64,000 nt of DNA, from the NCBI RefSeq assembly GCF_003259615.1, contig NZ_QLLR01000030.1, positions 1-64,000 on the forward strand, given 5' to 3'. Below are positions 1 to 64,000 of the stretch, in pieces. Made by a program: the position numbers and the translations under genes. Origin of the DNA: Pedobacter cryoconitis (lineage in GTDB: Bacteria; Bacteroidota; Bacteroidia; Sphingobacteriales; Sphingobacteriaceae). The notes beneath the pieces are model-generated. The model was not told where the DNA came from and made no database searches. It saw only the letters and a list, made by a program, of their open reading frames with translations. Numbering within the stretch: the first letter of the stretch is position 1; each line of letters opens with the position of its first letter.

Positions 1-117
1 GATAATGAGCGTCTAAATAAAGATATATTTCGTTCTGATTTTGATAAACTTAAACTCTTTACCAAAATGTTACGCACAAATAATCTTTTCAATAAGGCAG
101 TGATTATTCATAAGTAG
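1..117 (+). CDS. C-terminal end of a truncated unknown gene
   Basis: An open frame enters from the left edge and stops at a TAG at 115-117, giving 38 residues rich in Lys, Asn and Phe. I do not recognise the family and the start lies outside the window. The stop is 5 bases before the ATG of the nucleotidyltransferase, so the two are probably co-transcribed and possibly translationally coupled. A two-gene unit with a MNT-type nucleotidyltransferase could be a toxin-antitoxin-like pair, but 38 residues cannot show that. Confidence 0.5.
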   Translation, partial: DNERLNKDIFRSDFDKLKLFTKMLRTNNLFNKAVIIHK

Positions 118-122
118 TTTAT

Positions 123-602
123 ATGGACGTTTTGGATGAAGTATTACTGCGATTTTGGAGTTCTTTAAATAATCATGATGTAAAATATATTATGGTTGGT
201 GGATTTGCTATTAGATTTCATGGTTTTAACCGAAGTACTGATGACCTGGATATTTGGTTGTACGATACCCTGGATAATAGAAAAAATCTCAGGGCTGCAT
301 TTAATGAATTAGATTATGGTGATTTTCCTTCTTTTGAAACGATGGAATTCGTACCTGGGCGGACAAGCATCTATATAGATAATGCAATCGAACTGGATAT
401 TATGACCTCTATGAAAGGACTAGAATCCCTTTCCCTTTTGGAATGTCTTGACCTCGCCTCTATTGCAGTCCTTGAAGCTATAAAAGTTCCTTTTTTGCAT
501 ATCAATCAACTAATAGCTAATAAAAAAGCTGTAAACAGACCAAAAGATCAAATCGACGTAACTGAGCTGGGAAAAATCAGGGAATTAAGAGATCATAAAT
601 AA
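123..602 (+). CDS. MNT-type nucleotidyltransferase family protein
   Basis: This 159-residue protein has the nucleotidyltransferase signature of the AbiEii/MNT superfamily: a Gly-Gly pair at residues 26-27 (VGGFAIRFHG), the metal-binding DLD at 41-43 and a third acidic residue in ELDIM at about 92. The C-terminal KDQIDVTEL matches the helix that closes many small bacterial members. Such proteins transfer a nucleotide to a protein or RNA target, and several act as toxins or partner antitoxins, but no substrate is visible here. It follows an unknown gene by 5 bases. The start is the first ATG after that stop. Confidence 0.8.
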   Translation: MDVLDEVLLRFWSSLNNHDVKYIMVGGFAIRFHGFNRSTDDLDIWLYDTLDNRKNLRAAFNELDYGDFPSFETMEFVPGRTSIYIDNAIELDIMTSMKGLESLSLLECLDLASIAVLEAIKVPFLHINQLIANKKAVNRPKDQIDVTELGKIRELRDHK

Positions 603-650
603 TTATATTTCTTAACTGATATTACGCAATCAGGAAAATAGCATTTGCAG

Positions 651-1310
651 CTAAAGCGTATTAAAATAATTTTGATTAGAATTCAACAAAACTATATCAG
701 CTGTCACTTCCCTCAAAAATGGCACGACCTCATACTCAAACCACGGATTTTTCTTTTGCCAGATCTTATTTCTCGGTGAAGGGTGTACAATTGGTAAGAA
801 CGCAGGCAGATAATTACTAAAATCCCTTACCCTTTCTGTTAATGTAGTACCCTTTATATCTCTCAAATAATAGTTTTGCGCATACTGGCCGATAAGTATG
901 ATCAATCTTACATCTTTCATTTCAGCCATTAAACGCTGATGCCATTTAGGTGCACACTCAGGACGAGGAGGAAGATCGCCTGAATTACCTTTGCCAGGAT
1001 AACAAAACCCCATTGGAACTAAAGCAAACAGTTTATCATCATAGAATTGCTCCTTGCTCACCCCTAACCATCTTCTTAACTCATTTCCACTCTGATCATC
1101 CCATGGAATACCACTATTCTGAACTTTTTGTCCGGGGGCCTGCCCTATGATAACAATCTTGGATTCAACACTTGCCTGCACAATGGGCCTTGGAAAATTA
1201 GGCAATAGCCCCTTACAGATTATACAAGACCGGATCTCTTCTAAAAGCTCTTTCAATGGTTTAAAATTAAAGGATAAAAATAATAAGAATAAACCAAGGT
1301 TTGATGACAT
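651..1310 (-). CDS. Uracil-DNA glycosylase superfamily protein
   Basis: The protein (219 residues from the ATG at 1310) carries the two hallmark motifs of the UDG superfamily: GQAPG at about 56-60 (motif A, substrate water and base pocket) and HPSPRN at about 176-181 (motif B, DNA intercalation loop). It is predicted to excise uracil or a related damaged base from DNA. A CxxC occurs near residue 29, but the full four-cysteine Fe-S set of family 4 enzymes is not evident, so the exact UDG family is open. The first 18 residues are hydrophobic and unlike the family core; a TTG at 1313 is an alternative start. It is divergent from the YcaQ-type gene with about 24 bases between starts. Confidence 0.85.
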   Translation of the reverse strand: MSSNLGLFLLFLSFNFKPLKELLEEIRSCIICKGLLPNFPRPIVQASVESKIVIIGQAPGQKVQNSGIPWDDQSGNELRRWLGVSKEQFYDDKLFALVPMGFCYPGKGNSGDLPPRPECAPKWHQRLMAEMKDVRLIILIGQYAQNYYLRDIKGTTLTERVRDFSNYLPAFLPIVHPSPRNKIWQKKNPWFEYEVVPFLREVTADIVLLNSNQNYFNTL

Positions 1311-1334
1311 CAATCTTTATATTATTTTAGCGTA

Positions 1335-2531
1335 ATGGACCCTATCTCCCTTACCAAATCACAAGCCCGTAAAATTATCCTTAACGCTGCCGGCCTCGCC
1401 AGGAAAGCACAATTCGGAGAGGGGATCGAGGCCGTTTACAAGGTAATCGACCATTTAGGTTTTGTACAGCTAGATACAAATTACGTCGTAGAACGTGCGC
1501 ATCACCACGTAATGGCCGCACGCATACCAGACTATCAAACAGAATGGCTGGCTGAACTTTCCGAAGACGGGCGCATATTTGAATACTTCACTTCAGACGC
1601 AGGTTATATCCCCAGTCGCGATTTTAACTATTCATTGCCTGTTAAAGAAGCGTTTGCAAAGAATGGAAAAACAGCGACTCCCGCAGAAACCCGGATGATG
1701 AAAATAGCGCTTGACCGGGTAGAACGTGAAGGACCTTTGATGGTGAGCGATTTCGATGACGACAGAATAGAAGCAAGCACTGGCTGGTGGGACTGGCGGC
1801 CAGCTAAAGTAGCACTCGAACGCCTGTATCTGGAGGGCCAGCTCATGATCAGCCGCACCAAAGCCTTCCAGAAAGTATACAACCTGCCGCTCAACCTAAT
1901 ATCTCCGGAAACAGACCTGACTATGCCAGCAAACGAAGAATTTGCCAGGTACATTATCCGTCGTACACTTGGCGCATTGGGAATAGCATCTGTTAAAGAG
2001 TTAACATGGCGGGCAAGAAGGGTAAAAGGAAATAGCGTAAAAACTGAACTGGAGCAAATGGTTACAGAAGGCGAAGTACAAATAGTCAGGGTTGACGGAC
2101 TAAAAAGCACACCGCTCTATATGTTATCGGATCAGGATCTGGATATTGAACTAGCTGAAGATGTCTTCATCCTCTCCCCTTTTGACATCCTTAACGTCTT
2201 CCGTCACCGCTTAAAGGATTTCTTTGATTTTGATTACCAGATTGAATGTTTTGTACCAGCCGCTAAGCGCAAATATGGTTATTTTTCACTGCCAATACTT
2301 TCTGGTGATGTTTTTATTGCACGGATGGATGCGAAAGCCGATCGCAAACAAAAAGTGCTGATCATCCACAATCTGCATTTTGAACCAATTGATCTCGATC
2401 AAATCACTATTGAAAAATTTATCCAGACATTAAAAGCCTTCATTTTATTTAACCAATGCAGGAATATTATCCTCAAGAAATCCAATAATGAAACTTATCT
2501 CAAAGCCATAAACAAAGGTTTTTTCGAATAG
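1335..2531 (+). CDS. YcaQ/AlkZ-type winged-helix DNA glycosylase (HTH_42)
   Basis: This 398-residue protein belongs to the winged-helix DNA-binding family that includes E. coli YcaQ (AlkX) and Streptomyces AlkZ, glycosylases that unhook interstrand crosslinks and bulky alkyl lesions. The catalytic QxD element of the YcaQ branch is visible as VQLDT (Gln45, Asp47), followed by the conserved VVERAHHHV segment. Tandem winged-helix regions fill the middle, and the length is normal for the family. Its divergence from a UDG-superfamily gene with a shared short promoter suggests a small base-excision repair module. The ATG at 1335 is the first in frame. Confidence 0.85.
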   Translation: MDPISLTKSQARKIILNAAGLARKAQFGEGIEAVYKVIDHLGFVQLDTNYVVERAHHHVMAARIPDYQTEWLAELSEDGRIFEYFTSDAGYIPSRDFNYSLPVKEAFAKNGKTATPAETRMMKIALDRVEREGPLMVSDFDDDRIEASTGWWDWRPAKVALERLYLEGQLMISRTKAFQKVYNLPLNLISPETDLTMPANEEFARYIIRRTLGALGIASVKELTWRARRVKGNSVKTELEQMVTEGEVQIVRVDGLKSTPLYMLSDQDLDIELAEDVFILSPFDILNVFRHRLKDFFDFDYQIECFVPAAKRKYGYFSLPILSGDVFIARMDAKADRKQKVLIIHNLHFEPIDLDQITIEKFIQTLKAFILFNQCRNIILKKSNNETYLKAINKGFFE

Positions 2532-2562
2532 CTGAAACAAGCAGTCTTTGAGATTTTACCGG

Positions 2563-3222
2563 TTATTTCTCTGACAGCATAGGCATTTTGTGAATAAAAT
2601 CCTCGCTATATAAATTATCAATAAAGAATTTTGCCAGCAATTTGCGGCTCATCTGGAAAGGCTTTGGTGTATGATCATAACTTACTGCTAACGTTCCAAT
2701 CGTATCGTTTTCATTCAATCCCGCGGGCCTGGCAATAGTCCAGGTTGTTCCAGATGCCTGAATTAAGTCTTCCTGCGCATTATGATCGGCAAATATAACT
2801 TTGAAATTGGTGAGCCTGACCAATAGCTTCACATACCATGGCGTATATTTCCAGGAATTTCCCACACCAACAGAGGATAAAATTAATATACGTTTAACTC
2901 CATATTCATTCATCACCTGCACCACATTAGCCATGCTTTTTTCAAGCACACGCGGCGCATTTATTTTCCGGAAAGAAATCGCTTCCCCCCTGGTTAAAGG
3001 GCTTAACAAACTGAGAACAGCATCGCAGCCTTTCATAGCTTTGCGAATATCATCGATGTTTGCAGGAAGCCCTTCCACAATGGTTAATCCATCATGCTGA
3101 ATAGCGATCTTTGACGGATTTCTAACCAAAGCAACCACCTGGTAACCCTTTTCCAATGCCAATGGTATCGCGTATTTACCAGTTCTGCCAGTAGCACCTA
3201 ATATTAATATTTTTCTTGACAT
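2563..3222 (-). CDS. NAD(P)-binding atypical SDR (NmrA/epimerase-like)
   Basis: A 219-residue Rossmann-fold protein begins with LGATGRTGKY (residues 8-17), the GxxGxxG dinucleotide loop of atypical short-chain dehydrogenases and NAD(P)H-sensing NmrA-like proteins. The middle contains ILILSSVGVG and the C-terminal third has WTIARPAGL, both usual in this group. The substrate is unknown. It starts 19 bases inside the end of the upstream SDR gene, so the two are translationally coupled and part of an AraC-SDR-oxidoreductase operon. Confidence 0.8.
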   Translation of the reverse strand: MSRKILILGATGRTGKYAIPLALEKGYQVVALVRNPSKIAIQHDGLTIVEGLPANIDDIRKAMKGCDAVLSLLSPLTRGEAISFRKINAPRVLEKSMANVVQVMNEYGVKRILILSSVGVGNSWKYTPWYVKLLVRLTNFKVIFADHNAQEDLIQASGTTWTIARPAGLNENDTIGTLAVSYDHTPKPFQMSRKLLAKFFIDNLYSEDFIHKMPMLSEK

Positions 3223-4049
3223 ACGTTCAATTTCCCGATTTTTATGCTCTCATCCCACAACTTTGATGCGACACTTTTATCTAAATCTATTTTTTCCTTT
3301 ATTGCCGGTTTTGCAACCTTTGGAAAGAAATAACCAGCATCCCTGGCATCAGTATCAGCCAGTGCAATCACATTCACAATGGCGCTTTCAATACTGTTTG
3401 CCAATATAGGTCCTAAAATAAGGAATACAAGCTTCATAACGCCCTTTACCTTTCTATCAATACCGGTTTTCACCATGCCTGCATTCACAACATTAATGGG
3501 TATTAAACTGCCATATCGTTTACTGAATTCCTGAGCATGCAGGTGAATGGCGAGCTGATTTCGTCCTATACTCTTAAACAATGAATAATTGGTCTTCATT
3601 TGTAAGTCCTCGAAATTGATAGTGGCACCTTTTCTAAGCGGACCACCAACAATAATTACTTTTCCCCGTCCACTTTTCAATTCGTCCACTAATAGATAAT
3701 CCAGCATAAACTTACACAAGTAATTTACAGCAAAGCTCTCGTACAACCCATCTTTCGTCTCCTGTCTTTCAGAATTGAGTGTACCCGTGGCCTGAATTAA
3801 TAGATCTATTTTATTGGTTAATTTCCTGATGGCTACCGCGAGGGCTTTTATTCCTTCGACGGAAGACACATCGGCGGCAATAAACCTTGCAGTAGTGCCA
3901 TTAATTTTTGAAAGTTCCTCAGCGATCTTCTTATCCTTATCAGTATCACGCCCCTGGAAAATGATGTCATTCCCCTGCTTAGCCAGTGCTATGGCAATAG
4001 CATATCCAATGCCGCCAGTTCCACCAGTAATCACAATTGTTTTATTCAT
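3204..4049 (-). CDS. Short-chain dehydrogenase/reductase
   Basis: This classical SDR fold of 281 residues starts MNKTIVITGGTGGIG, with the TGxxxGIG cofactor loop at residues 8-15. A YxxxK active-site pair fits the segment NYSLFKSIGRN. It should oxidise or reduce an alcohol or ketone with NAD(P)H; the substrate is unknown. The frame stays open a further 32 codons upstream, but that extension is hydrophobic, runs into the end of the AraC gene and lacks SDR similarity, so I chose the ATG at 4049. It lies 46 bases behind the AraC gene and overlaps the next oxidoreductase gene. Confidence 0.85.
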   Translation of the reverse strand: MNKTIVITGGTGGIGYAIAIALAKQGNDIIFQGRDTDKDKKIAEELSKINGTTARFIAADVSSVEGIKALAVAIRKLTNKIDLLIQATGTLNSERQETKDGLYESFAVNYLCKFMLDYLLVDELKSGRGKVIIVGGPLRKGATINFEDLQMKTNYSLFKSIGRNQLAIHLHAQEFSKRYGSLIPINVVNAGMVKTGIDRKVKGVMKLVFLILGPILANSIESAIVNVIALADTDARDAGYFFPKVAKPAIKEKIDLDKSVASKLWDESIKIGKLNVCQEKY

Positions 4050-4095
4050 GCCATAAAGGTAGATCCTGCCCAGTGCGATGAATAGCCCGCACAGG

Positions 4096-5076
4096 TTAAA
4101 TAATAGCCCGATCAGGTAATAAAGTTTGATGCGGCAAATAGCCAAACTGCCTTTTATAAGCCTGAGAAAACTTACTCAGATTGTTATAGCCTATTTTTAA
4201 GCCTACCTCTCCAATAGTAAATCTCCGCCCTTCTATCAAATTCCGCGCATACACTAACCGGTGATACTGATAAAATTCAAAAACAGGCATGCCGAAAACC
4301 GAATGGAACAGGGTTTTTAGTTTGGAAGCACTCATCCCAGCTTGTTTTGCTAAAACGTCAATAGTTGGATAATTCATGTTCTCTATATCAAGCAACTGTT
4401 CTCTTATCCTAAAAACAGCTTCGATGTCACTTTGATGTTTAAATGCAGATAAATTTGAATTAGCCTGCAGGTCAAAAGCCGAAAAAAGATGGCTAAGTGT
4501 ATCATAAGCAATTGCCTTCATTCGTAAATTGAGCGGGCCCGAATCTATTTCAAGAGTAAACAGATTTAGTGCTGATTGCAAAATTGCTGGCTTAACATGC
4601 TCGAACTTAAAAAGCGGAAGCTCAAATAATTGCTTCTCCGAAAATATAGAATCAGCATGAAATGTTTTTTTGAGCCAATCCGCATGTATCACAAATGAAA
4701 CTATCTTAAATCGTTGCCGGACCTTGAATAATGACTTTAATTTTATGTGAGAATTATACAGAAGAACACCTGGAGTTGAAATTTGATAATACTCGGAATC
4801 GTACCTTGCCAAAGTATCTAAATGGCACTCTGGCAGATATAACTTGATGAACAGGTAATCCGGGGGAATGTTTAATTCTAACTTCGAAAGAATAAGATTT
4901 GATTTAATCTCGGTTAAAACCATGATCAGGCCTTCTTCCAAAACAAACATTCTGATGGAGCCCTCATCCGCAGAACCGTTCAGGATTAAGCTGTTATTTT
5001 CAACAGTACCACCAACTTGCGCAGCAATGTCTCTCAAATATTGAACCGGATCAACCCCTTCAGCATAAATCATCAT
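4096..5076 (-). CDS. AraC family transcriptional regulator
   Basis: The C-terminal 90 residues form a double helix-turn-helix of the AraC/XylS type (AGMSASKLKTLFHSVFG, then IGEVGLKIGYNNLSKFSQAY). The N-terminal region is a ligand or dimerisation domain without a clear name. The frame is open to a GTG at 5136, but that codon is only 11 bases from the hairpin at 5147-5175, leaving no room for a promoter; the ATG pair at 5076/5073 is therefore favoured. It heads an apparent operon with the SDR and the NAD(P)-binding protein and probably controls them. Confidence 0.8.
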   Translation of the reverse strand: MMIYAEGVDPVQYLRDIAAQVGGTVENNSLILNGSADEGSIRMFVLEEGLIMVLTEIKSNLILSKLELNIPPDYLFIKLYLPECHLDTLARYDSEYYQISTPGVLLYNSHIKLKSLFKVRQRFKIVSFVIHADWLKKTFHADSIFSEKQLFELPLFKFEHVKPAILQSALNLFTLEIDSGPLNLRMKAIAYDTLSHLFSAFDLQANSNLSAFKHQSDIEAVFRIREQLLDIENMNYPTIDVLAKQAGMSASKLKTLFHSVFGMPVFEFYQYHRLVYARNLIEGRRFTIGEVGLKIGYNNLSKFSQAYKRQFGYLPHQTLLPDRAII

Positions 5077-5146
5077 CAAAGGTACATTATTATTATAGCA
5101 GGAAAAAAAATCTGTAGTTTGTACAGATATAATCACTTAGCTTACA

Positions 5147-5175
5147 AAACTCCCGCACAAAAACTGCGGGAGTTT
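5147..5175 (-). terminator. Hairpin terminator after the serine hydrolase gene
   Basis: An 11-bp perfect stem (AAACTCCCGCA with TGCGGGAGTTT) encloses a 7-base loop. Read on the minus strand it follows the stop of the serine hydrolase by about 25 bases and ends in a short T run. It separates that gene from the downstream AraC gene. Confidence 0.75.
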
Positions 5176-5200
5176 CCCTGATAAACAACCCCTGGCTTAT

Positions 5201-6259
5201 TTATTTCAAAATGGTATCATAAATCCCATTCAAAAGATCCTGTCTCATTTTTGAATTCCTTTGGTCCAGCAGGATGATGATACCCCAATTTTTAATCCTA
5301 TTGTAGCATATAATCGATGATTGTCCCATAGAATCGCCTGATTTTAAATAAATTGTATTTTTTTCATCTGTTCCAATACTTAGTCCTAATCCCATTTCTC
5401 TATTTTTATCTTTATAGAACATTTTTTCCGTAATTATCGACGCTTTTCCCACTGCAGTTTTTTCATTTAAGACGGCTTTTAAATACTTAACCATATCAGA
5501 AGCATTAGATTTTACTAATCCGGCAGGTGCTGTAACATTCCATTTAAAGAATTCCTGAATACCGCCTTCTGGATTATGAGCAGTTGTCCTGTTTTTTACG
5601 TTAAAGTCTTTCGTTAATGTATTGGACATCTTTAACGGTTTAATCATTTTCTCTCTGATAATTTCATCATAACTCTTGCCATACACTTTTTCCAGTATTT
5701 GTCCTAATAAAGTATAACCAATCGTAGAATAACGGTATTTCCCGTAATCTTTAAGTTCAGTACAATTATTGATTATAGCTGTCAGCGTTTCTATAGTCAC
5801 ATTGTCTACAGGCTGTTGCGGATTTAGTGCAATTAACTTTGCAAAATCTATATCAGGCAAACCGGATTGATGAGAAGCCAGGTCTGAAATCCTTATTTTG
5901 TTTTTAAGGTTTTCATGTAACACATACGCTTTTGGAAGGAAGCCGTCGATATAATCATCCGTTTTTAGTTTATGCTCAATAACAGCTTGCGCAATCAAAT
6001 TTGAGGTTAAAATTTTAGTGATGGATGCAATTTCGAATATGGAATTTTTATCAATTTTAATTTGACTATCTGCATTCAAATTGCCATAAGCTGTATAGTA
6101 TTCTTCATTATTTTTGATAAAACCAACGCTGATACCTACGTCAGGATTTTTTTTATAATTATCCTTTATTAACGAATCAATTCTTTGCGGAATGTCTTGT
6201 CCAAAAGAAACGTTGCTTACTAATAATAGCGCTGCTAAAAATTTTAATGAGGTTTTCAT
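5201..6259 (-). CDS. Periplasmic beta-lactamase-family serine hydrolase
   Basis: A 352-residue exported protein (signal peptide in the first 20 residues, ending SFGQ) of the class C beta-lactamase/D-alanyl-D-alanine carboxypeptidase fold. The SxxK nucleophile motif is SITK at 79-82, the second motif is YST in RYSTIGYTL, and the third is KSG in LKSGDSMG. Many such enzymes are esterases or peptidases rather than antibiotic hydrolases; the substrate is unknown. The upstream region at 6363-6399 holds two identical 15-bp direct repeats, and the next gene upstream encodes an AraC regulator, so AraC control is likely. Confidence 0.85.
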   Translation of the reverse strand: MKTSLKFLAALLLVSNVSFGQDIPQRIDSLIKDNYKKNPDVGISVGFIKNNEEYYTAYGNLNADSQIKIDKNSIFEIASITKILTSNLIAQAVIEHKLKTDDYIDGFLPKAYVLHENLKNKIRISDLASHQSGLPDIDFAKLIALNPQQPVDNVTIETLTAIINNCTELKDYGKYRYSTIGYTLLGQILEKVYGKSYDEIIREKMIKPLKMSNTLTKDFNVKNRTTAHNPEGGIQEFFKWNVTAPAGLVKSNASDMVKYLKAVLNEKTAVGKASIITEKMFYKDKNREMGLGLSIGTDEKNTIYLKSGDSMGQSSIICYNRIKNWGIIILLDQRNSKMRQDLLNGIYDTILK

Positions 6260-6362
6260 TGTACCGGGTTTTAGGTTAAAAATTATTTCGATACAAATAT
6301 GTGGAAGGGATCAAGACTGTGCGACCGAGTAAAAGTAGTCGAACGCATTTGTTTCAAAAAAT

Positions 6363-6399
6363 AAGTACGAGTAATTAAAAAGACAAGTACGAGTAATTA
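6363..6399. promoter_or_regulatory. Two 15-bp direct repeats, probable AraC operator
   Basis: The sequence AAGTACGAGTAATTA occurs at 6363-6377 and again, identically, at 6385-6399. The repeat period is 22 bases, about two helical turns, which suits side-by-side binding by an AraC-type double HTH. It sits between the serine hydrolase start and the end of the membrane AraC gene. A related but weaker AAGTACG occurs near 48069. Confidence 0.5.
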
Positions 6400-6411
6400 C
6401 AAAACCCTTTT

Positions 6412-7548
6412 TTACAGTCTTTTACGATAAGCAGTAGGTGTATTACCAGTGTGTTTTTTAAAGGCCGTATTGAAAGAAGATTTGGAATTAAAACCAACCT
6501 CGTATAGAATTTCCAAAACAGTGACCTTACTTTTGGTAACATCCCTTAAAATATCCATAGCATTCTCTATACGATAGGTGTTCACGAAATCATAAAAATG
6601 CTGTTCTAATTTATGATTGATTAAAACTGATAAGTCCCGGACAGGAATTTTAAGATCTTTAGAGAGATCTTGAATCGTTAAAGAAGGATTAAGAAATGGC
6701 TTTTCTTCCATCATATACCTCTTTAATTTCAATAAGTCTTCAGTGTATTCTTTTTCACTTACAACTAACTGCGCACTATTTTTATCTTCGGAAACTATAT
6801 GCGCTACAAGTTTTAATCTTGAATCGATATTTCTAAATAAGCCCGGATTATTTAATGCTTTATATAAATACCAAAAAACAATGATCAGTTCAAATAAGTA
6901 AAGTCCAATTTTTAACCATTCGGAAATGTTAGGGTATTCAGTAAACTTGAACACATTTTTTAACAACGCCACAAAATAAAAGACTGAAAGTGCCACAGTC
7001 AACTGAAATAACCAATTAAGCGACTCCATGCTTGCCCCTGCATAGTTTTCAAGATATATTTTTCTTGCTTTTCTTAATATCATGAAAGCCGCAATGAGGT
7101 ACAATATAATTTGAATATGCACGAAAACATGATTGAATTGTATTTCCAGCATACTACTGCTTTTTTTAAGAAAACTAATTTTAGAAGCCAGGCTGACAGT
7201 ATAAAAGCGGGGTAATAAGATTAGATTGGCTCCCAAAAAACCAATCACATGAATTAAATGTACTGGTTTTAGCCTGAAATTGGAATAGCAGACAGATAAA
7301 ACGTATAAATAAAAAGTTGGCAGTTGTAAGAAAAAAGTTAAGCTTATAAAAACTCTTGCATTTAAAGGAATATCAAACAAGTAGCCTGGATTTGAGCTAA
7401 GATCAATCGCATTTAAAACCAGGAAAAAAGCAAAAAGACGATTACTTAATTTATGTTCTGTTTTGACTGTAACCAGAAAAAATGATAAAAATAATGAAAT
7501 GAACATCGCTATTACAGCGATTATAACTGATAAATTAATTTTGTCCAT
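6412..7548 (-). CDS. Membrane-anchored AraC family regulator
   Basis: This 378-residue protein has about seven hydrophobic helices in the first 230 residues (starting VIIAVIAMFISLFLSFFLV) and a C-terminal AraC-type DNA-binding domain with the second HTH in VLEILYEVGFNSKSSFNTAF. The architecture is common in Bacteroidota, where the membrane part is thought to sense a signal and the HTH controls an adjacent gene. The adjacent downstream gene is the serine hydrolase, whose upstream region carries phased direct repeats. The start ATG at 7548 precedes the first membrane helix directly. Confidence 0.85.
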   Translation of the reverse strand: MDKINLSVIIAVIAMFISLFLSFFLVTVKTEHKLSNRLFAFFLVLNAIDLSSNPGYLFDIPLNARVFISLTFFLQLPTFYLYVLSVCYSNFRLKPVHLIHVIGFLGANLILLPRFYTVSLASKISFLKKSSSMLEIQFNHVFVHIQIILYLIAAFMILRKARKIYLENYAGASMESLNWLFQLTVALSVFYFVALLKNVFKFTEYPNISEWLKIGLYLFELIIVFWYLYKALNNPGLFRNIDSRLKLVAHIVSEDKNSAQLVVSEKEYTEDLLKLKRYMMEEKPFLNPSLTIQDLSKDLKIPVRDLSVLINHKLEQHFYDFVNTYRIENAMDILRDVTKSKVTVLEILYEVGFNSKSSFNTAFKKHTGNTPTAYRKRL

Positions 7549-7653
7549 TAATCATTTTTCATTGTTTGTTTTGAGGAATTATTTGTTCACCTAATATGGC
7601 TAATTTAACCAATTTTTACAATTATTATTTATAATCTAAAACCTCATGTCAGC

Positions 7654-8499
7654 TTACTCTTGCTGCCTGAAGTTCATCGGGCTCAATTTCCTCCTGCTTT
7701 TAAAAAAGTGCGATAAATGGCTTTCATCTGTAAAGCCAAATTCGCCGGCAATATGCTTCATACTTAACGAAGGGTCCTTCAGCCGCTTTTCAATCAGCTT
7801 GATGCGGTATTCACTAACATATGCCCGGTAGCTGATCTCAAATTTATTTCTAAAATAATCACTAAAATAGGTAACAGCAATATTAAAATGAGGGGCAATA
7901 TGCTTGATCCTGATTAGTGAAGGATCATAAATATGCTGATGAATGTAAGAAATCAGTTCCTCCTTTCCAGGCTGACCATCATCAATACGGATACTCAATT
8001 TTGCTGCTGCCTCTCTGATCAATCCGAATATAGACAGGATCTGATAATAAACCAACGGTGATGAAGCTACGTCTTTCCGGCAATTATAATCTACAATATT
8101 TTCTATAATCTTCCGGAGAATAGAAACACAAGGCTCATCCATTTTCAATTTCACTTCTTTCAACAACTTATGGCTCATTATAGCTTCCGGAGTAGATAGG
8201 ATCAACGCATCCGGTCTGTTCATCTTATGTCCGGCAAAGTAACTGTCCGTAAATTTGATGAAGGTAAAATGCGTACTTCTCTTAATTTCAAAATGATGGT
8301 GATCTTCTGGACTCAGGATAAACAAATCTCCTGTAGTATAAGGGATTTTATTACTATTCAAAAGGTGTATGCCTGAACCTTTACGGATGTACACAAGCTC
8401 ATAGTAAGTATGGCTATGTGAAGGCAGGTGAAATACTTTCTCTTCAAAATCATGTATCACTAACTGATCAAACTGTGTCCTCTTCATAAATACCTGCAA
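7654..8499 (-). CDS. AraC family regulator with cupin sensor domain
   Basis: This 281-residue protein has an N-terminal cupin (HSHTYYELVYIRKGSG near residues 27-42, then PYTTGDLFILSPEDHH) typical of sugar- or small-molecule-binding AraC proteins, and a C-terminal double HTH (IRIKHIAPHFNIAVTYFSDY; MKHIAGEFGFTDESHLSHFF). It is divergent from the amidohydrolase operon with 155 bases between starts, which contain two TCTACAA elements 21 bases apart. It is therefore the likely regulator of that operon. The inducer cannot be inferred from sequence. Confidence 0.87.
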   Translation of the reverse strand: MQVFMKRTQFDQLVIHDFEEKVFHLPSHSHTYYELVYIRKGSGIHLLNSNKIPYTTGDLFILSPEDHHHFEIKRSTHFTFIKFTDSYFAGHKMNRPDALILSTPEAIMSHKLLKEVKLKMDEPCVSILRKIIENIVDYNCRKDVASSPLVYYQILSIFGLIREAAAKLSIRIDDGQPGKEELISYIHQHIYDPSLIRIKHIAPHFNIAVTYFSDYFRNKFEISYRAYVSEYRIKLIEKRLKDPSLSMKHIAGEFGFTDESHLSHFFKSRRKLSPMNFRQQE

Positions 8500-8512
8500 A
8501 AATCAGGATAAA

Positions 8513-8540
8513 TCTACAACAAAACACCAGATTTCTACAA
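8513..8540. promoter_or_regulatory. Phased TCTACAA repeats, candidate operator
   Basis: TCTACAA is present at 8513-8519 and 8534-8540, 21 bases apart, with similar A-rich flanks (CAAAACA and ATCAAACAAA). The pair sits between the divergent AraC and amidohydrolase genes and may be the AraC binding site. The repeat is short, so chance cannot be excluded. Confidence 0.3.
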
Positions 8541-8654
8541 ATCAAACAAAATAGGTTTACCGAGCTTTGTAAGAGCACAGGGATTCATAGCGCTCAGAAA
8601 AAACAAAGTATCAATGCTGAAGGTTTATCAATAAGCACATAAAAGTATATACCA

Positions 8655-10019
8655 ATGAAAAATATAATTACAACAGGGGTTTTATTGCTCAGCACAACCC
8701 TGCTGATGCCCTCCTTCAAAAGTGCAGATTTACCGGGTGATGGCGGCACTTTATTGAAAGACGTTACACTGATCGATGGAAACGGCGGCAAACCACAAGA
8801 ACATGTAGACATTCTGATCCAGGGCGACAGCATAGCCTCAATAGGCAGCAAATTGAAGACTGCAGGACTGCACGTTATTGACCTTAAAGGTAAAACCATT
8901 ATGCCAGCACTCATCAGTGCACATATGCACGCAGGTACGTTAAAAGGGACAAGCACTAAAGCAGCAAACTATACACGAGAGAATATTTTGGCGCAGCTGA
9001 AAAAGTATCAGGATTATGGGGTTAACAATGTTATGATCATGGGTACAGACAGGCCGCTGTTATTTGAAAGCGGTCTTCGTGACTCATCGCTTAACGGCTT
9101 ATTACCTGGTGCGCGGATACATTCTGCTGGTTATGGATTCGGTGTTCCTAAAGGTGCACCACCCGTTGAATTTGGAATGGACAATGTATTTCGCCCTGCC
9201 TCAGCAGCACAGGTACCTGCCGAAATGGACAGTCTGTTAAAGGTAAAACCAGATTTGGTAAAGATGTGGGTAGACGATTTCGGTGGCAAATTCGCGAAGA
9301 TGAAACCAGAAATCTATCAGCGGATAATCACTGAGGCACATCAGCGCAATTTGCGTGTAGCAGCACATGCTTATTATCTGAGTGATGCACGCAAGCTCGT
9401 TAATGATGGGCTGGATATTATTGGACATAGCATCAGAGACAGCGTAATCGATGATGGCTTAGTACAACAGATGAAAGCCAAAAATGTAGTTTACATCCCT
9501 ACCCTGTCGCTGGATGAGTTTGCTTACATCTATGCACGTAAACCAGAATGGCTGAACGATCCTTTTTTCAGGAATTCACTGGAACCAGGCGTATATGAAA
9601 TGATCACTTCAAAGAAATACCAGGACGACCTGAAAAACTCACCAGACTATGCTAAAAATGTAAAGGCTTTTGAAACAGCACTTAAAAACCTTAAAAAGCT
9701 CAATGATGCTGGTATTCTGATAGCTATGGGCACTGATAGTGGTGCCACTCCTGTAAGAGCACAGGGTTTTAGTGAACACCTGGAACTGGAACTGATGGTA
9801 CAGGCCGGTTTAACTCCATTACAGGCCATTACTGCGGGTACCAGAAATGCCGCCAAAGTGTTAAAGATAGATCAGAAATTCGGTACTATAGCAAAGGGAA
9901 AAATAGCCGACTTGCTGATCATAGATGCCAATCCCGCTCAGGACATTAAAAATACCCGCAAAATTTTCGCCGTTTACAAAGCCGGAAAAGAGGTGAGCAA
10001 AGGACCATTAAAAAAATAA
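8655..10019 (+). CDS. Exported metal-dependent amidohydrolase
   Basis: A 454-residue member of the amidohydrolase superfamily (imidazolonepropionase-like branch). The metal ligands are visible: HMH at 90-92, a Lys in VKMWVDD, His in VAAHAYY, His in IIGHSIRD and Asp in MGTDSGA. A signal peptide occupies roughly the first 20 residues (LLLSTTLLMPSFKSA), so it acts outside the cytoplasm. It should hydrolyse a cyclic amide, ester or peptide bond. It leads a tight operon: the VOC gene begins 3 bases after its stop. The ATG at 8655 immediately precedes the signal peptide. Confidence 0.87.
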   Translation: MKNIITTGVLLLSTTLLMPSFKSADLPGDGGTLLKDVTLIDGNGGKPQEHVDILIQGDSIASIGSKLKTAGLHVIDLKGKTIMPALISAHMHAGTLKGTSTKAANYTRENILAQLKKYQDYGVNNVMIMGTDRPLLFESGLRDSSLNGLLPGARIHSAGYGFGVPKGAPPVEFGMDNVFRPASAAQVPAEMDSLLKVKPDLVKMWVDDFGGKFAKMKPEIYQRIITEAHQRNLRVAAHAYYLSDARKLVNDGLDIIGHSIRDSVIDDGLVQQMKAKNVVYIPTLSLDEFAYIYARKPEWLNDPFFRNSLEPGVYEMITSKKYQDDLKNSPDYAKNVKAFETALKNLKKLNDAGILIAMGTDSGATPVRAQGFSEHLELELMVQAGLTPLQAITAGTRNAAKVLKIDQKFGTIAKGKIADLLIIDANPAQDIKNTRKIFAVYKAGKEVSKGPLKK

Positions 10020-10022
10020 TAT

Positions 10023-10382
10023 ATGCTTGATCTTATCAGACTGGACCATCTGCTGATTATCATACCGCCAGGCTCAAAGAAAGCAGCTAAAAAGTTTTAT
10101 ACACAAGTACTGCAACTTAAGGAAATACCTGGCGCACATCCCCGTGGAGCCATATGGTTTGAAATGGCAGACATACAATTACATCTCAGGGAGGAAGAAG
10201 GCCATAAAACCACCTCAGACCGGCATCCGGCTTTTGTGGTGCCTAAATTGCAGGCCGCTATCGAATTTCTGGAACGGCAGGGTATTCCAGTTAGCTATTC
10301 ATCTGAAATAGATGGCAGAGCGCGCTGTTTCTTCCGTGATCCATGGGGTAACAGATATGAACTGATTGAGTACAAAGTATGA
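10023..10382 (+). CDS. VOC (glyoxalase/dioxygenase) family protein
   Basis: This 119-residue protein has one vicinal-oxygen-chelate module pair: RLDHLLIIIPPG near the N-terminus with the metal His, IQLHLREEEG in the middle and FFRDPWGNRYELIEYK at the C-terminus with the metal Glu. It could be a lyase, isomerase or dioxygenase on a small molecule. It lies between the amidohydrolase and the royal-jelly-type gene in the same operon, so it probably acts on the same pathway. No signal peptide is seen, so this step would be cytoplasmic. Confidence 0.85.
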   Translation: MLDLIRLDHLLIIIPPGSKKAAKKFYTQVLQLKEIPGAHPRGAIWFEMADIQLHLREEEGHKTTSDRHPAFVVPKLQAAIEFLERQGIPVSYSSEIDGRARCFFRDPWGNRYELIEYKV

Positions 10383-10402
10383 ATTGATTAAATACAAAGG
10401 AA

Positions 10403-11536
10403 ATGAACATAATGAAACATATTATCCGGGTATCTTTTTTACTCTTAAGTATAGTTCCATGCAGTAAGCTGATCGCACAGCAACAGCAGCCAGAAGTGAT
10501 CGCAAGGATAAACCCTCCTGCACCAGATATGTCTGGTATTGCTGTAACTTCAGACAACAGAGTTTTTCTTGGTTTTCCGCGTCATGCCGACAACCATCAG
10601 TCATTTGCGCTGGCAGAATTAGTGAAGGGGAAGCCTGTCCCCTTCCCCGATGCGGCATATGTTTACCCATCAACCAAAGCTTTCAAAGAATGGCTGGTAT
10701 CTCCACATGGCCTGTACATGGATAAAAATGATGTATTGTGGGTTTTAGATGATGGTAAGCGTGATGGAATAAAGGAAATACCAGAAGGTGCTGCCAAAGT
10801 GGTTGCTCTGGACAGCAGGACTAAAAAAATTCTCCATACGCTGGTGATCCCAAAGCCAGTACTTTCTGATGATGCCCATTACAATGACCTGCGGGTAGAT
10901 TTATCACATGGCGCAAAAGGTACAGTATACATTGCAAATTCTGGTTTCGGAGAGCGTTATTCGCTGCTGATTATAGATGTTGCAACTGGTAAAACCAGGG
11001 AAGTTTTGCTCAATCATTACAGTACCTCTCCCGAACCAGGATTTATGGGCTTTTTAGAGGGGAAGCCTCTCACCTATAGTTTTAAAGAACAAACCTTTCC
11101 AAGTGGTGGTATTGATGGCTTAGCACTCAGCCCCGACAGCAAGACCTTGTACTGGACAGCAATTACCGGTCGCAAGATGTACAGTCTGCCCACAGAAACC
11201 TTAAGCAATCCTGCTACAAGTATACAGCAACTGAGTGATTCTGTAAAATATGAAGGCGAACATCCTGCCTGCGACGGACTGGCAGAAGATGAAAAGGGAA
11301 ATATTTACTTTGGTGCTTTTGAGCAGCAAGCTCTTGTACAGCGGACAGCCGACGGCAAATTTCACTTGCTTGCGCACGACAAAGATAATTTTGTCTGGCC
11401 CGATGGTCTGGCTTATCGAAATGGTTACCTGTACGTAACCCTTGGACAGTGGAACCGCCTGCCCAGCTATAACAAAGGTAAAGATTTACGGAAACCGCCC
11501 TACCTGGTGGAACGTATTAAAGTAAACGCGAATTAA
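10403..11536 (+). CDS. Major royal jelly/yellow-like beta-propeller protein
   Basis: This 377-residue exported protein (signal peptide ending LIAQQQQ) resembles the MRJP/yellow family within the SMP-30-like six-bladed propellers. Features include SPHGLYMDKNDVLWVLDDG, YNDLRVD, VYIANSG, DGLALSPDSKTLYWTAITG and a repeated ADGLAY-type blade. Bacterial members are thought to be lactonases or ligand-binding proteins, but the activity is not established. It follows the VOC gene by 20 bases in the AraC-linked operon. A second ATG three codons in (10412) is equally possible as the start. Confidence 0.82.
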   Translation: MNIMKHIIRVSFLLLSIVPCSKLIAQQQQPEVIARINPPAPDMSGIAVTSDNRVFLGFPRHADNHQSFALAELVKGKPVPFPDAAYVYPSTKAFKEWLVSPHGLYMDKNDVLWVLDDGKRDGIKEIPEGAAKVVALDSRTKKILHTLVIPKPVLSDDAHYNDLRVDLSHGAKGTVYIANSGFGERYSLLIIDVATGKTREVLLNHYSTSPEPGFMGFLEGKPLTYSFKEQTFPSGGIDGLALSPDSKTLYWTAITGRKMYSLPTETLSNPATSIQQLSDSVKYEGEHPACDGLAEDEKGNIYFGAFEQQALVQRTADGKFHLLAHDKDNFVWPDGLAYRNGYLYVTLGQWNRLPSYNKGKDLRKPPYLVERIKVNAN

Positions 11537-11561
11537 TAGATCATATATTAAAAAAAGAAAA

Positions 11562-12611
11562 ATGGAATACAGACAATTAGGCGCATCGGGATTACACGTA
11601 CCAGTACTGAGTTTTGGAACAGCCACATTTGGTGGTGGCAATGATTTTTTCAAAGCCTGGGGAAGTACAGAAGCCGAAGAAGCAAAGAGACTAATCGATA
11701 TTTGCCTGGAAGCAGGCGTAAACTTTTTTGATACCGCAGACATTTATTCAGATGGACTGGCAGAGGAGGTACTTGGAAAAGCTATAGCCGGTAAGCAAAG
11801 AGATAAGCTGATCCTTTCTACCAAATCAACCTTTACTTTTGGTGAAGGGCCTAACAACCAGGGTTCCTCCCGCTTACATATCTTAAAGCAAGTCGAGGGC
11901 AGCTTAAAACGCCTCGGTACCGACTATATTGATGTTTATCACATGCACGGTTTTGATGGTAACACGCCAGTGGAAGAAACACTGAGAACCCTGGACGACC
12001 TGGTACAGAGTGGTAAAATCCGTTATATTGCTGCCTCTAACTTCTCCGGCTGGCATTTGATGAAATCCCTTGCAGCCTCCGAGAAAAACAGCTGGAACCG
12101 TTATGTGGCTCACCAGGTTTATTACTCCCTGGCAAACCGCGAATATGAATGGGAACTGATGCCGCTTGGGCTTGATCAAAATGTGGGCGCTATTATCTGG
12201 TCACCTCTTTCTGCTGGTCGTTTAGGTGGTAAATATGGCCGTAACAAACCTATTCCAAAAGAAGGACGGGTAGCACAAGGCGGCAGCCCCGTTCCGGAAA
12301 TGGTAGTCAAAGAAGACATATTTTACAATACAATTGATGCACTGGAAGAAATAGCTGAAGAAACAAATAAAACGGTAGCACAGGTAGCCCTGAACTGGTT
12401 ATTGCAACGACCAACGGTATCCAGTATTATTATTGGTGCACGTAATGAAGAACAGCTGAAACAAAACCTGGAGGCTATTGGATGGAACCTTACCGCAGCT
12501 CAGGTGAAGAAACTGGATGAAGCCAGCACTGTACCTCCAACTTATCCATATTGGCATCAGTGGCAGAATAAGTCATTGAACCCTACACCAGATTTCTATG
12601 GCAAATTATAA
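11562..12611 (+). CDS. Aldo/keto reductase
   Basis: A 349-residue AKR superfamily barrel. The catalytic tetrad is visible: Asp in NFFDTADIYSDG, the Tyr five residues later, Lys in ILSTKSTF and His in YHMHGFDG; the C-terminal SSIIIGARNEEQL is the NADPH-binding segment. It should reduce an aldehyde or ketone with NADPH. It is the last gene of the amidohydrolase operon (25 bases after the royal-jelly-type gene) and is followed by a strong hairpin. The start at 11562 gives the normal MEYRQLGASGL beginning. Confidence 0.9.
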   Translation: MEYRQLGASGLHVPVLSFGTATFGGGNDFFKAWGSTEAEEAKRLIDICLEAGVNFFDTADIYSDGLAEEVLGKAIAGKQRDKLILSTKSTFTFGEGPNNQGSSRLHILKQVEGSLKRLGTDYIDVYHMHGFDGNTPVEETLRTLDDLVQSGKIRYIAASNFSGWHLMKSLAASEKNSWNRYVAHQVYYSLANREYEWELMPLGLDQNVGAIIWSPLSAGRLGGKYGRNKPIPKEGRVAQGGSPVPEMVVKEDIFYNTIDALEEIAEETNKTVAQVALNWLLQRPTVSSIIIGARNEEQLKQNLEAIGWNLTAAQVKKLDEASTVPPTYPYWHQWQNKSLNPTPDFYGKL

Positions 12612-12660
12612 AAACTGATTTTAACTGTTCCGCAATTTAAAATCAACAGCAGAAAGTAAT

Positions 12661-12689
12661 TGTGAGGGTGTCCCGAAAACACCCTCACA
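12661..12689 (+). terminator. Hairpin after the amidohydrolase operon
   Basis: An 11-bp perfect stem, TGTGAGGGTGT with ACACCCTCACA, encloses the 7-base loop CCCGAAA, about 50 bases after the aldo/keto reductase stop. No long T run follows, so termination may be partial. Confidence 0.55.
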
Positions 12690-12764
12690 TTGTCACAATT
12701 GCCCCCGCATTCCCGCGTTTCGTTCGTTTAACTTTATGCCAATATTAAACCTAATGCAAATAAA

Positions 12765-13349
12765 ATGAGAAAGATCAGGATCATGGAACATATCTCAATT
12801 GACGGCATAATCCAGCAGGAAAACGGCGAAGGTTTTGCGCATGGCGGATGGACACTACCTTACCGCACTCCAGCTGGCTTAGAGGCTGTTGTTGAAGCCC
12901 AGGGCAGCAACTTTGAGCTGCTGCTTGGCCGTCGCACCTACGATAGCTGGGCCGGATACTGGCCGAAGGCAGGAGATAGTCCGATAGCGAACAGTTTGAA
13001 CGCCGCAAAGAAATACGTCGCGACCCATAGACCAGAAAGCATGGAATGGGGCCCTGTTCGCGACTTAGGCGCGGACATCATCACAGGTATTCGCAAAGTC
13101 AAAGCAACAGAAGGCCCCGATCTGATTATTTGGGGAAGCTCTACACTGACCACCGTATTGCTCGACAAAGGATTGGTTGATGAAGTTGTGCTGCTGGTCT
13201 ACCCAGTTTTACTAGGTCAGGGAAAACGTTTTTTTTCAGCGAATGCCGACCCACGCGAACTCGCTTTCATCAGTTCCAAGGTTACCTCTACAGGTGTGCT
13301 CATCAATACTTACCGGCATGTTGGATCACTGCCTCAATCATCATCATAA
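12765..13349 (+). CDS. Dihydrofolate reductase family protein (RibD C-terminal-like)
   Basis: A 194-residue protein of the RibD C-terminal/DHFR-like fold. It starts MRKIRIMEHISIDGIIQ, contains ELLLGRRTYDSWAGYWP (the cofactor-loop region) and DLIIWGSSTLTTVLLDKGL, and ends with VYPVLLGQGKRFF, all typical of this family. Members reduce small pyrimidine-like or unknown substrates with NADPH; the true substrate is unknown. It appears monocistronic, behind a hairpin and followed by a short G/C-rich hairpin near 13378. Confidence 0.87.
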   Translation: MRKIRIMEHISIDGIIQQENGEGFAHGGWTLPYRTPAGLEAVVEAQGSNFELLLGRRTYDSWAGYWPKAGDSPIANSLNAAKKYVATHRPESMEWGPVRDLGADIITGIRKVKATEGPDLIIWGSSTLTTVLLDKGLVDEVVLLVYPVLLGQGKRFFSANADPRELAFISSKVTSTGVLINTYRHVGSLPQSSS

Positions 13350-13377
13350 GCAGCAGCATTAATATTTTTATAAAAAA

Positions 13378-13396
13378 AAGTCCCTGACGGGGGCTT
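13378..13396. terminator. Short hairpin after the RibD-like reductase gene
   Basis: AAGTCCC pairs with GGGGCTT around a small loop, directly preceded by eight A residues. On the minus strand this would be a textbook terminator with a T run; on the plus strand it lies 30 bases after the reductase stop. No minus-strand gene ends here, so its working direction is unclear. Confidence 0.4.
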
Positions 13397-13479
13397 CTTA
13401 CAATCGCTGACGAATCTAATAGCGTCTGTATAATTTACCACGTAATGAACTTTAAACCATTATCAGTTGTTTAATTTAC

Positions 13480-13968
13480 ATGACCAAGCAACAAAAACCC
13501 TCCTACCTTAATTTTGAGAAAGAAAACTACCCCTGGAAAGCTAACATAGATTATCGGGAAAACCCAGAGGCTTACCGGGTGGGAAAAGGGGAACAAGGAG
13601 TATTGATCTGCGAACCCTATAAAACAGAAATACAAAGCCACTGGCGTTTTAAAACCTCTGAAATCGCTACCAAAAGCAGCGAGGAAATATTTAGAATTTT
13701 CCAGAATTACTTAAATAAAAACGATTTCGTAGGCGCAGACATGGCCAGGAAATTCCTGCAAATGGGCTACACCCGTGCCAGGCGCTATGCGAATTACAAA
13801 GGCGGAAAAAAATACGATAAGGAAAATAATTATGTCCAGCTTGAGCGGGGAACCGGGGAAATAGAAAAAGCAGCATCAGCTGCCATTTTTTACACTAAAT
13901 GGAAAGCTGCTGAAGCCGATACCAATTATGCTAAAATGAAAACAGAGTGGAAAAAAGAGCGTGGTTAA
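13480..13968 (+). CDS. DUF4385 family protein
   Basis: A 162-residue basic, aromatic-rich protein recognised as DUF4385 from the ordered segments FEKENYPWKANIDYREN, YRVGKGEQGVL, HWRFKTSEIA and MGYTRARRYANYKGG. The function of the family is unknown. It is widely distributed as a single small gene, and here it stands alone between two short intergenic regions. The sequence shows no signal peptide, membrane segment or metal site. Confidence 0.8.
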   Translation: MTKQQKPSYLNFEKENYPWKANIDYRENPEAYRVGKGEQGVLICEPYKTEIQSHWRFKTSEIATKSSEEIFRIFQNYLNKNDFVGADMARKFLQMGYTRARRYANYKGGKKYDKENNYVQLERGTGEIEKAASAAIFYTKWKAAEADTNYAKMKTEWKKERG

Positions 13969-14135
13969 TATAATCTTTGCGGCCAAACCCCAAACTTTAC
14001 GCCTATATTAAAATGATTATTGGTTTAAGACAATTAAAACAATCGCAGAACATTCAGGTTACTAAATACAAAATAGACCTGAGTGATTCTTTACAGTAAC
14101 ATAATCATATGGTATTTCCAGAAACGACTGTACGT

Positions 14136-14162
14136 GAAAAAGCCCGCCTGTTAAAGCGGGCC
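14136..14162 (-). terminator. Terminator of the DJ-1-like gene
   Basis: GCCCGC and GCGGGC form a stem with an 8-base loop. Read on the minus strand, the stem is followed by TTTTTCAC. It lies just under 30 bases after the stop of the DJ-1/Hsp31-like gene. Confidence 0.75.
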
Positions 14163-14188
14163 AATCCTTGTTTAAGGTAAAAACCAAA

Positions 14189-14884
14189 TTAATTTACAAC
14201 GTCATTCTCTAAAACTTTAATTAATTCTTTAGCAACAGGCCCGGCTGATAATGGGTTCTGACCTGTAATCAGTAGTCCATCGGTTTCCACGTGAGAGAAA
14301 AAAGGAACCAAAGCAGACTTAAAATCAGCTCCAAGCTCAATAAGTTTATCCTCTAGCTTATACGGGATATTGTCTGCTCTGCCAACCAAATGTTCTTCTG
14401 CATTGGTAAAGCCTGTCAGGCGTTTGCCAGCTAATAATCCAGGTACCAGCTCAGCTGCCTTAATCAAAGCCGCCGGGCCATGACAAACAGCAGCAACAGG
14501 TTTATGCGCATCAAAGAACTCCTTGATCAATCTTGCACTAGTCTCATCATAAGCTAAATCCCAGACTGGTCCATGACCACCAGGAAAAAATACCGCATCG
14601 AAATCAGCAGCGGATAATCCAACAAGCATATGTGTATGATTAAATGCGCTTTGGGCAAATTCATCCGCTGCAAACCTGCGGTTAGCACCAGTAATATGCT
14701 CTGTCAATTCACTCATCGTATCCACTGGTGGCTTTCCACCCAAAGGACTGGCTAAAGTGACCTGATAACCCTGGTCAATAAATTCATAATAAGGATCAGT
14801 AAACTCTCCAAGCCAAACGCCGGTTTTGCTATCAGTATTCTCCATCTGCTGATGGGAAGTCAGGATCATTAATATTCGCTTCAT
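14189..14884 (-). CDS. DJ-1/PfpI family protein, Hsp31-like
   Basis: This 231-residue class I glutamine-amidotransferase-fold protein has the nucleophile elbow AAVCHGPAAL and the acidic residue in TGVWLGEFTDPYYEF, both features of Hsp31/HchA-type chaperone-glyoxalases. FFPGGHGPVWDL forms the conserved glycine-rich loop. Such proteins detoxify methylglyoxal or repair glycated proteins. The gene follows the helicase gene on the same strand after 47 bases and has its own terminator. A second DJ-1/PfpI gene lies at 25769. Confidence 0.87.
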   Translation of the reverse strand: MKRILMILTSHQQMENTDSKTGVWLGEFTDPYYEFIDQGYQVTLASPLGGKPPVDTMSELTEHITGANRRFAADEFAQSAFNHTHMLVGLSAADFDAVFFPGGHGPVWDLAYDETSARLIKEFFDAHKPVAAVCHGPAALIKAAELVPGLLAGKRLTGFTNAEEHLVGRADNIPYKLEDKLIELGADFKSALVPFFSHVETDGLLITGQNPLSAGPVAKELIKVLENDVVN

Positions 14885-14931
14885 AAGTAATCTGTTTAGG
14901 CTTTCAGGTTAAATTTTATTTTTAAATGCCA

Positions 14932-16455
14932 CTACACTGCCATTCGCGTCAACTCTCTTCTGCGCATTAGCTTTTCAATGAGTATTTTCAGCTTTTGATG
15001 ATAATCTTCCCGAAGCCACTCTGTATAATTTTTAGTGACCTTACCCAGGCATTTTGCATATTGTCTGATCCTCCAGTCAATTTCTCTCTCCAATTCACTG
15101 ATCAGTGCGATGGCACCAGGAATACAATCGCTATTGTCTGCACACATTAAAGCATGCTGCCTGATAGAATCACGAATAACAATTTTAGGTTTTAAACCAT
15201 TTGCCAAGGCCTGCTGATGTGCTGACTGCACATCGAAAGAAATCTCAAAACTATTAGGAAATTTAGAACGCATTTCAGCAGGCATCTGGTGTGCCTGGTA
15301 ACTGGTTTTTGCCGTTAAACTTTCATGATAAACCTCAGGGTTTTCAAAAACATGTTTCCAATCAACCTCAGCATTCCAGTGGCCAAAACGATCAGTATTA
15401 TTGCCCAGATCTACAATCGTAAAAGTCTTCTTTTGAGGAAGACATCGCGATCCCCTGCCAATCATCTGGTGATAAAGTGTTAAAGAAGTGGTTGCCCTGT
15501 TCAGGATCACCGCCTGCACCGAAGGCTCATCAAAACCAGTAGTTAAAATGGAGACTGAAGTCAGGATGGCACCTTTGGTTTTTTTTAACCAGCGCAAAAT
15601 CTCCTCCCTTTCTTCAGGCCTGGTCTTGTTGTCCAGATGCCTTATAGGATAACCAAGATTTGAAAAAACCTCCATAACCTTACGTGAGGTAAAAATTCCC
15701 GTATTAAAAATTAAAGTCTTTTTACCTTTGGCATGAGACTCATACGCGTGAACCAGCAGATCAAGCATCGCCGGGGAAGCATATAATTCATCAGAGGTAC
15801 TCACTGTAAAATCGCCATTTAAGCCTGTTTTCAAGGTGTTCAGCTCTACATCATACCTGAAAGTCTTTGGCCTTGCCAAAAAACCCTGTTCAATAAGCGC
15901 CCCAATAGGAGCACCTAACACCAGCTCATCATAATTTTTATTCATCGGTAAATTAATATCTGAACTGAAGGGAGTAGCAGTTACACCAATAACCGAGGCA
16001 TACTCAAACTTGCTGAGGAGTTTATGAAAAGAATTGTGGTGGGCCTCATCCACTATAACCAACCCTACACGTTTCACATCAATCAAACCATCCTTGATCC
16101 GGTTCTTTAATGTCTCCACCATCGCAACATAACAAGGATAATTATCTCCCCGGCCTATTTTTTTGAGCGCACTGTTCACCACTTTGTTGGATATGCCCGC
16201 TGTTTTCAAGACTGAAGAAGTTTGCCTGCATAGTTCTTTGCGATGCGTCAGCACGATCACTTTTTTCTGGTATTTCGCAATATATCTTCGGGCAATCTCT
16301 GAGAAGATTACAGTCTTTCCACCACCAGTAGGTAACTGGTATAGTAACCTGTGATTGCGCTCATGAGCTCCTAGTTTTTCAAATAATATGCTGATGTCAT
16401 TTTCCTGGTAAGGATATAACTGTGGGCTGCGTTTTGACTGAGGGTTCATCATCAC
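14932..16455 (-). CDS. SF2 DEAD/DEAH-box helicase
   Basis: A 507-residue superfamily 2 helicase. Walker A is LPTGGGKT (about 41-48), Walker B is DEAH (about 136-139), motif III is GVTATP, and motif VI is QMIGRGSR. The N-terminal YPYQENDI is the Q-like motif of the RadD/SSL2 branch. No nuclease or other extra domain is attached. A role in DNA repair or DNA unwinding is likely by family, with E. coli RadD (YejH) the nearest characterised type. It lies 8 bases downstream of the DUF3606 gene, so the two are probably co-transcribed. Confidence 0.88.
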   Translation of the reverse strand: MMMNPQSKRSPQLYPYQENDISILFEKLGAHERNHRLLYQLPTGGGKTVIFSEIARRYIAKYQKKVIVLTHRKELCRQTSSVLKTAGISNKVVNSALKKIGRGDNYPCYVAMVETLKNRIKDGLIDVKRVGLVIVDEAHHNSFHKLLSKFEYASVIGVTATPFSSDINLPMNKNYDELVLGAPIGALIEQGFLARPKTFRYDVELNTLKTGLNGDFTVSTSDELYASPAMLDLLVHAYESHAKGKKTLIFNTGIFTSRKVMEVFSNLGYPIRHLDNKTRPEEREEILRWLKKTKGAILTSVSILTTGFDEPSVQAVILNRATTSLTLYHQMIGRGSRCLPQKKTFTIVDLGNNTDRFGHWNAEVDWKHVFENPEVYHESLTAKTSYQAHQMPAEMRSKFPNSFEISFDVQSAHQQALANGLKPKIVIRDSIRQHALMCADNSDCIPGAIALISELEREIDWRIRQYAKCLGKVTKNYTEWLREDYHQKLKILIEKLMRRRELTRMAV

Positions 16456-16463
16456 AATCCGAA

Positions 16464-16643
16464 TTACTTAAGTTTTTTCAAAAGTTTTTCCACTTCAATG
16501 GCCGATGTTCCAGCTGACTTAACTGCTTGCTTTAATTGATCTGGCGTAACTTTAAATTTTTTAGACCAATATTCCAGTTCATAGCTTTCTTTGACATTGA
16601 TTTTGTCTTTATCAGGACTTCCTGTTTTCTGTTTGTTATCCAT
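16464..16643 (-). CDS. DUF3606 family small protein
   Basis: A 59-residue ORF reads MDNKQKTGSPDKDKINV and then EYWSKKFKVTPDQLKQAV, which is the DUF3606 pattern (KINV followed by a helix-turn-helix-like WS.KF.VTP.QL). The family is found beside stress genes in many soil bacteria and has no known function. The stop lies 8 bases before the helicase start, on the same strand. The ATG at 16643 is the only suitable start. Confidence 0.8.
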   Translation of the reverse strand: MDNKQKTGSPDKDKINVKESYELEYWSKKFKVTPDQLKQAVKSAGTSAIEVEKLLKKLK

Positions 16644-16874
16644 AATGCAAGTTTTTTGGGGCTATAACATCTTTATTTTAAAGTTGTTTTTTAATTCTAT
16701 TTGAAATGCCCTCCTCATAAAATGTATTTTTTGATACTGTCTTCAAGACTTTAGGAGAAATTAATGAAACATATAGCAAGGATAAGCTGTTTAGAATCTG
16801 GTGATCACCTAATACGATTAAAATTTACACTAAGACAGCTGTAATCTTCTCATTCGTATAATAAAATTGAAATA

Positions 16875-18815
16875 ATGAAAGAAATATCCTCAAAATTTGG
16901 CAAAGTTTTAAATGCGTCCGCGTCTAAAGTAAATGTAGACCATGAGCCCGATTCCAGTAAAGAACAACAACGTAATACGCCACAAAAATCCATGCCTTTT
17001 GCAGATCAGATTGGAAATTATCAACGGAACATTGGCATTCCATTAAAATCTTATAAGAATAGTAAAGTTTACATTATAGGTAGTGGTATTGCTGGCATGG
17101 CAACGGCCTATTATCTTATTCGTGATGGGCAGGTCCCGGCCAAAAACATCACCTTTTTAGAACAACTGCATATTGATGGAGGATCTCTTGACGGTGCAGG
17201 AAATGCTAAAGAAGGGTATATTATCCGTGGTGGCAGGGAAATGGATATGACCTACGAAAACCTTTGGGATATGTTCCAGGATATTCCTGCTCTTGAAATG
17301 CCAGCTCCATATTCTGTGCTTGATGAATATCGCCTGATCAATGACAATGACCCAAACTATTCTAAAGCAAGGCTTATTCACCACCAAGGGGAAATTCAGG
17401 ACTTTAGCAAATTTGGTTTGAATAAGTTAGATCAGCTGGCTATCATTAAACTGTTACTTAAGAAAAAGGAGGATCTGGACGACTTAACAATTGAAAATTA
17501 TTTTAGCGAGTCCTTTTTAAGCAGTAATTTCTGGACATTCTGGCGGACCATGTTTGCCTTTGAAAACTGGCACAGTTTACTGGAATTAAAACTTTATATG
17601 CACCGCTTTCTGCACGCTATAGATGGGTTAAATGATTTTTCTTCTTTAGTTTTCCCAAAATACAATCAATACGACACCTTTGTAACGCCACTGCAGAACT
17701 ACCTGAAAGACAAAGGTGTAAGCATCCAGTTTAACACACTCATTAATGATCTCGATATACAAATCAATACGGAAGGAAAAGTCGTAGCGGGAATTATCAT
17801 GGAAAAAGATGGTAAAGAAGTGAAGCTTCCGGTAAGAGAGGAAGATTTTGTGATTGTAACTACCGGGTCTATGACTGAGGACACTTGTTATGGTGACAAT
17901 AAAACCGCTCCTATCATAGCAATAGACAACCATACCAGCGGAAAAAGCGGAGGCTGGAAACTATGGAAGAACCTTGCTGCAAAATCAGAAGTTTTTGGAA
18001 AACCAGAAAAATTCTGCAGCAACATCGAAAAGTCGTCCTGGGAATCCGTGACTTTAACCTGTCGCCCGTCTGCACTCGTTGATAAATTAAAGGAATACTG
18101 CGTCAATGATCCATACTCCGGAAAGACAGCTACAGGAGGGATTGTTACCATTACAGATTCAAACTGGCTGATGAGTTTTACCTGTAACAGACAACCTCAT
18201 TTTCCTGAACAGCCAGATGACATCCTGGTTCTTTGGGTATATGCACTGTTCATGGACAAGGAAGGAAATTATATTAAAAAACCGATGCCTGAATGTACAG
18301 GAGACGAAATCCTTGCCGAATTGTGTTATCATACAGGTATCATAGATCAGTTGGAAAATGTGGTCAAAAGTACTATTGTGCGCACTGCATTTATGCCTTA
18401 TATCACCTCCATGTTTATGCCAAGAGCTAAAGGTGATCGTCCGCGTGTGGTTCCCGAAGGATGTAAAAACCTCGGATTGATCGGGCAGTTCGTCGAAACA
18501 AACAATGATGTCGTATTTACGATGGAAAGTTCTGTGAGGACAGCAAGAATCGCCGTTTATGAGCTGTTGAAACTGAATAAACAAGTACCGGACATTAACC
18601 CGCTGCAATATGATATTCGTCATTTGCTGAAGGCGGCAAAAGCACTCAATGACAATGAATCTTTTTTGGGCGAAGGTATATTGCGTAAAGTATTAAAAGG
18701 AACCTACTTTGAGCATATTTTGCCAGCTGGTCCTGAAGGAGATCAAGAACATGAATCTTTTATAACAGAACAAATGCACAAGTTTAAGGATTGGATAAAA
18801 GGTGTAAAAGACTAA
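16875..18815 (+). CDS. ohyA: Oleate hydratase
   Basis: This 646-residue flavoprotein matches oleate hydratase in length and order of motifs: the FAD Rossmann loop [18 protein letters not shown] near 72, [30 protein letters not shown] and the C-terminal [19 protein letters not shown]. The enzyme adds water to the cis-9 double bond of oleic and related acids, giving 10-hydroxy fatty acids, often as detoxification of free unsaturated fatty acids. It stands alone with a strong hairpin after it. The start at 16875 gives the usual soluble N-terminal extension before the FAD fold. Confidence 0.93.
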
Positions 18816-18829
18816 TAAACATCCTGATA

Positions 18830-18865
18830 AATTTCGGTGGGGATGTTACTATCCCCACCGAAATT
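18830..18865. terminator. Bidirectional terminator between convergent genes
   Basis: A 15-bp perfect stem (AATTTCGGTGGGGAT with ATCCCCACCGAAATT) encloses a 6-base loop, GTTACT. It lies between the converging oleate hydratase and carbonic anhydrase genes and can serve both. Confidence 0.75.
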
Positions 18866-18899
18866 AATGTTAAGCTTATTATTGCTGCGCATAGTACAG

Positions 18900-19523
18900 C
18901 TAACCGAAGAATTCGACCTTCCCATTGTCCACATCATAAACAGCTCCTATAATCTTAATGTCCTTCTGCTGCTCTAGTTCAGCAACAATCTGACTTTCAT
19001 TCCTAATGCGTTCAATTGTTAACTCTACATTTAGTTTAGTGACATTATTTACAAATGAAGGATTTGAGCCATTTCTTTCCGTTTGAGTAGTTTTCTCGCA
19101 TGCTATTGCCGGCATTACCTTCTCCAGTAATCCCGTAAGATTACCCATTTTCACCTCATTACAAGCTCCAACGATAGCACCACATTTAGTATGCCCAAGC
19201 ACAATGACTATTTTAGTACCTACTACCTTAGTCGCAAATTCCATACTGCCTAAAATATCTTCATTCAGAATATTACCTGCAATGCGAATACTGAAAATAT
19301 CACCAAGCCCCTGGTCGAAAATCAATTCTGCAGAAGTCCGGCTATCCATACAGCTTAAGATAGTAGCAAAAGGAAACTGTCCGTCAGAAGTCTCATTGAC
19401 TTGTTGTAAAAGGTTCCGGTTTGCTTTCAAATTATTGACGAACCTCTCGTTTCCTTCTTTTAAAATTTCCAGTGCCAGATCAGGTGTTAAACTATTTTGT
19501 GTTTCTTTGGAATGGGTACGCAT
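18900..19523 (-). CDS. Beta-class carbonic anhydrase
   Basis: From the ATG at 19523 the protein has 207 residues. The zinc ligands and catalytic pair of beta-carbonic anhydrases are all present: Cys58, Asp60 and Arg62 in SCMDSRTS, and His111 and Cys114 in LGHTKCGA. It interconverts carbon dioxide and bicarbonate in the cytoplasm. An earlier in-frame ATG at 19538 adds five hydrophobic residues with no family support. The gene converges with oleate hydratase. Confidence 0.92.
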   Translation of the reverse strand: MRTHSKETQNSLTPDLALEILKEGNERFVNNLKANRNLLQQVNETSDGQFPFATILSCMDSRTSAELIFDQGLGDIFSIRIAGNILNEDILGSMEFATKVVGTKIVIVLGHTKCGAIVGACNEVKMGNLTGLLEKVMPAIACEKTTQTERNGSNPSFVNNVTKLNVELTIERIRNESQIVAELEQQKDIKIIGAVYDVDNGKVEFFG

Positions 19524-19599
19524 AATTAACGTTATCAAAGTTTATATAAAAAAAATGACACTAAAGTCATCAGTTGACAAGCGCTAATATAATAAATCA

Positions 19600-20164
19600 T
19601 CATTTATAAAGTTCCCGGATAACCAAATCAAGGTCCATCGAACTTTGAACAATCATCTTCACGGCATCCTGCATATCATCAATCTCGTCAGCCGCCTGGA
19701 TTAATTTTCCAAGCCCCACTAAATTTGCAACATGCCGTCTTACCAAATGAGAGTGACTCATCTTTACTTCTTGAAGTTCTCCGCTAATTTTCATCAGTTC
19801 TGTGATGTCATGGCCAATACAATAAATCCCGGCAGGTGAACCTTCCTCATCACATGGCCTTATACTCCCAGCGGGTAATTATAAAGCCACCATGACCATC
19901 ATATTTACGAAGAGTTGCAGGAAAAACTGAATCTGGATAGCTAAAGGCCATTTGAGAAACAACCTGACATGTTTGCTGATCATCAGGATGCATTGTCACA
20001 GCATAGTGCCTGCCTACAAGATCCCCGTGGATAGGTTTGAAAATATCTGCATAACGTTTATTTACATAAGTGTAATTGGAACTCATGTTTACCGCTATAA
20101 GATAGTAGGTCCCTGAATTTCCCAGTAAATCTTTAACTGCTTCAAATTGTTGCTTTCCGGTCAT
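19600..20164 (-). pseudogene. Frameshifted PAS-domain protein
   Basis: Two pieces of one protein lie in different frames. The first (ATG at 20164) gives 104 residues of a PAS domain, ending ITRWEYKAM before a TGA TGA pair at 19846-19851. One base out of frame, the sequence continues as DEEGSPAGIYCIGHDITEL, the typical end of a PAS/PAC domain, then a 64-residue helical tail to 19600. The missing Tyr-like codon at the junction suggests a 2-base loss (or 1-base gain). The intact protein would have been about 188 residues, without a kinase. It may be a real mutation or a sequence error. Confidence 0.75.
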
Positions 20165-20260
20165 GGTATGAAAATAAAAAATCTGCAGTAATTGTTTATT
20201 TTATTTTTGATTCAAATCTCCAGCCCGGCTGCTCAAAAATGCTGGCAATTGCCGCACAAG

Positions 20261-20812
20261 TCAATGGTCAGCTATGATCTTTAGTCCACTATCAATTACT
20301 TTCAAGGCATGTTGCCTAAGTCCCTGATCACCTTTGGTCATCGTACCTAATAACAACTTCTTTTTCTTCAGATATACTTTTGCATGCTTTTGATCAAACT
20401 TTAAAACCCAATCCATATTATAAAGCAGATCGCAATATTTAACGGTCTGGGCTGCCGGGCTCATCTTGATCAGACGTTGCGCTTCAAGCTCTTTTCGTTC
20501 CGACTTGCTCAGCTCAGGATAAGCAGCAGCAGTAAAAACATCCGTAAGCTCATTTACACAGTATACGATTGAATTGGCATCACTCAAAGTATAGCCAAAG
20601 CCAACCAAAGCCTCGTTCAACTGCTCTGCACTTGTATTTGTATCTTCCAGCAGGTCATGACAAAGACCAATCTCATAGCCAAATGCAACCGCAGGTTTTG
20701 CCATTTCAGCTACAGCAATCAAATGATTAAAATAGGGCTTTCCGGTACGCCTGATTAATTGACCGGCATGCCTGGATGCTACCCAATCCGATAATTTTTC
20801 AGCAGCTATCAT
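20261..20812 (-). CDS. HD-domain phosphohydrolase, Mesh1/SpoT-hydrolase-like
   Basis: This 183-residue protein looks like the stand-alone (p)ppGpp hydrolase fold. It has GKPYFNHLIAVAE with His30, the HDxxED motif as HDLLED at 52-57 and a later metal Asp in VKYCDLLYN at 128. In SpoT and Mesh1 these residues bind Mn and remove the 3' pyrophosphate from (p)ppGpp; Mesh1 also cleaves NADPH. The substrate here is inferred only. Its start overlaps the DUF1543 stop by 4 bases, placing it last in a three-gene operon behind a FAD protein. Confidence 0.8.
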   Translation of the reverse strand: MIAAEKLSDWVASRHAGQLIRRTGKPYFNHLIAVAEMAKPAVAFGYEIGLCHDLLEDTNTSAEQLNEALVGFGYTLSDANSIVYCVNELTDVFTAAAYPELSKSERKELEAQRLIKMSPAAQTVKYCDLLYNMDWVLKFDQKHAKVYLKKKKLLLGTMTKGDQGLRQHALKVIDSGLKIIADH

Positions 20813-21387
20813 TTGAGCTTATCAAGCTTAAGATAACCTAAATGGATAATATCCTTTTCCTGTCCGGCTGCCGGGGTAACCGATAGATGATACTTATCTT
20901 TAAACTCATCTGCAAGTATATCCTCTATCTTATAAATATCATCTACATCTATTCCGTATTTTTCATCAATATGGGAACCAGCACCTTTAACTTTATTCTG
21001 CTTAAAAAAAACAGTTTTCTTGGCCTCTTGGATTGCCTGCGTACGTTCCTCGTGAACACTCAATACAGTATAGTGCTGTTCTTCCAGAATATCAGCCTGA
21101 TAACCTCCAAGATTAATAAAGAAAAGCTTCCTGGACGAAAGTACAGAAGCCTCCTCTTTTAAAACAACCTTAACCTGGTAACCATCTACCAGGGTTATCT
21201 CCCGCCAGCCATCTAAATGAATACTATTTCCAGCTTCCGGCCAGAATGAACGGATTGCAGGTACCAGCTCCTTTAAATTATAACCGATACCGAAAAAGAA
21301 ATCGTGCTGTTCTACATTTCTTCTGGGGGCTTTCGAGCCTAATAAAATCATGAATAATTTAAGTTCTCCGGATATTTCTTCGCTCAT
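20809..21387 (-). CDS. DUF1543 family protein
   Basis: A 192-residue protein with two similar halves in the DUF1543 style: FMILLGSKAPRRNVEQHDFFFGIG, then SIHLDGWREI and LFFINLGGYQADILEEQH, repeated as IDVDDIYKIEDIL and HLGYLKLDKLK. The family function is unknown. It sits between the FAD/NAD(P)-binding protein (2 bases away) and the HD hydrolase (4-base overlap), so the three are translationally linked. No signal peptide or membrane helix is present. Confidence 0.8.
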   Translation of the reverse strand: MSEEISGELKLFMILLGSKAPRRNVEQHDFFFGIGYNLKELVPAIRSFWPEAGNSIHLDGWREITLVDGYQVKVVLKEEASVLSSRKLFFINLGGYQADILEEQHYTVLSVHEERTQAIQEAKKTVFFKQNKVKGAGSHIDEKYGIDVDDIYKIEDILADEFKDKYHLSVTPAAGQEKDIIHLGYLKLDKLK

Positions 21388-21389
21388 TT

Positions 21390-23096
21390 TTATGCTAGTA
21401 ATTGTTTAATAATTGCAGCCGAAGCTGCCTCACTGAAATCCAGACCAGAATAGTCAGGATTGTAGCCACCGATGTAAGGTACAGCCATCATATAAATACG
21501 ATCATTAAGTGCACCATACGCATCAACTACCTGGAAATGATCATTAATGGTAATTCCTGAAACTTTCAAATAATAGTCTCCATTTTGATCCAGTGTGACC
21601 TCTTTACCATTCGCCAATGCTTTTTTACCTTCTTCCAAAGACCGGAACCTGATTTTGGCAGGGCTGACTGTCCTTCCGCTCAATAAACTTTTAAAAGGGA
21701 GATCCTCAAAAGCCAGGTGAGGCTGACCTACACAATCAACATAAGTATTAAAATATACGGCTTGGTCCTGACCAGACTCGTCCGTATAATGGTATGTTGC
21801 CCCCCCCTTGTCGTTGGCCTCGATTTCACTCTCATCCCCTACCGGGATAAGTTCCAGCACACCTGCCTCATACATCGCTAAAATTTCTTCACTGGAACTT
21901 TGAGGGATATAGGCAATCACAATGGAAATTAAAGGAGTCAGGGATTTGTGTAAACGCTGCATATCTTCTGCAGACAAATATTTGGCCGGATAATTCAAAG
22001 CAAAACTTAATACCCCAAGCATTTCCTTCCAATAAACTGACTTTTTCCTTAAAATAGATTTCTCAGCTTCAGCATATTCAGCTTTCAACAACTGAAAAGG
22101 ATTTAGCCGCTCTCTCAAATCCATCATTGCGCTGACGAATTCTTCCAGCTCCATATTTTTTATCTTTTCATAAAACTCAGGTTCCTTTGCTTGTATTGGC
22201 AACTTGAAATCTCTTTCAAATATGTAGTCCAATGATAAAAACCCGTCATTTGACGCGATATGCGCAGCTAACTCTTCCTCAGTTAACAGAGAATCATTAG
22301 TTAAATGCGAATCTTCCAGATGAAATCTGACCGCAGGCAGCATTCCATTCCGCGTATGCAATACCAGTTTAAAATTTGGGCTCTGATCCAGCAATTGATA
22401 AAAAAGATTGCCGTTACTATCCTTATCAAAAGTCCCATTATAACGCGCAAGCGTCCTGATGGCATCAACTGCAGTTAACGACGACCCCTTGATCGCCACA
22501 GGATGATCAAGTTGTAATGCAAGTTTGACGGGTGGATAGGGCGAATCGAAATATCCCGGCACCTTACCCTCATGCCTGTGTGGCCAGTTATGACCTGTGC
22601 AAATAATCACGTGGTCAAATTTAAATTGCTCCTTATTGTTTATTTCTACAACAACCCGCTGTTGATCCGGATAATCAATAATATCAGTAACTATACTTTT
22701 ATAATATACCTGGTAATCAATTCCATTGTCGCTGGCCATTTTTTGCAGCAGCGCAAACTGGGCAGTTAAGTATTGACCGAAAAGCAGTCGTGGAAGAACT
22801 TTATATTCATTGAAACGCGATGGATCAATATGAAATTTATCAAGGGTATCTTTAGGAACCGATTTGATCCAGTCGGCAAGTGAAGTGACCAGCTGAGGGA
22901 TTTCATTACTTGACACATTAGTAATATGCTCATCATTAGCTCCTTCCGGGCTATAGGGCATCCCTACGCCTAACTTGTTCTTTCTTTCGAATATCTTGAT
23001 CACCAGGTCCGTTCTGCCCGATTCCACCAATCGTTTGAACATGAATAATCCGCTCGGGCCACCACCGAGAATAGCTATATGTTTATCGTTTTCCAA
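21390..23096 (-). CDS. FAD/NAD(P)-binding protein (NAD_binding_9 type)
   Basis: This 568-residue flavoprotein starts with AILGGGPSGLFMFKRLVE, an FAD Rossmann loop at residues 9-16, and continues with GVGMPYSPEGANDEHITNVSS, the signature of the NAD_binding_9 group. A second nucleotide site lies around VIICTGHNWP, and the C-terminal half contains TYVDCVGQPHLAFEDLP and YIGGYNPDYSGLDFSE. The substrate is unknown; the group includes hydroxylases and oxidoreductases. It is the first gene of the operon with DUF1543 and the HD hydrolase, and is divergent from the multi-PAS kinase. Confidence 0.82.
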   Translation of the reverse strand: MENDKHIAILGGGPSGLFMFKRLVESGRTDLVIKIFERKNKLGVGMPYSPEGANDEHITNVSSNEIPQLVTSLADWIKSVPKDTLDKFHIDPSRFNEYKVLPRLLFGQYLTAQFALLQKMASDNGIDYQVYYKSIVTDIIDYPDQQRVVVEINNKEQFKFDHVIICTGHNWPHRHEGKVPGYFDSPYPPVKLALQLDHPVAIKGSSLTAVDAIRTLARYNGTFDKDSNGNLFYQLLDQSPNFKLVLHTRNGMLPAVRFHLEDSHLTNDSLLTEEELAAHIASNDGFLSLDYIFERDFKLPIQAKEPEFYEKIKNMELEEFVSAMMDLRERLNPFQLLKAEYAEAEKSILRKKSVYWKEMLGVLSFALNYPAKYLSAEDMQRLHKSLTPLISIVIAYIPQSSSEEILAMYEAGVLELIPVGDESEIEANDKGGATYHYTDESGQDQAVYFNTYVDCVGQPHLAFEDLPFKSLLSGRTVSPAKIRFRSLEEGKKALANGKEVTLDQNGDYYLKVSGITINDHFQVVDAYGALNDRIYMMAVPYIGGYNPDYSGLDFSEAASAAIIKQLLA

Positions 23097-23214
23097 TTTT
23101 TTTACAGGCTTAAATAAAGATTATAGCATCAACACGATTTGCCAGCAAATGTTTTATTAGAAATTATTTCAGCTACAAAACAAATTATGATCTTTTCCTG
23201 TTTTTTTACGATAA

Positions 23215-23259
23215 TTGCCTGTTTTTATTCCAAAGTATTGCCAGTTTTTATTCCAAAGT
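23215..23259. repeat. 23-bp tandem duplication at the kinase start codon
   Basis: TTGCC(T/A)GTTTTTATTCCAAAGT occurs at 23215-23236 and 23238-23259, 21 of 22 bases identical, with a period of 23. The second copy ends one base before the ATG of the histidine kinase gene. It therefore lies across the translation initiation region and possibly the divergent promoter. Confidence 0.7.
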
Positions 23260-23260
23260 T

Positions 23261-25705
23261 ATGATCAATCCCTCTAAAATACCTGTACCTGATGAACATA
23301 AGCTTGCTGCAAATGAGGAGCGTTTTAGCGCGTTGGTCACTGCCACCTCTGATGTCATTTATAGCCTGAGTGCCGACTGGAAGGTGATGCACGAACTTGA
23401 CGGACGCGGTTTTTTGAAAGACTCCTACGAACCCACCACTGATTGGATGTCTGACAATGTCTATCCACAGGATATGGAAAAGGTAAAAGTGGCTATAGCA
23501 GATGCCATCAAAGAAAAGAAAATATTCCAATTGGAGCACAGGGTAGTAAGAGCCGATGGTACAACTGGATGGACATTTTCAAGAGCAGTCCCTATATTGG
23601 ACGATCAAGGTGAAATCCAGGAGTGGTTCGGTACAGCTAGCGATATTACTGACTATAAAAATGCTGAAGAAGCTTTGAGAGTATCAAGGGTACAATCCGA
23701 CCAGCAAAAAAGAGTGTATGAAACAATTACCTCCTGCACACCTGATTTAATGTACGTTTTTGACCTTGATTATCGCTTCACCTATGCCAATAGCGCACTC
23801 CTTTCCATGTGGGGTAAAACCTGGGACAATGCAATCGGCAAAGGACTATTGGAAAACGGATACGAACCGTGGCATGCCACAATGCACGAAAACGAAATCG
23901 ATCAGATAAAAAGGACTAAACAACCCATTCGTGGTGAAGTATCTTTCCCACACGCCACTTTAGGAAAACGGGTTTATGATTATATTTTAACGCCTGTACT
24001 TAATGAACAAGGCGATGTAGAGGCTATTGCTGGTACCACCCGTGATGTTACAGAGCGTAAACAATGGGAAGAATCACTGGCAAAAAATTCGAAGGAATTA
24101 CGGACTATCAATGAAAAGATGGCCTCTACCAATGAGGAGCTCGCTGCCACCAATGAAGAACTTGCTGCTTCCAATGAAGAATTGACTGCAATGAATGAAG
24201 AGCTGGCCTTTGTCAATCACGAACTGGTCATTGCCCAGCGAAAGATTGAAGAAGGGCAAGTGGCCTTTCGTTTAGCAGTTAATGCCGCTAAATTTGGCAC
24301 CTGGTTTATCCATTCGGTTACGCGCGAATTAATTTCTGATGATCGCTTAAAAGAGTTATTTGGATATTATCCCGGGCAATCCCTTTCCATTGAACAGCTA
24401 TTAGCACAGGTTACAGAAGAATATCGTGATGAGGTAGCCGCAAAAATGGAGAATGCTATTTATAATAACGATGATTATGATGTCATCTATCCGGTGATTG
24501 GGCTGAATGACAATCGATTGCGATGGGTCAGGGCTATTGGCAATTTAAAAGTAGATCCTTCCGGCTCATTTTCTGCTTTTACCGGTTTAATGATGGATAT
24601 AACAGAGCAATACCTGGCAGCTGCAGAAATTAAACGTGCGGAAGAGAGCCTTCGCATTGCGATTGATGCTGCCGGATTGGGTACTTTTTACATCAATGCT
24701 ACAGACCGTATTTTTATTACCTCACAAAAGTTAAAAGGTTTTTTTGGTTTCTTACCAGAGGAAGAAATCCCTTACGCCACTGCAATCAATCAGATCCATC
24801 CTGATTACCGCCAGGAAGTTGCTGACCTTGTGGAATCAGCTTTTAATAAAGGTACCAGGTTTGACATGGAATACCCGATTATTGGTTACCATGATGGCAA
24901 GGTCCGCTGGGTACGCGGAATAGGTGAAATGCAGCACAGTGAAGGAAAGGACTACTTTACAGGTGTACTTCACGAGATTACAGAGAAAAAGCAAGATGAA
25001 ATCCGCAAAAATGACTTCATAGGAATGGTCAGCCACGAACTTAAAACACCACTCACTTCCATGAAAGGCTACATCCAGCTTTTGCTGATTAAGCTAAGAA
25101 AACAGGAAGATGATTTCATGGTAAGTGCATTGGAAAAAGCAAATGCACAAGTCACAAAAATGACCGGCATGATTAATGGATTTCTAAATATTTCCAGGCT
25201 TGAATCAGGTAAGATACATATTGATCGCCAGCACTTTGACCTCGCCATGCTGATTAAAGAATCTGAAGAGGAGTCTTTAGCCACCATTTTAAGCCACACT
25301 ATAATATTTGAACCAGTTGAAACCACTTTTGTGAGTGCTGACAGGGATAAAATTGGACAAGTGATCCATAACCTGATCAGCAATGCGGTGAAGTACTCCG
25401 TCCAGGGCAGCATCATCGATGTTTCCTGTGTCACAGTTGAGGGCATTGCAAAAGTCAGCGTTAAAGATCAGGGAATGGGTATTAAACCTGAAGATCTTTC
25501 AAAAATATTTGACAGGTATTACCGTGTTGAAGGTAGTCATATGTACTCAATCTCTGGTTTTGGGATCGGACTATATTTATGTTCGGAAATCATCAACCGG
25601 CACCACGGAGAAATATGGGCAGAAAGTGAGTTCGGCGAAGGCTCCACATTCAGCTTTAGCCTGCCGCTGCCAACTTCATCAGAAGTAGAAAATGATAAAA
25701 TGTAA
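23261..25705 (+). CDS. Soluble multi-PAS sensor histidine kinase
   Basis: An 814-residue cytoplasmic kinase without membrane helices. Four PAS/PAC modules are visible, at about 20-140 (ending GTASDITDYKNAEEAL), 150-270 (GTTRDVTERKQW), 335-455 (GLMMDITEQY) and 460-580 (GVLHEITEKKQ). A NEEL-type coiled coil joins PAS2 and PAS3. HisKA has His592 in SHELKTPLTSM, followed by an ATPase domain with the N box LISNAVKYS and G boxes DQGMGI and GFGIGL. No response regulator is adjacent, so it is an orphan kinase. The ATG at 23261 follows the tandem duplication directly. Confidence 0.92.
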   Translation: MINPSKIPVPDEHKLAANEERFSALVTATSDVIYSLSADWKVMHELDGRGFLKDSYEPTTDWMSDNVYPQDMEKVKVAIADAIKEKKIFQLEHRVVRADGTTGWTFSRAVPILDDQGEIQEWFGTASDITDYKNAEEALRVSRVQSDQQKRVYETITSCTPDLMYVFDLDYRFTYANSALLSMWGKTWDNAIGKGLLENGYEPWHATMHENEIDQIKRTKQPIRGEVSFPHATLGKRVYDYILTPVLNEQGDVEAIAGTTRDVTERKQWEESLAKNSKELRTINEKMASTNEELAATNEELAASNEELTAMNEELAFVNHELVIAQRKIEEGQVAFRLAVNAAKFGTWFIHSVTRELISDDRLKELFGYYPGQSLSIEQLLAQVTEEYRDEVAAKMENAIYNNDDYDVIYPVIGLNDNRLRWVRAIGNLKVDPSGSFSAFTGLMMDITEQYLAAAEIKRAEESLRIAIDAAGLGTFYINATDRIFITSQKLKGFFGFLPEEEIPYATAINQIHPDYRQEVADLVESAFNKGTRFDMEYPIIGYHDGKVRWVRGIGEMQHSEGKDYFTGVLHEITEKKQDEIRKNDFIGMVSHELKTPLTSMKGYIQLLLIKLRKQEDDFMVSALEKANAQVTKMTGMINGFLNISRLESGKIHIDRQHFDLAMLIKESEEESLATILSHTIIFEPVETTFVSADRDKIGQVIHNLISNAVKYSVQGSIIDVSCVTVEGIAKVSVKDQGMGIKPEDLSKIFDRYYRVEGSHMYSISGFGIGLYLCSEIINRHHGEIWAESEFGEGSTFSFSLPLPTSSEVENDKM

Positions 25706-25768
25706 AAACTTTCTGCAAGCGGAACTTGTAGTTATTATAATTAAAATTTATAAATTAATTAAAATACT

Positions 25769-26332
25769 ATGGGACAATTAAGCAATCGGAATATTGCCGT
25801 TTTATCTGAAAGCGGTTTTGAAGAAACAGAATTGACCAGTCCGGTTCAAAGATTAAAAGAAGAAGGTGCTACAGTTCATATTATCTCTTCCAAACCAGGA
25901 AAAATTCAGGCGATGAAGGGCGATCATGACTGGACTATTGAAGTTGATGTTGATAAAACAATCTCAGCAGCTAATCCAGAAGATTATAATGGCCTGTTAA
26001 TTCCAGGAGGAGTATTAAACCCTGATGCGTTGAGAAAGAATGACGAAGCAGTTGCATTTGTGAAAGCCTTTTTTAATGCAGGAAAACCTGTAGCCGCCAT
26101 TTGTCACGGCCCTCAGGTGTTAATAACAGCTGAAGTAGTGAAAGGCAGAAAGATGACTTCAACAAAAACTATAAAAATTGATCTGGTGAATGCAGGTGCC
26201 CATTGGGAAGATTCAGAGGTTATTGTTGATCAAGGGTTGGTCACCAGCAGAAGCCCCCACGATCTTCCTGCATTTAATGATAAAATGGTCGAAGAATTTG
26301 CAGAAGGAATACATGAGAAACAACACGCTTAG
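25769..26332 (+). CDS. DJ-1/PfpI family protein (YhbO-like)
   Basis: A 187-residue protein of the PfpI/YhbO branch, with the acidic residue in ESGFEETELTSP, the loop LLIPGGVLNPDALR and the nucleophile elbow AAICHGPQVLI, followed by GRKMTSTKTI. Members act in resistance to glycation and oxidative stress; protease activity was the older claim. It follows the multi-PAS kinase by 63 bases and ends in a perfect palindromic terminator. A second DJ-1-like protein of another branch is encoded at 14189. Confidence 0.9.
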   Translation: MGQLSNRNIAVLSESGFEETELTSPVQRLKEEGATVHIISSKPGKIQAMKGDHDWTIEVDVDKTISAANPEDYNGLLIPGGVLNPDALRKNDEAVAFVKAFFNAGKPVAAICHGPQVLITAEVVKGRKMTSTKTIKIDLVNAGAHWEDSEVIVDQGLVTSRSPHDLPAFNDKMVEEFAEGIHEKQHA

Positions 26333-26340
26333 CAAAACAT

Positions 26341-26370
26341 AAAAAAGGGAATCTTAAGATTCCCTTTTTT
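26341..26370. terminator. Perfect 30-bp palindromic bidirectional terminator
   Basis: AAAAAAGGGAATCTT is followed directly by its own reverse complement, AAGATTCCCTTTTTT, with no spacer. The A and T runs give a U tract in either direction. It separates the converging PfpI and GH128-like genes. Confidence 0.85.
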
Positions 26371-26394
26371 AATATTATACGATATGGCTGACCA

Positions 26395-27273
26395 TTATTT
26401 CCTGATAGCCGTATTGGGCTTATAAGCTGAATACCATTTTCCAAGTGCTGTCAGGTTGCCATTGGCATCTACTAGCGCAGAAGACCAAAGTCTTGCACTG
26501 GTTGGTGAACCTGAAAACCAGCTGTACCGCTGTACAAAATCCAGTGCTTCAAGCTGGGGTAGTAATCTTTGCATAAAAGCCAGTACCATTTCTGGTGTAT
26601 ATGGATTCTGAGCCATTGTAGTTGCATTATTTTCAACAGTGGCAAACTCAGTAATCCAGATCGGCTTTTTATACTTGTTATGCAGATCTTGTAAAACTTT
26701 GACAAACGCTACGTCATCTGTGCCTACGTACATATGTACACAAATAAAATCGACACGTTTATTCTGCGCAATTGCCTGGTCCAGGAAATCATACATCCAT
26801 TGCCTGGTTGGCCACGCTGTTGCAGGACTACCTAAAGGCAAACCTATAGCTTCTAGTTTAGGCCATGCAGCAAGCGCATCCTGTACAGACATATTTGACT
26901 GGTCGGCTAAATCAGGCTCGTTAAATCCAAGGATAAATTTTGCTTTTCCCTGTACGCCGAGCTGTTTAGCATAGGCAATATTGCTATCATTGACATTTGC
27001 TTTGCCCCAGAACATAGGTACAAATTCACAGTTTTGCGGGGCAGACTGCAACGGAAGATCTGTGCCCCAGGTATAATACCAATGGCTTTGCAGGTTGATA
27101 ACATTTCCCCACCACGTGCCATTCTGGTTGTTTACATTGAAATCTGCTCCCTTTTTACCAGTAGCGACGACCGTATTGCCCTGACTATCGGGCGCTGTAT
27201 TATTACTCTTACTACATCCAGCAGCTACTGCGCAAAAGAAAAGAAGCCCTATCTTGAATATTCTGATCATCAT
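26395..27273 (-). CDS. GH128-like glycosyl hydrolase lipoprotein (Asl1 catalytic core)
   Basis: This 292-residue protein has a lipoprotein signal (AVAAGC lipobox with Cys20) and the Glyco_hydro_cc/Asl1-like core assigned to GH128 endo-beta-1,3-glucanases. FILGFNEPDLADQ carries the acid/base Glu and WITEFATVEN the nucleophile Glu. AHMW-type loops and WYFTWGT-like segments (WYYTWGTDL) match the family. It would sit on the outer membrane or periplasmic face and cleave beta-glucan. The gene starts 9 bases after the stop of the secreted adenosine deaminase and converges with the PfpI gene. Confidence 0.83.
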   Translation of the reverse strand: MMIRIFKIGLLFFCAVAAGCSKSNNTAPDSQGNTVVATGKKGADFNVNNQNGTWWGNVINLQSHWYYTWGTDLPLQSAPQNCEFVPMFWGKANVNDSNIAYAKQLGVQGKAKFILGFNEPDLADQSNMSVQDALAAWPKLEAIGLPLGSPATAWPTRQWMYDFLDQAIAQNKRVDFICVHMYVGTDDVAFVKVLQDLHNKYKKPIWITEFATVENNATTMAQNPYTPEMVLAFMQRLLPQLEALDFVQRYSWFSGSPTSARLWSSALVDANGNLTALGKWYSAYKPNTAIRK

Positions 27274-27282
27274 CAGGTGAAA

Positions 27283-28728
27283 TTAGTGATTAATTTTATT
27301 GCTGTGCGGAGTATTTACGATGAGTTTTTCAAACGCCATAAAATCTCTGTCCAGCTTAGTCAGCAGTTGTTTTCTCACAGCCTGTTCCTTGATAAAGGAA
27401 TAATTTATACTGTTATAAACGATTCTTTTAATCTCCTCATAAGTAAATTCCGGGTACCTGCTGGCCAGTAATACATATTGATCCGTCAAATTGGTCCTCA
27501 GTACCCCCGCATCATCCGAACTGATTACAATAGGAACATTAAACTCTTTATAAAGTGTTACCGGGTGACGGTCACCTTTCACTTTCAAAATGAATTCATT
27601 ACTGAACAGGTTTATTTCTACAGCTATCCCCTTTTCTTTCATATAATTCATTAAGGCATAGCTATTTGCTTCATATGGCATATCTACACCATGTCCGATA
27701 CGCGAAGCACCGGCATCATAAACCGCAGCACCAATATGCCAGTTCAATTCTTCAGGCTTAACCAGGCCTAGCGTAAGTTCACCTGCATGCAGCGTATATT
27801 TAACTCCAGGATATTTTTTATGGCAGTACTTGAACATCTGCATATGTAACCAGTAGTCACGCATAGCTACTTCATTGTTTTCTGGAGAAAGGATGTTTAC
27901 ACCAACTATAAGCGGGTTTTTACTGGCCGCCTCAAAAGCTAACAACAACCGTTTGAAAACTTCACTCGCTTCCAGAATTCTTACAGTATAGGTCTGGTAA
28001 CGCATGATAAATGAATCATCATCGATGTGCAGTGAATTATGTAGTTTGTTAATCGTATTTTCACTGAAGTTATCCGCACAGGAAACGATATTTTTTTCCA
28101 TCAGCTTCCCATAAAGTGTATCCAGCAGTGCCTGAGTGTGTTTTTCATCTTTTTGCTGCAATACCGTGTGAAATTTCGGATCGAATTGTGCGCTCAGCTC
28201 CTCTATACGATCACACTTAACCGAGCCAAGCATAGTTTCTATATAGCTGACATGTTCTTTGACCGCCCTGTTTTTTATCTCCAGTAATCCGGAGTCAATA
28301 TCTTTTTCGCTTGCAATATCAAAAGCCGGAAAAGTTTCAAAGAATTGTTTATCAGAAGGAATACTGACATTATTATAGTCTTTAACAGACCATTTCTTTA
28401 AAAGCCTGAATTTATATTCATCCAATTGCCGGTCTTTTGCCAGCACGCTGAATCTGCTCCAGTCTTTATCCTCTGATGGTTTCTTTTCAGCAATCTGAAG
28501 TGTTTCCCGGTTGATGAAATAATCATTTTTAACTACGTAATTGATGAAGCTTTCTGCATAAACGGAGCCACTGTAATGGTGATGGAGATCGCCTCCTTTA
28601 GGCATTTGCGAAAAGAAAGCAGTAAGCTTGGCCGGGTTGTTCCTGATTTTTTCCAGATAGTTACTGACAGACTGCGCTTGGGCTTGAAATAAAAAGAGGG
28701 CAAAAAATAGGGTTAAATAGTTTCTCAT
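27283..28728 (-). CDS. Secreted adenosine deaminase family protein
   Basis: A 481-residue exported protein (signal peptide about 18 residues, ending QAQA) of the adenosine deaminase superfamily. Zinc and catalytic motifs are present: GGDLHHHYSGSVY, LHAGELT, RIGHGVDM and ISSDDAGVL. The long insert between the first two motifs resembles secreted ADGF/CECR1-type enzymes more than the cytosolic form. It should convert extracellular or periplasmic adenosine to inosine for nucleoside salvage. The GH128-like lipoprotein gene follows after 9 bases, so they are probably co-transcribed. Confidence 0.87.
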   Translation of the reverse strand: MRNYLTLFFALFLFQAQAQSVSNYLEKIRNNPAKLTAFFSQMPKGGDLHHHYSGSVYAESFINYVVKNDYFINRETLQIAEKKPSEDKDWSRFSVLAKDRQLDEYKFRLLKKWSVKDYNNVSIPSDKQFFETFPAFDIASEKDIDSGLLEIKNRAVKEHVSYIETMLGSVKCDRIEELSAQFDPKFHTVLQQKDEKHTQALLDTLYGKLMEKNIVSCADNFSENTINKLHNSLHIDDDSFIMRYQTYTVRILEASEVFKRLLLAFEAASKNPLIVGVNILSPENNEVAMRDYWLHMQMFKYCHKKYPGVKYTLHAGELTLGLVKPEELNWHIGAAVYDAGASRIGHGVDMPYEANSYALMNYMKEKGIAVEINLFSNEFILKVKGDRHPVTLYKEFNVPIVISSDDAGVLRTNLTDQYVLLASRYPEFTYEEIKRIVYNSINYSFIKEQAVRKQLLTKLDRDFMAFEKLIVNTPHSNKINH

Positions 28729-28780
28729 GAACTAGAATGGATCGTTATTAGATGAAGACGTAAAAATAATATTTATAAGT

Positions 28781-29290
28781 TTATAATTGTAAAGTATAAA
28801 TCAGCTCATCTGCGCTTACACCATCTGGCCAGCTGGCTTCTTTCGCAGCTACATATTTAAAACCAAACCGCTGATTTGCAGCTTTGGAAATTTCATTCCC
28901 AACCCGATGGGAAACTGTAATTGAGCTGCAATTTTTGAGTTTTGCCCAATCGATACGAGCCTGGTAAAATAACCTGGATAAACCCTGACCACGGTATGCT
29001 GACTTAATGAAAGAGGCAAATAAAACCGCTGTTGAGGGGTCGTCTTTTTTTAAGGTCACCGCAGTTAAACCGATTAATGAGCCCATATCATATAAAGCAA
29101 AAATGGCACGTGCATCATTTTCCAAAAAAGCTACCCAATCCTGCTGCTTATAGGCAGCTTCTTTCTGATAATTGCTCCCAAACATAGCAGGATTTGTTTG
29201 CAATGCTTCCAGCCTGATTGATTTATAGTCCTCCCATTTAGATGGAAGCAGACGGCGGAGGGAATAATTATCTTTGGAGTTATTTTTCAT
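28781..29290 (-). CDS. GNAT family N-acetyltransferase
   Basis: A 169-residue GCN5-related acetyltransferase. The acetyl-CoA pyrophosphate loop is SAYRGQGLSRLFYQA (about 113-127), preceded by strand TAVLFASFIK, and the end has the usual AANQRFGFKYV segment. The N-terminus RRLLPSKWEDYKSIRLEAL is typical of amino-group or small-molecule acetyltransferases. The substrate is unknown. It stands alone between short intergenic regions. Confidence 0.85.
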   Translation of the reverse strand: MKNNSKDNYSLRRLLPSKWEDYKSIRLEALQTNPAMFGSNYQKEAAYKQQDWVAFLENDARAIFALYDMGSLIGLTAVTLKKDDPSTAVLFASFIKSAYRGQGLSRLFYQARIDWAKLKNCSSITVSHRVGNEISKAANQRFGFKYVAAKEASWPDGVSADELIYTLQL

Positions 29291-29354
29291 GATTAAGATT
29301 TAACAGCTAACCAGCGTTAATAAATGGCAATATATATTTTCTGTAAACCAATTA

Positions 29355-30071
29355 TTATCTAAATTTAATTAAAATGAATATTGAGTTGTAAACTGCGTGA
29401 AATAAAACCGCGTAAATCAGCCCATAGCGCACCCTGATAAAAGAGAGAATTAATCCGCCTATAATATAGTTCGCCAGAACAATTGGGCTAAATAATAAAA
29501 GGTTTGGTGTGATCTTGTAATTAGTAAGATGCAGATAACCAAATATAAAGCTCGAAATAATTGTAAGCTTTCTACTATTGCTTTTGAATACGCGCATCAG
29601 GTTCAGGTCTATTTTCTTCAAACCGATAAATGAAAAGCAACCCATCACAACACCAATCAGTATTGTTAAAACACCTACTTTAATATACTGTGAGCCATCG
29701 GCTAAACCACTGTAGAAATAAAGTTTATAGCTCAATGCTGCCAGGATAGTACCAATTGCAATTGATAAGTTGGTTCTGCTGTAGACAAGCCAGATCCGAA
29801 ACATTAATTCCTCTATTAAGGGAGCAAACAAGCCTGCCAATAGTAAGGCCATACCGGGATTGGGAAATATTTTCGCCTCCATTACAGGAGCTGTCATTAC
29901 CCCCGCTTCTATGAATAAAGTAGAGATAAAAACTCCAAAAACAATCAACGCCAGCCAGTTGAAGATTAAAAGAACCAGACTGCCCACAACTTTATTCAGC
30001 ACTGTATCCGCCTGGAAAATTAGCTTTGAGGGGTATAAATAAAAAAATATAAAATATTTGACAGTCTGCAT
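29355..30071 (-). CDS. CPBP family intramembrane glutamic protease
   Basis: A 238-residue, mostly hydrophobic protein with about seven membrane helices. It has the three CPBP/Abi signatures: EExxxR as EELMFR, FxxxH as FGYLH and HxxxN as HAVYN. Members are Rce1-like intramembrane proteases, some tied to bacteriocin maturation or immunity. The start abuts the esterase stop exactly (30071/30072), so the two genes form a translation-linked unit, but no shared pathway is evident. Confidence 0.88.
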   Translation of the reverse strand: MQTVKYFIFFYLYPSKLIFQADTVLNKVVGSLVLLIFNWLALIVFGVFISTLFIEAGVMTAPVMEAKIFPNPGMALLLAGLFAPLIEELMFRIWLVYSRTNLSIAIGTILAALSYKLYFYSGLADGSQYIKVGVLTILIGVVMGCFSFIGLKKIDLNLMRVFKSNSRKLTIISSFIFGYLHLTNYKITPNLLLFSPIVLANYIIGGLILSFIRVRYGLIYAVLFHAVYNSIFILIKFR

Positions 30072-30770
30072 TTACCAGTTTGATCTTCTTTGCTTTAGCA
30101 TCCATTGGTATATTTTTGGATCTTCATACAAATATTGAATTCCATGACCTCCATTTTTTATAGTGGTAAATCTAATCTGGCTTTTAAGCCCTTTTAATTT
30201 CTTATAAATACGTTCAGTTTGCGCTATAGAAATCATATTGTCAGCAGTTCCATGAAAAGTCCAGATCGGTAAATGTTTAATTTTTGAAATATTAGCGGTG
30301 TCACTATCATTAATGCCGCCGCATAGGGGTATGATTGCTGCAAATTTATCCGGATAATCCATTGCAGCCTGCCATGTACCATAACCCCCTATGCTAATTC
30401 CTGTTACATAAATTCTATTGGAATCAATACGATATTTTGGAATCAACGCTATAGCTAAAGAGTCATACCATTTTTCCGAAGTCCATGTTTTACCTTCAGG
30501 ACATTGAGGCGAAACTATAATAAAATCAAAATCCTGACCTTTTGCAATAAGATTTGGCGGCCCGAAAGTCTTTAGTTTATTTAAATCAGTTCCCCTTTGA
30601 GAGCCACCTCCCAGGTAAATCATTAAAGGATAGGCTTTAGTGGTCGTCACGTAATCTTTGGGTAAATACAACAAATAGTTGTAATTAGCTTTCACTTTTT
30701 GTTCGTTTTGAGCGAACGCCGATAAATTCATTGCAATGATTAATATAAAAAGGTATAAATTTTTTATCAT
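30072..30770 (-). CDS. Exported alpha/beta hydrolase (esterase-like)
   Basis: A 232-residue protein with a signal peptide (ending LSAFAQN) and the alpha/beta hydrolase fold. The nucleophile elbow GISIGGYGTW holds the catalytic Ser, the acid lies around WTFHGTADN and the His in NGGHGIQYLY. PLMIYLGGGSQRGTD forms the oxyanion loop. The overall pattern matches the predicted-peptidase/polyhydroxybutyrate depolymerase-like esterases (DUF-type LpqC/dienelactone group). Substrate unknown. It is immediately followed by the CPBP protease gene. Confidence 0.85.
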   Translation of the reverse strand: MIKNLYLFILIIAMNLSAFAQNEQKVKANYNYLLYLPKDYVTTTKAYPLMIYLGGGSQRGTDLNKLKTFGPPNLIAKGQDFDFIIVSPQCPEGKTWTSEKWYDSLAIALIPKYRIDSNRIYVTGISIGGYGTWQAAMDYPDKFAAIIPLCGGINDSDTANISKIKHLPIWTFHGTADNMISIAQTERIYKKLKGLKSQIRFTTIKNGGHGIQYLYEDPKIYQWMLKQRRSNW

Positions 30771-30772
30771 TT

Positions 30773-30907
30773 TTATTTCTTAAGTAAGTCATGTGCCGCC
30801 CAGTGCATTTTATTCCGCACTGTTTGAAAGGACAAAACAGAAACTTCTGACTTTGAGTCATAGTCAATATTAAGCCAAACACATTCATCTTCTATACCAG
30901 TTTTCAT
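30773..30907 (-). CDS. Possible 44-residue hypothetical protein
   Basis: An ATG at 30907 opens a 44-residue frame (MKTGIEDECVWLNIDYDSK...) whose stop ends 2 bases before the esterase ATG. A TAnnTTTG-like element, TAAATTTG, lies about 25 bases upstream on the same strand. I do not recognise the protein. It could be a real small leader gene, or a decayed remnant. The rest of this 309-base gap, up to 31079, holds an ATG-less open frame at about 30954-31061 that looks protein-like (DTFGNLIAHDIFKDYKYL) but has no visible start. Confidence 0.25.
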   Translation of the reverse strand: MKTGIEDECVWLNIDYDSKSEVSVLSFQTVRNKMHWAAHDLLKK

Positions 30908-31079
30908 TCTTAGTTTTCCGCGTTCCCCAAATTTACATTAAATGTATTCATAATTATGCCTCGATTCCAGCCCTGTCAGGACCAGGGGAAGGACTTATGA
31001 GGTATTTATAGTCTTTAAAGATGTCATGAGCGATGAGGTTTCCAAAAGTGTCTATTGTGGCAGCTTTTTAAATTAAAAG

Positions 31080-31520
31080 CTATCCTTCTGCAAGTTCCTT
31101 CACCTTCTGCAGTGCTAAAGGCCAGGTTTCTTCCATATAGTCCACATATTTCTCGTTCATATCCATATCCACGCGCCACAACGTTTGATTACCATTCACG
31201 ACTGTAAGCGTGTAATTTTCCAACGCGTCCCCCCATTCTCCTCCCTGGTAGGTAGTCGGGTCTTCCACCCCATTCTTCACCTCGCCAAGATGATGAATGG
31301 ATAGAAACTTTCCAGGAATGCTCTCCACGATCTCGGAAACCATACCATTCCCCGAACCATCCCCAAAAATTGCTTTACTTCCTTTTTTCCAGTCTGTTTT
31401 CACCGTTGAGCCCGGAGCAAAAGGCGCAGTCCATAAATCGTACGTATCTTTTCCAATAATCACCTCCCATACTTTTTCAGGCAGGGCATTAATTGTAATA
31501 CTGAATTCCATCTTTTTCAT
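31080..31520 (-). CDS. SRPBCC/AHSA1 domain protein
   Basis: A 146-residue START-like (SRPBCC) domain protein. MEFSITINALPEKVWEVIIGKDTYDLWTAPFAPGS is the standard N-terminal pattern of the AHSA1/polyketide-cyclase group, and the C-terminal helix YMEETWPLALQKVKEL closes the hydrophobic cavity. Members bind small hydrophobic ligands or assist chaperones, and function cannot be assigned. No partner gene is adjacent. Confidence 0.85.
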   Translation of the reverse strand: MKKMEFSITINALPEKVWEVIIGKDTYDLWTAPFAPGSTVKTDWKKGSKAIFGDGSGNGMVSEIVESIPGKFLSIHHLGEVKNGVEDPTTYQGGEWGDALENYTLTVVNGNQTLWRVDMDMNEKYVDYMEETWPLALQKVKELAEG

Positions 31521-31637
31521 AGCTTACTTCTTTTCCTAAAGTTAACCACTCAGTTTAGTAGTTATAAGGGGCAACAACGCCATTATCAGGAGCAATTCGG
31601 GACAAAACTATACCTGCAAAAAAACTATATTCACAAT

Positions 31638-31670
31638 AAAGCCCAGCCTGCATGATGCTGGCAAGGCTTT
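31638..31670 (-). terminator. Imperfect hairpin after the DUF1349 gene
   Basis: AAAGCC and GGCTTT pair at the base, with an inner AGC/GCT pair, in the gap after the DUF1349 stop on the minus strand. The stem has mismatches, so it is only a probable terminator. Confidence 0.4.
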
Positions 31671-31694
31671 ATCCCTGAATACTAAAATTTCAGC

Positions 31695-32345
31695 TTAGTT
31701 TGCATTTTTCTTCAACCATTCCAATCTTCGCTGATCAGCTAATTGTTTGACCGAAAAACCTTCAAATTTAGCATTAAAGCCATTTCCATCCGGACTGGCC
31801 GCCATAAACCCAACCATTACAGGTTTATTATCCTGCAGATAAGCATTACGCAGCATCACATATGTTTTATCATCATAAGAATAAAATATCTCAACCGCAT
31901 CCAATCTTCTCACCGCTTTTATCCATACAAAATCAGGGGTCTTATCTAACGTGGTTACACTCCAATCACTCGTTTTATGCGTCACCACAGTACTCAGATT
32001 GTACTTTCCGTCTACAAATTCAATCCCTGCTTTGATATAATTTTCATGATCTGTACGCAACATTAACCCCATCTGATCGAAACGTGCTTTATAATTTCCG
32101 CTGATCTTTACTTTCGCTTCAAACTCTCCTCCATAAGTACTGTAATAGAATGGTGCATCGTCAACCGTAAAGCCGTAATGTGAAATTCTCCAATAATCAC
32201 TTTGAGGGGTTACCAGCATGGTCAGTGCATTGTTTTTAATTTCCCATTTTTGAGGTTCGTTAAACCACTGCATCTTTTCCAGGGTCTGCGCAAATCCTGT
32301 TTGCGCGATTAAGAACATCATGATACTTAAAATAATTTTCTTCAT
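31695..32345 (-). CDS. Exported DUF1349 (concanavalin-like) protein
   Basis: From the ATG at 32345 the protein is 216 residues with a signal peptide (MKKIILSIMMFLIAQTGFAQ). The core belongs to DUF1349, a concanavalin-like lectin/glucanase fold: YWRISHYGFTVDDAPFYY, FDQMGLMLRTDHENYIKAGIE and FVWIKAVRRLDAVEIFYSYDDKT. Such proteins are thought to bind or cleave sugars, but activity is not established. An ATG eight codons upstream (32369) lies outside the signal peptide and is less likely. Confidence 0.85.
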   Translation of the reverse strand: MKKIILSIMMFLIAQTGFAQTLEKMQWFNEPQKWEIKNNALTMLVTPQSDYWRISHYGFTVDDAPFYYSTYGGEFEAKVKISGNYKARFDQMGLMLRTDHENYIKAGIEFVDGKYNLSTVVTHKTSDWSVTTLDKTPDFVWIKAVRRLDAVEIFYSYDDKTYVMLRNAYLQDNKPVMVGFMAASPDGNGFNAKFEGFSVKQLADQRRLEWLKKNAN

Positions 32346-32439
32346 TTGTTGTTTTGAGTTAATAACCATACGTTATATTTACCTACAAATGTAAAATCCA
32401 GTGCACGGCTCTCCAATGCTGATTAATAACCATATTTAA

Positions 32440-33201
32440 ATGAATATTATCAATACCCTGAATGAAAAACTATTAAAACAACCTTTTGATCAAGAACACC
32501 ATAAACTGGGAAACCTTGCTCAATACCAGTATATGGCCTTCATGTACTCCCAAATAGAAAATTCTGTGGCTGTATTAAGTGATATGGAGGCTAATAAAAG
32601 TTATATCTATAATGGAAGAGCTGCGAAAGAACTGGGTTTTGATGAAAATGACACCTCCAAAGAGATCAATTCCATCTGGGAAGAAGATATTTTCAACAAG
32701 ATCCATCCAGATGACCTTGTTGAAAAACACTTGCTGGAGCTTCAGTTTTTCAACCTATTAAAGAATCTGCCCATTAACGAAAGATCTGATTACCAGGTGA
32801 AAAGCAAAATCCGGATGCGCAACAAAACCGGCAATTTCATTACTGCAGAGCATCGTATGTTTTATGTATGCAGCACGTTAAATGGCAGTCTGTGGTTAGC
32901 CCTTTGTCTTTATAATCTTTCTGATGAAGCAATGGCAGGAACAACAACTGGTGTGATTTTCAATTCTGCTACAGGCATTACGTTTAAACCAGATCAGCAA
33001 ACCTATACTAAGATACTATCTGTTCGCGAAAAAGAAATATTAAAGCTGATCCGAAAAGGTAAAATGAGTAAAGAACTTGCCGATTTATTATCTATCAGTG
33101 TCAATACAGTCAACAGGCACCGTCAGAATATATTAGAGAAATTAAGGGTCAGTAACTCTCTGGAAGCATGCCGCATCGCAGAAAGAATGAACCTGATCTG
33201 A
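32440..33201 (+). CDS. PAS-like/LuxR-type transcriptional regulator
   Basis: A 253-residue protein with a C-terminal GerE/LuxR helix-turn-helix (LSVREKEILKLIRKGKMSKELADLLSIS, then VNRHRQNILEKL) and an N-terminal PAS-like sensor half (HPDDLVEKHLLELQF, NFITAEHRMFYV). Paralogous architecture occurs at 41607. It probably senses a small ligand and activates a nearby gene. Its stop codon directly abuts the stop of the converging TonB receptor gene, with no intergenic base. Confidence 0.85.
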   Translation: MNIINTLNEKLLKQPFDQEHHKLGNLAQYQYMAFMYSQIENSVAVLSDMEANKSYIYNGRAAKELGFDENDTSKEINSIWEEDIFNKIHPDDLVEKHLLELQFFNLLKNLPINERSDYQVKSKIRMRNKTGNFITAEHRMFYVCSTLNGSLWLALCLYNLSDEAMAGTTTGVIFNSATGITFKPDQQTYTKILSVREKEILKLIRKGKMSKELADLLSISVNTVNRHRQNILEKLRVSNSLEACRIAERMNLI

Positions 33202-35589
33202 TTAATTCGCCCTTTTTCTCTCCTGCTCACTCGCTGTAGTTCGCTGACGTGCCGCAGCTACGCTTTTACCCAGTTTATAAGAAAGACTTACTGTAAATGT
33301 CCGTGTATCATTTTTCTGATAAATACCATTGTTCTGACCCTGATTATTGATTAAAATCCGGTATGGATTACTATAAAGCAAATCCGCGGCGCTAAATTTA
33401 AGGGTTCCCTGTTTATTGAATACCTGTTTACTGATACCCGTACTTAAATCATAAGTTTGAGCAACCCGCAATGTTCCTTGCTGTACCGCGCTATTATACC
33501 AGGCACTGACCTCCGCCTTCAACCCGCTGTTTTTATCAATTGTAAAGGCATGATCGGTTCTCAGGTAAAAATAAAACTGGCGGTAATTATAAGTATTTCC
33601 CGGCTGATCTGAGTTTTGTGTTCTGAAATATCCCTGGGCAGTGTTATTGATTTCCCACCAGGAAGCCGGATGATGAACAGAAGAAAGTTCTGTACCGAGA
33701 TCTTTGATACTTCCGATGTTTTGTTGCGTATCATAAAAGGTTTTATTTACATTATCCTGAACAGTCACATTACTCGCCAGGTCATCTATCTGTGTAAATA
33801 CCGCAGAGAAAGTATAATTCTGGTGTAAAGTATAACTCAGCTGGAAGCTATTGATAATAGCAGGCTTCAGAAATGGATTACCACTCCAGTAATTATATGG
33901 ACTTGAATAACTTTTTGCAGGATTGAGCTGCCTGTAATCCGGTCTGTCTATTCTTTTTGAATAGTTAAAACCAAACTCATTATTTTCTGAGGCTTTATAA
34001 GTCACGAATACAGTTGGAAATATCCGCAGATATTTATTGACATTGATAGAGTCCAGAGACTGTGATAAGCCCTTGGTTGACGTATATTCTGCACGCAATC
34101 CGCCTTTAAAATTCCAATGGCCAAAAGCTCCGTTTATATTGGTATAACCAGCAGCTGTATTTTCAGTATATTTAAACTGATCGCTCTTTGATGGATCAAG
34201 TACTGGGGCGGCCCCGGCAGTATTAAAAAAATCGAATTGGTTCTCACTCACGGTACTGGTGTATTTAAGGCCGGATTCCATCGACCATATTTTTCCCAGC
34301 TTATACGTATAATCCAGCTGCCCGGACCAGATGTTTATCTTTTGAGTGGCCGGGAAAGAAGTATGATAAGGCGCAGAAGCTAAACTTCCATCCGGCAAAT
34401 ACGTGAGGTTATTCAACTGCTGCGTGTTATTCCGGGTATAAGGTGCATAATCCAGATCTACATTCAGGCCCCTGCCAGAACTGTCCAGTTTTGCTTTATA
34501 ATTCAGGTTAAAACTGTATTGATTGGTCTGTCCTGCGCTATTGCTGCCAGTATTCAGTACAGAATCGGGGTTAACATGATAATTATTATAAATGTTAGTC
34601 ATGGCTTTACTGCTGCCGGTATTTGCAGAATTGTTCCCTGTAACCAGCACACCAATTACCTGGTTATCTGTCAGATTATAGTCTGCACCTGCGGTATAAT
34701 TATTCACTTTATTACCGGATATATTGATTTTGTTCATGTTCCAGTACGCATAAGAAGATGGTGTTTGAAAAATGGTATATTGCTCTAAATTACGCTGAAC
34801 ATCCCGGTCGCTATAGCTATAAGTACCAAAAATATTCAGCTTATTTTTACGGTAATTAAATAGGCCACCACCGGTAAACCTGTTTAACTGCCCACGGGTA
34901 TAACCGCCATTTAAACCTGCGTTAAATCCATCTGCTTTTATTTTCTTAGTGATAATATCAATTACAGCGCCCCCTTGCGCCTCATATTTGGAAGAAGGAT
35001 TGGGCATCACCTCTATCTTTGAAATCTGATCAGAAGGAATACTTTGCAGGTAAGCTGCAAGATCGTCCCCGGATAATCTTACTGGTTTACCATCCATATA
35101 AACTGTAACCCCTTTATTATTTGCTTTGACAGCCCCATCATTCGCCGTCTGTACACCCGGAGCCTTCCCTAAAGCATCCCATGCAGTTCCCCCACTGGCC
35201 ATAATGCTGTTTTCTACGTTAAAAACAACCCGGTCTATTTTTCGTTCGACCGTAGGTTTAGTAAAAGTAATTGCCACTTCTTTCAGCTGCTTGCTATCAC
35301 TCAGCATCATTAAGCTGAGACTATCTTTTGGTAAATTAAATGTACGTAATATTGATTTATAGCCTATCAATGAAACTGAAAGCTGATAAGGTGACTCATT
35401 CAGACCAGTCAGCGTAAATTTGCCCAGATCAGCCAATTGACTGCTGATTACTTGTCCATGCTGTGAAATTGTCAGGGTAGCCGCATCCAGTGGTTTACCC
35501 TGTTCATCCTTCACAATTCCGCTTAATTTCTGCTGAGCGGAAAGGTGAAAAGGAAGGAGCAATAATAAAATATAAAATATAGGTTTCAT
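33202..35589 (-). CDS. TonB-dependent receptor, OMP_b-brl_3 family
   Basis: A 795-residue outer-membrane protein. After a signal peptide (ending LSAQQ) comes a carboxypeptidase-regulatory-like domain (LSGIVKDEQGKPLDAATLTIS), a plug region (VERKIDRVVFNVENS, PSSKYEAQGGAVIDIITKK) and a long beta barrel ending LSYKLGKSVAAARQR. The family is typical of Bacteroidota and imports unknown ligands or large molecules. It is divergent from a two-component system across 122 bases containing AGTTAA repeats, so that system probably controls it. Confidence 0.88.
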   Translation of the reverse strand: MKPIFYILLLLLPFHLSAQQKLSGIVKDEQGKPLDAATLTISQHGQVISSQLADLGKFTLTGLNESPYQLSVSLIGYKSILRTFNLPKDSLSLMMLSDSKQLKEVAITFTKPTVERKIDRVVFNVENSIMASGGTAWDALGKAPGVQTANDGAVKANNKGVTVYMDGKPVRLSGDDLAAYLQSIPSDQISKIEVMPNPSSKYEAQGGAVIDIITKKIKADGFNAGLNGGYTRGQLNRFTGGGLFNYRKNKLNIFGTYSYSDRDVQRNLEQYTIFQTPSSYAYWNMNKINISGNKVNNYTAGADYNLTDNQVIGVLVTGNNSANTGSSKAMTNIYNNYHVNPDSVLNTGSNSAGQTNQYSFNLNYKAKLDSSGRGLNVDLDYAPYTRNNTQQLNNLTYLPDGSLASAPYHTSFPATQKINIWSGQLDYTYKLGKIWSMESGLKYTSTVSENQFDFFNTAGAAPVLDPSKSDQFKYTENTAAGYTNINGAFGHWNFKGGLRAEYTSTKGLSQSLDSINVNKYLRIFPTVFVTYKASENNEFGFNYSKRIDRPDYRQLNPAKSYSSPYNYWSGNPFLKPAIINSFQLSYTLHQNYTFSAVFTQIDDLASNVTVQDNVNKTFYDTQQNIGSIKDLGTELSSVHHPASWWEINNTAQGYFRTQNSDQPGNTYNYRQFYFYLRTDHAFTIDKNSGLKAEVSAWYNSAVQQGTLRVAQTYDLSTGISKQVFNKQGTLKFSAADLLYSNPYRILINNQGQNNGIYQKNDTRTFTVSLSYKLGKSVAAARQRTTASEQERKRAN

Positions 35590-35635
35590 CTGTTTAAATT
35601 ATATCACAAACCTACCCTGTTGCTTCCTAAACGGA

Positions 35636-35661
35636 AGTTAAGTTGAGTTAAATAGAGTTAA
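35636..35661. promoter_or_regulatory. Three AGTTAA direct repeats, candidate response-regulator site
   Basis: AGTTAA begins at 35636, 35646 and 35656, exactly one helical turn (10 bases) apart, with a further AGTTG at 35641. The site lies between the divergent TonB receptor and the histidine kinase/response regulator genes. OmpR-type regulators bind phased direct repeats of about this period. Confidence 0.45.
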
Positions 35662-35711
35662 ATCGTATCTTAATGGGATCGTAGCAGATAAATTATGAGG
35701 AACTTCACCCT

Positions 35712-37157
35712 ATGAAATGGTTCAAAGCAAAATATACTTATATACTGATCGTGCTTTCCTTACTGGTAAGCACAGGACTTCAGGTAGTATGGCTACAGCA
35801 ACTTTTTGAGGCGCAGCAGAAACAGCTCAAAGATGAGATAGAACGTTTGGTAAGCAGAACTGCTCAAACCAATTCATATTATAGCCTTTCCACATTTACA
35901 GATCCGGGTAATCTGCTGCTGGCTAAGCAACTTTTTCTTTCTCCGCAGTGGGAACAGCTGCGCCAGGCATTTGATAACATGAAAATACAAGGTATGCGCG
36001 CTTCCTCCAGTATTATTGTTGATAATGATAGTACAGCAGTTACTTTGAGCTTAAACTTAAAGGATAGTTCTTCAAACAAACGCAGAAGACCTGTGGTATC
36101 CAGTACAGGAAAGACTCCGGAGGAACTGCGATTAATTGATAGCCTGTCCCTGGTAAAAATGAAAAAAACCCTGAGTACCAGCTTAAAGAAAATTGGTATT
36201 AACTCCAAAGCTTATTATAACATCTATTCCTATAACACTACAAAAGCATTTAAGAGCGATGCTCCAAAAGGATTCAAACCAGCATTTGTGAGCAGAAGTT
36301 ATCTCTATAATATTCAGAACATCTATAGATGTCAATTGAGCCTGGCTAGTATCAATACCGTAGTTTGGTATCGGATGCGATACTATCTGGCCTCCTCCAT
36401 CCTTATGATTTTACTAACCTGTACCGCTTTCTATTTTATACTCAAACTGTTACGCAGTCAGGAATTATATGCAGCAGCAAAGGCAGATTTTATCAGCAAT
36501 ATGACCCATGAGCTTAAGACACCTATTGCAACAGTACTGGTCGCGATGGAATCTATCAAAAAATATAACCTGATCAACAAGCCAGAAACCCTGCAAAGTT
36601 ATCTTGACATTAGTCAGCATGAAATGCGAAGGTTAGACCTGATGGTTGAAAAAGCATTAAATAGTAGTAGCGGAACTGAAACAGATCAGCCGCTGAACCT
36701 GGAATTATACGATGTACAATCAGGTCTGCAGCAAGTAGTCACCGCTATGCGGTTACAAAACAGTGAGGCAAATATCCAGTTCAACCTTTTAAAGGAACCT
36801 TGCTTTGTTTATGGTGACCCGGTTCATCTGACCAATATATTTTATAACCTGATTGATAATGCTTTTAAATATTCAGGGAAGAAACTGTCCTTGGCAATCA
36901 CGTGTAAATATGATACGGAGAAAGTAACATTGAGTTTCAAAGATAACGGACCTGGAATTGATAGGATTTATCATCAAAAGATATTTGAAAGATTCTTCAG
37001 GGTTCCTGTGAAAGGTGATACGCATGATATTAAAGGATCTGGTTTAGGGCTTCATTATGTCAGACAAATCGTACAAAAACATGGCGGAACTATCAAAATT
37101 AAAAGTGAGCCCGGAAATGGAACCAATTTTATCATCACCTTACCTATAGCATCATGA
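35712..37157 (+). CDS. Membrane sensor histidine kinase
   Basis: A 481-residue kinase with an N-terminal membrane helix (YILIVLSLLVSTGLQVVWL), a periplasmic sensor of about 200 residues and a second helix (SSILMILLTCTAFYFILKLL, about 228-247). HisKA carries His266 in NMTHELKTPIATVL. The ATPase domain shows NLIDNAFKYS, DNGPGID and GSGLGLHYV. It pairs with the response regulator, whose ATG overlaps its stop by 4 bases. Divergent orientation and phased repeats suggest it regulates the TonB receptor gene. Confidence 0.92.
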   Translation: MKWFKAKYTYILIVLSLLVSTGLQVVWLQQLFEAQQKQLKDEIERLVSRTAQTNSYYSLSTFTDPGNLLLAKQLFLSPQWEQLRQAFDNMKIQGMRASSSIIVDNDSTAVTLSLNLKDSSSNKRRRPVVSSTGKTPEELRLIDSLSLVKMKKTLSTSLKKIGINSKAYYNIYSYNTTKAFKSDAPKGFKPAFVSRSYLYNIQNIYRCQLSLASINTVVWYRMRYYLASSILMILLTCTAFYFILKLLRSQELYAAAKADFISNMTHELKTPIATVLVAMESIKKYNLINKPETLQSYLDISQHEMRRLDLMVEKALNSSSGTETDQPLNLELYDVQSGLQQVVTAMRLQNSEANIQFNLLKEPCFVYGDPVHLTNIFYNLIDNAFKYSGKKLSLAITCKYDTEKVTLSFKDNGPGIDRIYHQKIFERFFRVPVKGDTHDIKGSGLGLHYVRQIVQKHGGTIKIKSEPGNGTNFIITLPIAS

Positions 37158-37846
37158 GCCTGAAAGTATTATACGTAGAAGATGAGCCATTTTTATCGCA
37201 TATTGTTAGTGACGGGCTAAAAAGCAGCGGTTATACGGTTCAGGTTGTTGGAGACGGCAATTTAGTCATGGACGCTTACCTTTCCTTAAAGCCTGATATT
37301 TGTATTCTGGATATTATGCTTCCTTCTAAAGATGGTTATACGCTGGCAAAAGAACTCAGGGCTAGTCAGCCGGATCTGCCTATTATCTTTTTAAGCGCCA
37401 AATTACTTCCGGAAGATGTGGTAAAAGGCTTTAAATCCGGCGGCAATGACTATCTCAAAAAACCATTCAGTATGGAAGAATTACTGGTTAGAATGGAAGC
37501 CTTGTTACAACGTTTCGGGAAAGATACAATCGGTGAGACAGTTGAAACCAACAAAATTTATTCCTTCGCCAATTGCCAGCTGAATACCGTTTTACAGAAA
37601 TTAAATACCTCATCAGGTGAGCATTCCCTTTCTTTTAGGGAATGTGCTTTACTGGAAATGATGATTTTGCGCAAAAATGATGTTCTGGAGCGTCAGGAGG
37701 CACTGATTAAGATCTGGGGGGACGACAATTATTACAATACCAGGAGTATGGATGTATTTATGACCCATTTAAGGAAATTGCTGAAGGATGAGCCGGGTAT
37801 TCAAATCATGAACTTGAGAAGTATTGGTTATAAATTGATCTGTTAA
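37154..37846 (+). CDS. OmpR-family response regulator
   Basis: A 230-residue two-domain regulator. The receiver has the acidic pair ED at 9-10, phospho-acceptor Asp53 in ILDIMLPSKDGY and the conserved Lys in LKKPFSMEEL (about 102). The C-terminal winged helix shows LSFRECALLEMMILRKNDVLERQ and RSMDVFMTHLRKLL. It overlaps the kinase stop by 4 bases and should act on the divergent TonB receptor promoter. The length and architecture are normal. Confidence 0.92.
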   Translation: MSLKVLYVEDEPFLSHIVSDGLKSSGYTVQVVGDGNLVMDAYLSLKPDICILDIMLPSKDGYTLAKELRASQPDLPIIFLSAKLLPEDVVKGFKSGGNDYLKKPFSMEELLVRMEALLQRFGKDTIGETVETNKIYSFANCQLNTVLQKLNTSSGEHSLSFRECALLEMMILRKNDVLERQEALIKIWGDDNYYNTRSMDVFMTHLRKLLKDEPGIQIMNLRSIGYKLIC

Positions 37847-37933
37847 CTTAATTGTGAGGGCTAAATTACCAATTCCCTCGCAAAACCCTTACCTTGCAAG
37901 GCTCCACTAAAAACAGGGGTTAATAAAAAAAAG

Positions 37934-38329
37934 ATGGCACAGCAAAAGATTCACGTATGGGCAGGGACCACAGAGAAGTCTGAAGAACAATTTGATAAAT
38001 ATTTTGATCAGTCTAAATTCATCAAAGATAATTCAGATCCTAATCAGCGCAGCCAGTTCGGCAAAGATCTGAACCTGGAAAATGCTTATGATGAAGATTG
38101 GATTACCGTATACCATAGCAGAAAAAGGATCAGTATTCAGAGCGCTATTGAAGAATTACCGATATGGGACGACCAGTTAGAGGTTGCGATTTACCAGGCA
38201 GGTGTTAAAAAAGGAATGACTTTAGTCAATGCAATCATCAGTTATGCAAATGACGAGCTAACTATAGATAAACCATTAAACAGCTATAATAACCTGGTTT
38301 ACCTGGGTAGCTTTACTAATCCTTCCTAA
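37934..38329 (+). CDS. Imm22 family immunity protein
   Basis: A 131-residue acidic protein whose start (KIHVWAGTTEKSEEQFDKYF) and centre (SQFGKDLNLENAYDEDWITVYHS) match the Imm22 family of polymorphic-toxin immunity proteins. In known loci such genes sit next to a toxin C-terminal domain and neutralise it by binding. No toxin, secretion tag or Rhs/YD-repeat gene is seen on either side, so here it is an orphan. It could protect against toxins from competitors. A strong terminator follows. Confidence 0.75.
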   Translation: MAQQKIHVWAGTTEKSEEQFDKYFDQSKFIKDNSDPNQRSQFGKDLNLENAYDEDWITVYHSRKRISIQSAIEELPIWDDQLEVAIYQAGVKKGMTLVNAIISYANDELTIDKPLNSYNNLVYLGSFTNPS

Positions 38330-38375
38330 ATTAAACTCCGGCTTATAGTTATTAAAAGCAGGTTATCATGATAAA

Positions 38376-38416
38376 AAACATCAATGCCGAAAATCCTGTT
38401 TCCGGCATTGATGTTT
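38376..38416. terminator. Bidirectional terminator between Imm22 and lodB-like genes
   Basis: A 14-bp perfect stem, AAACATCAATGCCG with CGGCATTGATGTTT, encloses a 13-base loop. It lies between two converging genes and can stop transcription from both. Confidence 0.75.
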
Positions 38417-38442
38417 GTATGCTGCTGTATAAAAGGATACCG

Positions 38443-39386
38443 TTAAATCCTTCTTTCCCAAAATGGCTCTTCTGCCCAGCGCTGTTCTGTACGATAGTAT
38501 TGTTTACGCAAGTCCAGATACTGATTAAAGATACTTTTTATGTCCTGCTGATAAGATTTGATACCATCCGCATTGCCGCTAAAGAAATAATCCACTGCAC
38601 GGGCAGCATTACAAGCGGAAGAAACAGCAAAACCTATTCCCATGGAAGAAATGGGGTCAAATGCTGCTGCAGCGTCGCCTATGGCCAGAAAGTTACTCCG
38701 GGAAGAGGAATCAGTAAGCTGTGAGAAAGCATTTCTTACCCAGGGCTGTTCATCAGCAACTGCATGCTGAATCCGCTTTTTGATATTTTTGGTGGCCGAC
38801 AACAACGCATTCCAGTTTTCCGGCTGCCGCAATTGCTGTTTTTTGATAACATCTGCGTCACTAAACAGCGTGACTACCATACGCTGTCCGGGCAAAGCAG
38901 CACAATACCACCAGCCATCTTTTACCGTTTCAATGAACATTTCCTGAGCAATTACTTTAGGCACTTTAAAATGCAGAAATGCACCTACCCCGACTAACTG
39001 ATCATATTTAACAATAGGCAAATCCAGCATCCGGCAAAGATGGCCCTGTCTGCCACTTGCATCGAACAGAAATTTTGCATTGATCATAAAATCCCCCCTG
39101 GTCTGATGTTTCATCTGCAGTTCCCAATGCCCATTTTCCTTTTGTATAAGGTTTGTACATTTTGTTCTGGGAAAGATCTTTCCGCCTCTTTCCACAACTT
39201 TAGAAAGCATCAAAAAGGGTTAAACAAACTGGCATCTACGTGTTCTCCAATTCTGCTGGTATCAAATGCGGTATGATCTGTGAGGATAACTGTTAAAGAG
39301 GTCTGATCCAGCAAACTTAAAGCGGCGGAGGTGCCCGAAGGCCCTCCGCCGATAATCAATACATCGGTATTATAAATTTCTGACAT
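38443..39386 (-). pseudogene. Broken LodB-like flavoprotein (halogenase/monooxygenase fold)
   Basis: The ATG at 39386 gives MSEIYNTDVLIIGGGPSG, an FAD loop, and about 58 residues to VDASLFNPF before TGA. One base away the frame continues as LMLSKVVERGGKIFPRTKC to the normal C-terminus (FLAIGDAAAAFDPISSMGIG). The join lies in a run of five A on the plus strand at 39212-39216, where six would restore the frame. Even then the protein would be about 314 residues, and the segment between the FAD arm and LMLSKV (about 60-70 residues in LodB-like proteins, from memory) seems absent. LodB-like proteins are needed to build the quinone cofactor of the LodA partner next door. Confidence 0.75.
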
Positions 39387-39389
39387 CGC

Positions 39390-41435
39390 TTATCTCCTGT
39401 TGCGTGAGCCCGAACGCGGAAGTCCCAGGCCTGCAGCACTGACAGCGATAGGTTTGAATGCTTGTGTTTCCAGGAAGTTAGCGAGCATTTCTCCTCTGCC
39501 GCCTCTGTTTCTGATTAGCCTTTTGTCTGGTTCAATAAAATAAACCGGAATGGTTGTTTCATCGTCCTCCGGATTTCCGCTGATCTCCCCTACACCCACA
39601 TCTTTATAACTGAACAGCTCATTCACACGCTCTGTTTCTACAATATACGGGAAACCTGGCTGCCCGGCATTCTGATCGCGGATAAATCCTAAGGATGACC
39701 AATGCTCGACCATTTGTACAAAAGTATTTACTCCGCGTGCATAATTTACTTGTACACCCGCCGGATTATGTGAAGCCAGCTGCCCTTCAACGGTTAGTTC
39801 GCCTACAATCACATCCCAGGGACTTTGAGGCGGCCACCAGTAAGAGTAATAAGTGGGTGGCTTTGGCTTACCGTTCTCTTTATTAATGGTAGGATCAGTA
39901 AAATTAACATACTGTACTGTGCATTGGAAAAAGTCTGCTTGCCACGGACAAGCCATCCTTTTCGTCAAATCTCCAGGTTCGCAGCCTCCGCCTTCACATT
40001 CGTCTCTGGAAGGGGTTAATCCATTTTCCTGGTAATAAGCTTCATCTTTGTGGTGTTTAATTACATAAGGTGATTCATATAACTTACTGTTTTGCAGACT
40101 CCAGGTCACTTCGATTCCCGGGCACATCGGTAAACCGACACAGTTTCCTACACTTGCGGTATCGTGTGGATTTACGGGGTAAGGTGCAGGAACAGCATCA
40201 TTTACGAACCACCCTTTTGCCCATTGACTTAACAGGAAATATTGCGTTTCATCTAAAGCGAGGAATTTTACAATATTAACCTCACTGACCGAGTTACTGC
40301 CTGAACCTGATGGCATCATCGGGAAATAATCTTCTCCTTGTTCCCTGAACAATTTCTGCTGAGGCTGTTCATCCGGCGGTAATACAGGCGGAATATCATC
40401 GGGTCTTCTGAAATAAGAAAAATAATTCATCCGGTTATCCAGATTATCCGGTGATGGGTCTGAGAAATCAAAGATATTAGAACAAAAAGCCGACATAGCC
40501 TGTACATTGGATACCCATTGATACCGGTTGATCCGCTGAATAACCGGAAGAATATCCCGCTTATAGTCAGCAACATATGTGGTACTATATTGACCATTGT
40601 TATACAATTGGGGAACCAGGTTAAAATGTCTGACTCCAACATCAAACATCGTGTCACTCAGATTTGAAATATTGACGATCTCCGGGGCAAAATCTGGTGA
40701 GCCAACAATGATCCATGCGGTTAGTTTTTGCTCAGGCTCCCCATTGTTAAATACAACAGTCGCGTAGACAGGGCCATCCGATATATCATCGTGCCAGGTA
40801 TCAGAACCACCATAATTAGTCAATGGCTTATCTCCGCCGGCATTTCCATAACCGCCCAAAACGACTAGACGACCTTGATTATCAGTACGAAGATCTCCTA
40901 AAGTCCTGATAGGTGTGCCGTAAGTCACTTCTGCAGGCGGGTATTCCACCGGATAACCGGCAGGTGCATCATTTTTAGTAAAAGTAATGGCTTGTTCTCT
41001 TCCAGAAATGGTTCTCGGACCGGGATCTACAAGCAGCGTCTTTCTATTCGATCCGGTTACCGCGTCGTTGCGAAATTTCACACCTGTATTATGGTAACTG
41101 TTTGAATTGCCATACAAAAGATTGCCCTTCAATTCACTAAATTGATACCAGGCAGCTTTTTTACTGGCCAGATGCACTGTCCAGGTAATTGACTCCACAT
41201 CAGGAGAGTCAAGTGTAAGCTCTGTTCCATCGTCGCTGTAGATTTTAAAAGGCTGTCCTTGCCGTTTAACCAGCCCGATTTCATCTTTAAATTTAATCAC
41301 GTGCCCGGTAGTTACGTTTCCGTAATAATCAGCCTCAAAGGGCAGCCCTCCGATAGTAACCGGAGTAAGGCAAATTTGATCCGGGCTATTGCCCAAACGG
41401 GCAACACCGACAGATGGGTGAATTTTTAATGTCAT
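39390..41435 (-). CDS. LodA/GoxA-like quinoprotein amino-acid oxidase
   Basis: From the ATG at 41435 the protein has 681 residues and begins MTLKIHPSVGVARLGNSPD, the LodA family signature. LodA enzymes are amino-acid oxidases releasing hydrogen peroxide and use a cysteine tryptophylquinone built from their own Cys and Trp. The likely cofactor Cys is Cys505 in WQADFFQC, and the partner Trp is Trp533 or Trp534 in YYSYWWPP. An upstream in-frame extension of 32 residues is not family-like. Three bases separate the stop from the lodB-like start, so they were one operon; the broken partner makes an active enzyme doubtful. Confidence 0.87.
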   Translation of the reverse strand: MTLKIHPSVGVARLGNSPDQICLTPVTIGGLPFEADYYGNVTTGHVIKFKDEIGLVKRQGQPFKIYSDDGTELTLDSPDVESITWTVHLASKKAAWYQFSELKGNLLYGNSNSYHNTGVKFRNDAVTGSNRKTLLVDPGPRTISGREQAITFTKNDAPAGYPVEYPPAEVTYGTPIRTLGDLRTDNQGRLVVLGGYGNAGGDKPLTNYGGSDTWHDDISDGPVYATVVFNNGEPEQKLTAWIIVGSPDFAPEIVNISNLSDTMFDVGVRHFNLVPQLYNNGQYSTTYVADYKRDILPVIQRINRYQWVSNVQAMSAFCSNIFDFSDPSPDNLDNRMNYFSYFRRPDDIPPVLPPDEQPQQKLFREQGEDYFPMMPSGSGSNSVSEVNIVKFLALDETQYFLLSQWAKGWFVNDAVPAPYPVNPHDTASVGNCVGLPMCPGIEVTWSLQNSKLYESPYVIKHHKDEAYYQENGLTPSRDECEGGGCEPGDLTKRMACPWQADFFQCTVQYVNFTDPTINKENGKPKPPTYYSYWWPPQSPWDVIVGELTVEGQLASHNPAGVQVNYARGVNTFVQMVEHWSSLGFIRDQNAGQPGFPYIVETERVNELFSYKDVGVGEISGNPEDDETTIPVYFIEPDKRLIRNRGGRGEMLANFLETQAFKPIAVSAAGLGLPRSGSRNRR

Positions 41436-41544
41436 AATTTGATAGGTTAATTTAGATAATGATAGCCTTGCAGGTGATTTGAGCGTTCTTGTGAGGCTAT
41501 ATAATTTAAGAAAATAAAACACATAAAACACTATATTTCAGATA

Positions 41545-41606
41545 TTTAAATTAGACAAACAACAATTTAAATCAGACAAACAAAAATTAGATCATATAAA
41601 CAACAA
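41545..41606. repeat. Three 21-bp tandem repeats upstream of the lodA-like gene
   Basis: TTTAAATTAGACAAACAACAA (41545-41565) is followed directly by TTTAAATCAGACAAACAAAAA (41566-41586), then a degenerate third copy ending AAACAACAA (41587-41606). The period is 21 bases, two helical turns. The array occupies the gap between the LuxR-type regulator stop and the lodA-like gene on the same strand, so it may be a regulator binding array. Confidence 0.6.
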
Positions 41607-42389
41607 TTAAATTATCCCGCTTTTAATCGCAAAACCAACGAGTGCAATTGCATTTGGCATATTGGTTTTATGCTGCATACTTCTGCGGTGATTGATCACC
41701 GTATGCTCACTAACAAATAATTTATCAGCTATCATTTTACTGCTTAAGCCTTCAGCCATCCATAACAGGACTTCTTTTTCACGTTTGGAAAAAATCTGAT
41801 CTTCTTTATTTAAGTAATAAACCTTCTTACAAATAACTTCATTTTCCCTGGCCCTATTTTCGTCAATTCTCTCTACTGTTTGAATTACAGGGCCGAAACC
41901 ATTGATTTTTATCAGGATTCCCATGCTGTACACCGGATTCCGTTCCTCGTCTGAGATAAAGCAGTTACGCTGTAAGAAATGCTCGTGCTGACCGTTTCTG
42001 TTTTTGATCATAGATTGATAAGAAAAAATATGATTTTTGTGATCTTCGAATGCTATGTTCTCTAAAATCTGCAAACGGTCAGGAAAGATCTCCTCATTGA
42101 ATAGCCTTAAATGGTCCTGCTGATAAATTTCAAGTGTATGGTTAATACCGTTTTTCAAGAAACATTCAGCGTTATAACCTGCGAAATTTTCAGACATATT
42201 AATGTATAAGCCACTTTTATAATTCAGCAAATAGATGAAAGGGATACTGTGCATTAAAAACGATTGAGCGAAGTCGTTAGCGAGGAAAAAATCATCAAAG
42301 CCTGTTAATTTTAATTGTTCAGCTTCGACTCCTTTATTTTTGAGCGCACTTAAATAGCCAAGCCAGGTTGGCTTGTTGTTCGTTTTCAT
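41607..42389 (-). CDS. PAS-like/LuxR-type transcriptional regulator
   Basis: A 260-residue protein with a C-terminal LuxR HTH (FSKREKEVLLWMAEGLSSKMIADKLFVS, then VINHRRSMQHKT) and an N-terminal PAS-like half (ENFAGYNAECFLKNG; NGQHEHFLQRN). It lies immediately upstream of the lodA-like gene on the same strand, across the 21-bp repeats, and is the likely regulator of that operon. It shares its layout with the regulator at 32440. The start is the ATG at 42389. Confidence 0.83.
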   Translation of the reverse strand: MKTNNKPTWLGYLSALKNKGVEAEQLKLTGFDDFFLANDFAQSFLMHSIPFIYLLNYKSGLYINMSENFAGYNAECFLKNGINHTLEIYQQDHLRLFNEEIFPDRLQILENIAFEDHKNHIFSYQSMIKNRNGQHEHFLQRNCFISDEERNPVYSMGILIKINGFGPVIQTVERIDENRARENEVICKKVYYLNKEDQIFSKREKEVLLWMAEGLSSKMIADKLFVSEHTVINHRRSMQHKTNMPNAIALVGFAIKSGII

Positions 42390-42624
42390 TGGAGCGTTAA
42401 TTCGATGTAAACTGGTTAGGAATACACATCACAATATACAGACAATCTGTTACATAGCAATAAAAAAAAACAGTAATAGCATGGGTTATTATTTACGATA
42501 AAAAGGCATTTACATGCGTTAAGATAACGCGTTATTTTATAGTTAAAACGTAAATATAAAAACAGTATCGGTTTAGCAATTCGTGGTTAATTTGAAAAAT
42601 AATGCAGGCAAAGATTTATAACCG

Positions 42625-42659
42625 GTAGCAATAAAATATACATTAGTACCAATAAAATA
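42625..42659. repeat. Paired GTAnCAATAAAATA repeats
   Basis: GTAGCAATAAAATA (42625-42638) and GTACCAATAAAATA (42646-42659) are 21 bases apart, just upstream of the HEAT-like gene. The 283-base gap also holds the palindrome ATAACGCGTTAT at 42524-42535. Both are candidate protein-binding sites; no gene is seen in this gap. Confidence 0.35.
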
Positions 42660-42672
42660 CTATTTTTAGTCT

Positions 42673-43224
42673 ATGACTCCTCCTGCTCTGCTTAATTCAT
42701 TAAAAACGACACTGCAAAAAAGCAAAGTAGAAAAACTGGCACTGATTGCAGCAGAACAGGATTTTTCAACAAAGGAACTTATCGATTTGACTTTTCATCA
42801 GGAGGAAAAAATTGCCTTCAGAGCTGCATGGGTTTTGGAAAATGTATTTTCCTTAGATCAGGAAAGGTTTTTACCCTATGCAACCTATTTTCTGGCCAAA
42901 CTTCCGGATCAGAACAATCTATCTGCACGCAGACATTACAGCAAAATCCTGGCTTTGATGACTAAAAAAAATGCACCAGTAGCTTTAAAAGAGATTGTTG
43001 TAAATTATGATACAGAAATCCTCGTCAATACGGTGTTCGGTTGGCTGATTGACGAGAAAGTCCCTGTAGCTGTAAAATCGCATGGTCTGAATATCCTGGC
43101 CAATCTCAATACCAAACATAACTGGATTAAAGAAGAGCTTCTTCAAACCATGGATTTCCTGGTTGATAAAGAAAGTATCGCATTCTTTGGCAAGGTGAAA
43201 AAGATCAGAAAACAACTGATGTAA
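42673..43224 (+). CDS. Helical-repeat (HEAT-like) hypothetical protein
   Basis: A 183-residue, almost entirely helical protein with pairs of amphipathic helices (IAFRAAWVLENVF, NNLSARRHYSKILALM, VAVKSHGLNILANLN) that look like HEAT/armadillo repeats. No catalytic site, signal peptide or membrane segment is present. I recognise no specific family name. It is probably a binding scaffold. It is isolated: the LuxR regulator lies divergent upstream and the TonB receptor gene converges on it across a 19-bp repeat array. Confidence 0.65.
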   Translation: MTPPALLNSLKTTLQKSKVEKLALIAAEQDFSTKELIDLTFHQEEKIAFRAAWVLENVFSLDQERFLPYATYFLAKLPDQNNLSARRHYSKILALMTKKNAPVALKEIVVNYDTEILVNTVFGWLIDEKVPVAVKSHGLNILANLNTKHNWIKEELLQTMDFLVDKESIAFFGKVKKIRKQLM

Positions 43225-43248
43225 ATTTGTTCTTTATGGAGAGGCTGG

Positions 43249-43338
43249 TTTGCCCGGTTATTCTTGGTTTGCCCGGTTATTTTCAGCTTACCTGGCTATT
43301 ATCAGTTTGCCCGGCTATTTTCAGTTTGCCCGGTCTGC
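43249..43338. repeat. 19-bp tandem repeat array at the TonB receptor 3' end
   Basis: Units beginning TTTGCCCGGTTATT(C/T)T start at 43249, 43268, 43287, 43306 and 43325, exactly 19 bases apart; copies 3 and 5 are degenerate. The array spans the receptor stop codon at 43302 and encodes its last dozen residues. The period is not a multiple of three, so copies read in different frames. Confidence 0.8.
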
Positions 43339-45698
43339 TTATTTTGATAAACAGAGTTTTTCAGTCTCCCAAAAGTATAACTTGCAATAAGTCTGAAATA
43401 ATTTGTATGGAGAGTCCGGTCAAAATAAATATCTGTTTGTCCTACTCCATAATTTCCCGCAGTATTTGATTTGTGAAAAATATCATTTGCAATTAACCTC
43501 CCTTTCAACGAGTTATGAAAGAAATTCTTTTCCAGACCTAAAGTAATTGTAGACCTGCTTTTATTATAATAAAGCCCATAATACCGATCACCCACATACC
43601 AGGCAAGCACTTGAACCTTAAACAGCTCACGTACATTAAAAGTATTATTTGAGTACAAATATACCTGCGGTCTTGGCGTTACGGTCACAAAAGAAAACTG
43701 ATGATCAATTGATTTACTATAACTCAAATTAACCGTATTTACAGTTGTCCACCATTTGGTATTGAAAGAGGCCGACAAGGAGGTAAACCAGGTATGGTCG
43801 CGTTCCAGATTAATTGCTTTTAAGACATAACTATTTGGTTTTTCACCTCTTAAAGCCGCCGCACTTAAAGGATTTAACGTGTAATTATAACCCGCTTTCA
43901 GGTCAAATATTTTATAATTGGCCCCTAGTTCAAAAGCGTGTACTTTTTCCGGAATCAGGTTAGGATTCCCCTCTATACTGGTAAAAGGGTCCTGATAAAT
44001 TACAAAAGGATTCAATGCCTGGTACCTCGGTCTTGTTATTTTTGAGGTATAAGCGGCACGTAGTTTAAGATCCTCTGAGATATTTCTCTGGATGAACAGG
44101 TTAGGGAAAAAATTAAAATACTTATTTTCAACTACTTGTCCACCACCCACAGTAGTTTTCAAGCTATAATCCGTCCATTCTCCCCTGATCCCAAATCCAT
44201 ATTTTGTCTGTTTATCCATAGCGTCACTATAGTTAAAATAGGCAGCAGGTATACGCTCGGTATAATTGAAATCACTGGACAAATCCTTAGCTAAAGTAAA
44301 GTCCTCCCCATTTTCAGCAACCAGAAATTTTGTACCTGATGAGGTATGGGCATAGCTGAATTTAGTACCCACTTCTAGTTTGCGGTTAGCATTGAACGCC
44401 TTCGCATAATCTAATTGCGTGCTTGAAATCGTGATTTGATGCTGCACATCATTCTTTAGCAATCGATAGGTATTGTTATCATTTACAGTATTGGTTTCTG
44501 AAATCAGATCATGAATAGTCGTGTTAAAGTGTGAATATTGACTTCCTGCAAAAAGCACCGATCCCAGTGTATCCAGAATTTTATTATAATTTAAAGTCAG
44601 CGAGTGATTATGCCTGGCCTCATCTTTAGCAATATTGCTGGTATAAAAACTGGAACCCTGATTTGATATGATCTTATTTTTACTGTGCTGACTTCCGCCC
44701 AAATCCTCAAGATTGCCACTATATCCCAGGGAAATATTCTGTTGCGGGTTCTTATTGTATTGGATTCCAAAACCAAAGTTCGAAAAGTTATTGTATTTAC
44801 GTTTCCAATCTGTCGTTAATTCAGACTTTAAATAATCCTGCTGAGCCGGCCTGGTCCTGGTTGTATATAAGATCTCCCTGCTTTTTCCAGTTAAAAGTCC
44901 ATAATTACCTGTCATGGAGAATTTGCCTTTAGCAGAGCTTAAATCCAGTAAAGTGTTCGCGTCGGCACCTGCAAATTTTGAGGCACTAACCTGCTGAATG
45001 GCAGAGCCGAAAACCCCCTCCATGGTATTAGATTTCATTACAATATTAATTACGGCTTTTCCCTCTGCGTCGTATTTCGAGGATGGGTTAGTTATGATCT
45101 CAATCTTTGAAATTTGCGAAATCGGGATAGAGGCCATTCTTTCTGTCGTAATTTGTGTACCATTCAGGTAAATAATAGCGTCTCCTTTACCGAATATGGA
45201 AATCCTCCCTTCGTTGACGATCACATTCGGAGCCTTTGATAAAATTTCATTGACTGAACTACTGCCAGCCAAAATGGTGCTGGCTACATTGACCTCCATA
45301 TTTCCATTAGGGTTTGATTTGATTAATGGGGTCTGGCTCCTGATCTGGATTTCGTTAAGCTGCATCCTGGTGTCTCTGATTATAATACTCCCCAGGTTAA
45401 TGAGCGCTTGCCCCTGATACTTTACGTGTATGATGGTATCCGCAAATAATAAAGAGGTAAATTTCAGTAAGACTTCTTTATGCTGTAGGTCTGAAATTTC
45501 AAAGTTACCATTGCTAAAACTGGTTCCTTTAAGAAGAGTGGAGTCATTGACAGCCAACACGGCTATATTCCCTATCAATGCGTCCTGGTTTATACTTTTA
45601 ACGTGACCTGAAATGGAAATGATATGCTGGGCTTTAAGCCTTGCCGGAAAAAAATTGAGTACAGTAAAACTGACTGCTAAAAGAAAAAAGAGCTTCAT
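43302..45698 (-). CDS. TonB-dependent receptor, OMP_b-brl_3 family
   Basis: A 798-residue outer-membrane receptor with a signal peptide (ending RLKAQ), an N-terminal carboxypeptidase-like domain (ISGHVKSINQDALIGN), a plug (LNEIQIRSQTPLIKSN, PSSKYDAEGKAVINIVMKS) and a long barrel. It resembles the receptor at 33202 in layout. The last barrel strand probably ends near ASYTFGRLKNSVY; the remaining tail KQTGQTENSRAN is encoded by the 19-bp tandem repeat and is likely non-structural. The AraC gene at 45810 lies just upstream on the same strand and is the likely regulator. Confidence 0.87.
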   Translation of the reverse strand: MKLFFLLAVSFTVLNFFPARLKAQHIISISGHVKSINQDALIGNIAVLAVNDSTLLKGTSFSNGNFEISDLQHKEVLLKFTSLLFADTIIHVKYQGQALINLGSIIIRDTRMQLNEIQIRSQTPLIKSNPNGNMEVNVASTILAGSSSVNEILSKAPNVIVNEGRISIFGKGDAIIYLNGTQITTERMASIPISQISKIEIITNPSSKYDAEGKAVINIVMKSNTMEGVFGSAIQQVSASKFAGADANTLLDLSSAKGKFSMTGNYGLLTGKSREILYTTRTRPAQQDYLKSELTTDWKRKYNNFSNFGFGIQYNKNPQQNISLGYSGNLEDLGGSQHSKNKIISNQGSSFYTSNIAKDEARHNHSLTLNYNKILDTLGSVLFAGSQYSHFNTTIHDLISETNTVNDNNTYRLLKNDVQHQITISSTQLDYAKAFNANRKLEVGTKFSYAHTSSGTKFLVAENGEDFTLAKDLSSDFNYTERIPAAYFNYSDAMDKQTKYGFGIRGEWTDYSLKTTVGGGQVVENKYFNFFPNLFIQRNISEDLKLRAAYTSKITRPRYQALNPFVIYQDPFTSIEGNPNLIPEKVHAFELGANYKIFDLKAGYNYTLNPLSAAALRGEKPNSYVLKAINLERDHTWFTSLSASFNTKWWTTVNTVNLSYSKSIDHQFSFVTVTPRPQVYLYSNNTFNVRELFKVQVLAWYVGDRYYGLYYNKSRSTITLGLEKNFFHNSLKGRLIANDIFHKSNTAGNYGVGQTDIYFDRTLHTNYFRLIASYTFGRLKNSVYQNKQTGQTENSRAN

Positions 45699-45779
45699 GG
45701 ATTTTTAACGATTGAATTTGTTTCAAGGCGAAAGTCCAAAAGAAATCGTATCCAGAGGTGCTATAAACAGGAATCAGGA

Positions 45780-45801
45780 GTACGGATTTATAAATCCATA
45801 C
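45780..45801. promoter_or_regulatory. Inverted repeat upstream of the TonB receptor
   Basis: GTACGGATTTATAAATCCATAC is a near-perfect palindrome (one mismatched pair) between the AraC stop and the TonB receptor start. It could be a terminator without a U tract or an operator for the receptor. Confidence 0.4.
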
Positions 45802-45809
45802 TTCATGCG

Positions 45810-46871
45810 CTATTGTTTCAGCATACTTTGCTGATAATTTAAGGGGGTAGTATTGGTTTGTTTTTTGAAGGCAGCAAAGAAGGTGGATTTAGAGTTAAAC
45901 CCTACTTCATAACCGATAGATTCGAGGGTAAGCCTGTCATCCGTACTGATAATTTTGCAAGCTTCTTTTATTCTGAATTCATTAACGAATGTGGTGAAGT
46001 TCTTCCCAAGATTATCATTTAATAATTGTGATAACTGGTGACTGGAAATGTTAATTCCTTTTGATAGATCACTTAGTTTGAGGTCAGGATTCTTATAAAA
46101 TTCGTTTTCAAGCATTATTTTTTCGAGCTTCCTGATCAGAATTTCTGCGTCTGCTTCATTTACTCTTTTAACAGGCGGTTTATTTGGTGTCAGCAGGAAT
46201 AAATCATCTGTTTTCTTTCGGTACAGGATGACAGAAATGATCAGGTATAAGATGAAAGAGAAAACAACTGCTCCACTGATATAAGAGGTAAAAGGTGCAT
46301 TGATAAGTGCAAGGAAATAAAAGATAAAGATGATAGCATTACTAATAAAGATCATTAAAAGCCATGTTTCGGGCGCAGTCATTGGAGATTCTTTCAGCAG
46401 CAGCTTTTTAAACATTCCTTTGAGTAAAAATCCGGCAGAAAGCAGGTAAATGAGCCATTGTGTATAAATTGCCCATACGAAATAATGGGTCCAGAGCACC
46501 GGGTAATCCTGGTATGGAAATCTTATCCCTGCTGTTATAATGAGCGTAAACAGTAGTGCAAGACTCCAGGTCCAGCTGCGTTTGAGTGTACCGATTTGCC
46601 CTGTAGCAGATCTCAGAAAATAATAAAGAAATGGACCGATGAAAAAACAGGCAGAAAGACCAACTTGCAGATAAATTTTAGGAAGACTTCCATTAAAATG
46701 CAGGAAAACGGATTTTCCGACCCGTACACTCAGAACAAACAGCAAAGCACCTAAAAAATAATTCGTCAGATACTTTTTCCGCGTAAAGAAGAAAAAATAA
46801 ACGCCAAGAATCAATGCGTTGAAAGTACCCAAAGCACTGAAAAAGAATAAGAGTCCCTGGCTGACGTTCAT
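45810..46871 (-). CDS. Membrane-anchored AraC family regulator
   Basis: A 353-residue protein with six to seven hydrophobic helices in the first 220 residues and a C-terminal AraC domain (LSDLSKGINISSHQLSQLLND; LESIGYEVGFNSKSTFFAAF). It has the same architecture as the regulator at 6412, including the GFNSKS.F motif in the second HTH. The membrane part probably senses an envelope signal. It lies 111 bases upstream of the TonB receptor gene on the same strand and is its likely regulator. Confidence 0.85.
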   Translation of the reverse strand: MNVSQGLLFFFSALGTFNALILGVYFFFFTRKKYLTNYFLGALLFVLSVRVGKSVFLHFNGSLPKIYLQVGLSACFFIGPFLYYFLRSATGQIGTLKRSWTWSLALLFTLIITAGIRFPYQDYPVLWTHYFVWAIYTQWLIYLLSAGFLLKGMFKKLLLKESPMTAPETWLLMIFISNAIIFIFYFLALINAPFTSYISGAVVFSFILYLIISVILYRKKTDDLFLLTPNKPPVKRVNEADAEILIRKLEKIMLENEFYKNPDLKLSDLSKGINISSHQLSQLLNDNLGKNFTTFVNEFRIKEACKIISTDDRLTLESIGYEVGFNSKSTFFAAFKKQTNTTPLNYQQSMLKQ

Positions 46872-47022
46872 ATATAAACTATTTAATCTTTAGTCCTGTT
46901 AAATATTAATTTTCCAATTTAAACTACAGCGTGTAATTTCATGAAAAATAAGGAATATTAAGATTCAATTATATATTTTTAATTGATAATTTAGTTAAAC
47001 CAGCTTATAGATACTACTGACT

Positions 47023-47982
47023 TCATTGAACGGTCGCCAGTAAATCATGTGGATAGCCTAAAATAACAGCACTCAGCTGATCGAGTTGAATGATATGATC
47101 AGGACTTAATTCAACAGATGTAGCTTTTAAACCAGCATTGATATGATCAATTGTACGTGCCCCGATTATTGGGAAACCACCTTTTGATAAAATCCAGGCT
47201 AAAGCGACCTGACCAGGTTCAACATGAAGTTCATTTGCAATGACAAAGAGTTGATCGATTATTATTGTTGTGAGCTCATTTTCCTGGTAATCCGAAGCTT
47301 GATTAAGCTTCATACGTCCGGTTTCACCTTTACGATACTTTCCTGTCAACAGACCACCTGCTAATGGCGAATACATCATGGTAGCTAAACCAAATTGAGC
47401 AGCCATAGGAATGAATTCACGATCAGCAGTGCGCTGCAATAAGTTATATTCCAGCTGAATGGCAGTTAAATGTGAGGAATTCGCAATGGCAGCTGTCTTC
47501 CAGGCGGGAAAGTTTGCCAAACCAGTATACAGGATTTTTCCGGAACTCACCAAGTCTTCAAGCCCTCTTATAATTTCATCAAAAGGAGTTACGCCATCAT
47601 CGAAATGTGGCATATAAATATCTATGTAATCAGTTTTCAGGCGTTTCAAACTTAATTCTACACCTTGTTTCATTGCCTTACGGTGATTTCCGGAATTACT
47701 GATGGCCGGTTTGGATTCGCTACTTCGCGTATATTTAGTGGAAATGATAAAATTACTCCGCTGATGTTCAATAAATTTTCCGACCAGCTCTTCAGATTCA
47801 CCAAATTGATAAGTATCGGCAGTATCTATAAAGTTACCTCCGGCATCTGCATAAGCAGCCAATATCTGCTTTGCATCTTCAGGTTTTGCGCCGTACCCTT
47901 TTCGTGTTCCAAGCATGGAGGCACCTAATATGAGTTCACTAGCATATAATCCTGTGTTTTTTCCAAATAACTTATATTTCAT
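47023..47982 (-). CDS. Aldo/keto reductase
   Basis: A 319-residue AKR barrel with the catalytic residues in NFIDTADTYQFG (Asp, Tyr), ISTKYTRS (Lys) and DIYMPHFDDG (His). The nucleotide-binding end is GFPIIGARTIDHINA. It should reduce carbonyls with NADPH. The 5' side carries a 13-bp tandem repeat just before the start codon, and a divergent HxlR regulator begins 160 bases away; HxlR proteins often sense reactive electrophiles and control such reductases. Confidence 0.9.
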   Translation of the reverse strand: MKYKLFGKNTGLYASELILGASMLGTRKGYGAKPEDAKQILAAYADAGGNFIDTADTYQFGESEELVGKFIEHQRSNFIISTKYTRSSESKPAISNSGNHRKAMKQGVELSLKRLKTDYIDIYMPHFDDGVTPFDEIIRGLEDLVSSGKILYTGLANFPAWKTAAIANSSHLTAIQLEYNLLQRTADREFIPMAAQFGLATMMYSPLAGGLLTGKYRKGETGRMKLNQASDYQENELTTIIIDQLFVIANELHVEPGQVALAWILSKGGFPIIGARTIDHINAGLKATSVELSPDHIIQLDQLSAVILGYPHDLLATVQ

Positions 47983-47986
47983 GATT

Positions 47987-48039
47987 TTGATTTTATGTTG
48001 TTGATTTATGTTGTTGATTTATGTTGTTGATTTATGTTG
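47987..48039. repeat. 13-bp tandem repeats in the aldo/keto reductase leader
   Basis: TTGATTTATGTTG occurs three times head to tail at 48001-48013, 48014-48026 and 48027-48039, preceded by a fourth copy with one extra T. On the minus strand the array lies in the untranslated leader, ending a few bases before the ATG at 47982. Slippage here would change leader length. Confidence 0.75.
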
Positions 48040-48099
48040 TAAAATTCATCATACGAGCCATAAGATACAAGTACGGCTAAATTCAGCTATAGCTAATAG

Positions 48100-48122
48100 T
48101 ATATTTGTATGACCTATATTTG
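48100..48122 (+). promoter_or_regulatory. Two Bacteroidota -7-like boxes before the HxlR gene
   Basis: TATATTTG, matching the Bacteroidota -7 consensus TAnnTTTG, occurs at 48100-48107 and 48115-48122. No clear -33 TTG box accompanies either copy. The second lies 19 bases before the GTG start of the HxlR gene. Confidence 0.4.
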
Positions 48123-48141
48123 AGCCTTAAATCAATTTGCT

Positions 48142-48495
48142 GTGTACGAAAAAAAGATTCCAGTTTCACTGGATTGCGGATTACACTTGTTCATGGAAGT
48201 GATCAATGGAAAATGGAAGATCAATCTGATCTGGTGTATTTATTCAGGTATTAAACGCCCTGGAGAGTTACAGCGAAAAATACCTAAAGCATCCAGAAGG
48301 GTTTTAGATACGCAGCTGAAACAGCTAACCGATCATGGTATCATTTCTAAAATTACTTATCATGAAAGTATTTTAAAAGTGGAATATGAATTGACTCCTT
48401 TGGGGAAAACATTAATACCTGCGATTGGTTTTGCCGCCCAGTGGGGAGAAGATCATCGCGCAGCATTAGAAAAAGTGATAAAATCGCAGGAATGA
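48142..48495 (+). CDS. HxlR family transcriptional regulator
   Basis: A 117-residue MarR/HxlR-type winged-helix protein. LHLFMEVINGKWKINLIWCIYSGIKRPGELQRKIP and ASRRVLDTQLKQLTDHGII are diagnostic of the family. A Cys at residue 11 (SLDCGL) is at the position used by thiol-sensing members. The start is a GTG at 48142. It is divergent from the aldo/keto reductase gene, which it probably represses. Its stop directly abuts that of the converging SWIM gene. Confidence 0.87.
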   Translation: MYEKKIPVSLDCGLHLFMEVINGKWKINLIWCIYSGIKRPGELQRKIPKASRRVLDTQLKQLTDHGIISKITYHESILKVEYELTPLGKTLIPAIGFAAQWGEDHRAALEKVIKSQE

Positions 48496-49863
48496 TTACC
48501 TCTTAATCTTCATTTTTACTGCGAGAATGTGTTTACACAAACCTCTGTTATTTTGATGCGTAGTAAACCAGTTGCAGGTACATTGAAAAACATCATCTTT
48601 CTTTCCCGATACATCTTTCTTTCCCAAAATTGTATGTATTACACCAGAACTTCCTTTGACCTGCGCTTTGATGCTATTTTGGTCCTGCACTAAAATCTCA
48701 ATATCCCCCTGATTAACAAGCTTAATAGCATTTTGAATTCTTGGATTCAAGCTTTTAAGCCGTGATAATCTAAAAGGCAGCTTTCTGTAAAAATAAGAAT
48801 TGGTATATAAATCATACCCCAGTAAGCCAATGCTTGAAAGCGAGGCCTGCAAATTATCCATGGTTGTAAATTGAAGGTCATTTGCTATAGAAATAAGTGT
48901 TGGCTGAAAGATTTCATTTGTCTTGAACAAATGATTAATATCAGTTATCAATTCATCCGGTAGTTCACTTGTCAGATTTTCAAGATTCTTCCCTTCTCCA
49001 GAAAATCCTCTGTAAACACTATCAGATAATAAGAATAACATACGAATATCTTTAAAATCTAAAGTAATCGCGGTACTTTGCTGATCCTGACTCTGATAAA
49101 AAGAAATACTATCAATAAACATTAATAAATTTTCGATCAGACTAAGCCGGTGTATACCTCCAATTCTGACACTATCAGGTTTTTGCTGTGTAGAAAAACT
49201 ATAGGCATTTCCCGATTTCACGAGAAAATAATCTCCTTTAACAGGTGTCTTTGGCAAAGCCCGGAACAATTGTATAGCCTGGATTTTATCAAGTTTAAAA
49301 ATCAAATTCATTTGAGATAAATAAACTTGCACATTTCCCAATCCTTTGATCCACCGATCTGGCAAACTTACTTTCTTTTCTGTAGTTGCTGCGTTTTCAG
49401 TGATGACCTGCATGTCTTTGGACCCCACAGCAATCAACAGTTTTTCATTTCTTCCAACCGTATTGAAAGCTCTTATTGTTGCATCATTAAAGTCTACATT
49501 GGTACATCCTGGTTGAATAAATTCGCCATCAATCCCTTCTTTTAGTATATCTATCCTTGCATATATACTATTGCAGGAGGAAAATGCTTCAAAATGCAAC
49601 TGTTCATTCCCTACAGAAACAATAGGATCACGCAGGCTAATCCGCTGATCAGGAGTAATTGCAAAATGAGCACGAACAGTTTTCGCCAGTGTGCTTAAGC
49701 ATTTTGAAGCGATAAATGAATTGATAATATTTCCATAAAAAAAACAAGGTACATAATTATCTTTCTCTACCTCTGAACAGTGGGACAGGATAAAAGATTT
49801 ATCATTTCCTTTAATTGTTATGGTAGAGGCACTTTTATAACGATATTCAAAATCCGGGATCAT
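48496..49863 (-). CDS. SWIM zinc-finger protein
   Basis: A 455-residue protein whose last 30 residues form a SWIM zinc finger (FQCTCNWFTTHQNNRGLCKH: the CxC...CxH pattern). The rest is predicted beta-rich and helical without a recognisable enzyme motif. SWIM domains bind DNA or proteins. The start overlaps the DUF6493 stop by 4 bases (ATGA), and the two genes follow a SUFU-ankyrin gene. In other bacteria SWIM/DUF6493-type proteins occur with MoxR ATPases and VWA proteins, which are not present here. Confidence 0.83.
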   Translation of the reverse strand: MIPDFEYRYKSASTITIKGNDKSFILSHCSEVEKDNYVPCFFYGNIINSFIASKCLSTLAKTVRAHFAITPDQRISLRDPIVSVGNEQLHFEAFSSCNSIYARIDILKEGIDGEFIQPGCTNVDFNDATIRAFNTVGRNEKLLIAVGSKDMQVITENAATTEKKVSLPDRWIKGLGNVQVYLSQMNLIFKLDKIQAIQLFRALPKTPVKGDYFLVKSGNAYSFSTQQKPDSVRIGGIHRLSLIENLLMFIDSISFYQSQDQQSTAITLDFKDIRMLFLLSDSVYRGFSGEGKNLENLTSELPDELITDINHLFKTNEIFQPTLISIANDLQFTTMDNLQASLSSIGLLGYDLYTNSYFYRKLPFRLSRLKSLNPRIQNAIKLVNQGDIEILVQDQNSIKAQVKGSSGVIHTILGKKDVSGKKDDVFQCTCNWFTTHQNNRGLCKHILAVKMKIKR

Positions 49864-52415
49864 TTGCCTTTCAATTTTGCTAAAGTGAGGGTATCAATTT
49901 CTTTACTAAGAGATTTTGACCAATCTATATAGTAAGCAATTATCTTTTTGCTGTTAGCAGGTATTTTATTGACATCAAAATGCTGAATACAGCTTTCTAA
50001 AACAAGCAGCTGAAATTCTTTAATTTTTATGGAGCCCACAGGCTTATCAAAATATTCTATTAATCTATTGACAGGAGAAAAATTCAGTGCAACCAACCTC
50101 CCTATTATTGTGGCTAAAAAGGCTAAATTCTGCTTTTTATTTAAAATTGAGAACTCAATATACTCAGCAGCAAGATCTCTGGAAATTTTCTTTTCAAATA
50201 ATAGACAGACTGCAATGTAAAGCCATCCGCTATGATATATCCTTAATTGATGATTTAGCAAAAATTGAAGCGGATATAAACAATCTTCCAGTTCAGCAAC
50301 TTCATTTCCACTGGAGGTATCAGGAATATACCTGCATAACAAAGCTTCTAAGTATTGAGGTGTCAAGCTCATCTGATAAGGGATCTCTTCTCTATAACCT
50401 GTTTTAAAAGGAGCCAGATTATAAAAAAGCGTGGGATAAGATGTTGTTCTCTTTTGATAAAACCAGGCACTATTCCAATTATCTTCTAATGCTAAACGAT
50501 ACCAGGTAGCATATTCATTTTTATCGATCTCCACGCTAAAGTCAAGATTAAAAGGTTTGCAAACAGTCGGATATGCTTTAGCGCTGGTACTTTCGAATCG
50601 ATCGAAATTAGAAGACGGGTGTTTTATTCTCGCAATCTGCGTCCAAAGGGGTAATAAGTCATTTGTTGGTTTAAGTTCATCCGAGATACCCAGAGCGTAG
50701 TGAATAGCATCTGCATAATTTCCTTTTAATGTTTTGGCTAACCGGATACTTTCTTCGTTGACAAAACTATAAAGCAGTCTATTACATGCCACAACCAGAT
50801 CTTCAGGTTCAATCTTTATGTTTTGGGCCTCATATTGAAGCAAACGTTGGATAAGGATTTCCGGGTGAATGTAAAATGGAACATGTGTAGGGGTAGAAAG
50901 AAATGGTATTTTAAGCTTAGAAATTAAATTCCCTGAGAATGAAGTATTAGATGCCGAATTACCGGAAGCTAATTTTTGCTGCATCCATAGGGACTTATGT
51001 TTTAAAAACGGGACCGACTCTTCACTCCTTTCGTTAACAATAGCCTTTTTATTGATCCAGTAATCCATAAAATCAGCAAAACAAGTCATGACTTCATTTC
51101 CCCAGAACTTATTAAAAAGTTGTTTACCATAGGGTTTAAGTTGCTTTTCAAAGCCGGAAGGGATTATATCCTGCAGCTGATTCAATCCTTCAAAAAACAA
51201 GTCAATATCTAACGCAGATTTCGTTCTGATACAGGCACCAATTTGGAAAAGTAGCTCTTCCCAGGTAGATGGGATATTGACCGGAACAAGTAGTAGATCT
51301 TGTTCAGCTTTATGCCTGGCAATTTCTGATTCATGGGTGTCAATTTTAGATTCATAATTTTCCGTTTCTGTTCCAAGATTAGCACTTTCCGATCCGTGAT
51401 TGCCAGTTCCTGTTCCTTGATTACCAGTTTTTGTTTCTTGGTTGCCAGTTCCTATTCCTTGATTTCCACTTTCCGGGTTCATATTTACTACTGAATTATT
51501 CAGACCAAGAATAGATTTAGGTTTCCCTTTCAGATTATCATGATAAGGTTGAACGAGTTCATTTAAAAGTTCCTTAGCAATATATTTCACCAGCATCAGG
51601 GCCGTTTTTTCCTGAATTTTAAGATCAGGCTGTATTAATAATAAGCTTAGTTCTTCAGCAATGCTTTTATCTTTATAATCAGGTTTTGATAATATAGAAT
51701 CTACTATTTCCAGACTGATCAAAATTGATTTCTCACATTTCTCTTTTGAAAAAATAACAGGAATATTAGCTAAAAACCCGGCATGATCGAAGTCTTCATC
51801 TTTGTATAACAAATGAATTTGTTTGACAGCAAAATTTATCAAACCCGTGCTGCCAGTATTGAGTAAAGAAAACAGAAGATTTTGATGAAGTAAGTATTCT
51901 CCTTTACTGGTTTTTAACAGTTCCAATAGCCGGGTATGCCAATCAAGATGTGGTTTTTTCCAATTGTTTAACAATGATTCCATCAGCTGCTGAATAAGAA
52001 GCCGATCAAATACGTACCCCTTTTCCAAAAGAAGCTGAAATATTTCTGTCCAGAATTCAGTCACTCTTTTACAGACAGTCCCATTTGGTGTTTCCCATTT
52101 AGAAGTGTCCAGAACAGGGATTTCATATTTATAAAACTGAAGGAAAACCTTGGTCAATACTTCTGGGTTGTCCCATAAATAATCAGCATCTTCCCGGGTA
52201 TTTCTTTTGAACATAGGAATTGTAAAGAGTGCCCTGACAAACAACTCTTCATCAAACTTGATTAACCCATGTTTATACAACTCCCATAATACAGTAAAAT
52301 CTAATGTATGCAGATAAGCAATTGTCTGAGTACGTTCCTGCACAGTTAAAGCCTTATAATAATTTAAAACCTCCTGCCAATTCTTATCCTTTATAAACTG
52401 TTTTATTACATCCAT
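49860..52415 (-). CDS. DUF6493 family large helical protein
   Basis: An 851-residue protein of the DUF6493 type, mostly alpha-helical with an ARM/HEAT-like look and no evident catalytic residues or membrane helices. A low-complexity insert at about 312-367 consists of seven-residue units (GNQGTGT, GNQETKT, GNHGSES, ANLGTET and so on) that break the fold. The rest looks conserved across the protein (WYRLALEDNWNSAWFYQKR). It is the central gene of the operon with SUFU-ankyrin and SWIM proteins. Its role is unknown; a scaffold within a conflict-related complex is a reasonable guess. Confidence 0.7.
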   Translation of the reverse strand: MDVIKQFIKDKNWQEVLNYYKALTVQERTQTIAYLHTLDFTVLWELYKHGLIKFDEELFVRALFTIPMFKRNTREDADYLWDNPEVLTKVFLQFYKYEIPVLDTSKWETPNGTVCKRVTEFWTEIFQLLLEKGYVFDRLLIQQLMESLLNNWKKPHLDWHTRLLELLKTSKGEYLLHQNLLFSLLNTGSTGLINFAVKQIHLLYKDEDFDHAGFLANIPVIFSKEKCEKSILISLEIVDSILSKPDYKDKSIAEELSLLLIQPDLKIQEKTALMLVKYIAKELLNELVQPYHDNLKGKPKSILGLNNSVVNMNPESGNQGIGTGNQETKTGNQGTGTGNHGSESANLGTETENYESKIDTHESEIARHKAEQDLLLVPVNIPSTWEELLFQIGACIRTKSALDIDLFFEGLNQLQDIIPSGFEKQLKPYGKQLFNKFWGNEVMTCFADFMDYWINKKAIVNERSEESVPFLKHKSLWMQQKLASGNSASNTSFSGNLISKLKIPFLSTPTHVPFYIHPEILIQRLLQYEAQNIKIEPEDLVVACNRLLYSFVNEESIRLAKTLKGNYADAIHYALGISDELKPTNDLLPLWTQIARIKHPSSNFDRFESTSAKAYPTVCKPFNLDFSVEIDKNEYATWYRLALEDNWNSAWFYQKRTTSYPTLFYNLAPFKTGYREEIPYQMSLTPQYLEALLCRYIPDTSSGNEVAELEDCLYPLQFLLNHQLRIYHSGWLYIAVCLLFEKKISRDLAAEYIEFSILNKKQNLAFLATIIGRLVALNFSPVNRLIEYFDKPVGSIKIKEFQLLVLESCIQHFDVNKIPANSKKIIAYYIDWSKSLSKEIDTLTLAKLKGK
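51337..51480. repeat. 21-bp coding repeats inside the DUF6493 gene
   Basis: About six 21-base units begin TT(G/A)CCAGTT(C/T)CTG and similar, best preserved at 51400-51462. They encode consecutive seven-residue Gly/Asn/Glu/Thr-rich units. The array keeps the frame because 21 is a multiple of three, so copy changes would lengthen or shorten a linker. Confidence 0.75.
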
Positions 52416-52432
52416 ATTTTTCTTTCTTAATC

Positions 52433-52504
52433 ATTGGGGTTATTCCAGATTATCACAGATAATATCCGATAATCAGAAATAGCATAATAATAATTATCCC
52501 CAAT
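52433..52504 (-). ncRNA. Nested inverted repeats between SUFU-ankyrin and DUF6493 genes
   Basis: ATTGGGGTTATT (52433-52444) can pair with AATTATCCCCAAT (52492-52504) with a bulge, enclosing GATTATC (52448-52454) and GATAATC (52468-52474), which also pair. The structure occupies most of the 103-base gap before the DUF6493 start. It could be a partial terminator, an attenuator or an RNA-processing site that sets gene dosage. Confidence 0.4.
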
Positions 52505-52518
52505 TTCTTACCTGATTA

Positions 52519-53544
52519 TTATTCAACTGCACCTAAAGCGATTAAGTCATTAAACCCTTCTATATTTTTAAAAGATTTTGCACGCTCCAGAGCCGACATT
52601 TCAACAGATTTTGAATTAATATCTGCTCCTTTATTGATCAGATATTCAAAGATATTCCGCTTTCCCCAGCCTCCAAGGAAAGCAAGTGCATTTACAGGTA
52701 CTTCTGCCCCATTTTCAACCAGGTATTTAATCAATAATACATTCTCAGTATCAAAAGCACGCGTTAAAATAGTTTGGGTGGTATAAAAGCCAATCTGCCA
52801 GTGCTCTTCTATATATCCTCTGTTAACTTCTGCACCCGCCTCTACAGCCTTTTGAATTTTCGGAAGCTCCATTGTCGTCACTCCATCATTCAACAGATTT
52901 TGAAGAGCTATAGCCCTATTCAATGGGAAAGCAATGTTATCCCAGGTCAGTTGATCTTTTGATATTAATATTTCATTCAGTTTATCTTTAATTTCGCCCT
53001 CAGTTTTATACACTGGTATTAAAGTATAAATTGTTATCATTTCTTCTGCATCATTCAAACCTTCCTCCTGATGAGGGTTTTCATTCCAATTATAGTTGAC
53101 ACAAACTAAACCCTCAAGCTCTTGCTCCCATGAAAGCTTATTCCATGGTGCTTTATTACGATCGAGAAAAAGACCTTCGGTAATTTTAAATGCCGACTTT
53201 TTACGTTCAAGTTTTATAGTCAGCTCTTTTAATAAGTCAACCATAAAGGTTTCTTCTATAAATTGAGAAGTAACAAAGCGCCTTATCTCCCACTCTTTTG
53301 GTAAACAAAGACACAATTCTATATTTTGAAGTTCAAATAGTCCGGTAGTAAACAGCAATTTCAGATCGGTATCTTTTACTTCACATTGGTCGATAAAAAT
53401 TTCATACTGAGCGCTTAAAGCTATAGGTGGAGCCTGTATAAGTTTTCCAGTTGTACTGGCAAAAAAACTGCTGATCGGATTGATTTCCTTAGCCTCCAGA
53501 TTATATACATATTCTTTCCGGCTTATCTTCAGGGCTTTATTCAT
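52519..53544 (-). CDS. SUFU-like domain fused to ankyrin repeats
   Basis: A 341-residue protein in two parts. Residues 1 to about 200 resemble the suppressor-of-fused (SUFU) domain: TTGLFELQNIELCLCLPKEW, LLKELTIKLERKK, the loop with SWEQELEGLVCV and EEMITIYTLIPVYKTEGE. The C-terminal third holds two or three ankyrin repeats (AVEAGAEVNRGY, VLLIKYLVENGAEV, IFEYLINKGADINSKS). Bacterial SUFU proteins often serve as immunity proteins for polymorphic toxins and ankyrins as binding scaffolds. It is first in the operon with DUF6493 and SWIM. The SUFU call rests on pattern memory. Confidence 0.7.
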   Translation of the reverse strand: MNKALKISRKEYVYNLEAKEINPISSFFASTTGKLIQAPPIALSAQYEIFIDQCEVKDTDLKLLFTTGLFELQNIELCLCLPKEWEIRRFVTSQFIEETFMVDLLKELTIKLERKKSAFKITEGLFLDRNKAPWNKLSWEQELEGLVCVNYNWNENPHQEEGLNDAEEMITIYTLIPVYKTEGEIKDKLNEILISKDQLTWDNIAFPLNRAIALQNLLNDGVTTMELPKIQKAVEAGAEVNRGYIEEHWQIGFYTTQTILTRAFDTENVLLIKYLVENGAEVPVNALAFLGGWGKRNIFEYLINKGADINSKSVEMSALERAKSFKNIEGFNDLIALGAVE

Positions 53545-53735
53545 TATTGGTGAGCTTTTAAAGGTCGGTTATAAACAATGCGGAAGATAATCAAATAAAG
53601 ATATTACCGGATAGGTTAAACATTATTCTTTGACTAGAAAAGTAAAGGATTCTTTGAGGAATGGTTATTGGCTTTAGAAACCATATAAATACGCATTAAT
53701 GAATATTATTAGGCTGATAATTTATAAAAAATTTT

Positions 53736-53743
53736 TATGTTTG
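53736..53743 (+). promoter_or_regulatory. -7-like box before the small membrane-peptide ORF
   Basis: TATGTTTG fits the TAnnTTTG consensus and lies 18 bases before the ATG at 53762. I could not find a convincing -33 box at the expected distance. Confidence 0.35.
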
Positions 53744-53761
53744 TTGTCTAATACAAAAGAT

Positions 53762-53851
53762 ATGAAAGATAACACAATAACAGCCCTTTTAGGTTTTTTC
53801 TACATTGGAGTATGGGTATTTATTACTTTGGGAGTTTTATATTGTTCATAG
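53762..53851 (+). CDS. Candidate 29-residue single-span membrane peptide
   Basis: ATG at 53762 to TAG at 53851 encodes 29 residues: a polar start MKDNTIT, then one continuous hydrophobic helix (ALLGFFYIGVWVFITLGVLY) and CS. A -7-like box lies upstream and a U-tract terminator follows 50 bases after the stop, so the ORF has its own transcription unit inside a 495-base gap otherwise empty of genes. The ORF is too short for standard gene finding. Function unknown; small membrane toxins, respiratory accessory peptides and stress peptides share this layout. Confidence 0.45.
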   Translation: MKDNTITALLGFFYIGVWVFITLGVLYCS

Positions 53852-53903
53852 TTATATAACATTACTGGCTATAAAACTTATAGCAATACTTGATTATCCT
53901 TGC

Positions 53904-53932
53904 AAATCCCTTATTTGCAGGGATTTTTTTTG
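53904..53932 (+). terminator. Rho-independent terminator of the small ORF
   Basis: AATCCC pairs with GGGATT around TTATTTGCA and is followed by eight T residues. An alternative stem, TGCAAAT with ATTTGCA, overlaps it. No other plus-strand gene precedes it in this gap, which argues for a short transcript covering 53762-53851. Confidence 0.7.
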
Positions 53933-54039
53933 TTCTTAAATTCGGATTGTAACAAAATTTATAAATATTGATCTTATACATATCACCTCTTAATTGAGGC
54001 AGAAACGATGAAAATAGTATATTAACCTCTCCTTACAAA

Positions 54040-55530
54040 ATGAACTTCAAACTGCTTACAGTCACGCTCCTGATTTCCGGAATGCTAATCCCTGATTTAT
54101 CTAAGGCACAGAATTCTGATCAGCCAGATAGTATTGATGTATTTATCACACAAAAAATGCAGCAACAGCACATTCCTGCGTTACAACTGGCCATAGTCCG
54201 TCACGGAAAACTGATCAAACAAAAAACTTATGGAACGGCCAATCTGGAAAATTCTATTGCTGCAACAGATCAAAGCATCTTCTCTATCAACTCAATTACC
54301 AAAGCTTTTTCTGGAGTTGCAGTGATGCAATTGGCGGAGGAAGGGAAACTAAAAATCACCGACCCTATTTCACTTTATATAGACAGCTTGCCGGTGTCCT
54401 GGCAGGGAATAACTTTACAGCAGGTATTAACCAATACATCAGGCTTACCAGATATTCTTGATGAGAATGAACAGGTATTGGAAAATGCGAATGAGAGCCG
54501 CGCGTGGGAAAAAGTAAAAACATTACCTCTGGAATTTAATGCTGGCGACAGATTCAGTTATAACCAGACTGGTTATGTTATTATTGGAAAAATCATTACT
54601 AAGCTAAGTGGTGTACATTTCACAAAGTTTATAGAAGACAGGCAGTTTAAAGTGGCCGGAATGCAGTTAACAAGGTTTGGCGATTCGTATGATGTGGTTC
54701 AAAACTCTGCGGGTGCCTATACAATGAATAAATTTATTAACGGCCGGATGGTGAGAGGTAAAAGTCCCGGCACTGCCTATATACAGTTTCCTGTGTTTTT
54801 CAGAACAGCCGCGGGAATTTTATCGACTTCAAAGGATATGGCACAATGGATCATCGCCCTGCAGAGTGGGAAACTATTAAAAGATAAAACCAGTATAGAC
54901 GCATTATGGACAGCAGCAGTATTAAATAATGGAAAAATAGGCGGGTTTAATCAGCTGACTAATGGCTATGCCCTGGGATGGCCAACGGTAACCAGAGCGG
55001 ATCATCCTGCTGTTGGCCCGGTAGGTGGCGGCAGATCTGCTTTGTTCGTCTACCTGAAGGATGATCTTTCTATAGTAGTACTAACTAATTTATTAGGCGC
55101 TAATCCGGAAAGGTTTATTGATGAAATAGGCGCATACTATATTCCCGATATGCACGAAGCAAATGGCTTTGGTTTATCTCCGGTTATTCAAAAGTTAAGG
55201 ACAGCATTAATGAAGCAGGGTTTTGATAAATCAGTTGCCGTAATGGCCGGGCTCAAAAAGAAAGATCCGGCGTTTTCTCCTGGAGAAGATGAACTCAATG
55301 GCTGGGGATATAAATTGTTAAGCCAGAAGGAAATAGCCAAGGCTTTGGCAATTCTTAAATTGAATTCGATCCTTTACCCTGAAAGTGCAAATACACATGA
55401 TAGTTTAGGAGAAATTCTTGAAATCACGGGCGATTATAAAGCAGCTCTTCTGAGTTATAAAAAATCATTAGCCCTGAATCCTAAGAACACTAATGCTTCA
55501 AATCGTATTAAAGCGCTTTCCGGCAGTTAA
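54040..55530 (+). CDS. Exported serine hydrolase with C-terminal TPR
   Basis: A 496-residue exported protein (signal peptide ending LSKAQ) with the beta-lactamase/penicillin-binding fold: SxxK as SITK at 85-88, second motif in FSYNQTGYVII and third in VGGGRSALF, where the usual HTG or KTG is replaced. About residues 420-490 form tetratricopeptide helices (SANTHDSLGEILEITGDYKAALLSYKKSLALNP). The family includes esterases and D-amino-peptidases; the substrate is unknown. The gene is not in an operon with neighbours. Confidence 0.88.
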   Translation: MNFKLLTVTLLISGMLIPDLSKAQNSDQPDSIDVFITQKMQQQHIPALQLAIVRHGKLIKQKTYGTANLENSIAATDQSIFSINSITKAFSGVAVMQLAEEGKLKITDPISLYIDSLPVSWQGITLQQVLTNTSGLPDILDENEQVLENANESRAWEKVKTLPLEFNAGDRFSYNQTGYVIIGKIITKLSGVHFTKFIEDRQFKVAGMQLTRFGDSYDVVQNSAGAYTMNKFINGRMVRGKSPGTAYIQFPVFFRTAAGILSTSKDMAQWIIALQSGKLLKDKTSIDALWTAAVLNNGKIGGFNQLTNGYALGWPTVTRADHPAVGPVGGGRSALFVYLKDDLSIVVLTNLLGANPERFIDEIGAYYIPDMHEANGFGLSPVIQKLRTALMKQGFDKSVAVMAGLKKKDPAFSPGEDELNGWGYKLLSQKEIAKALAILKLNSILYPESANTHDSLGEILEITGDYKAALLSYKKSLALNPKNTNASNRIKALSGS

Positions 55531-55590
55531 AACAAATAGTTTAGTCAAACAGATAACCAGAAAGACGTTAATCAAATAATTAAACAGGCC

Positions 55591-55749
55591 TCACAGCAAT
55601 GTGGGGCTTTGCTTATTTAATCGCTTTACAATCCATGGCAAACTTAATCCTTGCCCAATCAGTGTAAACAGTACTACGGCTACTGAAATAAATATAATAG
55701 CATTACGCTGAGGAAAAGGGCTTCCATCAGCTAAGCTGCGTAAAACCTT
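55591..55749 (-). pseudogene. 3' remnant of a CPA1-type Na+/H+ antiporter gene
   Basis: On the minus strand, 52 codons ending at TGA 55591-55593 read LADGSPFPQRNAIIFIS followed by VVLFTLIGQGLSLPWIVKRL, which resembles the last membrane helix and end of NhaP/CPA1 sodium-proton antiporters. The frame closes upstream at a TAG inside the acetyltransferase gene, so the rest of the antiporter has been lost. The acetyltransferase 3' end overlaps the remnant by a few bases. It marks an old deletion or rearrangement point. Confidence 0.6.
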
Positions 55750-56296
55750 AAAATAATAAATAACCTATACAATCTTCATTAAGGCCTGCTAATAATTTAT
55801 ACTGATCATCTGCTATAGAAATGATCACAATATCGTCATCAGAATTAGCTTCAAATTGTCCGTCAGCAATCTTTTCCTGAAGATATTCCGCTTTATTGTA
55901 CAAGATTGATAGCTTACATTTTTCATAAAAAGGTCTTAGCTCCTTTGCGCAAAAGCCAATACATTCAATCTTCCGGGTCGTTAAATTATGGACAATATGC
56001 TGTAGTAGCTGTTGTCCGTATCCCCTATTTTTAGTTACAGAAACAAGACCAACCAGCTCACAAATATTGTATACAGAATGATTCAACTCTATTTTAAAGT
56101 CAAAATTAATCCGTGTCAAACAATATATGCCGGAATTTTCATCCCGCAAAAGATGAAACTCGGAACCGGAAAATTTCTCTTTAAATTCCTCCACGGTTAA
56201 AGTGTTCCATTCCCGCTCTTCCCAATAGTTGAGGATTACCGCTATTTCTAAGGGAGAAAGCTCATCAGCAGGTTTAATTTCATAAGTAAGTTTCAT
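55748..56296 (-). CDS. GNAT-like acetyltransferase domain protein
   Basis: A 182-residue protein. The acetyl-CoA loop is VTKNRGYGQQLLQHIV (about 86-101), with the preceding strand ICELVGLVS and the following CIGFCAKELRPFYEKC, which fit the GNAT core. The C-terminal 40 residues are unusual and acidic. The substrate is unknown. Its start abuts the DUF4287 stop exactly (56296/56297), so the two are one unit. The stop overlaps the antiporter remnant, suggesting the 3' end lies at a rearrangement point. Confidence 0.75.
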   Translation of the reverse strand: MKLTYEIKPADELSPLEIAVILNYWEEREWNTLTVEEFKEKFSGSEFHLLRDENSGIYCLTRINFDFKIELNHSVYNICELVGLVSVTKNRGYGQQLLQHIVHNLTTRKIECIGFCAKELRPFYEKCKLSILYNKAEYLQEKIADGQFEANSDDDIVIISIADDQYKLLAGLNEDCIGYLLF

Positions 56297-56515
56297 TTAT
56301 TCTTTCAGCCCTTTAAGCAGTGCATAAATAGCCATCGAATGTCCATGCCCCAACTCAAATTCTTCTTTTAACCAGCTTACAATCTGCCCGGCTTTGACCT
56401 CTGGTTTAAGTTTCCCATTTTCAGAAAACCCTTTTTGGTCGGCAAGTTGTTTCAATTCGTCAGGTCCTTTACCTGTTTTCTTTTTAATAGTGTCGAGATA
56501 TGCTTGAAATGACAT
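56297..56515 (-). CDS. DUF4287 family small protein
   Basis: A 72-residue protein with the full DUF4287 pattern: YLDTIKKKTGKGPDELKQLA, KAGQIVSWLKEEFELGHGHSMA and a C-terminal helix. The function is unknown; the fold is predicted as a small helical bundle, and the domain also occurs fused to DUF5655 proteins. It is the first gene of a two-gene unit with the GNAT-like protein and is preceded by about 240 bases without a gene. Confidence 0.87.
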   Translation of the reverse strand: MSFQAYLDTIKKKTGKGPDELKQLADQKGFSENGKLKPEVKAGQIVSWLKEEFELGHGHSMAIYALLKGLKE

Positions 56516-56756
56516 AAAATTATATTTGTTACGACAAGATAGGATTTATAGCGCAGCAAAAAAAGACAAACTATCTCTATCGGTATGCGCATCAAAGCGA
56601 TAAATTATTGTAAAGATTCAGACAAAAGACATTATACAGGAAAGACTTTATTTTAATTATTAACAATAATATCCATCATAATAAATTAAATTAATCGCAT
56701 ATTAGATCGTTTTTATTAAAAAGATGAAAACAGAAATATTAGAACGATCTATACCC

Positions 56757-57359
56757 ATGAAAAAAACAGTACTATTTAGTCTCTTCCTTTTAATAGGAAT
56801 GAGCACCACATTTGCTCAGAATCAGGACATTAAAGAATTATACTTTGAGTATACGCAGTCCAGGATGAATGAAGATCAAAAGGCAGTTACGATTGAAAAA
56901 GCATCTTCCTTATTGAGCCGTTCCACCGAATTGAATGACAAACAAGTTGCCAATGTTAGTTTCCACCTGGCCAGAATATATGAGTCCATGGGCAAACCTG
57001 AAAAAGCCGAGCCTCTTTATGAAAAAGTGACTAAACTTGTTCCGGGTTATTATGTAACTTATTCTGCGTTGGGATTTATCAATTTAAAGAAATGTGATAC
57101 TTTAGGGCGTAAGGTAACCGAGGCTGCAAAGCTTAAAAATGCAGAATTAAATGCGGCTGCTTTTAAAGCCTATAAAATTCAGGTACTGAAAACTATTCCC
57201 TATTTTGAAAAATCTGAGGCTTGTGAAACAGATGAAAGAACTTTAGGTATCCTGACTTCACTTTATAAAAGCATCAAAGACACGACTTCATTAGCTAGTC
57301 TTCCTGAACGTAAGGCTCTGCTTGGAAAAGATTGTGTTTCTTTACTGGACGACGAATAG
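56757..57359 (+). CDS. Exported TPR-containing protein
   Basis: A 200-residue exported protein from the ATG at 56757, giving the signal peptide MKKTVLFSLFLLIGMSTTFAQ. The mature part is helical with a tetratricopeptide pair (ANVSFHLARIYESMGKPEKAEPLYEKV; VTYSALGFINLKKC) and two further helix pairs. An earlier in-frame ATG at 56724 adds eleven polar residues and would bury the signal. It is probably a periplasmic binding scaffold. The gene converges with the GH88 gene across a terminator. Confidence 0.75.
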   Translation: MKKTVLFSLFLLIGMSTTFAQNQDIKELYFEYTQSRMNEDQKAVTIEKASSLLSRSTELNDKQVANVSFHLARIYESMGKPEKAEPLYEKVTKLVPGYYVTYSALGFINLKKCDTLGRKVTEAAKLKNAELNAAAFKAYKIQVLKTIPYFEKSEACETDERTLGILTSLYKSIKDTTSLASLPERKALLGKDCVSLLDDE

Positions 57360-57495
57360 TTTAAGGAATAAAAGTATAGCTTAAGATTTCTGGTTATTTA
57401 GTCAATGACATGTTTAATTTTGGAAATGATAGGCTGAACATTAAGCAGTGCAGCCCTGGAATGAGGAGGAAAGAAGAAGAACAAACTAAAATAGC

Positions 57496-57530
57496 AAATG
57501 CCCCCAATTCATATAAATTGGGGGCATTTT
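57496..57530. terminator. Bidirectional terminator before the GH88 gene end
   Basis: AAATGCCCCCAATT and AATTGGGGGCATTT form a 14-bp stem around a short AT loop, with A and T runs on both sides. It separates the converging TPR gene and the polysaccharide operon. Confidence 0.85.
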
Positions 57531-57561
57531 AGCAGGGTAAAGATTCCCTTTTTCTAAATGG

Positions 57562-58749
57562 TTACTTTCCTCCTTTACTTCTTTTCAAAGCCTCTAAATA
57601 ATAGTAATCCGCATAAATAATGGGTACATCTATTTCAGATTTCGCAGGTTTATGACCAGTGCTGTGTGCTAAAATAAAGCCATCATTTGTTCCGGCACTG
57701 CTTGTGTAATTTTTAATCAGGCTATTCAGAATCAGATCTGCTGTTTTTCTATAGCTTTTACCTTCTTTACTATAACCGCTTAATTCATACAAACCTGAGG
57801 CGGTAATCGCTGCTGCAGACGCATCTTTTGGTGAATTTGGAATTTGAGGGTCGTTAAAGTCCCAATAAGGTACTTTGTCGGCAGGCATTGTCGGGTTAGT
57901 CAGAATAAATTTAGCAATACCTTCTGCTTGTTTTAAATAAGCAATATCTTTTGTTTCACGATAGCATAAAGTATAACCGTATAAAGCCCATGCTTGTCCT
58001 CTTGCCCATGCAGAAGGGTCGCTATAGCCCTGAGCGGTTCCTTTCCACTTCACAGCACCTGTTGCCGGGTCATAATCAACTACATGGTAAGAGCTGTAAT
58101 CTTTTCTGAAATGGTTTTTAAGAGTCGTATTGGCATGACTCACTGCAATTTTATAAAACGAAGAGTCTCCGGTCAGTTTAGTCGCTTCAAATAACAATTC
58201 CAGGTTCATCATATTGTCGATAATTACAGGAAACTGCCATTTATCAGCGTTATGATCCCAGGAGCGGATCACTCCTGCTACCGGGTTAAATCTTTTAGAA
58301 AGACTTTTTGCCGCTTGTATAATAACTGATTTATAGCTTGTATCGTTGGTTAAACGGTAACCGTTACCATAACTGCAATACACCATAAATCCTAAATCGT
58401 GCGTTCCGGTATTGAACTGTTGCGGTGCTAGTTTTTGAGTGAATTCTTTAGCTGGTTCTAACCATTTTGGATCTTTGGTTAACTCATATAGATACCATAA
58501 CATCCCGGAAAAGAAACCGCTTGTCCAGTCTTTCCCAATCACTAGTTTCAATTGATTATTTTCGAGCGTACGTGGCGCAATAAACTTTGGTTCTGCTGCG
58601 ATGACCTTTACTGAGTTTTTAAGCAATAGTTCAACTTGCTTTTCGGCAGGAACGAGTGCTTTGGCTACATTTACATTTTGTGCCTGAACGGCGCTTCCTG
58701 CAGAGAGGCACAGCAAGGCGACCAGTGTTAAGTTTCTTTTCAATTTCAT
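57562..58749 (-). CDS. GH88 unsaturated glucuronyl hydrolase
   Basis: A 395-residue exported protein (signal peptide ending SAVQAQ) of the GH88 (alpha/alpha)6 barrel family. The two catalytic Asp are visible in THDLGFMVY (equivalent to Asp88 of the Bacillus enzyme) and IDNMMNLELL (Asp149 equivalent), with GYSDPSAWARGQAWALYGY in the active-site wall. It removes the unsaturated uronic acid left by polysaccharide lyases from oligosaccharides. As last gene of an operon with an alginate-lyase-family enzyme and two GH2 enzymes, it completes breakdown of a uronate-rich glycan. Confidence 0.9.
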   Translation of the reverse strand: MKLKRNLTLVALLCLSAGSAVQAQNVNVAKALVPAEKQVELLLKNSVKVIAAEPKFIAPRTLENNQLKLVIGKDWTSGFFSGMLWYLYELTKDPKWLEPAKEFTQKLAPQQFNTGTHDLGFMVYCSYGNGYRLTNDTSYKSVIIQAAKSLSKRFNPVAGVIRSWDHNADKWQFPVIIDNMMNLELLFEATKLTGDSSFYKIAVSHANTTLKNHFRKDYSSYHVVDYDPATGAVKWKGTAQGYSDPSAWARGQAWALYGYTLCYRETKDIAYLKQAEGIAKFILTNPTMPADKVPYWDFNDPQIPNSPKDASAAAITASGLYELSGYSKEGKSYRKTADLILNSLIKNYTSSAGTNDGFILAHSTGHKPAKSEIDVPIIYADYYYLEALKRSKGGK

Positions 58750-58797
58750 ATTATTTCGCTTAGTTAGTATTGATTGGTGCTTGTTTATTGAACAGGT

Positions 58798-60039
58798 TTA
58801 CATCCAGATTAATGGGTGGCGGATAGGCAGATTTCTGATTACTTCTACTACTTGCGGGTTATGGTCTAGTTTTTTCCACGTTGCATACCAGTTTTCTTCC
58901 TGATAGGCATTTGCTCCGAATAAAAGAAAGGGTTGTGCAACTGGCAAGTTTTCCCAATACATCACATCCGGCTTCAGGCTCCATTTACTTTTATCAGCAA
59001 TAAAAGGATATAAATAGGAAATTCCAAGTTTTATAGATTTGCCATCTGCTGTTTCATATTTCCAGAGATTGTCTTCTGGTGTAGATAAAATCTGACAAAG
59101 GATAGTCATTGCGTCCAGGTTAAAGATTGCATATCCGTAAGGTTTAGTCCTTGCCATTTCCAGTGGAAAACTGCCATCAGCTCCCATTTGATTGGGTAAA
59201 AGTACGGTTTTATAACGCACCCGCATAGAATCCAGCATTGGCTGATCATTGCATAATTTAGCAAATGACGCAACCTGAATTGCCCAGCAGGTGGCATGAT
59301 TATTTTTTACCATTTTTTCCTGAATTCCGGGTTTACTGGTATTCAACCAAACAGTATAAGCTGAAAACCATCCTTTTACCGCTGCCGCAGTTTGCTCGTC
59401 AAATACGCTGGCTTTTTCCATAACGATCATTCCTTGTGCTACTTCCATCAAATGAATCGTATCAATGATGCCATAGTTACGCCCGGTAAATTTCCCTTTA
59501 ACTGCCTGCGCAAAATTAAGGTTCGGGTTCATTAAGGTTTCAGGGTTTACAAACCATGCTTTAAGATGGCTGATGGCCTGGGTAACATATTTCTCGTCTC
59601 CGGTTAGTTTATAGGCAGAAGCAAGTGCTCCGATCACTTTACTTAAACGAAGCATCGCTTTGCGGTGTTCTACAAAGTTATCGGGGTTGGTTAATCCATC
59701 CCGGTTAATGTAAGGACCTTCAGGATTTTGAGGGTCCGGCCAGAAATAATCTGCTTCAGAAAAGAAATCGTGTTTACCGCCTGCACTTCTGGGCGAGGAA
59801 GCCTCGGTTATAGTAACCGGTTTCTGGGTCATCGCCCAGGCAGCTTCTGCAAGAATTTGTTTCCGCAGCAAAGTGGAAGCAGCTTTTGTTATCCCATCCT
59901 TTTGAGGTGGGCCGGGCACATTTTCGGCAGATGGATCAAATGTTCGCTGAACAGGTTGTACATCCTGATAGTCAGCGGTAAATACCGCCGGGCTTATGTA
60001 AATAACAGCAGCCGATAAAACAGAGAATATTACTTTCAT
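58798..60039 (-). CDS. Alginate lyase family (alpha/alpha toroid) polysaccharide lyase
   Basis: A 413-residue exported protein in the Alginate_lyase (PF05426-type) toroid family, possibly related to PL38 glucuronan lyases. It has ADYFWPDPQNPEGPYINRDG, HRKAMLRLSKVIGALASAY, the catalytic-region Asn-His in VKNNHATCWAIQ and a Tyr in FTGRNYGII. It should cleave a uronate-containing polysaccharide by beta-elimination, giving 4,5-unsaturated ends, which suits the GH88 gene 48 bases downstream. Exact substrate (alginate, glucuronan or other) cannot be read from sequence. Confidence 0.82.
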   Translation of the reverse strand: MKVIFSVLSAAVIYISPAVFTADYQDVQPVQRTFDPSAENVPGPPQKDGITKAASTLLRKQILAEAAWAMTQKPVTITEASSPRSAGGKHDFFSEADYFWPDPQNPEGPYINRDGLTNPDNFVEHRKAMLRLSKVIGALASAYKLTGDEKYVTQAISHLKAWFVNPETLMNPNLNFAQAVKGKFTGRNYGIIDTIHLMEVAQGMIVMEKASVFDEQTAAAVKGWFSAYTVWLNTSKPGIQEKMVKNNHATCWAIQVASFAKLCNDQPMLDSMRVRYKTVLLPNQMGADGSFPLEMARTKPYGYAIFNLDAMTILCQILSTPEDNLWKYETADGKSIKLGISYLYPFIADKSKWSLKPDVMYWENLPVAQPFLLFGANAYQEENWYATWKKLDHNPQVVEVIRNLPIRHPLIWM

Positions 60040-60078
60040 AATTAAATTAGTGGGTTTAATTTCATTTGTTCAGGCTTC

Positions 60079-62544
60079 TTAAAGATTCGTAAAAGCAGCT
60101 GGTAAACCATCTGACTGGACAGCAACGACACTTTTTCCTTTATTTAATTTCACTTTGATAATTGCACGTCCGTTATAAGCTTGTACTTTTCTTGATCCTG
60201 ATGAGGTTCCTAAATCGTCTATAAGTTTACCTTCTCCTGCTAAAGAAAAGTTAATCCAGTTGACAGCATCCAGGCATTGTACATCTTTATCGTCATATAA
60301 CTTCACTTCTACGGTTGCTATATCATCTTGCTGGTCAATTTTAGTCAGGGTCAGTTTTACTGGTTTAGTCCATTTTTCAGTTTGATAATAGAACTTAATC
60401 TCATCTTTCACTGTTGCTTTCCCTTTTTTAGCAATCACAGTTACCACATTTTCTCCTTTCACAAATGGAAGATTCCAGCGCAAGCCGGCAGCAGGAAAAT
60501 CCTGACTATCTCTTTTCTTAACGCCAAAGCTTTTACCATTCAAAAATAGCTCAGCTTCTGTACAGTTGGAATAGACTTTGACCATTTTTTCTTCGCCCGG
60601 TTCTCCCCATCTTACTGGCCAGGTATGCCCGTAAATATGCACCATCGGCTGCTTCGTCCAATAAGACTGAAAAACATAAAAAGCTTCTTTTTTAGTCAAA
60701 TCTCTTTCTACAACACCTTTCTGGTTCATGTAAGGCACCGGATTATCTGGTCTTACTGGCGTAGAAAAATCTTTAAAGGGCCAATACGCAGTACCACTTA
60801 ACCAAGGCATGGTTTCCTGCTCTTTCAAATGCCAGTCTACCAGGTTAACCAGGTAAGATTCACTCCAATCTCCGTCCTTTGAAATCCGGGCCGCACCACC
60901 AAATAAGGAAGCGTCTCCTGCCCGTTCGTCAGCGCCAAGTCCGGTTTTTATTTTACTTAATGCTTTATCAGGGTTCTCAGAATGACGCATGGCATGGCTG
61001 TCCCCACCCCATTCTACGTGGATAAAGCGCTTTACTTTTTTAAATTCTTCTTCAGAAACGGCTTTGTAATCGGTATAGTTACCACGGTACCAGCCTGCCC
61101 AGATGGAAGGTGAATAAACATCTACAATATCGCTGCAGAAATCGCATCGCCTGATGGCTGTTAAACGGGAATTATCCAATTGATGAGAAAGATCATTTAG
61201 TTCTTTCATGAAAACCCTGATTTTTTGCTTGTCAAATTCAGGAAAGTCACCTGGCCAGTCATTTTCATTTCCCATTCCCCAGAGAATAACTGAAGCGTGG
61301 TTATAATGTTGTTCGATCATGTTGGTGAGCATCCGGCGGGCCTGTTCTTTGTAAACATCCCCTCCTAAACCTCCACGGCACCAGGGAATTTCTTCCCACA
61401 CCATAATTCCAAGGCTATCACATAGATTTAAAACAATGCGGGATTGCTGATAATGTGCCAGACGGATGAAATTAATGCCCATATCTTTCATCATGACCAT
61501 TTCTTCCCGAATCGTATTTTCTGTCATTGCAGCTGCTACTCCTGCGTGATCTTCATGGCGATGCGTTCCTCTAAGTAATAAACGTTTTCCGTTCAGCAGG
61601 AAAGGTCCTTTTTCAACAAACTCAAAGTTTCTGAAGCCGACTTTTTCTATTCCTTTAGCTATACCAGCGGAGGAATGGATTTCATATTGCAGGGTATACA
61701 ATAAGGGCCGATCTGTTGACCACAATACAGGTTTTTTCACCTGGAGTTCCCATAACCCAGTATCATTTGATAAGCTATTTAATTGCTTTTCTGTTTTGGC
61801 GACAACCTTACCTGCGGGATCAACCAATTTCAGTACAACATTTGCTGCACTGATGCCTATTGGGTTATAGAACCTGGTGCTCACCGTGAGTTTACCAGAT
61901 TTTCCGGCTGCATCAACTTCAGCTTTAGCAAAGAGTTTATCAGCTGAAAGAGCCGGAGTATAAACCAGATTCAAATAGCGATAAATCCCTCCATAAACAT
62001 TAAAATCGGAAAGATCTGAGGGTATCATTTCCAGATCTCTTGAATTATCGGTACGAACGGAAACCGGGATTTTACCTTTGAATTGTTTTCGGTAAACTTC
62101 CGTTTTTTTGAAAGCTTCAATGGCATCCGTAACGTCAACCATCCATTCATCATAGCCACCTACATGTGAGCCGACTTTTGTCGTATAAACATAAACTTCT
62201 GTTTTCTGCCCCGCGCCTTCAAAATGTAGTAACGTACGTCCTTTTTGATAAGGATTATTGACATCAATAGTAGTACGGTACCACGATGGCCCCTGGTAAT
62301 AATTCACATCAGGATCAACGGCATCGGTAGCGTTGACACAATGAGGTAAGGTGACTGATTGCCAAAGTGGTACACTCTCCGGGTTTCCTTTACCCACCGG
62401 GCGAACGGCCTCCCAGATTCCACCTAAGTCTTGTTTTACAAATTCCCAATTCTGATTTAAACGTTTTGATTCCTGTGCCTCTGCCGGACGAAGTCCAAGC
62501 AGAGCTCCAAGAATAACTAACACACAAAAATATCTGATCATCAT
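60079..62544 (-). CDS. GH2 family glycoside hydrolase
   Basis: An 821-residue exported GH2 enzyme: signal peptide (ending PAEAQ), N-terminal sugar-binding beta domain (WYRTTIDVNNPYQKG), immunoglobulin-like domain, TIM barrel (FLLNGKRLLLRGTHRHEDH) with acid/base Glu in LWGMGNENDWPG and nucleophile Glu in FIHVEWGGDS, and C-terminal beta domains with FLNGKSFG. Activities in the family include beta-galactosidase, beta-glucuronidase and beta-mannosidase. The ATG overlaps the upstream GH2 stop by 1 base. Confidence 0.9.
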   Translation of the reverse strand: MMIRYFCVLVILGALLGLRPAEAQESKRLNQNWEFVKQDLGGIWEAVRPVGKGNPESVPLWQSVTLPHCVNATDAVDPDVNYYQGPSWYRTTIDVNNPYQKGRTLLHFEGAGQKTEVYVYTTKVGSHVGGYDEWMVDVTDAIEAFKKTEVYRKQFKGKIPVSVRTDNSRDLEMIPSDLSDFNVYGGIYRYLNLVYTPALSADKLFAKAEVDAAGKSGKLTVSTRFYNPIGISAANVVLKLVDPAGKVVAKTEKQLNSLSNDTGLWELQVKKPVLWSTDRPLLYTLQYEIHSSAGIAKGIEKVGFRNFEFVEKGPFLLNGKRLLLRGTHRHEDHAGVAAAMTENTIREEMVMMKDMGINFIRLAHYQQSRIVLNLCDSLGIMVWEEIPWCRGGLGGDVYKEQARRMLTNMIEQHYNHASVILWGMGNENDWPGDFPEFDKQKIRVFMKELNDLSHQLDNSRLTAIRRCDFCSDIVDVYSPSIWAGWYRGNYTDYKAVSEEEFKKVKRFIHVEWGGDSHAMRHSENPDKALSKIKTGLGADERAGDASLFGGAARISKDGDWSESYLVNLVDWHLKEQETMPWLSGTAYWPFKDFSTPVRPDNPVPYMNQKGVVERDLTKKEAFYVFQSYWTKQPMVHIYGHTWPVRWGEPGEEKMVKVYSNCTEAELFLNGKSFGVKKRDSQDFPAAGLRWNLPFVKGENVVTVIAKKGKATVKDEIKFYYQTEKWTKPVKLTLTKIDQQDDIATVEVKLYDDKDVQCLDAVNWINFSLAGEGKLIDDLGTSSGSRKVQAYNGRAIIKVKLNKGKSVVAVQSDGLPAAFTNL

Positions 62545-64000
62545 TAATATATTTTTCTAAGCCCTAAAGCATTTAATACGGGTACACCTTCTATGGTCTT
62601 AAAGTCTAAAGTGATTCCTTTTCCACCTTGTACGGTAATCCTGGTCCTTTTCTTTACCGCTGTAGTATAGCCATAATCTGCTGCGAGGTTCAGGTTTTCC
62701 AGAAAGGTTTCTCCGTTAACACTTACTTTAAATATGCGTTGTTTGACTACTTCTTTTTGATGGTTATTATCTAAGTTATAAGCTAAAGCCTCTTTAGTTA
62801 CGCCACCAATTAGTTCAGCGAAGTACAGAGAAAGCTCATATTCACCATCAGGCACGTCTAATTTGAATTGTTCAATTCCAACCTGCTGTGTTTGATAAAC
62901 GGGGTCGCTATCAGTTTCCAGAATATTCTTATCACTTCCGTAAGACATTCTGTTGTTGGTCCCTTTAAAGGCTTCCCCACCTATATATCCCCAGCTGCCT
63001 TTTTTATAGGGCTGATCTGGCATCCAGATTTGATGTGTGGTTTCATCGATATAAAAGCGTTTTGCGCCCAATAAAACATTCATTTCTTTAAATGGAACAT
63101 GCTGATCTGAGAATTTAAAAGGCTGCAGGGTAAAATCAACGTCAAGTTCATCACTGTGGGCTCCTGAGGTCACTTTCAGCTGATTGGAGCCATTCACAAA
63201 CGGAACTTCCCAAGAACAAACGTGATCCACAGCATCTTTAACGCCTAAACTTTGTCCATTGATAAATAACTCAGCAGTTTTCAGATTTGTAGTCACCTGA
63301 ATGGGCTGGGCAGCATATGATTTAGAAGAGTCAGCAGTCCCTGTTCTGATTTTCCACGTCCCTGAAGCTATTTTAAGGAATGGATTTTTCAGCAGATAGG
63401 CCTGATAAAGTAAATAAATATCTTTGGGTTCACGGCCTAAAGTCAGCAGTCCTTTATTGTTAATATGAGGCATGGTTTCTTCGCGGGTTTCAGAATTAAA
63501 ATCGGCTAAGTTCCAAACCATGGCACCACTTACAAAAGGTCTTTTGATAATATCATTTAAATAAACCTGGTTAAATTTGATAGCGTATTCAACACTTTTA
63601 TCAAATCTGACAGGTATAAAGGAACGGATACGCGGATCTGCATCTGCTCCGTATTCCGTAACCAGCATGGGTTTGCCGGCCAATTCCTGATGGTGACGGT
63701 CCAGGAATTTACCAAAGTCTTCAATATTACCTGAATACCAGCCAGAGTAAAGGTTCCATCCCACTATCATTGGGATTTGAGTTAACCCTATTTTATGATA
63801 GGCATCAAAGGAACCATGATTGGCTATCATTGTATATCTTGAAGGATCTTCTTTTCTGGTTAAGCTATCCAGTGTTTGCGCAAGGGTAACGATATGTTTA
63901 AAATAAGCTGCTTGCCTGGGTTTATCATCTGCAAATTTAGGACGCAATAAAATCTCATTCATATAAGCCCAGATCACCACACTTGGATGGTTAAAGTTCT
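62544..64000 (-). CDS. GH2 glycoside hydrolase with malectin domain (partial)
   Basis: The frame is open to the right edge, so the N-terminus and start lie outside the window; 485 residues are visible. NHPSVVIWAYMNE carries the GH2 acid/base Glu and LVTEYGADADP the nucleophile. After the barrel come beta domains (AELFINGQSLG) and a C-terminal malectin-like carbohydrate-binding domain (FYIDETTHQIWMPDQP; YELSLYFAEL; GKGITLDFKTIEGVPVLNALG). It is the first visible gene of the polysaccharide operon and is coupled to the next GH2 gene by a 1-base overlap. Confidence 0.88.
   Translation of the reverse strand, partial: NFNHPSVVIWAYMNEILLRPKFADDKPRQAAYFKHIVTLAQTLDSLTRKEDPSRYTMIANHGSFDAYHKIGLTQIPMIVGWNLYSGWYSGNIEDFGKFLDRHHQELAGKPMLVTEYGADADPRIRSFIPVRFDKSVEYAIKFNQVYLNDIIKRPFVSGAMVWNLADFNSETREETMPHINNKGLLTLGREPKDIYLLYQAYLLKNPFLKIASGTWKIRTGTADSSKSYAAQPIQVTTNLKTAELFINGQSLGVKDAVDHVCSWEVPFVNGSNQLKVTSGAHSDELDVDFTLQPFKFSDQHVPFKEMNVLLGAKRFYIDETTHQIWMPDQPYKKGSWGYIGGEAFKGTNNRMSYGSDKNILETDSDPVYQTQQVGIEQFKLDVPDGEYELSLYFAELIGGVTKEALAYNLDNNHQKEVVKQRIFKVSVNGETFLENLNLAADYGYTTAVKKRTRITVQGGKGITLDFKTIEGVPVLNALGLRKIY

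What the first reader, a model, noticed from the sequence alone, without database searches (positions are those of the whole stretch)
48496..53544. SUFU-ankyrin / DUF6493 / SWIM three-gene operon without its usual partners
Seen: three same-strand genes, the last two overlapping by 4 bases. The first encodes a SUFU-like domain plus ankyrin repeats, the second a giant helical DUF6493 protein and the third a C-terminal SWIM finger. Known families: SUFU and ankyrin proteins act as immunity or binding modules in polymorphic-toxin loci, and SWIM/DUF6493-type proteins occur near MoxR and VWA genes in proposed NTP-dependent conflict systems. Inference: this is a compact, ATPase-free variant of such a system. 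I know of no described function for this trio.
Basis: partly seen in the sequence, partly recalled or inferred. Interest (0 to 1): 0.6.

Follow-up and report, generated by a model that had tools for sequence, protein, structure and literature searches.

The report
Clamp-fold SWIM protein with helical partner
A soil bacterium (Pedobacter) carries a mobile-looking two-gene module, kin to the effector pair of a type of bacterial retron immune system, whose zinc-finger protein is predicted to have the ring-forming fold of DNA sliding clamps, which was not expected; the third, SUFU/ankyrin gene is a local add-on found in only three relatives.

Summary
The three genes are real and sit at the stated coordinates. 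The conserved unit is the last two: DUF6493 plus SWIM, adjacent in about 96 Bacteroidota loci and also in Proteobacteria and Actinomycetota, co-diverging (Mantel r 0.965). The SUFU-ankyrin gene occurs in 3 of about 145 Pedobacter genomes, at one shared site. MoxR and VWA are not the usual partners: no E. coli YehL- or YehP-like gene lies within 10 kb of any pair examined.

The nearest described relative is the type XIII retron. Complete RT_XIII–WGR–SWIM operons exist in the same genus, and the window SWIM protein is homologous to retron SWIM_XIII over about 350 columns (99.5%, E 2e-22). Most DUF6493 partners keep the WGR domain; the window clade lost it. The window genome has no reverse transcriptase.

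Unexpectedly, the AlphaFold model of the SWIM protein (pLDDT 82) has a PCNA/DnaN sliding-clamp fold over residues 40–284 (Z 16.6, 214 residues, 2.9 Å), then a probable winged helix and the zinc finger. Sequence searches did not detect this. DUF6493 is a helical solenoid.

Best reading: an RT-free, clamp-based DNA-sensing conflict module with a solenoid partner. The fold and pairing are well supported; the function and any ring are inferred.

The parts
52519..53544 (-). SUFU-like (N-terminal) plus ankyrin (C-terminal) protein, 341 aa; lineage-specific first gene
   Evidence: dN/dS about 0.19
52981..53325 (-). SUFU-like region (residues 74-188), sub-threshold in Pfam; related at about 25% identity to the C-terminal domain of RHS-linked immunity proteins
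52609..52779 (-). ankyrin repeats (residues 256-312)
   Evidence: Ank_2, 23.6 bits, below cut-off
49860..52415 (-). DUF6493-DUF7824-DUF7825 alpha-solenoid protein, 851 aa, without the WGR domain of most relatives
52295..52304 (-). approximate site of an in-frame deletion of about 100 codons relative to the two closest relatives (L156, L157)
   Evidence: BLASTN breakpoints; alignments
51393..51468 (-). 21-bp (7-aa) tandem repeat, 3.6 copies, inside the low-confidence linker (about residues 308-373) of the DUF6493 protein
   Evidence: model
48496..49863 (-). SWIM protein, 455 aa: clamp fold, probable winged helix, SWIM zinc finger; homologue of retron SWIM_XIII over most of its length
49012..49746 (-). 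predicted PCNA/DnaN sliding-clamp fold (residues 40-284)
   Evidence: Foldseek E 3.8e-10; VIA-align Z 16.6, 214 aligned residues, rmsd 2.9 A; viral PCNAs/clamps
48787..48957 (-). probable winged helix (residues 303-359), from secondary-structure order only
   Evidence: inference
48502..48591 (-). SWIM zinc finger (residues 425-454), C428-x-C430...C443-x-H445 invariant
49860..49863 (-). 4-base overlap of the DUF6493 and SWIM genes; kept in most paired members of the window's clade (two others overlap by 1 base)

Best explanation
The core is a two-gene, reverse-transcriptase-free relative of the effector pair of type XIII retrons. The SWIM protein is a DNA-clamp-fold protein (residues 40-284) with a probable winged helix and a C-terminal zinc finger, so it most likely binds or encircles DNA. 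The DUF6493 protein is a long helical solenoid that most likely scaffolds, loads or gates that clamp; in most relatives it also has an N-terminal WGR domain, which in other proteins contacts DNA ends or nicks (from general knowledge). I infer that the pair recognises an abnormal DNA state, such as phage replication or damaged DNA, and triggers a conflict or abortive response. In the window lineage the WGR domain is gone and a SUFU-ankyrin gene, kin to polymorphic-toxin immunity proteins, was recruited upstream, probably as a protein-binding regulator or brake. Shown by computation: the pairing, the co-divergence, the homology of the SWIM protein to retron SWIM_XIII, the clamp fold as a predicted model, the solenoid as a predicted model, and the patchy distribution with decay. 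Inferred: DNA binding, any ring, the physical contact of the two proteins, the defence role and the role of SUFU-Ank.
For: Adjacent same-strand pair in 12 of 12 relatives and about 96 Bacteroidota loci; also in Asticcacaulis, Diaphorobacter and Streptomyces. Distance matrices of the two proteins correlate at r 0.965, maximum 0.22 in 999 shuffles. Retron XIII operon in Pedobacter: RT_XIII 614 bits, WGR_XIII 1061 bits, SWIM_XIII 764 bits. Window SWIM against SWIM_XIII 192 bits, hhalign 99.5%, E 2.4e-22, 351 columns. WGR shared by the partners (30 of 48). In one Flavobacterium a complete retron XIII is followed after 320 bp by a WGR-DUF6493/SWIM pair; in another the two lie about 14 kb apart. Clamp fold. 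Solenoid. Patchy and decaying: full-length pair-type SWIM in 18 of 145 Pedobacter genomes, remnants in G610 and G104, syntenic deletion in G544. Three sub-clades coexist in one genome, G539. Several DUF6493 copies beside one SWIM gene in L112, L184 and G408.
Against: No experiment links this pair to phage or toxin resistance. The helical part of DUF6493 is not detectably homologous to that of retron WGR_XIII, so only the WGR and the SWIM protein are shared. Charge on the four helices that would line the clamp hole is only weakly positive, and in the retron proteins only one of the four is positive. No recurrent defence genes next to the pair: single hits among 114 neighbours. No homologue in phage or viral collections. 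A retron XIII neighbour is rare (one locus in about 96 within 10 kb). Retron SWIM_XIII itself was not folded here.
Confidence: 0.5

Rival explanations
1. The pair is a non-defence DNA metabolism accessory: a specialised clamp and adaptor for repair, recombination or chromosome maintenance, kept or lost by habitat.
For: Clamp fold and WGR domain are both typical of DNA replication or repair proteins; one Spirosomataceae SWIM gene lies 10 bp upstream of a RecQ helicase gene; neighbours are mostly not defence genes.
Against: Patchy presence, remnants and multiple coexisting sub-clades, fast divergence of the partner, and homology to a retron component fit conflict better.
Confidence: 0.25
2. The trio is a toxin-antitoxin or toxin-immunity unit: the DUF6493-SWIM pair is harmful when free and SUFU-Ank is its antidote.
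For: SUFU-Ank relatives follow RHS toxin ends; in G544 the pair is deleted and SUFU-Ank is reduced to remnants at the same site; first gene in the unit, 103 bp ahead.
Against: Most pairs, including others of the same sub-clade (L158, L159, L076, L079-L083), have no SUFU-Ank gene, so no antidote of this kind is generally needed.
Confidence: 0.15
3. One reading: a reduced, ATPase-free variant of MoxR/VWA NTP-dependent conflict systems.
For: SWIM and DUF4132 proteins also occur in the E. coli yeh locus with MoxR and VWA genes; DUF5724/DUF4132 gene upstream of the pair in two related Flavobacterium loci; one neighbour with bpX4.
Against: No MoxR/VWA gene by phmmer within about 10 kb in any locus; YehQ is homologous only at the zinc finger; the two-gene state is the common one, so nothing was lost.
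Confidence: 0.05
4. The clamp-like domain is a scaffold turned into an enzyme or ligand sensor: the charged invariant residues D79, E92, D124, E162 and K164 form an active or binding site rather than a DNA ring.
For: These residues are invariant in 29 proteins from Bacteroidota, Proteobacteria, Actinomycetota and retrons, more than a structural clamp needs.
Against: Their arrangement in space was not examined (no coordinates available); could equally be the subunit interface.
Confidence: 0.15

Closest known systems
Type XIII retron (RT_XIII + WGR_XIII/HEAT-ARM + SWIM_XIII)
   Same: SWIM protein homologous over about 350 columns; partner is a large helical protein that in most relatives begins with WGR; same order, helical gene then SWIM gene, a few bases apart or overlapping.
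   Different: No reverse transcriptase beside the pair or anywhere in the window genome; helical region not detectably homologous; window partner lacks WGR; retron SWIM has an extra insert of about 65 aa.
DNA sliding clamps (PCNA, DnaN)
   Same: Predicted fold of residues 40-284 matches essentially a whole PCNA chain (Z 16.6, 214 of 244 residues).
   Different: No sequence similarity detected; extra winged helix and zinc finger; ring and DNA loading not shown.
E. coli yehI-yehL-yehM-yehP-yehQ locus and other MoxR/VWA systems
   Same: Contains SWIM and DUF4132 components.
   Different: YehQ zinc finger is N-terminal and the rest is unrelated; MoxR and VWA present there, absent here.
SUFU/ankyrin immunity proteins of RHS polymorphic toxins
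   Same: Window SUFU-like region about 25% identical to the C-terminal region of proteins encoded directly after RHS ends in Pedobacter.
   Different: Domain order reversed (SUFU-Ank here, Ank-SUFU there); no toxin gene nearby.

Membership tests
Type XIII retron | SWIM_XIII protein | tested here: met
   PADLOC PDLC02972, 192 bits; hhalign 99.5%, E 2.4e-22
Type XIII retron | WGR/HEAT-ARM partner (WGR_XIII) | tested here: not met
   No WGR_XIII hit for the window DUF6493 protein; helical parts not homologous; WGR kept in sister clades
Type XIII retron | reverse transcriptase in the operon | tested here: not met
   No RT gene at the locus and no RVT_1 match in the whole genome
Type XIII retron | retron ncRNA | tested here: inconclusive
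   No Rfam match in 47-56 kb, but type XIII ncRNA may not be in Rfam
DNA sliding clamp | two-domain clamp fold | tested here: met
   Predicted model only:
DNA sliding clamp | sequence match to clamp families | tested here: not met
   Pfam scan and PDB sequence profile searches show no clamp
DNA sliding clamp | positively charged inner helices | tested here: inconclusive
   Mean net charge +2.1, -0.4, +0.5, +1.0 on the four helices
DNA sliding clamp | ring oligomer around DNA | not testable with these tools
   No multimer prediction or coordinates
MoxR/VWA NTP-dependent conflict system | MoxR AAA+ ATPase and VWA gene in the locus | tested here: not met
   None in the window neighbourhood; phmmer with YehL and YehP negative around all pair loci
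SUFU immunity protein of polymorphic toxins | SUFU domain | tested here: inconclusive
   16.7 bits against a cut-off of 25; relative at E 5.7e-4; profile against PDB sequences empty
SUFU immunity protein of polymorphic toxins | adjacent toxin gene | tested here: not met
   Neighbours are a serine hydrolase (beta-lactamase family) and the DUF6493 gene

The most novel reading that the evidence does not exclude
The SWIM proteins of these pairs, and by homology those of type XIII retrons, are cryptic DNA sliding clamps used as immune sensors or effector platforms, with an ATP-independent solenoid partner in place of a clamp loader; the clamp-solenoid pair exists with a retron, alone with WGR, or alone with a recruited SUFU-ankyrin regulator. 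Some loci have several solenoids beside one clamp gene, a shared-clamp, changeable-partner design.
Probability: 0.3. Interest if true: 0.87.

Novelty: new variant of a known kind. Interest (0 to 1): 0.7.

Why it matters
If the clamp fold holds, it gives a concrete structural hypothesis for a retron type for which I found no mechanism described, and for DUF6493 and this SWIM family, which carry no function in Pfam or NCBIfam here. It turns 'unknown DUF pair' into testable questions: does the SWIM protein form a ring on DNA, does DUF6493 load it, and does the pair stop phages with and without a retron reverse transcriptase? Natural versions with RT, with WGR, without WGR and with SUFU-Ank form a ready comparison series.

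Tried and rejected
MoxR/VWA partners searched with E. coli YehL, YehM and YehP: none near the pair. YehQ as full-length homologue: rejected. Homology of the DUF6493 solenoid to the retron WGR_XIII solenoid: not found (with WGR included only the WGR aligns). Natural fusion of SWIM and DUF6493 in G408, suggested by a long open frame: rejected on reading the DNA, they are two adjacent genes after a further DUF6493 copy. Pseudogene status of the window DUF6493 because of its deletion: rejected, open frame and dN/dS equal to the intact pair of relatives. Viral or phage carriage: no hits. Rfam RNA at the locus: none. Bacteroidetes-type promoter pattern: no match near the trio and no excess over chance. 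First scan of genome contigs with the DUF6493 protein found nothing, probably because the protein diverges fast. PDB sequence search with the SUFU-like profile: no match. DUF6493 fold matches (armadillo, karyopherin, cohesin loader; Z about 10-11) are within what any helical repeat gives and are not used as kinship. Literature: no open-access paper joins 'sliding clamp' and 'SWIM zinc finger' or mentions DUF6493; the paper I recalled as the retron classification is not held, so novelty of the clamp fold rests on a limited search.

Full report
WHAT IS THERE. Three genes lie on the minus strand at the coordinates given: 52519-53544, 49860-52415 and 48496-49863, the last two overlapping by 4 bases. 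Pfam finds DUF6493, DUF7824 and DUF7825 strongly in the second. SUFU and ankyrin in the first and SWIM in the third are all below the curated cut-offs. NCBIfam names none. PADLOC gives the first lead: the third protein matches SWIM_XIII, a type XIII retron component, at 192 bits. All three genes evolve under purifying selection against two relatives: dN/dS about 0.19, 0.15 and 0.10, with flanking genes at 0.08-0.16.

THE CONSERVED UNIT IS A PAIR. DUF6493 relatives in the order sit next to a SWIM gene in 12 of 12 cases. Extending with named genomes gave 96 loci holding both full-length genes, nearly all adjacent and on the same strand. The same pair is annotated in Asticcacaulis, Diaphorobacter (one SWIM gene, two DUF6493 genes) and Streptomyces. 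Pairwise distances of the two proteins correlate at 0.965 over 92 loci. Genes beside the pair vary: among 114 non-redundant neighbours no Pfam family occurs more than twice. phmmer with E. coli YehL (MoxR) and YehP (VWA) found nothing within about 10 kb of any pair. Two related Flavobacterium loci do have a DUF5724/DUF4132 protein just upstream, and one neighbour hit bpX4 (locus not identified).

THE THIRD GENE IS LOCAL. SUFU-Ank precedes the pair only in the window and in G542 and G609, which share the flank on the SUFU-Ank side. Other members of the window's clade have the pair without it. In G544 the whole neighbourhood is syntenic at about 85% identity, but the pair is gone and SUFU-Ank survives only as end fragments; this single case fits linked loss. 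More distant relatives of the SUFU-like part lie directly after RHS toxin ends, with ankyrin repeats first and the SUFU-like part second. So kinship to immunity proteins is likely, but the SUFU label itself stays weak.

LINK TO RETRONS. In Pedobacter the distant SWIM homologues belong to complete type XIII retron operons: RT_XIII 614 bits, WGR_XIII 1061 bits, SWIM_XIII 764 bits. Profile comparison of the pair SWIM family with retron SWIM_XIII gives 99.5% probability, E 2.4e-22, over 351 columns. Of 48 DUF6493 proteins, 30 start with a WGR domain, which aligns with the WGR of the retron partner. The helical parts do not align. The window clade (B) and another clade (C) lack WGR. The window genome has no RVT_1 gene. 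In Flavobacterium sp. ov086 a full retron XIII is followed 320 bp later by a WGR-DUF6493/SWIM pair, and in G428 the two lie about 14 kb apart. This is suggestive but rare.

THE CLAMP FOLD. The AlphaFold model of the window SWIM protein (26 sequences, pLDDT 82, pTM 0.80) matches sliding clamps throughout the top 50 of Foldseek on the PDB (PCNA and DnaN, E 3.8e-10). It also matches viral PCNAs and phage clamps. VIA-align gives Z 16.6, 214 aligned residues of a 244-residue PCNA, rmsd 2.9 A, model residues 40-282. This stands far above the level the tool warns about, and the match spans the whole clamp chain. Sequence profiles do not see it. The region after the clamp (303-359) has the helix-helix-helix-strand-strand order of a winged helix; this was not tested separately. 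Charge on the would-be inner helices is weakly positive, so that test is inconclusive. Charged residues D79, E92, D124, E162 and K164 are invariant in 29 diverse proteins and are unexplained.

THE PARTNER. The DUF6493 model (48 sequences, pLDDT 82) is a helical solenoid with a disordered linker at about 308-373. Its structural matches are generic armadillo/HEAT proteins. The partner diverges much faster than the SWIM protein: 20% against 47% identity between clades A and B. Some loci carry a tandem series of DUF6493 genes beside one SWIM gene: Flavobacterium collinsii three plus a fragment before it, G408 two before it, Diaphorobacter two after it. The window copy lost about 100 codons near its N terminus relative to its closest relatives and gained a 7-aa repeat in the linker.

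DYNAMICS. In 145 Pedobacter genomes, 18 have a full-length pair-type SWIM gene, two hold remnants and seven hold weak hits in 557-572-aa frames of the retron type (with for the retron assignment of examples). One genome carries one of each clade (G539). This patchiness and decay fit an accessory conflict function better than housekeeping, but do not prove it.

INTERPRETATION. Established computationally: a conserved, co-diverging pair; SWIM homology to a retron component; a predicted clamp fold; a predicted solenoid; a lineage-specific SUFU-Ank gene. Inferred: DNA binding, ring formation, complex formation, a defence role and SUFU-Ank as a regulator. I put 0.5 on the clamp-based conflict-module reading as a whole.

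LIMITS. The clamp result is a prediction from one model; retron SWIM_XIII was not folded itself; no multimer modelling was possible; the collection scan returned only the best 80 of 283 relatives; the MoxR/VWA search used two E. coli queries; the literature search covered open-access text only.

Noticed in passing
L120 103-11323 (Flavobacterium sp. ov086): Complete type XIII retron (RT, WGR_XIII, SWIM_XIII) followed 320 bp later, same strand, by its RT-less relative pair WGR-DUF6493/SWIM.
   Followed up: partly
L112 28-11323 (Flavobacterium collinsii): Tandem series of three full WGR-DUF6493 genes (and a fourth partial one at the left end) before a single SWIM gene; similar two-copy cases in L222 (G408) and L184 (Diaphorobacter).
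   Followed up: partly
L172 76-1956 and L174 16-1965: RHS toxin ends with a histidine-rich C-terminal domain followed within 10-20 bp by Ank-SUFU-like immunity genes, domain order reversed relative to the window protein.
   Followed up: partly
window 52295-52304 and 51393-51468: The DUF6493 gene has an in-frame deletion of about 100 codons against its closest relatives and a 21-bp tandem repeat in the linker, both likely recent.
   Followed up: yes
L209 (G544) 8512-9634: Syntenic site with the pair deleted and only end fragments of SUFU-Ank left.
   Followed up: yes
L160, L161, L162, immediately upstream of the SWIM gene: A 290-293 aa protein (the L161 copy scanned) with no confident Pfam or PADLOC match precedes the clade C pair in three Pedobacter genomes, a parallel to SUFU-Ank in the window clade.
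   Followed up: partly
L095 1131-6790 and L108 968-6592: DUF5724-DUF4132-DUF7737 protein (YehI-type, Pfam-scanned in L108 only) and a 144-aa gene just upstream of the pair in two related Flavobacterium species.
   Followed up: partly
window 48496-49863 (SWIM protein residues D79, E92, D124, E162, K164): Charged residues invariant in 29 diverse homologues including retron proteins; role unknown (interface, ligand or active site).
   Followed up: no
window 48000-48040: 13-bp tandem repeat, 3.2 perfect copies, between the aldo-keto reductase and HxlR genes.
   Followed up: no
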